Source of the DNA: Acidobacteriota bacterium
GTDB taxonomy: Bacteria; Acidobacteriota; Thermoanaerobaculia; Multivoradales; J023
Assembly (NCBI GenBank): GCA_029263395.1
Contig: JAJCXO010000026.1
Span: forward strand, 1-35,449
Direction of reading: 5' to 3'
Length of the DNA stretch: 35,449 nucleotides
The notes below the pieces were generated by a model. It had not been told where the DNA came from, searched no databases, and saw only the letters and a program-made list of their open reading frames with translations. This document shows, piece after piece, positions 1 through 35,449 of this stretch (its first letter is position 1; each line of letters begins with the position of its first letter). Both the position numbers and the translations under genes were made by a program.

Positions 1-3000
1 GTCACCATCGCCCTTGTCGACTCGAACGGGACGAGTCGGAACATCGTCGCTTATCAGGACTCGACGCCGTCGTCCACGAGTCGTTTTATCAACACTTCGA
101 TCAATCCGGCGTCCTACGGCCTTGCACCAGGAAGCATGAGCATCGGCATCTGGATCGTCGATGGTGATGGCAACAACGGACCGAACAACTGTGTCTGTTC
201 AGTCTCGGCCCGCTCCATCACCTGGAATGGTGAGCCAGATATTCGGATTAGTCCTTTTTCATTGAGCTTCAATTCCCAATCGCGTATCAGCGGGGATCTC
301 TTGTCGGGGTCCGAAGGAAAATGGGCTGCCTTCGATCAACCCGTTGTCGTCAGCGAAAAGGTTGCCGTCGATCTTGGCACGAATGATCAGTTTGATGCAC
401 TAAGCAACATCGTGACCGGTTGGGAGGGCCTTCGGCTGGCGAACGGCGCCACGGAAGGTGTGGTGGAATCTCTGCCGATCTCTGCCCCGATCTCCTTCTC
501 CTCGTTGGGGCTCGAGTGGACAGCTCTCTCTGGCGGCGGGCGTGCAAAGATCTCTGTGCGCTCATCGAGCGACGGTGTGACTTGGTCGGCATGGACTGAG
601 GTCACCATTGACGAACACTTGACTGATGCAACCTCTTCAGTGTTCTCGAGCAATCTGATCGGAATGGCCAAAGACACTGACTTTATTCAGTATTCAGTCA
701 GGTTGGAGAACATCACCGGTGAATCATCGCCGGGTCTCACTTCACTCACGTTCGTATTCATCGATCCGGGCGACACTCCCGATTGGCTCCTGGAACAGCT
801 CCTTGCGCCTGAACCACCGGCGTTGTCCCGAACCCAGTGGGGTTGCCCGGATGGTGAGGGCTCGCCACTCTGGCCACCCACGCACACGACCGTTTCGCAT
901 CTCGTAGTCCATCATACGGTGAGCTCGAATTCCGCTGTGGACTGGCCTGCTGTGGTGCGCAGTATCTGGTCGTTTCATGCGAATTCACGGGGTTGGGGTG
1001 ACATCGGGTATAACTACCTTATTGATCCGCTCGGTGTGATTTATGAAGGTCGCGCGGGTGGGGACAACGTCATTGGCGCTCACTTCTCTTGTCAGAACGA
1101 CGGCACCCAGGGAATCGCTTTGCTTGGGAACTATTCGTCCTTGGCGCCGACGACTACGGCTCTTCAGAGTCTCGAGACTGTGTTGGCTTGGATCGCCTCC
1201 CGCGAAGGTGTGGAACCCTTGGCGGTGTCGTTCCATGGCGGTACCCAACTGAACCTGGACAACATCAGTGGACATCGAGATGGGAACCCGTCCGCACAGG
1301 TTTGCACTGCCACTGCCTGCCCGGGGGATTCTCTCTATCCGCTCTTACCCGGCATCCGCGCCAACGTAGCCGAGTTCATTTCTGGTGAGGAAGGCCAGGC
1401 GTTCACGATTTACAATGATGGTACCGGGACGCTATCTATCAGCTCGATCGGGCTTCAGGCATCCGGGGCGTGGATCGATTGGGCACCGCAGGGTCCTTTC
1501 GATGTCGAGCCCGGAGGGTCACAGCAAGTCACAGTAACCGTCGACTTGGACGCCGCTCCTGTTGGAACGTCGACTCGTCGACTCCAGGTCTTGTCGAACG
1601 ATCCCGACGAGAGCCCTTATCCTGGCGGAGTTGACATCGTTGTCGAAAACGCTCTGCTGTGCAATGCCCTGACGCTTTCTCAGACGGGCAATGGTGGTCA
1701 GCCTTCGGCATCTCCGAGCACTTCGGGCTGTGCTTCGGGCGAGTACTCGGCCGGCGAGCAGATCCAATTCTCGGCGAGCCCTGGTCCCGGTTGGGAGGTG
1801 GGCGGCTGGTCGGGTACGAATAACGATGCGAGCACGTCGACGTCGAATACGGTCACGATGCCTAGCGGGCCCCACACAGTAGTTGTGGACTACACCGAGT
1901 CGGGTCCGACGTGTTTCGTGCTCTCGCTTTCGCAGACGGGCAATGGTGGGCAGGTTACGGCATCTCCGAGCACGTCGGGCTGTGCTTCGAGCGAGTACTC
2001 GGCAGGCGATCAGATCCAGCTTGCGGCGAGCCCTGCTCCCGGTTGGATGGTGGGTGGCTGGTCGGGAACGAACAACGATGTGAGCACGTCGACGTCGAAT
2101 ACGGCGACGATGCCTAGCGGGCCCCACACAGTAGTGGTGAACTACGTCGAGAGCGGTCCATGTATCGCCACTCGACTTCTTCCCGCCGGATACGCTCCAG
2201 GGTCGCTTTTTTCAGTTCAGGTCGACGTCACTCCGGACCCGAGCGCGCAGGTCTACGCGGTCGAAGACTTTCCGCCAGTCAACTGGACGGTGTCGGAAAT
2301 CGACAACGGCGGCACCTTCGACTCCAACACCGGTTCGGTGAAGTGGGGACCGTTCTTCGATAGTCAATCCCGTACCCTGGGCTACAGCGTCACTCCACCG
2401 ATCGGTGTCACGGGGAGCTGGGATTTTTCGGGGACGGCCTCTGTTGACGGTAGCAACCAGTCGATCTGCGGTGATGGCCAGATCGATCCCGCAAGTTTCC
2501 ATCACGCGGATCTAAACGACGATTGGCTGATGCAAATCAACGAGGTCACCTCCTACGGCGCGGCATGGAAGACTGGTGCTAACTGGCCGCGGCCACCGAA
2601 TCCGATTCCAATCAACTACGTGACAAATGCGGGTTTTCTATGGAAGGTGGGTGAGGTCTACCACTTCGATCTCTTAGAAGATCCGCCGTGGGCGCCTGGA
2701 GGCCAGGTCATCGCAAGGGGGCGTGAAACTCCTGGTGGGGACGCGACGAAGCCCATGAGTGTCGTTCCGAGCTTTGGCTCCATAGGCTATGTACCTGGTC
2801 TTGGGATCGAGGTCAGCATTGCCGTGACTCCGGGGGCCACGACTGAAGTGTTTGCAGTCGAAGATGCTCCGCCGGTCGGCTGGACAGTCTCGGGAATCAG
2901 CGGATCCGGCACCTTCGACCCAGTCAGCAAGCGTGTGAAGTGGGGCCCCTTCTTCGATGGCACGTTCCGCCTCTTGACCTACGTAGCCACTCCCCCAACC

Positions 3001-3135
3001 GAGGAAGCAGGGTCCAAGATTTTCGAAGGTCAGGTTTCTTTCGACGGCATGAGCATGCCAGTGAATAGGTTGGCGAGGCCTCTATTCAGTAACGCTTTGG
3101 CTGGCGCCGACGCCCAGCTACCTATTCAACGGTAG
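1..3135 (+). CDS. Secreted multidomain protein with PGRP-type N-acetylmuramoyl-L-alanine amidase domain (5' end outside window)
   Basis: The frame is open from base 1, so the gene starts upstream; the ATG at 136 is internal. An N-terminal beta-rich region is followed by a PGRP/Amidase_2 domain at about 890-1350, a zinc enzyme family that cleaves the amide bond between MurNAc and the stem peptide. Visible ligand candidates are the His pair in VVHHT (910-915), the His in SGHRDGN (about 1270-1290) and the Cys in ACPGD (about 1315-1329); a conserved Tyr lies in DIGYNY. Then come an ASH/choice-of-anchor-like domain (about 1390-1650), two InlB B-repeat-like units (about 1660-1900 and 1909-2150), and a cassette of a YAVEDxPPxxWTVS domain, a dockerin-like helix-loop (DWLMQINEVTSYG) and a second YAVED domain (about 2755-3060). 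The downstream gene has the same tail. No C-terminal anchor is visible. The substrate (own wall or another bacterium's) is unknown. Confidence 0.85.
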   Translation, partial: VTIALVDSNGTSRNIVAYQDSTPSSTSRFINTSINPASYGLAPGSMSIGIWIVDGDGNNGPNNCVCSVSARSITWNGEPDIRISPFSLSFNSQSRISGDLLSGSEGKWAAFDQPVVVSEKVAVDLGTNDQFDALSNIVTGWEGLRLANGATEGVVESLPISAPISFSSLGLEWTALSGGGRAKISVRSSSDGVTWSAWTEVTIDEHLTDATSSVFSSNLIGMAKDTDFIQYSVRLENITGESSPGLTSLTFVFIDPGDTPDWLLEQLLAPEPPALSRTQWGCPDGEGSPLWPPTHTTVSHLVVHHTVSSNSAVDWPAVVRSIWSFHANSRGWGDIGYNYLIDPLGVIYEGRAGGDNVIGAHFSCQNDGTQGIALLGNYSSLAPTTTALQSLETVLAWIASREGVEPLAVSFHGGTQLNLDNISGHRDGNPSAQVCTATACPGDSLYPLLPGIRANVAEFISGEEGQAFTIYNDGTGTLSISSIGLQASGAWIDWAPQGPFDVEPGGSQQVTVTVDLDAAPVGTSTRRLQVLSNDPDESPYPGGVDIVVENALLCNALTLSQTGNGGQPSASPSTSGCASGEYSAGEQIQFSASPGPGWEVGGWSGTNNDASTSTSNTVTMPSGPHTVVVDYTESGPTCFVLSLSQTGNGGQVTASPSTSGCASSEYSAGDQIQLAASPAPGWMVGGWSGTNNDVSTSTSNTATMPSGPHTVVVNYVESGPCIATRLLPAGYAPGSLFSVQVDVTPDPSAQVYAVEDFPPVNWTVSEIDNGGTFDSNTGSVKWGPFFDSQSRTLGYSVTPPIGVTGSWDFSGTASVDGSNQSICGDGQIDPASFHHADLNDDWLMQINEVTSYGAAWKTGANWPRPPNPIPINYVTNAGFLWKVGEVYHFDLLEDPPWAPGGQVIARGRETPGGDATKPMSVVPSFGSIGYVPGLGIEVSIAVTPGATTEVFAVEDAPPVGWTVSGISGSGTFDPVSKRVKWGPFFDGTFRLLTYVATPPTEEAGSKIFEGQVSFDGMSMPVNRLARPLFSNALAGADAQLPIQR

Positions 3136-3332
3136 CGAGCTGCGCCTCAGGTTCGAGGTCAATCCGAGGAACTCTTGCGGTCCTACCACGTCGTTCGAGA
3201 TGGGGACGATGGCAAGAGCTTGAGGTAGTGACTCGCAAGAGACGGGCCGTCTCTTGCGAACCGAGAATCTCTCGACATTCTAAATAGCGATGTGACGAAC
3301 GGCTTGCCGGACTCGCATCTGGAGATATCAAT

Positions 3333-6300
3333 ATGAAGACCAAAGCCCTCGCCCTGTTGATGCTTGGCGTCATCCTTCAAGTAACTAGCTCGGGAACAGC
3401 AACTGCTGCCGGCTCCAACCGTCTGTGGATCGTCTCTGACGACACGGAGATGTGGGAGGCGACGATCTGGAACCGTACCGGCGACATGATCCTCGTCGAG
3501 CCCGGAACCTACACAGATGTCGACACCAGCGGTATCGATCCAGGCGTCACGTTGTTGTCGGCCGGCGGTGCCAATGTGACAATCTTTCGCCGAAGTGGGC
3601 GCACAGAGCATCGATTCAACCAGGACGATGTCGTTGTGGACGGCTTCACCTTCGAATCGACCGATGCGATCGAGACGGTCCGGGTCTTCGGCGATCGGGT
3701 CAAGATCCGAAACAGTCGGTTCAAGCCAGCGCCAGGTGAGTACGGATTGCGACTGAACTCAGCAGCAGACTTCCTCATCGAAGGCAGCGTCTTCGACCAG
3801 GGAGACGGAATCTCGATCCACAGCGGCACCTCAGCCGGCGAGCACGTGTTTCGCAACAACGAGTTCAGTAATCTACAACAAGGTATTGGTAGTGGTTCCA
3901 ATCCAGATCTGCAAGTTCGTATTGAGAACAATATATTTGAGAATGTCAACAGGGCGATCGATATCAGTAATATCCAGCAAGTTACGATTCAGAACAATGT
4001 GCTCGCTGACATCGGCCACCGCGGTATCGACATTGACGACATCACTCAACAGTCGTCGCTTCTCCACAATGTCTTTTACCGCAATGCTCAAGCAATAGCG
4101 GTCTGTGACGTTTCGATCCTGGTCTACGACTCGATTTTCCAGGACAATACCAAGAGCATCGACGGCTGTTCCAGGGGGATGGTCCACGTCCATCACGACC
4201 TGATCTGGCTAGGGACCTGGCTATGGGCTGGCCCGACCTACACTGTCGACCAAGCGACCATTTGGCGAGACGTCCACAACCCACAGTTCGTCGATCCGGC
4301 TACCTACGACTTTCATCTCGCTCCCACTTCCGAGGCCCGTGGACTTGGTACCGGCGGCAGTGATCTGGGTGCCTACGGCGGCACTCAGGGTAGTGCATGG
4401 ACACCGGTGCCTGGGTCGCCCCAGGCACCGCCCACTCTCCTCGACATCCGTCTCGAAGGCCAACTGGAGCTCAGCGTCGGCGAAACTGTGGAACTGGTGG
4501 CGGAAGGCGACTTCGAAAACGGCTTCTATGCCGTTCTGACCAAGAAGGCAACATGGACTTCCTCGAGCGAAGCGGTGTTGCGTCCTCTAGGGGACGGACT
4601 CTTCGAGGCTCTCGCGCCAGGCACCGTTGAGGTGATCGCATCCTACGGTGGCGTCAGCCAGGCAATGCAAGTCACGGTGCTCGCCGTAGTCACCGACCTC
4701 ACCTTGGTCAAAGGCGACTCTCCCGATCCCGTGGCTCCCGGCAATCCTTTGACCTACACCCTGACAGTGACAAACCTCGGACCGTCGAGTTCCAGCGGCG
4801 GCGAGGTAACGGACGTGTTGCCGGCGGAGCTTGGTTTCGCGAGTTCCGCGGACGGCTGTTCAGAGGCTTCGGGCACGGTGACTTGTGCGTTTGGCCCGCT
4901 GGCCGTCGGTGGATTGGCAAGCTTGAGTTTTGTCGCCACGGTTGATCCCGCTGCGGTCGGGCCGATCATCAGTACGGCAGCGGTGACAGGGCACGAAAGC
5001 GATCCCGATCTCGGCAACAACACCGCTACAGCATCAACCGCGGTCGACGCACCCTGTTTTGCGCTGACGCTCGACCATATCGGTTCGGGGGCTGATCCTG
5101 AGCCATCCGTGAGCGTTGCAGGTTGCGCAACTGGAAGCTACCGGGCCGGCGAAGTGATCGCTCTTACTGCTCTGCCAAGCTCCGGTTGGATAGTCGGTAG
5201 TTGGACCGGCTCGGATGCCGACAGCAGCACTTCGGCAACCAATACCGTGACCATGCCGGCAAATGCCTTCACCGTGTGGGTGAATTACGTCGAAGACGTC
5301 CAACCTTGCTTCCTTCTGACGCTCGATCGTAGCGGGCTGGGAACAACTCCGATGCCGAACCCTATGAACTCACCCGACTGCCCAGAAGGCGAGTTCCATC
5401 CCGGCGAGTCGGTCGAGCTCACCGCGATACCCGATTCCGGTTGGACTGTCGGGAGTTGGAGCGGCACCGCCGACGACTTAAATATCCATTTGGCGACCAT
5501 GATAACTATGCCAGGCGCCGCTCACTTGGTTGTAGTGGAGTATGTGTCATGCGTTGCGCAGCGTGGTCTGCCTCTGGGTTACGCCGCGGAGCGACCGGTA
5601 TCGGTTGTGATCGGCGCCGCGCCCGTCGACACGGTGGCGGTCTATGCGGTGGAAGATGCGCCGCCCGCGGGTTGGCCGGTAACCGATATCGACAACAGCG
5701 GAATCTTCGATCTCAGTACCGGAACGGTGAAATGGGGACCGTTCTTCGACAATCAGGCGCGGACGCTCAGCTACTGGGTGACTCCGCCTGTCGGCACCAC
5801 GGAAAGCTGGGATTTTGAAGGGGTAGTTTCGACCGATGGTGACGGTGTACTGATCTGCGGCGATACGCTGCTCGACCCAGCTAGCTTCCATCCCGCCGAT
5901 GTCGGTGACGACTGGGGCTTGCAGATCAACGATATCACCGCCTACGGCTCTGCCTGGAAGACGGGTTCGCCGTGGCCGCGACCGCCGGCGGAGATTCCGA
6001 TCAACCTCGTCACCAACGCGGGCTTTCTGTGGAAGATCGGCGAAACCTACCATTTCGATCCCGACCTGAATCCGCCCTGGGCTCCAGGTCCCGCCTCTTC
6101 GATGCGGCGTGGCGACGACCCAGGGGGAGCCGTGATGGATACCGCGGTGTCGACCTTCCATCCTCCGGAGTACACTCCTGGCGCGGGTGTCGAGGTGACG
6201 ATAGCAGTGGTGCCCGACATTGCCACCCAGGTCTATGCGTTGGAGGATGAACCTCCCGCGGGTTGGGCGATCTCTGGAATCAGCGACAGCGGGACTTTCG

Positions 6301-8330
6301 ACGCGGTCAATGGACTGGTGAAGTGGGGACCGTTCTTCGACAGTCTGGTCCGCGATCTTGTCTATGTCGCCACGCCGCCGTCCACAGAATCTGGGGTCCA
6401 TACTTTTGCCGGGCAGGCATCATTCGATGGTGCCTGCGTGCCCATCATCGGCGATCGAATGATCGCCGATCAGGACACCGCTACCGGCACCGCGGTCTCG
6501 ACCTTCGATCCCTCTCAGTATACTCCTGGCGTGGGTCTTGAGGTGACCATCGCAGTGGTGCCCGATATTGCCACCCAAGTTCATGCGTTGGAGGATGGGC
6601 CTCCTGCTGGTTGGAACATTTCCGAGATCAGCGATGGAGGTACCTTCGACGCTGTTAACGGATTGGTGAAATGGGGGCCTTACTTCGACAACTTGGATCG
6701 CGATCTTGTCTATGTAGCGACCCCACCGCCAGGAGAGAGCGGGCCCCACTCCTTTTCTGGTCGGGCGTCATTCGACGGTTCTAGCTTTCCGGTGACCGGC
6801 GACCGGACGATCGATCATTCCTGCATCTTCGCAATAGCTCCGAGTAGCCAGAGCTTTGGTTTTGAAGGTGGCAGCGACACAGTGAATGTCACAGCTCCGT
6901 CTGGGTGCTTTTGGGATGCCCAGAGCAACGTGGAATGGCTGACGATCGATTCCGGCGACACTGGGAGCGGCGACGGGTTGGTGAGCTATACGGTAGCGGT
7001 GAATTCGAGCGGTACTTCGCGTAGTGGCACGTTGACCATCGCCGGCCATACGTTTTCGGTGACACAAGGTGGCATGAGTTGCAGTTTCGCGATCGATCCA
7101 GCGAGCGCGACTTTCCCTACAGCGGGTGGGACCGGCCCAGTGGCTGTGACCTCTCCCGAGGGCTGTCCTTGGACTGCTACGAGTAGCGTGGCTTGGGTGA
7201 GTGTGGATTCGGGTTCGAGCGGTAGTGGATCGGGCACGGTGAGTTATACCGTGCTACCAAACAGCAGCAGTGGCTCGCGCACAGGCACGTTGACCATCGC
7301 TGGCCATACGTTTTCGGTGACACAAGGTGGCGTGAGTTGCAGTTTCGCGATCGATCCAACAAGCGGGACATTCCCTGCAGAGGGTGGGACCGGCCCGGTG
7401 GCCGTGACCTCTCCGGAGGGCTGCCCTTGGACAGCGACGAGCAACGTGGGTTGGGTGAGTGTGGAGTCGGGTTCGAGCGGGAGTGGGACCGGCACGGTGA
7501 GCTATTCGGTGTCTCCGGACATGAGCAGCGAGGCTCGCACGGGCACGTTGACCATTGCCGGGCAGACGTTTACGGTGACACAGAGGGCTCGTGATCGGGT
7601 CGGAGTATTCCGTGCCCCTGAGCGACTCTTTTTGACCGACAACGATGGCAGTGGAACTTTTACTCCACCAGCAGATCAGATTTGCCAGCTCGGTATCGTG
7701 GGTGACCTGTCGATCACGGGTGATTGGAACGGTGACGGTCACGACGAACTGGGCGTCTACCGTCCGTCTACGCGACAGTTCTTGATGGATTACAACGGTG
7801 ACTGCGCCTGGGATTTCAGGCCTGGTGGTGACCTGGCATGTGTGTTCTTCGGCTTGGACGGAATACCTCTCGTTGGAGACTGGAACGGTGACGGTGACGA
7901 TGACATTGGTATCTACCTCGATCGCCTCTTCCGTTTGGACCTGGATGAGAGTTGTTCTTGGACGCTGGCAACTGATCAGGTCTACTTGTTTGGCTTGCAA
8001 GGCGATGAGCCGATCACTGGTGACTGGAACGGTGACGGGGACGACGATATTGGTATCTATCGGCCCTCGAATCGACTTTTTCTAATGGATCGTGACGAGA
8101 GCGGAACCTGGACACCACCGGGCGACCAGGGGTGTTTGTTCGGCCTACTGGGTGATAAGCCGATCATCGGCGACTGGAATGCTGACGGCGATGACGACAT
8201 CGGTATCTATCGACCAGCTAATCGGCTGTTTCTGATGGACCGCGACGAAAATTGCCAATGGTCGTTCGAACACGATTTGTGGGCGATCATTGGCTTGATG
8301 AGGGATCTGCCGATGATCGGTCAGTGGTAG
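3333..8330 (+). CDS. Giant secreted beta-helix / Ig-like / BACON / FG-GAP-like repeat protein
   Basis: This 1665-residue protein starts at an ATG with GGAG about 10 bases upstream and has a signal peptide ending near TATAAG. In order: right-handed parallel beta-helix (pectate-lyase-like; about 3480-4400, runs such as IENNIFENVN), a Big2-like Ig domain (about 4430-4690), a DUF11 domain (about 4690-5045), two InlB B-repeat-like units (about 5056-5545), a YAVED domain, a dockerin-like segment (DWGLQINDITAYG), two more YAVED domains, three BACON domains (about 6820-7590) and a C-terminal run of GDWNGDGDDDIGIYRP repeats with DxDxDG calcium-loop character (about 7600-8320). BACON and beta-helix domains are commonly linked to carbohydrate binding, so adhesion or polysaccharide contact is likely, but no catalytic site is evident. 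It lies 197 bp after the amidase-fusion gene on the same strand. Confidence 0.85.
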   Translation: MKTKALALLMLGVILQVTSSGTATAAGSNRLWIVSDDTEMWEATIWNRTGDMILVEPGTYTDVDTSGIDPGVTLLSAGGANVTIFRRSGRTEHRFNQDDVVVDGFTFESTDAIETVRVFGDRVKIRNSRFKPAPGEYGLRLNSAADFLIEGSVFDQGDGISIHSGTSAGEHVFRNNEFSNLQQGIGSGSNPDLQVRIENNIFENVNRAIDISNIQQVTIQNNVLADIGHRGIDIDDITQQSSLLHNVFYRNAQAIAVCDVSILVYDSIFQDNTKSIDGCSRGMVHVHHDLIWLGTWLWAGPTYTVDQATIWRDVHNPQFVDPATYDFHLAPTSEARGLGTGGSDLGAYGGTQGSAWTPVPGSPQAPPTLLDIRLEGQLELSVGETVELVAEGDFENGFYAVLTKKATWTSSSEAVLRPLGDGLFEALAPGTVEVIASYGGVSQAMQVTVLAVVTDLTLVKGDSPDPVAPGNPLTYTLTVTNLGPSSSSGGEVTDVLPAELGFASSADGCSEASGTVTCAFGPLAVGGLASLSFVATVDPAAVGPIISTAAVTGHESDPDLGNNTATASTAVDAPCFALTLDHIGSGADPEPSVSVAGCATGSYRAGEVIALTALPSSGWIVGSWTGSDADSSTSATNTVTMPANAFTVWVNYVEDVQPCFLLTLDRSGLGTTPMPNPMNSPDCPEGEFHPGESVELTAIPDSGWTVGSWSGTADDLNIHLATMITMPGAAHLVVVEYVSCVAQRGLPLGYAAERPVSVVIGAAPVDTVAVYAVEDAPPAGWPVTDIDNSGIFDLSTGTVKWGPFFDNQARTLSYWVTPPVGTTESWDFEGVVSTDGDGVLICGDTLLDPASFHPADVGDDWGLQINDITAYGSAWKTGSPWPRPPAEIPINLVTNAGFLWKIGETYHFDPDLNPPWAPGPASSMRRGDDPGGAVMDTAVSTFHPPEYTPGAGVEVTIAVVPDIATQVYALEDEPPAGWAISGISDSGTFDAVNGLVKWGPFFDSLVRDLVYVATPPSTESGVHTFAGQASFDGACVPIIGDRMIADQDTATGTAVSTFDPSQYTPGVGLEVTIAVVPDIATQVHALEDGPPAGWNISEISDGGTFDAVNGLVKWGPYFDNLDRDLVYVATPPPGESGPHSFSGRASFDGSSFPVTGDRTIDHSCIFAIAPSSQSFGFEGGSDTVNVTAPSGCFWDAQSNVEWLTIDSGDTGSGDGLVSYTVAVNSSGTSRSGTLTIAGHTFSVTQGGMSCSFAIDPASATFPTAGGTGPVAVTSPEGCPWTATSSVAWVSVDSGSSGSGSGTVSYTVLPNSSSGSRTGTLTIAGHTFSVTQGGVSCSFAIDPTSGTFPAEGGTGPVAVTSPEGCPWTATSNVGWVSVESGSSGSGTGTVSYSVSPDMSSEARTGTLTIAGQTFTVTQRARDRVGVFRAPERLFLTDNDGSGTFTPPADQICQLGIVGDLSITGDWNGDGHDELGVYRPSTRQFLMDYNGDCAWDFRPGGDLACVFFGLDGIPLVGDWNGDGDDDIGIYLDRLFRLDLDESCSWTLATDQVYLFGLQGDEPITGDWNGDGDDDIGIYRPSNRLFLMDRDESGTWTPPGDQGCLFGLLGDKPIIGDWNADGDDDIGIYRPANRLFLMDRDENCQWSFEHDLWAIIGLMRDLPMIGQW
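7023..7358 (+). repeat. Near-identical DNA repeats inside the BACON array
   Basis: About 75 bases at 7026-7100 (GGCACGTTGACCATCGC onward) recur almost unchanged at 7284-7358, a 258-bp period that matches one BACON domain. A third, more diverged unit follows to about 7590. The DNA-level identity points to recent domain duplication. Confidence 0.7.
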
Positions 8331-8435
8331 GCAGCCGTTGTTCCTGGACGGTGAGTCGACCTCTGATCTAGGCCGCCGACTGCAGAAGACGGTCCGAGAT
8401 CGAGTCGGATCGGGAGTTTCTCTCGTCGTCCCCTA

Positions 8436-8535
8436 AGGCCGTTCCTTAGACTGATCCAATCCAACGAAAAATGCGGCTTTCTGTGAGGCCCTTCCGAAAC
8501 TGGTCCAAATCCAACGAAGGCCCTCCCCTAGACTC
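8436..8535. repeat. Imperfect ~50-bp-period tandem repeat
   Basis: The segment at 8436-8468, ending ATCCAATCCAACGAA, is repeated with a few changes at 8486-8518, ending TCCAAATCCAACGAA. A third partial unit starts at 8518 (AGGCCCTCCCCTAGACT). Function unknown. Confidence 0.5.
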
Positions 8536-8628
8536 GAGGCACCTCAGCAGCCAGACGTTCAGAAGCGATGCCGATCGCGCGCTTCTGGACGCCTCGGCCC
8601 CTACTACTGGGCAGCTTGATTCGACCGC

Positions 8629-8695
8629 TCAGCCGCCTGCTACCAACCGACCTTCCAGATAAGCCGCCATGATCCGGATCGTCCGGAAATTGCCC
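8629..8695 (-). pseudogene. Acyl carrier protein C-terminal remnant
   Basis: Reading the minus strand toward the stop at 8629 gives NFRTIRIMAAYLEGRLVAGG and a stop. This matches the last helix of acyl carrier proteins (NFxxIxxIxxYLExRL). Nothing upstream in the frame resembles an ACP; the sequence runs straight into the palindromic repeat at 8701. A related remnant lies at 16985, and both share GATTCGACCGC just beyond the stop codon. Confidence 0.5.
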
Positions 8696-8700
8696 GCTTC

Positions 8701-8725
8701 CCTGGTACCAGGCACTTGTTTTGGC
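8701..8725. repeat. Dispersed repeat with 12-bp perfect palindrome, copy 1
   Basis: CCTGGTACCAGG (8701-8712) is a perfect palindrome followed by CACTTGTTTTGGC. A second copy with CCTGGTGCCAGG and GCTTGTTTTGGC lies at 14728-14752. Both copies lie just downstream of a minus-strand gene's stop codon. Confidence 0.55.
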
Positions 8726-8754
8726 AGATCCAGCGCTCCGCTTGCCCAAGCAGC

Positions 8755-9549
8755 TCAGCCCGTCATGAGCCGTCCGAGGACATCCCGATAACTCCGGCTG
8801 AGCTTCAGGCGGACGCCGCTCTGCAAGGTGACCTCGTACTCGCCGTGATCGAGGGGGCGTAACTCTTCGACGCGATCGATGCGCACCATCACCGACCGAT
8901 GCACCCGCGCGAACTCCGTCGGGTCCAAGGCTCCCTCGAGACGCTTCAGCGAATCGCGGACGAGATGCGTCCGCTCACCGGTGTGTAACCGGATGTAGGG
9001 ACCGTCGGACTCGATCCAGTCGACGTCGCCGAACGGTACGAAGAACAGGCGTCCGCCGCGCCGGACGGAGAAACGGCGCAGCCTTTTCTCCGGGGTCTTC
9101 TCGGAGCTTTTCGCCAACCGCTGTTCCTGGGCGTCGAGGAGGCATTCGAGGCGTTCGCGCAACGCGCCGGCCCGCTGCTCCCGGAGTCGCTCGAGAGCCC
9201 GTTCGAGGGCCTGCTCGAGACGCTTGTTGGTAAACGGCTTCAAGACGTAGTCGAGCGCGCTGATTTCGAAGGCGTCGATAGCGTACTCGTCGAAGGCGGT
9301 GATGAAGACCACGGCTGGCATCGCTGCGGTCCCGATCTCGTGGACAACGCCGAAGCCGTCGAGATCGGGCATCCGGATGTCGAGGAAAACGAGGTCGGGG
9401 GAAAGCGTCCGGATTGCCGTCACCGCTGTGCGGCCGTTGTCAGCCTCCCCGGCGACTTCGACGCCGTCGCGACCGTCTAGGAAGCGGCGCAAGCGACGGC
9501 GGGCGAGGGGCTCGTCGTCGACGATCAGGACGCGAACGACCTCGTTCAC
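8755..9549 (-). CDS. LytTR-family response regulator
   Basis: This is the cytoplasmic output half of a two-component system. An N-terminal receiver domain (VRVLIVDDEP, phospho-acceptor Asp in FLDIRMPD, conserved Lys in LKPF) is joined by a charged, probably helical linker to a C-terminal LytTR DNA-binding domain (from RRFSVRRGGRLFF to the end, with the typical ARVHRSVMVRIDRV segment). I prefer the GTG at 9549 because it overlaps the kinase stop as GTGA, the usual translational coupling; a GTG at 9570 would add seven residues. The partner kinase is immediately upstream on the same strand but frameshifted. The target promoter is not evident. Confidence 0.88.
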   Translation of the reverse strand: MNEVVRVLIVDDEPLARRRLRRFLDGRDGVEVAGEADNGRTAVTAIRTLSPDLVFLDIRMPDLDGFGVVHEIGTAAMPAVVFITAFDEYAIDAFEISALDYVLKPFTNKRLEQALERALERLREQRAGALRERLECLLDAQEQRLAKSSEKTPEKRLRRFSVRRGGRLFFVPFGDVDWIESDGPYIRLHTGERTHLVRDSLKRLEGALDPTEFARVHRSVMVRIDRVEELRPLDHGEYEVTLQSGVRLKLSRSYRDVLGRLMTG

Positions 9550-10696
9550 GAAGACTTTCGGCGCCGACACAGCGGCAGCTCAACGATGGCGACCGTACCC
9601 CGGGGCTCGCGGAGGCGCAACTCGAGGCAGCCCTGCCGGCCGTAGAGCTCGCGTAGGCGGGCCCGAGTGGTCGTGAGGCCAACGCCGTCCGTCGACGAGT
9701 CGTCCGGACCCGGACCATCGTCCTCGACACGAAGCTCCAGCGTGTCGCCACGTGCCGCCGCGCGTACCGTCAGCCGGCCGGAGGTGGAGTCACGGCTGAC
9801 GCCGTGTCTGACGGCGTTCTCGACCAGGGGCTGGAGAAGCATCTGCGGTAGCAAGCGTCGTTGAGCTCGGCGTCGACGTCGATCGTCACCTCGAGACGGT
9901 CGCCGAAACGCACCTGCTCGATGTCGAGGTAGAGGCGCAGCAGGGCAACCTCCTCCCCCAAGGTGACCTCCTGTGCCTTACCGTCGGATTCGAGACTGGC
10001 CCGCAGTAACTCGCCGAGGCGAGCGATCATCTCCTGCGCGGCCTCCGGATCCTCGTCGATCAAGGCTGACGTGGCATTTAGGGCATTGAAGAGGAAGTGC
10101 GGACGAATCTGCGCCTTGAGAGCGGCGAGCCGCGCTTCAGCCAGCAGGACCTCACGTTCGCGCAGGTGCCGATAGCCGTCGACGATACGGGTGAGCAGGA
10201 GGAGGAGCCAATAGACCAGCGCAGTGAAAAGAAACTGGACACCGCCGGCGGATGCCATCTCCCAGAACCTCACCGGTCTTGGCAAACCGCCGTCCATGAC
10301 AACAAATTGCATCACCACCAAGAGACCGCCGAGCACCACCCCGACGATGGCGCTGGCCACCAGGTGGATCACGATGTGTGCTGCGATGCGTCGCGACAAC
10401 GGAAAACGGCGACAAAGCGAAACGAGGAAAGGCGTCATTCCGGCCCAAGCGAGCCAGTAGACGAGATGTGGCACCAGCTCTAACCATGTCGGCACGTCGC
10501 CACGCGCCAGGAGCAGGCCGAGGATCAAGAGCGGCAACAGCGTCCAGGCCGCGATCAACAGCAGCCAGCCCTTGGGGCCGGGACGCCACGTCGGCTCCGG
10601 GTGCGTTGCTCGTGGGGTGACCATGGAGTGCGGGGTGACAGTGGAGTGCGGGGAGACAGTGGAGTGCGGGGGGACAGTGGAGTGCGGTGTGACCAT
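9546..10696 (-). pseudogene. LytS/YehU-type sensor histidine kinase, frameshifted
   Basis: The N-terminal part (9770-10696) has about four membrane helices, then a His_kinase domain with the phospho-acceptor motif QIRPHFLFNALN. The catalytic HATPase half continues in another frame (9546-9854) with the N-box QPLVENAVRHG and the glycine-rich DDGPGPDD and GVGL boxes. The two halves join cleanly if one base is restored near 9853-9857 (AACGACGCTTGCTACCG). With it the protein would be a normal kinase of about 380 residues, coupled to the downstream LytTR regulator by a GTGA overlap. As written it lacks ATPase activity. The break may be true decay or a sequencing error. The first codons lie in an 18-bp repeat array, so the real start could be the ATG at 10696 or the one at 10624. 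Confidence 0.85.
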
Positions 10697-10705
10697 GGAG
10701 TGAGG
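10616..10705. repeat. 18-bp tandem repeat, five units, over the kinase start
   Basis: Five contiguous 18-bp units of the form GGTGACAGTGGAGTGCGG fill 10616-10705, with one to four differences between units. On the minus strand they encode repeats like TPHSTV before the first membrane helix. Being a multiple of three, copy-number change would keep the frame but alter the N-terminal tail and the choice of start codon. Confidence 0.85.
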
Positions 10706-10891
10706 TTAACGCCAATCGATGTCAGTTGCGTCCGTCCGGTTTCACCATACGGCCGCTTCATGACATGACCCATGTTCAGCAGCGCTCTCGCGGCGTAACT
10801 TGCGGGGAACTCGAAGTGATGGCAAGCCCTCAGCGATCCGCAGGCAACCCGTCCAGACCCCAGTCCAAACCCCGTTAAGCAAGGAGATCCC

Positions 10892-12289
10892 ATGAAGCAT
10901 AGCTGGCAAAAAACACTCCTCTTCCTCACCCTCCAGGTTGTCCTCGTCGCACCTCTCCTCGCCGAGCCTGCGTTGCAGCAGCAGCTCGACGCGATGTTCA
11001 CCGAGGCTTTTCCCGACGATGCACCGGGCGCCGCCGTTGTGGTCCTCCGCGACGGCCAGACGCTGCTGCGTGCCGGTTACGGCCTGGCCGACCTCGAGTA
11101 TGGCGCCCCGATCGATCCCGACACGGTCTTCCGGATCGGTTCGGTCACCAAACAATTCACCGCGGTGGCGATTCTGATGTTAGCCGAGGAGGGCAAGCTC
11201 TCGGTTGACGACGAAATCACCCGTCACCTCCCGGACTACCCGACCCACGGGCAGAAGATCACCATCGAACACTTGCTGACCCACACTTCGGGCGTGCCGG
11301 ACTACATGCGGATTCCAGGCTTCATGGATGATGTGCGCGACGACCGCACAGTGGCGGAGATGATCGCCCTCTTCAAAGACCAGGATCTCGACTTCGAGCC
11401 CGGCAGTCGTTGGTCTTACAGCAATTCGGGTTACACCCTTTTGGGCGCGATCATCGAGTCCGTCACGGAGCAAAGCTACGGCGATTTCGTCGAGCAACGA
11501 ATCTTCGAGCCTCTCGGCATGACGCGGAGCTCCTACGAAACCCACGAGACGATCGTACCGCGGCGCGCCCGCGGCTACGACAACGGCGAGGACGGTTTCG
11601 TGAACGCTCGTTACGTCAGCATGACGATCCCCTACGCCGCGGGCTCGCTGCTCTCGACGGTCGACGACATGGCGCGCTGGGACGCCGCCCTCTCGACTGA
11701 CAAGCTGCTGCCAAGAGCCGCCCGCGTGCGCCTCTGGACACCCTACGAGCCGGTCACCGCGGGTCCCTTACTCTACGGCTACGGCTGGATCGTCGGCGAG
11801 CACGAGGGTTCACCGGTGATGCATCACAACGGCAGCGTCGACGGTTTTTTCGCCTACGCCGTCCGTATGCCCCGCGAGGGTATCTACGTGGCGGTGCTGG
11901 CCAACAACTCGTCCGAGCCTGGTAAGGTCATGAACCTAACGAAACGTGCCGCAGCCCTGGCGTCGGGTAAACCCCTCGAACGCCAGAAAGTGGAAGTATC
12001 AAACGACGTTCTCGCACGATATGCCGGCGTCTACCGGATCGGCGAGCGCGACACCCGCAGCTTGATCCTGAAGGATGGACGTCTTTACAGCAAACGTGGG
12101 CCGAGGCCCCCGATGGAGCTCGTGTTTTCGTCCGAGACTGAGTTCTTCAACCCGCAGACCCTGGTCTACGGCCGTTTCGAGCTCGACAGCGCGGGACAGG
12201 CTACCGGGATGACCATCCAGTCCTTTGGCATGTCGGTCTCACAAGCCAGCCGCGCTGAATCGTCAAGCTCGTCGGAGCCCGGATCCTGA
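10892..12289 (+). CDS. Serine beta-lactamase-fold hydrolase (class C / S12 family), exported
   Basis: A 465-residue protein with a signal peptide (ends near LLAEP) and an AAGGAGAT ribosome site just before the ATG. The penicillin-binding/beta-lactamase fold shows all three motifs: the nucleophile SxxK in IGSVTKQF, the YxN in RWSYSNSGY, and HNG in MHHNGSVDGF standing for the KTG/HxG box. A C-terminal extension of about 100 residues resembles the small beta domain seen in esterase and peptidase members. The family includes D-aminopeptidases, carboxylesterases, PBP4*-like proteins and beta-lactamases; sequence alone does not decide. It is divergent from the kinase gene and convergent, with a 1-bp gap, with the CRTAC1 pseudogene. 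Confidence 0.88.
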   Translation: MKHSWQKTLLFLTLQVVLVAPLLAEPALQQQLDAMFTEAFPDDAPGAAVVVLRDGQTLLRAGYGLADLEYGAPIDPDTVFRIGSVTKQFTAVAILMLAEEGKLSVDDEITRHLPDYPTHGQKITIEHLLTHTSGVPDYMRIPGFMDDVRDDRTVAEMIALFKDQDLDFEPGSRWSYSNSGYTLLGAIIESVTEQSYGDFVEQRIFEPLGMTRSSYETHETIVPRRARGYDNGEDGFVNARYVSMTIPYAAGSLLSTVDDMARWDAALSTDKLLPRAARVRLWTPYEPVTAGPLLYGYGWIVGEHEGSPVMHHNGSVDGFFAYAVRMPREGIYVAVLANNSSEPGKVMNLTKRAAALASGKPLERQKVEVSNDVLARYAGVYRIGERDTRSLILKDGRLYSKRGPRPPMELVFSSETEFFNPQTLVYGRFELDSAGQATGMTIQSFGMSVSQASRAESSSSSEPGS

Positions 12290-12290
12290 G

Positions 12291-14367
12291 CTAGTCGAAG
12301 CGATAATCGATGAAAGCCAGGATCGCGCTCAGTCGGAACTTGACCGCCGACTTGTGACTGAGCACGCCAGCGGACTGCAGCTCGGAAATCGCGTCTCGTA
12401 CACAGGCGCGATAAGTGCCGAAGCTCGGCCAGGCGCCCCGGTAGTCGCACGGAATCTCTGGAAACTCGAGGTCGGTCCCCCTCCTTACGCCGTACAGTCG
12501 ATTCCAGGTACCACCGGGCCAGAGCACATCGACGGTGGCTCGATGGGCGGTACCCATACCGAAGGTCTTGGTTCGACTGTCTTGGGAGCCTTTGCTCCAA
12601 CCGCCCGCTACCGGGACCATCGCCGTTCGCCCGTCGCGAGGCGTAACGAGAATCGTGGCCCCGAAGCCGTTGCGATTCACCAGGCCACCGGATGTTGGTA
12701 CCTTTCATGCCGTTGAGGGTGACCGCGACGCTGTGATGATCGTTGCTGGCGCTGTTGATCTCCACCGACAGAGTTCCCGGTTGCACATCGTTGCCTTGCC
12801 ACGAGAAGCAAGCGGGCGGAAACCCAGGAGCGGAGAGACGGCACTCCCAATCCATCATGTCGACGTAGACTGCGTCGTCAAAGGGCGAACCGAACTCGAT
12901 ATCGTACGGCTTGGTCGGCGTGCCGGGGGGGACCACCGAAGCGGCGGCGGTCACGATGTCGTCCGCGCCGTCGCCATTGAGATCTCCGACCGCTACCCCG
13001 AAAACCGATCGCGCACGGTGGTCGGTCGCGAACGCCTGGCGGTCGGCAACGAAGCGGCCGCTGCCATCGTTCTGGAGCAGGGCACCCGGGTTGGACATGT
13101 CGAGGATATTCAGCAGATCCGTGGCGCCGTGGAAGATGATGTCAGTATCGCCGTCCAGATCGTAGTCGAGCACAGAGGTTCCCCAACCGAAGGGTGTCGC
13201 TTCCTCTGGCTCCAATCCACGAAAGTCGAAGCCATCGGTCGTGGCGTTGCCGAAGAACACTCGGGAGCTGCGGTTCAACAGCGCACCCGGGTCGGTCCCA
13301 GGAACCAATCCCTGACTGTCGGTGTATCCGCTGAAGTCGGACCCGAAAATGTCCAGGGTTCCGTCCTGGTCGAAGTCGGCCGCGGACAAACCCATCCATC
13401 CACCGATGCGATCGGCCGCGGTCATTCCGGTCTCTGCGGTCCGGTCCAACAGAAGGCCGGTGCCGTCGTTGTCGTACACGCGGATGTAGCCGCGCGCCAC
13501 CTCCGCGGCATCCAGAGGACCTTGATCGTCGGCCAAGAACGCGTCGACGTCACCATCCAGATCGCGGTCGACCAACATGCAGGCCCAGGTCACGCCTTTG
13601 AAGTCGCTGATCTCTGAGGTCGAGGACGCGTCGACGAACTGGTTGTTGCCAGTATTGACGAAGATCCGGCTCGGGTGATTCGATTCGGTTGGCGGAAAGC
13701 CAAAGAGAGGAAACGAGTTGCTGGGATCGAAGGAATTGCTCTCCAGGATATCCAACCAGCCATCGTTGTTGAGATCCCCCATCGAGCATCCGGTTCCGGC
13801 GAGCACGTCCGGCGAGCTCAGGCCACTGGCGTCGGTGATGTCCGCGAACGTCCCGTCGCCGTTGTTCTCGAGAAGAACACTCGGTGATTGACTGTTCTGG
13901 ACGAAGAGATCTTCGTCTCCATCGTTGTCGATGTCACCGTAGCACGTGCCCCAACCATCGCCGTCGGTCACCTCGGTGCCGCTCGCGGCCGCCACATCGA
14001 CGAAGTTCAGTACACCGGTTTCTATCAACTGGCTGGAGAACAGTGAGTTGGGGGTCCCCGCTCCGTTGGTCACGTAAATGTCGAGGTCGCCGTCGTTGTC
14101 GTAGTCGAACAACGCAACCCCCGGCGCACCGTTGCGCATGAACGGCATGGTGGGAAAGTCGAAGAGGGTGAACGGGACGGTCTCACGGATCTGTTCGTGC
14201 ATCGCCACGAGCTCGGGATTCGGCTGTCGCCGGTAATCGAGACCCCGGGCAGAGTCGCTGGCAATGTCGATGAATGTGATCGGCTCGTCGAGGGCCTGTG
14301 CATCCGCACCCAACGAAAAACCGAGCACCGTGGCAAGAATAAACCCCAGTCTTAGATCTCGTGGCAT
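12291..14367 (-). pseudogene. CRTAC1-family FG-GAP/ASPIC-UnbV secreted protein, frameshifted
   Basis: It starts at an ATG with AAGGAG at good spacing and has a signal peptide (ends near GADAQA). About seven FG-GAP/VCBS-type repeats follow, with calcium loops such as DYDNDGDLDIYV, DIDNDGDEDLFV and DLNNDGWLDIL, predicting a seven-bladed beta-propeller. The frame shifts near 12688-12691: removing one C on the coding strand joins VALTLNGMKGTN to GGLVNRNGFGATI. The remaining 12291-12685 encodes the ASPIC/UnbV domain (GATILVTPRDG, SQDSRTKTFGMG, VDVLWPGG) and a short C-terminal tail ending DYRFD. The unshifted frame instead runs on to 12166 as nonsense. An intact relative is at 23360-25207. A palindromic operator-like site lies upstream of its promoter. 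Confidence 0.82.
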
Positions 14368-14394
14368 GATCCGCTCCTTGGGCTGTGCGAGATC

Positions 14395-14431
14395 ATATTA
14401 GCAGAAAGATAGATAAATCTAAATATCTTTC
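14395..14431 (-). promoter_or_regulatory. Promoter and nested palindromic operator candidate upstream of the 14367 gene
   Basis: On the minus strand a TAATAT -10-like box (14400-14395) lies 27 bases before the ATG. Just upstream is an AT-rich inverted repeat GAAAGATA/TATCTTTC (14404-14411, 14424-14431) enclosing a second one, TAGAT-AA-ATCTA (14410-14421). Its position over the expected -35 region suits a repressor or activator site. The AT-richness stands out in GC-rich surroundings. Confidence 0.5.
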
Positions 14432-14479
14432 AGCTTTCTGTCCGTGCGCGGTAGTCTTACTACGTACTAAAGCCTCACC

Positions 14480-14764
14480 TCACCGTCCGCCCCCGGAGCT
14501 GGCGACGTCGAACAAGACTGTGTTGTCAGTCATGCCGCTCAAATGCTCTGAGAAACACCGAAACTGACCGTCGATCAAGGCACCGGTCTGGTGCACGTAG
14601 CTGTAGTTGTCCCCATCGAAGGGGGTGCCGCCGCGAGTGACGTTGGCTGGTGACGGCGGGATATTGTGCAGGCTCCAACCGTCACCTTCGATCATTAGTT
14701 GTGCTGGGCAGATCGCAGCGCTCTTTTCCTGGTGCCAGGCGCTTGTTTTGGCGGGTGCAGACAC
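14480..14764 (-). pseudogene. Fragment of a secreted-protein domain (shared with 15556-16028)
   Basis: The open frame begins within the dispersed repeat and then reads domain-like sequence (VTRGGTPFDGDNYSYV, GALIDGQFRCFSEHLSGM, TDNTVLFD) before ending abruptly after VASSGGGR. The HLSGMTDNTVLFD stretch recurs, at DNA level too, at about 16000-16042 in the next fragment, where the continuation GISELLDPYHNG is kept. There is no signal peptide and no plausible start. The two pieces look like overlapping remnants of one domain family. Confidence 0.45.
14728..14752. repeat. Dispersed repeat with near-palindrome, copy 2
   Basis: CCTGGTGCCAGG followed by GCTTGTTTTGGC, 24 bp past the OmpA-family gene's stop (minus strand). 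It differs from the copy at 8701-8725 at two positions. Both copies are also close to a CAGATC(G)CAGCGCTC sequence, but on opposite sides. Confidence 0.55.
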
Positions 14765-14775
14765 TGACGCCCGGT

Positions 14776-15438
14776 TCAGCGGGCTTTGGCACGCAGCAAG
14801 ACGTCGACCCGGCGGTTGAGGGCGCGGCCGGAAGGGCTCGCGTTGGAGGCTACCGGCTGGCTTTCACCGTAACCCAGAGCAGCCATACGTTGCGGCGCAA
14901 CACCGCGCCCGGCGAGGTAGGCTCGGACCGCCTCGGCCCGGCGTTGCGAGAGCTGCTCGTTGTGCTCCTCGCTGCCGGTAGAGTCGGTGTGGCCCTGAAC
15001 CACGACCGCCGTCTTGGGATATTGCACGAGGACCTCCGCGACCCTCTCGACGGAGGAGCGGGAAGAGCTGTCGAGGGTTGCCGAATCGACGGCGAAAAGA
15101 ACGTCTGACTCGAACTGGACGAGGAGCGTATCGCGCCCCACCCGCTCCACCGAGGTGCCCGGGATACGGGCAAGCTTCTCTTCTTGAGCATCGAGGTAGA
15201 CGCCGACACCGCCGCCCACCACGGCACCGATGGCTGCTCCGCCGAGGATCTCGTCGGCCTCACGTTTGCCGTCGAGGATCGCTGCCACAGCGCCTGCGGC
15301 GGCGCCGATGCCGGCGCCTTTCTTGGTCTTGTCGCGGTCGGTCGTATAGGGCCCGCCGACACTGGCGCAGGCCCCGAGCAGCAGAAGGCTCAACAAGCTG
15401 GCCACAGCTGCAATCGAGGTTGTGTAGAATTTTTGCAT
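14776..15438 (-). CDS. OmpA-family lipoprotein with glycine-zipper segment
   Basis: A 220-residue protein with AAGGAGA before the ATG. The signal peptide ends in a lipobox (LLLGAC), so a lipidated Cys and membrane anchoring are expected. A glycine-rich zipper-like stretch (GAGIGAAAGAVAA, GAAIGAVVGGGVG) precedes the C-terminal OmpA/MotB domain, which shows the peptidoglycan-binding core GHTDSTGSEEHNEQLSQRRA and ends with the usual NRRVDVLL. It probably tethers the outer membrane to the wall. It resembles YiaD-type proteins, but I do not assign a symbol. Confidence 0.92.
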   Translation of the reverse strand: MQKFYTTSIAAVASLLSLLLLGACASVGGPYTTDRDKTKKGAGIGAAAGAVAAILDGKREADEILGGAAIGAVVGGGVGVYLDAQEEKLARIPGTSVERVGRDTLLVQFESDVLFAVDSATLDSSSRSSVERVAEVLVQYPKTAVVVQGHTDSTGSEEHNEQLSQRRAEAVRAYLAGRGVAPQRMAALGYGESQPVASNASPSGRALNRRVDVLLRAKAR

Positions 15439-15555
15439 ATCTTCTCCTTTTGCCCGAATACTGATGCAAGATCCCTGCCTGTTCGAGGAGGCTGCCGTCG
15501 CCCCTCCGCATTGCGGTGCCGGGTACCTATTATTGAGGGTTGAATGGGAATTTGG

Positions 15556-16028
15556 TTAGTTCCAGGCCGAGGCGTCGCCGGACTCGAAGACGTCACTGAA
15601 GATGTTCGTTGTCGCGGAGTCGATCGTGAGGCGGACGGCATCGATGTCCTGGCCGGCCAACCCGGTGAACACGATGCTCATCCTGCTGTCCCAGGGATTG
15701 GAAAAAAGTTGGTGATGTCGAAGGGGCCGAGCGGCAAACCACCGAACGTTTCCAGGGTAGCTGAGGTGACAACAGTTGGGGTATCGGGGTCGAGGGTGTC
15801 GTCGATGCCGATCTCGAAACAAGCGTCGGTCAGAGGGGCGCCTGTGTCTGGGTCTGTGAAGCCTTCTGGGAACAGGCCATCGCCCGATTCGAGGGAGGTG
15901 TTGATGGTGATTTGCGGACCGCCCGGTCCGCGAGTGCTCTCGAATTCCAAGATCTGGGGTTGGGTCCCGTTGTGGTAGGGATCGAGGAGCTCACTGATGC
16001 CGTCGAACAGAACGGTGTTGTCGGTCAT
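15556..16028 (-). pseudogene. C-terminal part of secreted protein with FESG-type C-terminus, frameshifted
   Basis: The readable protein runs from GMTDNTVLFDGISELLDP through ITINTSLESGDGLFPEG and DACFEIGIDD to DITNFF, then breaks. Restoring one base in the A6 tract at 15702-15707 (T6 on the coding strand) continues it as NPWDSRMSIVFTGLAGQDID and ends in FSDVFESGDASAWN. That ending matches the FEDGFESGELSAW end of the 17211 gene. No signal peptide or upstream start fits; the frame above 16028 runs into the anti-sigma-like gene. The function of the domain is unknown. Confidence 0.6.
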
Positions 16029-16073
16029 GCCGCTCAAATGTCCTTCACCTTCTGTCCAGAACCGTGGAATCCG

Positions 16074-16092
16074 TTTCGCGTGATGCGCGAAA
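16074..16092 (-). terminator. Hairpin downstream of the anti-sigma-like gene
   Basis: TTTCGCG-TGATG-CGCGAAA forms perfect 7-bp arms with a 5-base loop, 31 bp past the 16123 stop. There is no clear T-tract on the minus strand, so termination is only suggested. Confidence 0.35.
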
Positions 16093-16122
16093 AAGATCGG
16101 AGAGCCGATTGCAGGGGGCGGA

Positions 16123-16860
16123 TCAGGGGGCTTCGAGATCGAAATAGGCGTAGCCGATCGGCGTTGGCAGGCTGTCGGGCGGCCGTGCCAACACCTCGAG
16201 CTCGTAAGCACCGGCAGGCAAGCCCTGAGCCAAGACCAGTTCGAGCAGTGGCTCAGGTTGGGTCTTGTCAGCGGCACTGTGATCAGCCGCACCGCGCCAG
16301 CATTCGGTGCCGCTGGCGTCACGTAGGACGATCTCGACCGGCGTTTCGAGATCGCGTGGATCGGCGGTGATTCGCAAGCGCAGCGGTCGGGCCTCAGCAG
16401 TGAGCTTGTAGGCTGGCCGCTGGGCGCTGCGCTGCACGCCGAGGTCGAGGTCCACAACTAGCTCGTTGCCGGCCACTCGTCGGTGGATCTCGGAGAGCTC
16501 CTGGCGTACCAGTAGGGTCCAGCTGGCCGCGGTCGCCAACAACACTGCCGCCACCAACGGGATCCAGAGTCGTCGACGGGGTGAACCGGCTTGGTGCTGC
16601 TGACTGTCGGCGACCAGCAGCCGGCTGACTTGCAGTCGCCGTTGACGCTCAGGAGCGCGCAGGAAGTAGGTCTCGAAGCGCTGCCTCCGGGCGGCGTCGA
16701 GCTCGTCTGCGAGGTAGGCGTCGATCAGCTCGTCCTCGGCGAGCTGTACCCGCCGGAAGAAGGTCTCGTCGTCCAGGCGCAACTCGGTGGCTTCGAGCTC
16801 GATCTCGTCGAGCTCTCCCAACAGGTAGCGTTCGGCCAGAGATTCGAAGTCGTTCATCAT
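16123..16860 (-). CDS. Anti-sigma-factor-like single-pass membrane protein
   Basis: The N-terminal 85 residues (ERYLLGELDEIELEATELRL, RVQLAEDELIDAYLADEL, RQRFETYFL) resemble the anti-sigma/zf-HC2-like domains of Acidobacteria but lack the HxxxCxxC zinc ligands. One membrane helix follows (about residues 98-116, LWIPLVAAVLLATAASW), then an external beta-rich domain of about 120 residues. In related genomes such genes usually follow an ECF sigma-factor gene. Here no sigma gene is upstream, only an acyl-carrier remnant and 120 bp of unassigned sequence. The start could be either of the two adjacent ATGs (16860 or 16857). Confidence 0.65.
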   Translation of the reverse strand: MMNDFESLAERYLLGELDEIELEATELRLDDETFFRRVQLAEDELIDAYLADELDAARRQRFETYFLRAPERQRRLQVSRLLVADSQQHQAGSPRRRLWIPLVAAVLLATAASWTLLVRQELSEIHRRVAGNELVVDLDLGVQRSAQRPAYKLTAEARPLRLRITADPRDLETPVEIVLRDASGTECWRGAADHSAADKTQPEPLLELVLAQGLPAGAYELEVLARPPDSLPTPIGYAYFDLEAP

Positions 16861-16984
16861 TCCCTACTGTCTTTTTGGGCGGTTTCGGTTTCGTCGTTCA
16901 GGCAACGTTCCAAGCAGTTTGCCAGTCGACCGCGCCGCCCCCGTCGATTCGATTGTTGCGCTGCGTGATGGGTGATTCGACCGC

Positions 16985-17142
16985 TCAGTCGTCCGCTACC
17001 AATCGACTTTCCAGGTAAGCCGACGTGATCCGAATCGCCCGGAAATTGCTCGACACTAGATCGGTTGGGGGGCACGGTCAACTTCAGGCGTTCTTTGAGG
17101 TGTGCAATCAGACGCACGGTACCGACGGAGTCGACGAGCCCT
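16985..17142 (-). pseudogene. Acyl carrier protein remnant, frameshifted
   Basis: The minus strand reads GLVDSVGTVRLIAHLKERLK then LTVPP, the usual ACP helix II region with the phosphopantetheine Ser in DS(V/L). Removing one base from the six-G tract at 17067-17072 (C6 on the coding strand) continues as SSNFRAIRITSAYLESRLVA, then DD and a stop at 16985. The N-terminal 25 or so residues and a start codon are missing. It is a decayed gene fragment; its 3' end resembles the remnant at 8629-8695. Confidence 0.6.
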
Positions 17143-17198
17143 ACGGTGATCGATGGCTCAGCGACCGTTCATCTCGACGTACTTTCACATAGATGGTT

Positions 17199-17204
17199 TA
17201 CAAT
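17199..17204 (+). promoter_or_regulatory. -10-like TACAAT placed for leaderless transcription
   Basis: TACAAT ends six bases before the ATG at 17211, and no Shine-Dalgarno sequence fits between them. Transcription would begin at or next to the start codon. A clear -35 is not visible. Confidence 0.35.
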
Positions 17205-17210
17205 GAGCCC

Positions 17211-18677
17211 ATGAAGACCTTGCGAGTGCTCGCTACGACGTTTCTCCTGGTGGCTTTGGCCGGGCCGGCGGCGGCGGCGGCAAGCGACTACTCCGTCGGC
17301 CCCGGCCAGGCTCTGGCTTCGATTGGTGAGGTGCCGTGGGCGGCGCTCGGGCCGGGCGATCGGGTTCTGATTCACTGGCGGCCGACGCCCTACAGGGAAA
17401 AGTGGGTGATCAATCGACGCGGCACCGCTGCCGCACCGATCGTGATCCGCGGCGTTCCCGGGCCTCAGGGACAGCTGCCGGTGATCGATGGGCGCGATGC
17501 GGTCACGGCGCCCGGTCTCAACTTTTGGAACGAAGAGCGCGGGCTGATCAAGATCGGCGGCTCGAACACGCCACCGGACGGTCTGCCCGCCCACATCGTG
17601 ATCGAGCAACTCGAGCTGCGCTCGGCGCGGCCGCCGTTTACATTCGAGGACGATGGCGGCAGCCAGAGCACGTACGTCGACAATGCAGCCTCGATCTACA
17701 TCGAGAAGGGGGAGCACCTGGTGATCCGGGGTTGCATCATCCACGACTCGGGTAACGGGGTATTCTCCGGTGACTTCGACGGCCAGACTCGCGACCTCGT
17801 CCTCGACGGCAACTCGATCCACGGCAACGGCAACATCGGCAGCGCGTTTCACCACAACACCTATCTGTCGGGAATTGGGGTGGTGTACCAGAACAACCGC
17901 TTCGGGCCGCTGCGTGCCGGCGCGGACGGCAACAGTCTGAAGGATCGCTCGGCCGGCTTGGTGGTCCGCTATAACTGGCTCGAGGGTGGTAATCGACAGC
18001 TCGACCTGGTCGATTCCAACTCGGCGACGGTGATCGCCGAGCCGAGCTATCGCTCGACCTTCGTTTATGGCAATGTCCTGATCGAGCCGGACGGCGACGG
18101 CAATAGCCAGATCGAGCACTACGGCGGTGACGGCGGCGACCCGGGCAACTACCGCCAGGGCACGCTCCACTTCTACAACAACACCGTGGTCTCGACCCGC
18201 GCCGGCAACACGACCTTGCTGCGGCTTTCGACCGAGGCCGAGAGCGCTGACGTGCGCAACAACATTCTCTATGTCACCGCCGCGGGCGACCGCCTGGCGA
18301 TGCTTGCAGCGGCGGGCACCCTTGACCTTAGCCACAACTGGACCAAGCCTGGCTGGCGCGACAGTCACAGCGGCTTGACCGGCATCATCAACGACGATGG
18401 CACCAACATCACCGGCACCGATCCGGGCTTCGCTGACGAGCCCATGCAGGACTACGCCCTACTCAGCGGCGCCGACACGGTAGATGCCTGCACCACGCTC
18501 CTGCCGGAGGCCTTGCCCGCGAACGACCTCCTACGCCAGTACTTCAAGCACCAGGCGAGCGTGCCGCGGCCATCGGACGGGGCTTTTGATGCCGGTGCCT
18601 TCGAGTATTGCCCGGAGATGACCTGCGGCCTGCTCTTCGAAGACGGCTTCGAGTCGGGCGAACTCTCTGCCTGGTAG
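17211..18677 (+). CDS. Secreted right-handed beta-helix protein with FESG C-terminus
   Basis: I start at the ATG at 17211, which gives a clean signal peptide (KTLRVLATTFLLVALAGPAAA); the in-frame start at 17193 would put extra residues before it. The mature protein is a pectate-lyase-like parallel beta-helix with repeated rungs such as HLVIRGCIIHDSGNGV, DLVLDGNSIHGNG and LHFYNNTVVSTR. This fold is used by polysaccharide lyases and hydrolases and by adhesins. No lyase catalytic site is clear, so the substrate is unknown. The last residues are CGLLFEDGFESGELSAW, close to the end of the 15556 fragment, and may be a sorting or secretion signal. Confidence 0.85.
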   Translation: MKTLRVLATTFLLVALAGPAAAAASDYSVGPGQALASIGEVPWAALGPGDRVLIHWRPTPYREKWVINRRGTAAAPIVIRGVPGPQGQLPVIDGRDAVTAPGLNFWNEERGLIKIGGSNTPPDGLPAHIVIEQLELRSARPPFTFEDDGGSQSTYVDNAASIYIEKGEHLVIRGCIIHDSGNGVFSGDFDGQTRDLVLDGNSIHGNGNIGSAFHHNTYLSGIGVVYQNNRFGPLRAGADGNSLKDRSAGLVVRYNWLEGGNRQLDLVDSNSATVIAEPSYRSTFVYGNVLIEPDGDGNSQIEHYGGDGGDPGNYRQGTLHFYNNTVVSTRAGNTTLLRLSTEAESADVRNNILYVTAAGDRLAMLAAAGTLDLSHNWTKPGWRDSHSGLTGIINDDGTNITGTDPGFADEPMQDYALLSGADTVDACTTLLPEALPANDLLRQYFKHQASVPRPSDGAFDAGAFEYCPEMTCGLLFEDGFESGELSAW

Positions 18678-18789
18678 GTCCGCCTGGTCTCTCACCCGAC
18701 TGCGTCCGACCCACCCGCAGCTGCCGGCAGGATAATCCCAGTGACCACTTCGCCACGCTCTACCCGGACAGCATAGCTGTCCAGATCAT

Positions 18790-19011
18790 AGCACCAACAA
18801 GACGACCCGCCTCCTCAGTCGTTTATCCTAGGCCATTCTTGTCCTGAGGACGAGTGGCGACATTCCAGGCTTCGATGAGATTCTGGCTGGAAGTGAGAAG
18901 CTCCTGACCGCAACCCCTCAATTGCCTCGTTGCGCTACTGGCTGCAACGTGATGGGCATCTCTCGGGGCTGCTAGCCGAAGCAGAACATTGGTGTCGACC
19001 AAGAAGGCCAC
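18790..19011 (-). pseudogene. VapC-like PIN-domain toxin, truncated
   Basis: From a probable GTG at 19011 the frame reads VAFLVDTNVLLRLAAPRDAH, with the first PIN acidic residue in VDTN, through SSQNLIEAWNVATRPQDKNG to a stop at 18823-18825. The sequence matches the PIN gene at the window end: about 88 bp (18790-18878 versus 35358-35449) differ at only a few positions. Where that copy has CAC this one has TAA, and homology continues about 33 bp past the stop before ending. The catalytic C-terminal half is lost. No antitoxin gene is recognisable at 19012-19188. Confidence 0.7.
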
Positions 19012-19117
19012 TACCGCGGTACTCGGTGGCGCTCTGCACCCGCCGAGGCCGGCGGGCGCGTACATCGAGCGCGTCGAGTATCGTCGGCAACAGGTTGATT
19101 TGGCACGTCGGCAGCGT

Positions 19118-19153
19118 CACCAGCCGCGGCGCCAGGAAGCGCCGCGGCTGGTG
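19118..19153 (-). terminator. Strong hairpin downstream of the peroxidase-like gene
   Basis: Perfect 15-bp arms (19118-19132 and 19139-19153, CACCAGCCGCGGCGC and its complement) with a six-base loop, 36 bp past the stop at 19189. There is no T-tract, but the position and stability fit a transcript end or a processing barrier. Confidence 0.55.
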
Positions 19154-19188
19154 GAGGACGAGAGGTACCCCGCAGCGAAAGCCGCCGT

Positions 19189-21153
19189 TCAGGGCAGCAC
19201 GAGCTCTTCGGCGACCTCTTCCTTGAGCTCGATTGCCTTCGCCAGCAGGAAGTTGCGCACCGGCCTGCTGTTGAACTTCGAGGCTTTGTGCTCGAGTTGA
19301 TAGGCGAAGTGGAGCTTGTCGCTGAGCACCGGATAGAGGAAGCGCTCGTCGAAGACCTGGAAGCCGTCCTGGGTGTCGAACGCGGCCAGCGATGCGAGGC
19401 GTTTCGAGGTCTGTCGGTCGCTCTCGTCGCGCGCCGCTTCGGCGACCAGGTTCGAGGCGCGGATGTTCTCGAGCACGTTCATCACGCGCAGGAAGGTCGC
19501 GATCGCCTCCACCTCGGTCGAGGCGAGGTTCGAGCGCAGACCGCCGGCGCCCGAGTTGCCGAAGGCGTCCGAGTTATAGAAGGCGATCGCCTCCTCGATC
19601 GTCTGCACCGCGTTGTTGTGGAAGAACGGCGCGGTGTCGACTGCCTCGATGATCGGCTGGCTGTTGAAGCGTCGCTCGTTGCCATCGTCGGGATCGATCG
19701 TGCCGAAGCCGAGGAACTCGCCGCTGTCGGGATCGAAGAGCGGCGTTGTGCCGAAGCCTCCATCGGGGTTGAGCGAGCCGGGCTGGATGAGCTCGGCCGG
19801 GTGTTCGGGGAGCGAGCTGATGCCGATGTCGAAGTTGGAGTTGAGCGCCGGGTCGGGGCCGTTGGCCCCCGCCTGCGCATGGCAGAAAGTGCAGTTGGCG
19901 CGCCCGATCGCGAGCTCGAGGAAGAGCTCGCGGCCACGATCGGCGATCGGCCCCGAAAGGGTCAGCGCCGTGAGGTCGGGGTTGTCCTGGCGGCCGAGCG
20001 CGAGCGTGAAGGCCTCGAGCGCGTCGAGCTCCTCGTCGGTCGGTAGCCGGAAGTCGATCCCGGGGGTGCGCTCCAGCGAGGCGGTCATGTGCTGCGTGAT
20101 GGCGCCGATCGGGAACTCGCGCAGCGTGCCGCCGCCCGGCGAGCCGTCGCCGCCCCAGCCGGTGCGCTGCAGCGGCGGCACCGCCTGGTTGCCCGGCTCG
20201 AGGTAGCGCGACAGCCCGAGCAGATGCTGCGGCGGGCGCAGCACCGCGGGGTTGTCGAAGCCGTCGGCGTTGACTTGGATCAGCCCGAGCTCGCGCAGCA
20301 GCTGCGAGTTCTCGAGTTCGGCGAGCGCTGGCACCTGCTCGGCGACGAAGAGCGGATCCGAGTTGTCGAGTTCGGAGATGAAGCGGGGATCGATGGTGAA
20401 GTTGTTCTCCGCCGGATGGCAGCTGGCGCAGGTGCGCCCGTTTCCGTCGAAGGTCTCATTGAAGAAAAGATCGGCGCCGAGCGCAATCAGCGGGTCCATG
20501 CTGTTGAACGGCGAGTCAGCAAAGGCCGCCTGTGGCCCGAAGCTGGAGCGCTCGCCGCCGGCGGTCATGCGACCACCCCAGATGTAGCGCCGCTCGAAGA
20601 GCGTCGGCGCGCCGCTGAGGACCAGCCCCTGCTCGGGCCGCTGCCCGGCGCGGGTGAGGACCACCAGGTCGAGCTCGAAGCGATCAAAGAAGTCGGGCTC
20701 GAGCGTCGTTTCGAGCGTCGCGCCGCTGCTCTGGGCGACGAGTTCGCCGAGGGGCCGAGTGCGGTCTCCCGTCTCGGGAAGCACCGAGCGACCTTCGCCG
20801 GGCTGGTTGTCGACCAGCCACAGTTCCCATGCGGAGCCGGAGGGGAGCCCGTAGACCTCGGCCTCGATCCGCCCCGCCTCGACGTCGATCCGCGTCAGGC
20901 CGCGCGCCGCGATCCGCTCGCTCGACAGTCCCTTGGCCCAGCCGATCGGAACGACCAGGTTGTTGCCGCCGCCGTTGTTGGCGAATCCCACCGACCATTC
21001 GGCGTAGCGCGCGTCGAGCACCTCGGCGCGCGCCAGACGCACCTCAGGGATCTGCTCAAGCGGCGTCTCCCAGGTCGGCCCAAAGAGCCAGATCCCTACT
21101 AGCGCGAGAACGGTGAACGTGATGGCGATCTTGCTGCGGCTTCTATCTCTCAT
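19189..21153 (-). CDS. Membrane-anchored di-haem cytochrome c peroxidase-like (MauG family) protein
   Basis: I choose the ATG at 21153: GAGGAGG lies eight bases upstream and the frame then opens with a signal or anchor helix (KIAITFTVLALVGIWLF). The longer open frame to 21294 lacks a site. The 654-residue protein has a roughly 170-residue N-terminal domain I do not recognise, then a peroxidase-like part with two haem-binding CXXCH motifs, CASCH (about residues 242-246) and CTFCH (about 421-425). Downstream text such as AVDTAPFFHNNAVQTIEEAI is typical of bacterial CCP/MauG proteins, where His and Met supply distal haem ligands. It would act in the periplasm on peroxide or a protein substrate. 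No cytochrome maturation genes are nearby. Confidence 0.85.
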   Translation of the reverse strand: MRDRSRSKIAITFTVLALVGIWLFGPTWETPLEQIPEVRLARAEVLDARYAEWSVGFANNGGGNNLVVPIGWAKGLSSERIAARGLTRIDVEAGRIEAEVYGLPSGSAWELWLVDNQPGEGRSVLPETGDRTRPLGELVAQSSGATLETTLEPDFFDRFELDLVVLTRAGQRPEQGLVLSGAPTLFERRYIWGGRMTAGGERSSFGPQAAFADSPFNSMDPLIALGADLFFNETFDGNGRTCASCHPAENNFTIDPRFISELDNSDPLFVAEQVPALAELENSQLLRELGLIQVNADGFDNPAVLRPPQHLLGLSRYLEPGNQAVPPLQRTGWGGDGSPGGGTLREFPIGAITQHMTASLERTPGIDFRLPTDEELDALEAFTLALGRQDNPDLTALTLSGPIADRGRELFLELAIGRANCTFCHAQAGANGPDPALNSNFDIGISSLPEHPAELIQPGSLNPDGGFGTTPLFDPDSGEFLGFGTIDPDDGNERRFNSQPIIEAVDTAPFFHNNAVQTIEEAIAFYNSDAFGNSGAGGLRSNLASTEVEAIATFLRVMNVLENIRASNLVAEAARDESDRQTSKRLASLAAFDTQDGFQVFDERFLYPVLSDKLHFAYQLEHKASKFNSRPVRNFLLAKAIELKEEVAEELVLP

Positions 21154-21716
21154 GCGAGTCCTCCTCAGTGCTGAGGCTCGGCGCCCGAAGCGATACAACA
21201 CTCCGGTCCGTGCCCGAGGCCGGTTGTCGAACGCGGGGGGCGCGGCACGACCGCTTTCCGGGATCGACCAATGATTGAGTGCAAACTTATTCAAGTCTAT
21301 GGCGTGGAGAGGGAAATGCCAAGCGATATGGCGTTACGAAAACTCTACGCGGCTCACCACAGTCGCGCGTAGTCCCCTGGCTTCTGCTCGGCGACGTTCT
21401 TGAGCTTCCTTGGACGCAACGATCGGTTTTTGACCCTTTCAGCAGTCAGAAACTGACCCACCAGGGAGACAAGATAATTTTCGGCCAAAGCCCTCAAACT
21501 CTTGAGCAAAGGGCGTTTGGACGAAAAATGTAAGTGGGGACAACCAGCCGAGGTGGGTCTCGTTCCGATTGTTGAAAGGGGCAAACTCTGAGTGTTGCCA
21601 ATAGCGATAGCGCATCGATGGATTACTGAATGACTACCACCGCGAGGCCGCCTGAAACCTCGGCTGATCTTTTGCACCCTACGGGGCAAGTCGTCGACCA
21701 CTCCAAACCACGGATT
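21154..21716. other. Intergenic region with transposase remnant
   Basis: Between two minus-strand genes. The only recognisable element is a transposase 3'-end remnant at 21612-21686. The rest, including two open frames of about 85-115 codons, shows no recognisable domain. Confidence 0.5.
21612..21686 (+). mobile_element. Transposase C-terminus and IS-end remnant
   Basis: The plus strand reads RIDGLLNDYHREAA and a stop, an ending seen in insertion-sequence transposases, followed by sequence close to 34740-34779 (TTTTGCACCxTACGGGG). In-frame stops lie immediately upstream, so only the 3' end survives. The IS family is not determined. Confidence 0.5.
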
Positions 21717-23363
21717 CTATGGGAGGTAAGACTTATCGGGAGCCACACGGAGACGACTCAAGGTCTCCGGCTCTCCGTACTCCCAGACCGTTCGCGTGGG
21801 GCGGCTGGACCGGTATCGAGACAGGCGGGCTCGAGCTGCCGTGGGGTCGATTCGCCCACTCCCCTCGACGGCCTGGACAGCGCCCTCTTGCCAACGCACT
21901 GCGTCGGAGAACTGGCCCAATGCGGCGTATGCCATCGCTAGGGTTTCGATCTGTTGAAAGTGGACCCGGGACCGTTGCGGGAAGCTCACGAGATCGAGCG
22001 CCCGGCGTCCGTCCCGCAGGCCTTCGACCGGGCTCGTCGCCAGAATTCTCGCGAGGAGGTGGTGGAGCGCCTTGGCCTCAGGCTGATTCACGGTGGCCGA
22101 CTCCAACTCGGCCAAAGATGACTCCCAGCGGCCTTCCCGAAGCTGGCACACGACGTGTCCAAATCTTGCATTGGCGTGTGTCGGTTCAGAATCAAGGACC
22201 CGCGCATAGTGCTGGAGAGCCGTTTCACAGTGCCCTGTGCTGCGTTCCAGGGACGCTAGACGGAATCGGGCCCATCGGAAGTCCGGGTCCAGCTGGAGGG
22301 CGCGGAGAAAGTGCGCGCGTGCTGCTTCTGGGGAGGCGGCTTCCGCGAGGACGCCGAGCTGATAGTGAATCGGCGGGTAGCCCTGTAAGCCTTCAACAGC
22401 CAGGAGGAGGTGCTCGCGCGCGGCGTCCGAATCACCCAGTCGTCGTTCGATCAGTCCGAGCAAGAAGTGGACATGCGGATCCTCACCGTCGTCCGCCAAC
22501 AGGTCGACCAACCCCTGTTTGGCTTCCTCGGACCGTCCTGCCTCGAAGAGGCGCTCTGCGGCTTTCAGTCTCGTCGTGCTCCGCTCGCGCCGTAGCTGCT
22601 CGACGTCTGCCATCCACGGATCGTCAAGAGGAAGCACAACACGATCGTCATTGCCTCGGATACGGGCGCGATCCAGGTGGTGGCGGGCAAGCTCCAGGTC
22701 TCCGGCATCCCGAGCCGCCATCGCGAGGGCGTAGTGGACCGAGGTCGCATGGGGTACCTCCTGGAGAATCGCCCGAAAGGCCTCGATCGCGCTCTGCAAA
22801 TCTCCCCGTTCTCTCGCCAGCCGTGCCAGCCCGTTTCGTGCACGGTGACACCTGGGAGCCAACTCCAGGGCGCGGTCGAAGTGACCGTTCGCTTTGTCAT
22901 GGGAGCCGAGCTCGAGCTCGACTTCTCCTAGCGCAACGAAGGCTGGAACGTAGTCCGCCGCTTCGATCACGGAGAGCAGGAGATCCCGGGCCTCTTCGAT
23001 CTCGTCGAGACGGAGGGCGATCGTCGCCTGGAGGTATCGCCAGGTGGGCTCGGTGGGCTCGAGCCGAGTGGCGTTCCGATATCCGGCCATGGCAGTGGAA
23101 AGGAACCGATGGGCGTGGAACCAATTGGCGAGATCGGCCCAGGCCCGAGCGCGGTCGGCGCGCGAAGAATCCCCCTGAATGTCGACCACCGCCAGGGTCT
23201 CCCGTCGACTTTCGTATTGGTGCCGGATCTGTGGCTCCATCGAGGCGAGCCCTCTCGGCTCCGGGATCTCTTCCAGGACCGGCTGTGGGTCGCCGCAGGC
23301 CAGGCCGAAGAGAACCAGGCTCAGGCCTAGAATCGTGGCGATCCGCAGGCCCAGGGAACTCAA
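21717..23363 (-). CDS. TPR-repeat lipoprotein
   Basis: The best start is TTG at 23363. It overlaps the upstream gene's stop as TTGA, has an AGGAG six to ten bases before it, and gives a short signal peptide with lipobox LFGLAC. The open frame continues to 23456, but that would overlap the CRTAC1 gene by about 100 bp. About nine to ten tetratricopeptide repeats fill the 548-residue protein (for example DKANGHFDRALELAPRCHRA, AARAHFLRALQLDPDFRWAR, ALQHYARVLDSEPTHANARF). TPRs mediate protein-protein contact. Translational coupling to the CRTAC1 lipoprotein suggests the two are made in similar amounts and may work together on the periplasmic or outer surface. Confidence 0.85.
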   Translation of the reverse strand: MSSLGLRIATILGLSLVLFGLACGDPQPVLEEIPEPRGLASMEPQIRHQYESRRETLAVVDIQGDSSRADRARAWADLANWFHAHRFLSTAMAGYRNATRLEPTEPTWRYLQATIALRLDEIEEARDLLLSVIEAADYVPAFVALGEVELELGSHDKANGHFDRALELAPRCHRARNGLARLARERGDLQSAIEAFRAILQEVPHATSVHYALAMAARDAGDLELARHHLDRARIRGNDDRVVLPLDDPWMADVEQLRRERSTTRLKAAERLFEAGRSEEAKQGLVDLLADDGEDPHVHFLLGLIERRLGDSDAAREHLLLAVEGLQGYPPIHYQLGVLAEAASPEAARAHFLRALQLDPDFRWARFRLASLERSTGHCETALQHYARVLDSEPTHANARFGHVVCQLREGRWESSLAELESATVNQPEAKALHHLLARILATSPVEGLRDGRRALDLVSFPQRSRVHFQQIETLAMAYAALGQFSDAVRWQEGAVQAVEGSGRIDPTAARARLSRYRSSRPTRTVWEYGEPETLSRLRVAPDKSYLP

Positions 23364-25207
23364 GGACTCTCCTGAGAACGTTCTGAGCCCTTGACGAGAG
23401 TATGGTACCGACCGACGGCTAGGTGCGCGAAGAGCTCGGTGGCCCCGTCGGGCCATTCCACCCGGACTCGGACCGCAGCCGGGGCACTTTCTAGGTCACC
23501 TAACCCGAACAGCACCCGCGAGTCGCCGGCAGAAAGGTAGCTGGCTCCGGTCCGAACCCGCCGCACCCGCGGAGGCGCCCCGTCTAGCAGCAGCTCAACG
23601 CGTGTCCCGAGCATGTCCCGCTGGCCTGCCATTCCAACGAGCCGCAGGCCGACCCAAGCTCGATCCTGACCAACGCGATTGATCAGCAGACGAGCCGGCC
23701 CTCCGGCATTGAACACCACCAGATCCGGATCGCCGTCGTTGTCGACGTCGCCGACTGCGAGACCGCGGCTCGTCTCGGCGTGAGTGAAGGAGTCTCCGGC
23801 TCGGCTCGTGACGTCCTCGAAGTCCGGCGAGCCGTCCCGGTCCCCTCCCCGATTCAGGAACAGCTGATTGGGTTGATCGTAGGGAAAGCTGTCGCCGACC
23901 GCTTCCAATTCTGGAACCGCCGCGACCGCACCGTGAACGGCCGCAAGATCGAGCCAGCCGTCATTGTCGACGTCGAGGATTACCGTACCGAAGCCGGTGT
24001 ATGGGGTGCTCTGGCGCATCCCGGCAACCCGGCTCCGATCCGAGAACATGCCCCCGCCGTCATTGAGATAGACGGTGTTGGTATCGCCCACGAGATGGGT
24101 CATGAAGAGATCTTCGTCCCCGTCGTTGTCGAGGTCCCCAACGTCTACGCCCATGCTGGCCTGTGCCTTCCCTTCGAAGTCCAGAGCGCTGCCGGTGAGA
24201 AGCCCCCAGTCCTCGAAGCCGAGGTGCTGGTCGGGTCCGGGACCTCGGTTGTGCCAGAGCTGGTTCGGCATCAGGTCGTTGGCGACGTAGAAGTCGATCC
24301 ATCCGTCGGAGTCGAAGTCGGCGGCAACGACACCGAGGCCAGACCCGCCGTCGCTCGCCAACAACCCCGCCCGGGCGGTCACGTTCACGAACGTGCCGTC
24401 TCCCAGGTTTCGGAACAAGCGATCGTGTTCGCCAGAGTACGCTTGCGGGCCGCAATAGTCGGTACGCCCTGTCGGTCCCCGACACACGCGGTGCGAGCCG
24501 ATTCGGTAGTCGACGTACGTTGTCACGAAGAGATCGAGCCAGCCGTCGCGGTCGAAGTCGAGGAAGATCGCGCTTGTCGACCAGCGGGAATCATCGACGC
24601 CGGCCATCAAGGTCCGATCTTCGAACGTCCCGTCCCCTCGGTTGCGCCAGAGCTGATTCGATCCGAAGTTCGTGACGTAGAGATCTGGCCACCCGTCGTT
24701 GTCAATGTCGCCGACCGCCACCCCCATGCCATAGCCGTTCGACGCGAGACCGCTCGCTTCCGTTGCGTCCCGCCAGGTCACCGGACTGCCCGTGGATCCA
24801 GCGGAGGGGTTCGCCTCGGAGAGGTAGAGACGATCGTGAAGAGGTCCGGCGGGCGGGACGATGGCGGCCGGCGGTAGGCTGCCATCTAGCGTAGTGCCTT
24901 GGACGGCATAGAGGTCGAGGTCGCCATCCCCATCAACGTCAACCAGTGCGCCTCCAGGGCCGCCCACCTCTGGGAAGTAGTAGCGTCCCGTCGCGCCGTT
25001 GTAATGCAGGAAATCGAGCCCAGAAGCCTCCGTCTCGTCTGTGAAGAGGAGCTGCTCCTCGCCCTGGTCTTCGGGCGCTCCTGAGATCGAGGAAGACTCA
25101 CCGCAGCCCCAGATTGATATCATCATGACCACGAGGAGCAACTTCGGGCCAGTTCGCGAAACCGAGCCCGGTTGGTGGCTCTGCTCGCGGAATGGATCTG
25201 ACTTCAT
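23360..25207 (-). CDS. CRTAC1-family FG-GAP/ASPIC-UnbV lipoprotein
   Basis: A complete 615-residue member. It starts at an ATG preceded by GGAGGG; the signal peptide carries a lipobox (SIWGC). The propeller has FG-GAP/VCBS repeats with calcium loops DVDGDGDLDLYA, DIDNDGWPDLYV, DFDRDGWLDLFV, DFDSDGWIDFYV, DLDNDGDEDLFM, DVDNDGWLDLAA and DVDNDGDPDLVV, seven in all, fitting a seven-bladed propeller. The C-terminal ASPIC/UnbV domain (about residues 520-600) shows GTRVELLLDG, LFGLGDLE and VRVEWPDGATE. Members are common in Acidobacteriota and Planctomycetota; their role is not settled and is usually guessed to be binding. It lies between the SdrD-B-repeat gene (60-bp gap) and the TPR lipoprotein (stop/start overlap). 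Confidence 0.88.
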   Translation of the reverse strand: MKSDPFREQSHQPGSVSRTGPKLLLVVMMISIWGCGESSSISGAPEDQGEEQLLFTDETEASGLDFLHYNGATGRYYFPEVGGPGGALVDVDGDGDLDLYAVQGTTLDGSLPPAAIVPPAGPLHDRLYLSEANPSAGSTGSPVTWRDATEASGLASNGYGMGVAVGDIDNDGWPDLYVTNFGSNQLWRNRGDGTFEDRTLMAGVDDSRWSTSAIFLDFDRDGWLDLFVTTYVDYRIGSHRVCRGPTGRTDYCGPQAYSGEHDRLFRNLGDGTFVNVTARAGLLASDGGSGLGVVAADFDSDGWIDFYVANDLMPNQLWHNRGPGPDQHLGFEDWGLLTGSALDFEGKAQASMGVDVGDLDNDGDEDLFMTHLVGDTNTVYLNDGGGMFSDRSRVAGMRQSTPYTGFGTVILDVDNDGWLDLAAVHGAVAAVPELEAVGDSFPYDQPNQLFLNRGGDRDGSPDFEDVTSRAGDSFTHAETSRGLAVGDVDNDGDPDLVVFNAGGPARLLINRVGQDRAWVGLRLVGMAGQRDMLGTRVELLLDGAPPRVRRVRTGASYLSAGDSRVLFGLGDLESAPAAVRVRVEWPDGATELFAHLAVGRYHTLVKGSERSQESP

Positions 25208-25267
25208 CCGGACTGCCCTCCGAAGGCCGACGAATGAAGCCTGTCGCGCGCCATACTCTCGTCGCGT

Positions 25268-27952
25268 TCAGCCGGCCGTGCGGAGGCGCCGCCGGTAGAG
25301 GAGCGCGATTCCCGCGGCGACAATGAGCGCGGCGAGGGTTGCCAGTCCGATCGGGGACTGGGTCGGGACCTCTAGCGGGCTGCAACTCGCGAACGGGATG
25401 TTGTTGTTGATGATGAAAGGGTCGCCCGGTTCGAGCTCGAAGGTCATGTAGAACGGGTTGTTTGCACACGCGGAGGAGACCAGGGCCCTAGAGGAGAGTG
25501 CCTCACCGGAGCCAAGCGCAAACGGATCCGGGAGCCCTGTCGGGTCGAAGGTCCCGAGATCGGAGCATGCCACGCTCATCGGGAAGCCGGAGGGCGGCGT
25601 CACGGAGATGGTGTATGTTCCGGGCGTGCCATCCGTAAAGAAGGTGTAGCGGCCCGAGCTGCCGTCCTCCTGCAGATCGATCGCTCCGGGGCCAGCCACT
25701 TCCACGGATCCTCCCTGGAGGATCCTGCCGGTGCTTTCGCAATACAGGTATCCAGACGGGTCGTAGTCGCTGCAGTCGGGATCTCCGTCTCCGTCGCGGT
25801 CGTTGACGCAGGATTCGTTGCAGAGGCCGTCTGCGTCGGCGTCGACGCATGTAATCTCGAAGCTGAAATCGCTGTCCAGGGAGTCCGTGGCTCCTACCTC
25901 AAGGTCGGGCGTCCGGGTCGTCGGTCCCAGGGGTTGCGTGCAGTCGACGAGATCGGCGTCCGCCGCGTCGACGGTGACGGCATAACACAGCGGGTCGCCG
26001 ACTGCGCCGACCCGAAGATCCGCGAAGGTGTACTGGCCATCGCCGACCGTTTCCGTCGTCGCGATCGACGGACCGTCGGCGACGTCGTCGCAGTCCGTGT
26101 CCTCGAAGAGCTCGAGCCCGACTCCGGCGACGCCTTCGCCGGCATCGAACGTCCCGTTGCCGGTATTCTCCAGGCCGTCACACCAGACCGTGTCTCCGAT
26201 CGATCCGAGAGGTTCTTCGAATCCAAAGTCGGCCGAGAGCACGTCGGGTACCGTCGAGGTCAGGTCCGGCGCTTGTTCCGTGGTGGCCAATGGGAGCACG
26301 CAGGCGCCCAAGTCGGTGTCTGTGTCGTCCACGCGGACGACATAGCAGGCGGGCAAGGCGGGGGCTCCGACGGTCAAGTCGGAGAAGAGGTACTGTCCGT
26401 CACCGACCGTGTCCTGGGTCGCGATGGCCGCGCCGTCGGCGGTATCGTTGCAGTCGGTGTCGGCGAACAGGCTGATACCGATCCCGGCGAGTCCTTCGCC
26501 GGGATCGAAGGTGCCGTTGCCCGATCCGAGGGCTCCGTCACACCAGACCGTGTCTCCGATCGATCCGAGAGGCTCTTCGAATCCAAAGTCGGCCGAGAGC
26601 ACGTCGGGTACCGTCGAGGTCAGGTCCGGTGCTTGTTCCGTGGTGGCCAATGGGAGCACACAGGCGCCCAAGTCGATGTCTGTGTCGTCCACGCGGACGA
26701 CATAGCAGGCGGGCAAGGCGGGGGCTCCGACGGTCAAGTCGGAGAAGAGGTACTGGCCGTCGCCCGTCGTGTCCTGGGTCGCGATGGCCGCGCCGTCGGC
26801 GGTATCGTTGCAGTCGGTGTCGGCGAACAGGCTGATACCAATCCCGGCGAGTCCCTCGCCGGGATCGAAGGTGCCGTTGCCCGATCCGAAGGCTCCGTCA
26901 CACCAGACCGTGTCGCCGATCGAGCCGAGAGGCTCGACGAAGGAGAAGTCCACGTCCAAATCCGCCGGGGAGTCGACGTTGATAGCAGGACTCTGCTGCA
27001 CAGGGGTGTCCGGGGTGGTGCAAGCGCCGAGGTCGGGATCGGAGGTGTCCACTTCCGCGACGAAACAGATCGGAGATGCAGCCGGTCCGAGCGAGAGGCC
27101 CTCGAAGAGGTATTGGCCGTCGCCCATCGTGTCCTGGGTCGCGATGGCCGCGCCGTTCGGAATCCCGTCGCATCCGATGTCGTCGTAGAGCAGGACCTCC
27201 ACTCCGGCGAGACCCTCTCCCGCATCGAAGACGCCATTCCCGGTTCCGGTGACTCCGTCGCACCACACGGTGTCGCCCACCGAACCGAAGGTCACCGTGG
27301 CCGAGTTCTCGACCCCCCACACGAAGGGCGGAGATCCCAGCGGTCCGACAAGGTTGTAGGTCATGGTTCCGCCGAAGAAGCTTCGGCCGACCCAGGAACC
27401 GAAGACGCTCTGTGTTCCAGCCGCGTTCGGCGTCTGGTTGGGATTCACGATCGGCGATCCGGTCGTGATCGAGGGCATGGTGGTCGCACGGCTGAGCATC
27501 GCGGCCGTCTGCGCTTGGATAGTGCGCGGTCCAGCGTCCGGGTAGGTGTAGGTGAACGAGCCCCGAAAGGTTCCGGGCGCGGTCTGAGGGATCTTGTCCC
27601 GCGGCACGAGGTTCCCAGTCAAGTCGGCGGTGTTCCCGTGATCGAGGGCGTTCACGGCCGGACTCAACAGCGTTGCGGTCAAGCCGGGTGGGTAGGTGGC
27701 CGCATAGAAGGTGGTGAAAATGTAATCACCGAGCAGGCCGGTCGGCATCGTGAGCGCGGGGCTGCCATACACGCCCGCGGTATTCAGGGTGACGTCGAAG
27801 GAGACTTCTCCCGTGGCTCCGTTCGCGCCGGTCACCGTCACGCGGATTCCAGACGGCCGCCCCTGGGCTTCCACCGCCCGGGGATTGACGGCGATCAGGG
27901 TCAGGACGATGGCCGTGAGAAGGCAGGGGACGGAGCGGAGGGAAAACATCAT
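25268..27952 (-). CDS. Surface protein with SdrD B-like repeats and IPTL-type C-terminal anchor
   Basis: A signal peptide (ends near AVEAQG) is followed by an N-terminal domain of about 210 residues and four tandem SdrD B-like (Cna-B-type) repeats of about 120 residues, each opening GSIGDTVWCDG with GxGNGxFDxGEGLAG; the middle two are almost identical. After a DxDxDG-rich linker (DADADGLCNESC, DRDGDGDPDC) a further beta domain leads to a C-terminal tail, VPTQSPIGLATLAALIVAAG plus basic residues. That resembles IPTL-CTERM, an anchor removed by a dedicated peptidase in exosortase-like systems. The DNA coding for the repeats is a 360-bp tandem duplication. It lies 60 bp upstream of the CRTAC1 gene, so the two may be co-transcribed. 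Confidence 0.85.
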   Translation of the reverse strand: MMFSLRSVPCLLTAIVLTLIAVNPRAVEAQGRPSGIRVTVTGANGATGEVSFDVTLNTAGVYGSPALTMPTGLLGDYIFTTFYAATYPPGLTATLLSPAVNALDHGNTADLTGNLVPRDKIPQTAPGTFRGSFTYTYPDAGPRTIQAQTAAMLSRATTMPSITTGSPIVNPNQTPNAAGTQSVFGSWVGRSFFGGTMTYNLVGPLGSPPFVWGVENSATVTFGSVGDTVWCDGVTGTGNGVFDAGEGLAGVEVLLYDDIGCDGIPNGAAIATQDTMGDGQYLFEGLSLGPAASPICFVAEVDTSDPDLGACTTPDTPVQQSPAINVDSPADLDVDFSFVEPLGSIGDTVWCDGAFGSGNGTFDPGEGLAGIGISLFADTDCNDTADGAAIATQDTTGDGQYLFSDLTVGAPALPACYVVRVDDTDIDLGACVLPLATTEQAPDLTSTVPDVLSADFGFEEPLGSIGDTVWCDGALGSGNGTFDPGEGLAGIGISLFADTDCNDTADGAAIATQDTVGDGQYLFSDLTVGAPALPACYVVRVDDTDTDLGACVLPLATTEQAPDLTSTVPDVLSADFGFEEPLGSIGDTVWCDGLENTGNGTFDAGEGVAGVGLELFEDTDCDDVADGPSIATTETVGDGQYTFADLRVGAVGDPLCYAVTVDAADADLVDCTQPLGPTTRTPDLEVGATDSLDSDFSFEITCVDADADGLCNESCVNDRDGDGDPDCSDYDPSGYLYCESTGRILQGGSVEVAGPGAIDLQEDGSSGRYTFFTDGTPGTYTISVTPPSGFPMSVACSDLGTFDPTGLPDPFALGSGEALSSRALVSSACANNPFYMTFELEPGDPFIINNNIPFASCSPLEVPTQSPIGLATLAALIVAAGIALLYRRRLRTAG
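26198..26917 (-). repeat. 360-bp tandem duplication in the SdrD B-like array
   Basis: Units at 26198-26557 and 26558-26917 are nearly identical; their 120-residue products differ at about three positions (Phe/Leu, Thr/Val, Ile/Thr). The flanking repeat units are clearly more diverged, so this is a recent duplication or gene conversion. Confidence 0.85.
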
Positions 27953-28080
27953 TTGGAGTCAAACCTTCTCTTTTGGGGCCTATGAAGCTGCTGTGCGGCT
28001 TCATGTCAGTTGGATTGTGGTGGCATGATCGAATCTTAGCAAGGCGATTCTTGCCCTGCGTCGTCTTTTGTTCTGCGTCG

Positions 28081-30885
28081 TCAAGATCCGGAGGTACCAC
28101 CGGGCGGCAGCGTCTCGAGTTCCGCACGGACTTCGGACGCCGCCGCATGTCCAGGAGCCGCCCTGAGGAAGGCGTTCCAGTGTCTTCTGGCGAGATGCGG
28201 CTTTTGGAGGGCGCCGGCATACAAGCGCCCGAGCCGCAGGTGGCTTTCTGCATAGGCGGGGACCTGGTCGACGACTTCAAGGAACAGGGCTTCGGCTGGG
28301 CCGGCTCGATCGGTCCTGGCGAGCAACACCCCGAGGTTGAACTTCGCCTGCCAATAATCCGTTGCCAGCTCTAGGCTTCGGGCGAAGGCGGCTTCGGCCG
28401 GTCCGATCCGGCCCTGTTCGTCGAGGGCGACACCCAGGTTGTTCCAGGCTTCGGGGAGGTCGGGGGCGCTCTCGATAGCACGGCGCGCATAGGTCTCAGC
28501 GGCCGCCCACTCGCCGCGATCGACCTCGATCGCGGCGAGATTGTTGGCCGCATCGGCATAGTCGGGGTGAGCCTCGGTTACCTGTCGCAGCTCGTCGATG
28601 GCCCGGGCCACTCGCCCAAGCCGGTAAAACGCAACCGCGCGGTTGCTGCGCGCGGCAGCATTGTCGGGATCATGGGAAAGAGCGGCCTCGAATTGGAGGC
28701 GGGCCTCTTCGACCCGACTGTGCTCCGCCAGCCAGCTGCCGAGCGCGACTTGCAGTTCCGGCCGCGGAGTCTCGCTCAGCCGGAGTGCCTCTTTGAGGTG
28801 CTTCTCCGCGTCGGTGCCCGCCGACCTTCGGGCGAGGATCACGCCCAGTTTGCCATGCAGATCGGCGTCGTCTGGCTGTTTTTGCAGGCCCAGGCGATAG
28901 ACGTCCTCGGCCTCTTCGATTCGTCTCGAGAGCTCGAGAACGCTCCCCAACTGGCGGTAGGCCGGCACCAGGAACGGGTCGCGGGCAATTGCCTTGCGCA
29001 AGCCAGCCTCGGCCTCAGCCCACCGTCGGGTCGGGATGTCGATCAGGCGCGCCTGCGCGACCAGCAGTCGTGGGTGGTCGGGGCTCGCCTCCAGCGCACG
29101 GGCCAGTGAGTCGCGGACTTCTTTGACCCGGCCGAGACGGGCGAGGAGACTCGCCCGGGTCGCCATCGCTTCGATCCCTCGGGGGTCGAGATCGAGTGCG
29201 GTCTCGACGAGGTCGAGAGCCTTCTGCGGCTCTTGGCGCCGAGACTCCAGTCCGGCCATGAGGAGGTAGAGGCGCGAGTATCGTGGCTCCAGGGAAAGAG
29301 CCCTCTCGAGGGTCTGTATCGCTCCGTCGACGTCTGCGGAGCCTTCCTGGGCTGTCGCGAGGTCGATCAGAGCAGCAAGGTTATTTGGGTCTTTTTGGAG
29401 GATCTTGCGGGTTTGGGTAATCGCCTGCGGAAATAGGCGGTCCTGCAGAAGGCGCCGGCTCCGCTCGAGGCCGACGTGGAGATCTACCATAGCCTTCGGA
29501 TCTGGACGATCCTCGTCGGGGGTCGTCGAGCCGGTGCCAACGGATACGTAGCCGAGGCTTCGAAGCTTCTCTATCGCTTCGTTGTCGAGCTCTAACGAAG
29601 CTTCCTTCTCTCCGCCCCCGGCCTCTTCGAGGGTCTCATCGAGCATTCTGCGAAGATCATGGGCCATGCCCTCCTTCTGGTCGTGGAGGTTCGTAAGCTC
29701 CCAGGGGTCTCGCGAGAGATCGTAGAGTTCTGGATCCGGAGCGTCGATGTACTTCCAAGCACCCCGTCGGACGACGCGAAGCTTCGCCCAGCCATAGGTG
29801 TAGAAGGGTAGGTACGTCTCCGAGTAGATCGACCGTTCCACTCCGTCGGCGCTGCCGAGGATCGGCAGCAGGCTCTGCCCGGAAAGGCCTTCAGGCACTG
29901 GCAAGTCCAGGAGGTCGAGGAGGGACGGGGCGAGATCGACCTGGCCGACCGGAGGGCGGTGGATGATGCCGGTAGGGCCCCCTCGAACCGATAGGATCCA
30001 CGGCACGTGTAGTGTCGAATCGTAGGCTAGAATTGCATGGCTCTGCTCGCCGTGCTCCCCGAGACTCTCGCCGTGATCTCCGATGACTGTGACGGCGAGG
30101 TCATTTGCTCGCCGGAGACGGGAGTGCTGGAGCAACCGACCGATCTGCGAGTCCATGTAGGCGATCTCGCCGTCGTAAAGCCTCCCAGCGTACTGGTCTC
30201 GGTACGGGGGAGGGGGGGAATAGACAGCGTGCGGGTCATAGAGGTGAACCCAGAGAAACAGCCGTTCGTCCGGGGAGATCTCGTCGAGCCATGCGTGGGC
30301 TGCGTCGACCGTGGCTTCAGCAGGACGATCCGCGACGACTCGCGGGTGACGCTCCCGGCTCGTCGAAAGATCGTCGTCGTAGGTTTCGAACCCTTGGTCC
30401 AGGCCGTAGCGCCGCTCGAGAACGGCCGCCGAGACGAACGCAGCTGTCCGGTAGCCCTCGCTGGCGAGGATCTCGGCCAGCGTGGTGAGGCTCTCCGCCG
30501 CGTGGTGGGTGCCGTTGTTCCGGACCCCGTGCATCGGAGGCGTGAGCCCGGTGAGGATGCTGGCGTGTGCCACCAGGGTGATTGGAGCCACCGCGTACGC
30601 GCGCTCGAAGAGGACTCCGCGCTCGGCCAGCGCGGCGAGATGAGGTGTGGCGACGTCCGTTGCGCCGTAAGGCTCGAGCCGGTCCGCTCGGGTCGTATCC
30701 ACGGTGACCAGAACGACGTCACGCGCGCGGCGTTCGAACGAGACGGAAGACGCCGAAGGGGTTTCCGGCGTCGAGCATGCTGAAAAGGCCATAGCAACGG
30801 CGAGGGCCATTGGAGCGAGTGAGCGGCACGATGGGACGAAGGGGCGAACCGAAGGCACGGAAGGGTGACGCATAGATTCACTCAT
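28081..30885 (-). CDS. Sulfatase-fold (alkaline phosphatase superfamily) lipoprotein fused to TPR array
   Basis: The N-terminal 480 residues are a sulfatase-like domain after a lipobox (AFSAC, Cys37). Metal and nucleophile candidates are Asp63 in VTVDTTRAD, Thr103 in APITLVAHASILTG, and Asp270/His271 in GDHGESLGEHG. In true sulfatases the nucleophile box is C/SxPSR, converted to formylglycine; here Thr takes that place and Pro, Ser and Arg are absent. This resembles phosphotransferase or phosphodiesterase relatives such as EptA and LtaS, which use Thr. The C-terminal 430 residues hold about 12 TPRs (for example AITQTRKILQKDPNNLAALI, AEAAFARSLELATDYWQAKF). It may act on a phosphorylated or sulfated surface molecule held by partner proteins. 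Starts at 30885 or 30873 are both possible. Confidence 0.85.
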   Translation of the reverse strand: MSESMRHPSVPSVRPFVPSCRSLAPMALAVAMAFSACSTPETPSASSVSFERRARDVVLVTVDTTRADRLEPYGATDVATPHLAALAERGVLFERAYAVAPITLVAHASILTGLTPPMHGVRNNGTHHAAESLTTLAEILASEGYRTAAFVSAAVLERRYGLDQGFETYDDDLSTSRERHPRVVADRPAEATVDAAHAWLDEISPDERLFLWVHLYDPHAVYSPPPPYRDQYAGRLYDGEIAYMDSQIGRLLQHSRLRRANDLAVTVIGDHGESLGEHGEQSHAILAYDSTLHVPWILSVRGGPTGIIHRPPVGQVDLAPSLLDLLDLPVPEGLSGQSLLPILGSADGVERSIYSETYLPFYTYGWAKLRVVRRGAWKYIDAPDPELYDLSRDPWELTNLHDQKEGMAHDLRRMLDETLEEAGGGEKEASLELDNEAIEKLRSLGYVSVGTGSTTPDEDRPDPKAMVDLHVGLERSRRLLQDRLFPQAITQTRKILQKDPNNLAALIDLATAQEGSADVDGAIQTLERALSLEPRYSRLYLLMAGLESRRQEPQKALDLVETALDLDPRGIEAMATRASLLARLGRVKEVRDSLARALEASPDHPRLLVAQARLIDIPTRRWAEAEAGLRKAIARDPFLVPAYRQLGSVLELSRRIEEAEDVYRLGLQKQPDDADLHGKLGVILARRSAGTDAEKHLKEALRLSETPRPELQVALGSWLAEHSRVEEARLQFEAALSHDPDNAAARSNRAVAFYRLGRVARAIDELRQVTEAHPDYADAANNLAAIEVDRGEWAAAETYARRAIESAPDLPEAWNNLGVALDEQGRIGPAEAAFARSLELATDYWQAKFNLGVLLARTDRAGPAEALFLEVVDQVPAYAESHLRLGRLYAGALQKPHLARRHWNAFLRAAPGHAAASEVRAELETLPPGGTSGS

Positions 30886-30891
30886 AGTATA
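30886..30891 (-). promoter_or_regulatory. TATACT -10-like box before the sulfatase-fold gene
   Basis: TATACT abuts the ATG at 30885 on the minus strand and lies 12 bases before the next in-frame ATG (30873). If it is the -10, translation most likely begins at 30873. The -35 match (TTGGGG at 19 bp) is weak. Confidence 0.25.
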
Positions 30892-30930
30892 GGATTCCGG
30901 CTCTGTTGTTCCCCAACCAAGGCGCCAAAC

Positions 30931-31527
30931 ATGTTGCTCCGCTCACCTTCGATCTCCGCCCGGCTCATGCCTATACTTGCAGGGCTTGGTGTCTTGGCTT
31001 TTGGACCGCTTGTGTGTCCGCTCCGGGCAGAAGAGCCAGAAGGATCTACGTCGACAGGGAGCGCGCCTGAGGCCCGGCCTGCCCCCGCAAGCATTGTCGT
31101 CCAGTGGTGGGAGCGGAGCGACATCGTCGAGGCGATCGATCTTCGTCCCGAACAGATCGAGGCTCTGAACGTTCTCTGGAGCGAGGCCCTCGAAGCCCGG
31201 AACGCAGGTCGTACCGAGCAGACTCGATTGTTCGCCGACTTCACGGCGGCGCTCCAGTCGAATGCACCCGGCGGACGCGCCGTCCTCGTCGATCGACTTG
31301 CCGAGTCGGCGGCCGCCCAGGCTCGCCTTCCGGCCGAGCTGATGGACCGAGGCATCGCGGTCCTGGATCCGGATCAACACGGTCGGGTCGCAGAGCAGTT
31401 TCCCTGGATCTTCCGACGATCTTGGATGGGACGCTCGACGGCGCGAGAACGACGACTAGAGAAGCGGGGTGGGCCTCTCCGGATCCAACCGAAGCGGATG
31501 AATACCAGAGGAGAAGAGCATGAATGA
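30931..31527 (+). CDS. Spy/CpxP-like periplasmic protein, putative
   Basis: From the ATG at 30931 the protein has a signal peptide (LMPILAGLGVLAFGPLVCPL, cleavage near RAEE) and a helical, charged mature part with WWERSDIVEAIDLRPEQIEA and later QARLPAELMDRGIAVLDPDQ. The pattern of LRPEQ/LDPDQ helices recalls the LTxxQ motif of Spy and CpxP chaperone-like proteins, though the match is loose. Its end overlaps the next gene by eight bases, so the two are likely co-transcribed. It is divergent from the sulfatase-fold gene with only 45 bp between start codons. Confidence 0.5.
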   Translation: MLLRSPSISARLMPILAGLGVLAFGPLVCPLRAEEPEGSTSTGSAPEARPAPASIVVQWWERSDIVEAIDLRPEQIEALNVLWSEALEARNAGRTEQTRLFADFTAALQSNAPGGRAVLVDRLAESAAAQARLPAELMDRGIAVLDPDQHGRVAEQFPWIFRRSWMGRSTARERRLEKRGGPLRIQPKRMNTRGEEHE

Positions 31528-31966
31528 GTCGCGCCGACGTCCGTACCGTCATTATTTCTACGGGTTCGCAATGGGAGCGATCCTGATCCTCGGAACGGCG
31601 GAGCCCGGGCAGGCTCAGGTGCCCGAGATGTCGGGAACGTGGGTTGCCGTCGAAACCTCCTGGAACGGGGAGGCATCCCGGAACGGCGAGCAGCAGCGCC
31701 ACGCCCGGGATGGGGAAGAGACCGTGATCGCGGTCGAAGGGGATTCCGTCACCGTGACCCGGACGCGACTGTCCCGCACCTATGTCGTCGACGGCCAGGA
31801 CCACCATGTCGATGGCCGGGACGTCCGTGCGTCGTGGGACGGAGGCCTCCTCGTCCTGGATACCCCCAGGGGCACCGAGACCTGGGAGTTGTCTGGCTCG
31901 GGCGAGCTGACGATCACCCGCCGCATCGGGGAGTCGGTGCAGATTCGCGTTCTTCGCCGCCGGTAG
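31520..31966 (+). CDS. Small secreted protein of unknown function
   Basis: A 148-residue protein with AGGAGAAGAG before its ATG and a signal peptide ending near GQAQV. The mature part begins MSGTWVAVETSW and is beta-rich (DSVTVTRTRLSRTY, GLLVLDTPRGTETWELSG), which suggests a small lipocalin-like barrel, but no family is recognised. The eight-base overlap with the Spy-like gene implies a two-gene operon. Confidence 0.65.
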   Translation: MNESRRRPYRHYFYGFAMGAILILGTAEPGQAQVPEMSGTWVAVETSWNGEASRNGEQQRHARDGEETVIAVEGDSVTVTRTRLSRTYVVDGQDHHVDGRDVRASWDGGLLVLDTPRGTETWELSGSGELTITRRIGESVQIRVLRRR

Positions 31967-32050
31967 GCCGAGCCCGTGGGCCTGGCGCTCGCGATCGTTT
32001 CAGCGGCGGACCGTGGCGTTGGTGAACGGCCAAGACTTGACATGACGCGC

Positions 32051-32056
32051 TACAAT
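32051..32056 (+). promoter_or_regulatory. -10-like TACAAT placed for leaderless transcription
   Basis: TACAAT ends eight bases before the ATG at 32065 and no Shine-Dalgarno sequence fits between them, as at 17199-17204. TTGACA at 32037-32042 is too close (8 bp) to serve as its -35. Confidence 0.35.
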
Positions 32057-32064
32057 CCCGCCCT

Positions 32065-32874
32065 ATGAATGATCATCCGAACCTGCGACGACCTTCCGCC
32101 CGGCGTTTCGCGCCGGCTCTGCGTCCTATCCTCTTCGTCCTGTTGTGCTCCGCGCTCCATGCTCCCGCCGCCCATGCCGATGTCGAGCTCGAGGCGCGGT
32201 ACTGGGCGCCTGACCTCTTGAGCAGGGTGGGGGTGGACGGCGGGGCGTTCGATCCGGCGCTCGAATTCGACGGTCCTCTCGATCTCGGACTCGACGCGGA
32301 CCAGGACCTCGAGGCTCGGCTGTTGCTGAGCACAGGCTGGGGGTTCTTCGTCCGCGCCGCCTACCAGAACGTGAATTCGTCCGGCGCGACGAGTCTCGAC
32401 GTCGGCGTGGTGGGCCTGCCGTTCAACGTCACCGCCGATCTCGACACTCGTCTCGACTTCGAATACGGCCGGCTGGCTCTGGGCTGGCGCTACACGAACC
32501 CGGGTGACACGCTTAGCTTTGGCATCTTCGCCGAGGCCAAGGCGGTGCGCGGCGACGTCTCGGTCGCGGCGTCCGCCTTCGACATCTCCGCCGGTGTCAG
32601 CGATGACTTCGAAGCCGCAGTGCCGGCGGCCGGCGCCATACTGCGCCTGCGGCCGGGGGGCGGCAAGCTCGAGCTCTTCGCTGAGGCGTCGGTGGCCGTC
32701 GATACCGACGAAGCCGACGTCACTGATGCCGAGCTCGGCGCCCGCTACTTCCTCACCGAGACCTTCGGCGTCGGCGCCGGCTATCGCACCCTCGAGATCG
32801 ACGCCGCATTCGATTCGGTGCGGGTCAACTACGAAATCGACGGCGCCTTCGTGACGGCGGTCCTGCGCTTCTGA
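32065..32874 (+). CDS. Outer-membrane beta-barrel protein, putative
   Basis: 269 residues with a signal peptide (ends near AHADV). The mature protein alternates hydrophobic and polar residues in strand-length runs (DVELEARYWAP, LEARLLLSTGWGFFVRAAYQ, LALGWRYTN, SFGIFAEAKAVRG, ELGARYFLTETFGVGAGYR) and ends in the aromatic-terminated strand GAFVTAVLRF. A C-terminal Phe is the usual Bam-complex recognition signal. Eight to ten strands are plausible. The ligand is unknown. Confidence 0.7.
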   Translation: MNDHPNLRRPSARRFAPALRPILFVLLCSALHAPAAHADVELEARYWAPDLLSRVGVDGGAFDPALEFDGPLDLGLDADQDLEARLLLSTGWGFFVRAAYQNVNSSGATSLDVGVVGLPFNVTADLDTRLDFEYGRLALGWRYTNPGDTLSFGIFAEAKAVRGDVSVAASAFDISAGVSDDFEAAVPAAGAILRLRPGGGKLELFAEASVAVDTDEADVTDAELGARYFLTETFGVGAGYRTLEIDAAFDSVRVNYEIDGAFVTAVLRF

Positions 32875-32904
32875 CAGTCGAGTTTTGGGAGTTTCGGGAG
32901 TCGT

Positions 32905-33132
32905 CGCTACTAAGGCGGCTTCGCGGGCTTGAGGCAGGGTCAGTTTGCCGTATTGCCCGAGGATGTAGAAGCGGCGACGTCCACGGCTCCAGTATGAGAC
33001 GACGAAGGACTTGCGGCCGGTGGGGTAGATGCGCAGGCCGAATCCTGCCATCTCGGTGTCCCAGAGATAGCAGCTGCCCTGTCCCTCATAGACCGCTTCA
33101 TCGATGGTCCGCTTGTTGAGCCGGACCTTCAT
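32905..33132 (-). pseudogene. Tyrosine integrase, N-terminal arm-binding domain only
   Basis: The frame starts MKVRLNKRTIDE and continues with ETEMAGFG-type sequence (LWDTEMAGFGLRIYPTGRKS, FYILGQYGKLTLPQAREAA). This is the typical N-terminal DUF4102/arm-DNA-binding region of phage and island integrases. Recognisable homology ends near 32910. The frame then runs through the antisense of the outer-membrane protein gene, so the core-binding and catalytic (R...HxxR...Y) domains are absent. Its upstream region is the repeat at 33172-33474. Confidence 0.75.
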
Positions 33133-33171
33133 GGTGGCGCGCCCCAGGGCCGGGTCTTGGAGGTGGGCTCC

Positions 33172-33474
33172 AACCGGTTACTTAGGTCTTGAGTAACCCA
33201 CAAGTAACCAACTGGGGGCGAAAACCAGGGTGTTGCAGCGTGAACCATGCACTCACCCTAAGCTGGTAAGTGCTGGATTGTCGCCCACTTAGCGTGGTCT
33301 GGCGTATTCTAGCGTGAAGCGGAGTAAAGGGCGTTGGTTCCGGGACTATGAGCTAAGCGGGCCGGAAACTGTATCTGTAAACGATTGATTTGAAATAGTT
33401 TATGTCTTTTTCCGTGCTGGTCTGGCTCTCTTGAGTAACCATATGGAAGAGTGGTGTGGAGTAGTCTGGCGTAC
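33172..33474. repeat. Integrase-upstream/att-like repeat, copy A
   Basis: About 300 bp directly upstream of the truncated integrase, repeated at 34786-35112 in the same orientation. It contains AACCGGTTAC, TTGAGTAACC (33189-33198, 33431-33440) and CAAGTAACCA (33201-33210), plus a 28-bp block (33329-33356, TTCCGGGACTATGAGCTAA) identical in copy B. Short repeats flanking a core are the usual organisation of integrase arm and attachment sites. Confidence 0.65.
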
Positions 33475-33533
33475 TGAGTCTTCGGAGGCTCGGATTCTGG
33501 ATGCGTTCTCGTCAGTCCTGGTACTATTCTGAG

Positions 33534-33819
33534 GTGGATATTCGTTTTTATCTCGACCCAGAGACAGGTGAGCCACACATCTACGAGCACGACGTGAGCG
33601 AGGATGAGGTTGAGGAAGTGCTACGATATCCGGGCGACGACTTGCCGGGCCGCCGGGATTCTCGTATCGCCTTGGGGGCAAACAGAGTCCGGTCGCTACT
33701 TGCAAGTGGTCTATGTCCAGGATCCTGACCGGCATAGCCTCTTCGTCGTGACTGCATATGATCTACGAGGCAAAGCCCTGACGGCATACCGTCGACGCAG
33801 AAAGCGAAAGAGAACATGA
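33534..33819 (+). pseudogene. BrnT/DUF4258-like small toxin, frameshifted
   Basis: From GTG at 33534 the frame reads DIRFYLDPETGEPHIYEHDV, then SEDEVEEVL, and breaks after RRDSRIALG. Removing one G from the five-G tract at 33674-33678 continues it as QTESGRYLQVVYVQDPDRHS, LFVVTAYDLRGKALTAY and a basic tail. The roughly 95-residue product resembles BrnT/DUF4258-type toxins (HxVSxxEVEEVL, then a strand with VVYV, then AYxxxxKALTAYRRRRKRK). Its stop overlaps the next gene's start as ATGA, the usual toxin-antitoxin layout. TACTAT ends six bases before the GTG. The break may be decay or error. Confidence 0.55.
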
Positions 33820-34031
33820 AAGCCACCAAAGAGTTTCCTTCGGGCTGGAACGAGCAACGGGTTCAGGACGTGCTGAACTACTACGAGAGCCAAACCGACG
33901 AAGACGCCGCTGCTGAGCATAAGGCAGCGTTGTCGAGTTCGGATCATACGCTCATGGAGGTCCCAGCCGACTTGGTGCCAATTTTCCGGCAGCTGATCGC
34001 CGAACATCAGAGAGAGCAATCCAGCCACTGA
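33816..34031 (+). CDS. Probable antitoxin of the small-toxin pair
   Basis: A 71-residue acidic protein (KEFPSGWNEQRVQDVLNYYE, then SQTDEDAAAE, later LMEVPADLVPIFRQLIAEHQ) whose ATG overlaps the toxin-like gene's stop as ATGA. Small proteins of this kind, with W(N/D)E-RV-VL-YES and MEVP-LVP motifs, commonly follow DUF4258/BrnT-like genes. No DNA-binding domain is obvious. The toxin upstream is frameshifted, so the antitoxin may be orphaned. Confidence 0.6.
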   Translation: MKATKEFPSGWNEQRVQDVLNYYESQTDEDAAAEHKAALSSSDHTLMEVPADLVPIFRQLIAEHQREQSSH

Positions 34032-34178
34032 TTTGGCGCAGGGTTGCTGCCAAGTTGTTCGTCATCGATCACAGATATCCGTCCTAGATAGGGCCAGGGC
34101 GATGTCGTCTAGCGCGTTCTGACATAGATCGAAGTGCTTTTCGAGGAATGGTGGGAGTAGGTTGGTAACAATCCTCGA

Positions 34179-34577
34179 ATGAGTCCGCCCGTTCGGACAA
34201 GAAGAGACTACACGCTCTGGCAAGCGGACGAGGCGAGGAAAGAGATGTCCTTTGAGGTGACAGACGAAGAGCAAGCACTTTTGGACCGCTACTTGGACTT
34301 CTACGAAGCGCTGGCCAGCGGTGAACGCTCGCCTGACACCGAAGCGCAAGAGCATTTCGTCAGGGTAACGCAAGGCAAGGCCGGCGCTGAGACTTCACAT
34401 GAGTTCGCTTATGCCAAATTCATGCGTCAACAAGCCCAGGTCAGAGAGGCACGGCGCCTAGAAATGGAAGGGCGCCGGGAGTCCGAGCCGCCACCTGAGT
34501 GGTTTAGCCGTGAGGATCACGGAAAGTTGCAAAAGCGTCAGTTTAGAGACTGGATGAGCCGGAGGCGCGACAGCTGA
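34179..34577 (+). CDS. Hypothetical protein, possibly DUF413/MaoP-like
   Basis: A 132-residue, highly charged, probably helical protein. The middle (TDEEQALLDRYLDFYEALAS, GERSPDTEAQEHFVRVTQGK, ETSHEFAYAKFM) resembles the DUF413/MaoP pattern of L-x-xYG-xLxxLxxGxxxPxTxxExxFV-VxxGxxxAxTxxExxWxKY, but the match is from memory. No signal peptide. It lies in the accessory island downstream of the antitoxin, on the same strand, with about 150 bp between. Confidence 0.55.
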   Translation: MSPPVRTRRDYTLWQADEARKEMSFEVTDEEQALLDRYLDFYEALASGERSPDTEAQEHFVRVTQGKAGAETSHEFAYAKFMRQQAQVREARRLEMEGRRESEPPPEWFSREDHGKLQKRQFRDWMSRRRDS

Positions 34578-34700
34578 CGGAGATCGTCATCCTCACTCTC
34601 CTCATTCGAGGATAGCACGATCACCTGAAGTTGCTGAAGCGACTGCCGAGTCGGGCACAACCGCCGTCGAATCCGGGCGCCGAGGTTCAGCGGCGCAGAC

Positions 34701-34779
34701 GCATCGGTGGGCTACTGAACTACTACCCATCGGGAGGCCGCATGAGAGTTCGGCCGAGTTTTTGCACCATACGGGGAGG
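34701..34779 (+). mobile_element. Transposase C-terminus and IS-end remnant
   Basis: The plus strand reads VQRRRRIGGLLNYY and then shifts frame at ACTACCCATCGGGAGGCC; the intact relative at 21612 ends GLLNDYHREAA and a stop. GAGTTTTTGCACCATACGGGG follows, as at 21612-21686. Only the 3' end of a transposase gene and the adjacent IS end remain. Confidence 0.5.
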
Positions 34780-34785
34780 GCCTCT

Positions 34786-35112
34786 AACCGGTTACTTGGG
34801 CCTTGAGTAACGCACAAGTAACGGATTGGGGGAGAAAAGCGGCGTGTTGCAGCGTGGACCATGCACCCACCCTAAGGCGGCAAGTGCTTGATGATCAACC
34901 AGTTAGCGGCAGCTGGGGTGAACTGGGGTGAACTGGATCGAAGTGGGGAAAGGGGGCGTTGGTTCCGGGACTATGAGCTAAACGGATCAAACGCTGGCTT
35001 TGTAAGCTATTGATTATTAATAGTTTATAGCTGATGGCGTGCGAGCCTGGTTGAGTTGAGCAACCCTTGAGCAACCATGTGGGAGAGTGAAGTGGAATAG
35101 GCTGGGGTGAAC
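34786..35112. repeat. Integrase-upstream/att-like repeat, copy B
   Basis: A diverged direct repeat of 33172-33474, about 1.62 kb further on: AACCGGTTAC at 34786, TTGAGTAACG at 34803, CAAGTAACGG at 34815, the identical 28-bp block at 34954-34981 and TTGAGCAACC twice (35056-35065, 35067-35076). Three GGGGTGAAC repeats (34914, 34924, 35104 area) replace the TCTGGCGTA motifs of copy A. No integrase gene is attached; the transposase remnant lies where it would be. Confidence 0.65.
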
Positions 35113-35137
35113 GAGCGTACATAGACCCGGATTGGTC

Positions 35138-35449
35138 TCAAACGTCCCTTGGATCGATGGCGTGAATGCCGACTCCGGCGTAGCGTTGGAAGTCGCGAAC
35201 GTTGAATGTGAGGATCTCTGTGATGTTGTGCGCAAGCATGATGGCAGCCAGTCTTGCGTCGTGAACTTGGACGCCCGATACCTTGAATCGGACGACGAGC
35301 TCTCGCCAGCGATCGTAGAAATCGACTGTATCTCCAAGCCGCGGGAATCCACGCTCAAGAGCACCAACAAGACGACCCGCCTCCTCAGGCGTGTGTCCTA
35401 AGCCATTCTTGTCCTGAGGACGAGTGGCGACATTCCAGGCTTCGATGAG
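35138..35449 (-). CDS. VapC-like PIN-domain toxin (5' end outside window)
   Basis: The final 103 codons of a PIN-domain ribonuclease, entered at LIEAWNVATRPQDKNGLG and ending GIHAIDPRDV before the stop at 35138. A central segment reads EEAGRLVGALERGFPRLGDT, followed by VHDARLAAIMLAHNITEILT, which carries acidic residues typical of the magnesium site in the HDAR/LAAxMxxH region. NVRDFQRY near the end is characteristic of the family. The first catalytic acid and start codon are beyond the window. The gene shares about 90 near-identical bases with the truncated copy at 18790-19011. No antitoxin is visible here, and copy B of the att-like repeat lies just downstream. Confidence 0.85.
   Translation of the reverse strand, partial: LIEAWNVATRPQDKNGLGHTPEEAGRLVGALERGFPRLGDTVDFYDRWRELVVRFKVSGVQVHDARLAAIMLAHNITEILTFNVRDFQRYAGVGIHAIDPRDV

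Follow-up and report, generated by a model that had tools for sequence, protein, structure and literature searches.

Paired repeats at the right end of the window

The window, the whole 35,449-nucleotide stretch analysed here, is contig C26 of a 10.7-Mb, 291-contig genome in which contigs C27 (locus L007) and C67 (locus L006) also figure below. Near its right end lie two direct repeats of ~320 bp each, A (about 33165-33474) and B (about 34779-35112), that align in two ungapped blocks: 33165-33323 with 34779-34937 (159 nt, 78% identity, start spacing 1614) and 33329-33440 with 34954-35065 (112 nt, 74% identity, start spacing 1625). The longest exact match between them is a 28-bp block, GGGCGTTGGTTCCGGGACTATGAGCTAA, identical at 33329-33356 and 34954-34981. 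A first-pass annotation of this DNA had described tandem repeats sharing an identical 28-bp block and each holding several short word-type sites, and both descriptions were confirmed. The words are TTGAGYAAC, of which the window has five, all inside A and B, where 0.22 would be expected and none of 100 shuffles gave five. GC content drops from 0.66 to 0.556 between the 500-base segments starting at 32500 and 33000. Rfam returned no match in the window at gathering scores and a tRNA scan of the window found none.

Left of A, on the minus strand, is an integrase fragment (32911..33132) corresponding to residues 1-74, the arm-type DNA-binding region (PF13356, E 7e-11), with 84% identity to the corresponding residues of the full integrase at locus L023. 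The integrase fragment reported beside A is real, then, as an N-terminal arm-binding domain without the catalytic domain. A is followed on the plus strand by two overlapping ORFs in different frames (33501..33819) that represent a possible, weak toxin gene; ORF 33501-33728 has no family match and ORF 33604-33819 is DUF4258-like at E 0.022, below the cut-off. The possible partner is a 71-aa ORF (33816..34031, plus strand) with no family above the cut-off, which leaves the toxin-antitoxin-like pair proposed after A a weak case. Further right on the plus strand are a 132-aa DUF413 gene (34179..34577; PF04219, E 6.5e-8) and an insertion sequence (IS) end remnant (34655..34777), 90% identical over 123 nt to an IS of L007, that abuts the P arm of B, in the place where an integrase would be expected to start. 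The gene after B is VapC-like, as first annotated: the C-terminal part of a PIN gene on the minus strand (35138..35449; PF01850, E 8e-5, with a score equal to the 23.6-bit cut-off). The next contig carries its N-terminal end and, where an antitoxin would be expected, another ORF (L007:1-273 and 282-545).

The repeats have the anatomy of lambda-type attachment sites

A DNA search of the window's own genome located five places with the repeat: A, B, two on C67 and one at the end of C27. One of the C67 copies runs from P arm to core and directly into tRNA-Gln(UUG), with an integrase fragment alongside the P arm. The core, GGTTCCGGGACTA, comprises 13 bases within the 28-bp block and is the reverse complement of the 3' end of this tRNA. 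The repeats are lambda-type attachment sites of a virus-type integrase, consisting of a P arm (beside the integrase gene), a core, an IHF-type site and a P' arm; they are not promoters. We divided the sites using an alignment of all copies and counted positions from the core. Lambda attP is arranged as P arm sites, core, IHF H' site and P' arm sites, the same order as here, whereas the arm-site words, their spacing and the target are peculiar to the present integrase family.

In junction A, all on the plus strand, the P arm (33133..33335) carries arm-type words at 33189-33197 and 33201-33208, the core is at 33336..33348 and the P' arm (33349..33474) has one arm-type word at 33431-33439. In junction B, also on the plus strand, the P arm (34779..34960) has words at 34791-34798 (minus strand), 34803-34811 and 34815-34822, the core is at 34961..34973 and the P' arm (34974..35112) has words at 35056-35064 and 35067-35075. 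Across copies, the P arm has the words TTGAGYAAC and CAAGYAAC (GAAGCAAC in L026), placed at -147/-135 in A, L023, L024, L025 and L026; the pair is displaced together in B (-158/-146) and in the C67 copy at the tRNA (-142/-130), and genome G004 has TGAGCAAAC at -156/-145. The two words are 12 bases apart in seven of the eight measurable P arms. B, the C67 tRNA copy, L023, L024 and L025 have a third word, inverted and another 12 bases outward; L026 has a different third word at -163, and A and G004 have no exact third word. On the other side of the core, a P' word is found at +95 in all five junctions and at +106 or +107 in four; A has the +95 word only and L026 has both +95 and +107.

The IHF consensus is WATCAANNNNTTR. 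It is matched at +42 to +54 from the core in the P' arms of A (33378..33390, minus strand), B (35003..35015, minus strand), the C67 end and L024, and with one mismatch in L026. Only five exact matches occur in 113,864 bases (eight stretches, with 141 bases counted twice), four of which are these junctions, and for each P' arm 5-18 of 2000 shuffled versions held a match. IHF-consensus words are also present in L037 (one) and L041 (two), loci without such attachment sites.

Ten P-arm places are known: four lead to full integrases, four to integrase remnants and one to an IS remnant, and one ends at a contig end. P-core sites abut tRNA-Gln in four cases, one in each of four genomes; ARAGORN called the tRNA in L006, L023 and L025, and the L027 contig is cut inside tRNA-Gln. 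Sites that have a P' arm as well number five, in three genomes, the P arm of the C67-end site being cut by the contig end.

Full-length integrases occupy the same tRNA gene in related genomes

The relatives named here are metagenome genomes of Acidobacteriota and Thermoanaerobaculia. Repeat A was found in 4 of 59 genomes searched, its own included. In the three others a P-core site lies against tRNA-Gln, with four full integrases among them, and two also have a tandem junction. The full integrases stand against the tRNA in all three relatives and in one tandem junction; the window's array has fragments only. The first-pass annotation had named a repeat unique to this locus, or a duplication lacking any integrase link elsewhere, as results that would speak against its reading. 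Neither was obtained, as the repeat recurs beside the same integrase family in the three other genomes with different genes adjoining it each time.

G001, of the same genus, has tRNA-Gln, P arm and a full 401-aa integrase together. Its tRNA neighborhood is that of C67, with two adjoining genes 79% and 91% identical (RNase E/G-like and dehydrogenase-like by inspection), and on a second G001 contig a tandem junction is accompanied by an integrase remnant. In L023 the full integrase matches Phage_integrase (E 2e-25) and Arm-DNA-bind_3 (E 1e-14). In G002, tRNA-Gln lies with a full integrase on one contig, and a different contig carries a further full integrase, after which comes the tandem junction; the two proteins are 75% identical to each other, and no join was found between their contigs. 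The G004 contig ends inside tRNA-Gln and has a full integrase. The tRNA-Gln of G006, which contains the core, has no arm word in 19 kb of sequence and represents a vacant site; by inspection it sits among other genes.

A pattern scan of the named genome collection gave seven loci, five of them from G001, G002 and G004 and two being distant Nocardiopsis matches (27-28%). Class-wide, 11 of 148 genomes contained an integrase at E <= 1e-105, with five in the present integrase family. Thirteen loci of distant integrases (L031, L032, L034-L037, L039, L041, L085-L087, L089 and L090; L038, L043 and L088 fall outside this check) contained no core at up to two mismatches, and each had at most one isolated arm-like word (L031, L037, L039, L087, L089). 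Other tRNAs lie near two of them, tRNA-Lys at L089 and tRNA-Gly at L090. Viral integrases were 47% identical at best, and a tRNA scan of L092, one of 23 viral integrase loci, found none. One pattern match in the viral collection, L091, lies by inspection inside an amidase-type gene without a core and was discarded as a chance match.

A probable head-to-tail array beside tRNA-Gln

The end of the window and the start of C27 overlap exactly over 141 bases, and the C26-C27 join is firm. The end of C27 and the end of C67 overlap exactly over 26 bases inside the repeat, and C27 probably joins C67 on the basis of these 26 bases. The resulting order would be integrase fragment, A, unit 1, B, unit 2, C, unit 3, tRNA-Gln. 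Each unit has a core site on either side (for the last two, via the predicted C27-C67 join). Measured core to core, units 1, 2 and 3 are 1625, 3899 and 3426 bases long, two of these lengths passing through that join. Three compact units (1.6, 3.9 and 3.4 kb) and one longer one thus appear to lie head to tail beside the tRNA.

What remains of the integrase is residues 1-74 to the left of A, residues 1-65 in unit 2 and, in unit 3, residues 1 to ~86, the piece stopping there as an IS end begins; unit 1 has no integrase piece and has the IS end against the P arm instead. A tblastn search of the window, L006 and L007 found no catalytic integrase domain in units A-B, B-C or C-tRNA, and no close full-length integrase was found in the window's genome. 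Elsewhere in it the best full integrase, on C179, shows 52% identity, and its 4.2-kb locus lacks both the core and arm words. Catalytic halves occur on C290 (58%; located at the edge of its contig, and with a single arm word in its locus) and C228 (52%), so a related integrase may be present elsewhere in the cell.

Neither the window nor the rest of the genome yielded the far end of the array, where core-P' would meet the chromosome. We searched for it with a core-P' model in seven genomes, scoring the best 150 of 458 first-look candidates; among these, strong scores (E <= 4e-25) were obtained only for the five known junctions, and the next match was a P'-like stretch without core on contig C43 (E 2e-4). 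Two proteins of the left flank, a candidate stretch of ancestral chromosome, were also used as queries. A barrel protein had one 40% match, in G006, and a sulfatase had a 91% match on G002 contig C10 and several weaker ones, including a 54% match on the contig bearing tRNA-Gln, 23 kb from the tRNA.

Several contigs break in or near the attachment repeats, C27 (L007:3386-3455) and C67 (L006:13416-13687) inside them and C26 0.3 kb past B; such arrays may therefore be under-counted in short-read genomes.

Genes adjoining the P' arms

Cargo was viewed on the P' side of the junctions. Beside A is the DUF4258-like ORF, and beside B the VapC-like PIN gene has, in the position of an antitoxin, an 87-aa ORF that matches no family. 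Junction C is followed by a 223-aa gene without identification and then by DUF3368 and UPF0175 genes, the DUF3368 protein matching PDC-S70, a PADLOC candidate defense family. L024 has Unstab_antitox and ParE. In L026 the P' arm is followed by two small ORFs that match no family and by an RHS-repeat gene; a type I restriction gene lies ~8 kb off, with a GmrSD-type gene beyond it. The proposal that each integration event brings a toxin-antitoxin module accordingly holds for three of the five junctions, where a toxin-antitoxin pair or PIN gene adjoins P'; it applies loosely to a fourth, the RHS/restriction cluster with its small ORFs, and weakly to the fifth. Five junctions are too few for a firm claim of toxin-antitoxin enrichment, and the whole genome has 26 PIN matches including the gene beside B. 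Toxin-antitoxin genes are reported to slow the loss of SXT (PMC2654960) and of a composite island (PMC8978831), and they may similarly stabilize the present islands. In G002, the RHS-repeat gene and the two small ORFs beside the P' arm (L026:9971-17275) are a possible polymorphic toxin with immunity genes.

Probable successive arrival of islands at one site

Each repeat very probably marks where two integrative islands meet, both having entered one and the same tRNA-Gln(UUG) gene. Successive integration at the same kind of site, as first proposed, is supported by the identity of the core with the tRNA 3' end. We infer the recombination steps as follows. A phage-type tyrosine integrase, with arm-binding and catalytic domains, would recombine the att core GGTTCCGGGACTA with the identical tRNA 3' end, and the tRNA would stay whole because the island supplies the same 13 bases. 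A later island would enter the same core, so that the P' arm of one island and the P arm of the next come to flank a single core (P-core-P'). The integrase genes would then decay to roughly their first 65-86 codons or vanish, partly via an insertion sequence. With their integrases truncated or lost, the units would be decayed, CIME-like islands that retain attachment sites and cargo, the latter partly toxin-antitoxin genes.

A direct repeat pair 1.6 kb apart might suggest a plain segmental duplication, in which one attachment region was copied locally and the copies then diverged, and local copying or conversion does occur, as the P arms of C27, the C67 end and the C67 tRNA copy are 98-100% identical. 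The divergence of the arms indicates otherwise. The P' arms of A, B, the C67 end and L024 are 63-68% identical in all six pairings (48-51% to L026); A and B (P 75%, P' 66%) are no closer to each other than to sister-species copies (P' 64-68% to L024), and the P arm of A is nearer to L023 (81%) than to B (75%), while the C67 end reaches 80% to A on a shorter alignment. For B the nearest P arm is that of C27 (86%, also over a shorter stretch). The 13-bp core is invariant while the arms drift, the cargo between copies is unrelated, and the same sites lie at tRNA-Gln in other genomes. We rejected segmental duplication, which we consider very improbable, on this pattern. That the genome's own P' arms differ among themselves as much as they do from those of the sister species points instead to islands that arrived separately. 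The units have also exchanged pieces by homologous recombination: the P arms of C27 and C67 are 98-100% identical yet their integrase starts are only 86% identical (14% different), and comparison of the two contigs revealed 60-base patches of 93-100% identity alternating with patches of 77-88%. Some copies may be products of such recombination between units.

Whether the units can still move is a separate question, and movement in trans is possible. Integrase-less units might excise as small att-bearing circles and be re-inserted, integron-like, by a full-length integrase. The 1.6-3.9 kb size of the units between attachment sites (two lengths measured through the predicted join), the full integrases of the present family in relatives and, by inspection, a DUF3368 gene that two species share almost unchanged in their arrays are consistent with this, but the window's genome yielded no close full-length integrase (52% for the best full one), and the IS remnants and cut integrases resemble decay; we regard such trans-mobilization as unlikely. 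Slightly less likely still is the specific form in which the short units are live integrase-less toxin-antitoxin cassettes, excised as circles and dealt into tRNA-Gln arrays by the integrase of a resident island. If true, this would be a tyrosine-integrase counterpart of the integron array in Thermoanaerobaculia. IntI is not known to have an arm-binding domain, whereas the related full integrase here has one (PF13356) and its sites have arm words at fixed spacing. A distinct issue is the ancestry of the stacked units, and here descent from phage satellites of the P4/PICI kind, rather than from conjugation-mobilized islands, falls a little short of an even chance. P4 carries primase/helicase. 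Elements with full integrases have primase/helicase genes (L025, L027) and, near int, a regulator of CI type (L025) or excisionase type (L023), and the G002 cargo includes restriction and RHS genes; against this, no capsid-hijack or packaging gene was identified in these elements, which are incomplete, none being seen end to end.

Comparison with known arrays

The suggestion that this might be a cassette-stacking element of a new type did not stand, as both tandem accretion and integrase-less CIMEs have been described (PMC5704250, PMC3146451). Among ICESt1-related elements of streptococci, ICEs or IMEs and CIMEs accrete in tandem at shared attachment sites; decayed elements without an integrase retain their sites and later elements enter beside them at the 3' end of a tRNA or other gene (PMC5704250). 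In contrast to those CIMEs, the present units are very short (1.6-3.9 kb) and belong to Acidobacteriota. The ssrA islands of Dehalococcoides, 16 with and 15 without an integration module, likewise form a tandem series at a single RNA gene, with copies of that gene's 3' end delimiting each island, but involve a serine recombinase, a 20-bp tmRNA repeat and reductive-dehalogenase cargo (PMC3146451) rather than a tyrosine integrase, tRNA-Gln and partly toxin-antitoxin cargo. P4-like satellites with defense hotspots also combine an integrase with variable restriction or toxin-antitoxin-like cargo (PMC9122126); psu and capsid genes were not recognized here, where only the P' side of the junctions was viewed. 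Islander lists 3919 islands with 125 tandems of two or more and four of three or more, under a rule that each tandem member needs its own integrase (PMC4383910). Among the papers returned by a full-text search on Acidobacteriota tRNA islands with integrases, none concerned such an array, judging by title and the start of the abstract. What is less usual here is the shortness of the units together with the good preservation of the attachment sites between them.

What looked like an odd pair of repeats can now be read as a history of islands arriving repeatedly at a single tRNA gene, with the attachment sites resolved to the base, in a phylum that has been little studied. The conserved geometry of the sites provides a means of finding such arrays in fragmented metagenome genomes, and with toxin-antitoxin genes beside several P' arms, their holding of integrase-less islands becomes testable.

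Other observations

Window positions 21749-32013 form a 10-kb block (sulfatase/TPR-like and other genes) with 87-88% DNA identity to contig C10 of G002 (L083:5880-15786). Two core proteins are only 67-70% identical between these genomes, and the difference suggests horizontal transfer or mixed bins. Just left of the block is an IS remnant (21611-21686); the block in G002 has the C-terminal remnant of an integrase 0.9 kb to its left.

The C43 stretch (C43:69189-69307, within L135:9000-16001 of G000) is P'-arm-like and has TTGAGCAAAC and GAGCAAAC words without the tRNA-Gln core. It adjoins a SEFIR/TIR gene and an OLD-type ATPase/UvrD-helicase pair, which we take to be Gabija-like, and perhaps represents a sister integrase family with another target and defense cargo. 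Finally, G001 has a dispersed repeat of ~225 bp that is 90-96% identical at seven examined places (L121, L124, L126, L129, L131, L133 and L134) and occurs at further ones; it bears a weak likeness to the P' model and is perhaps a MITE.
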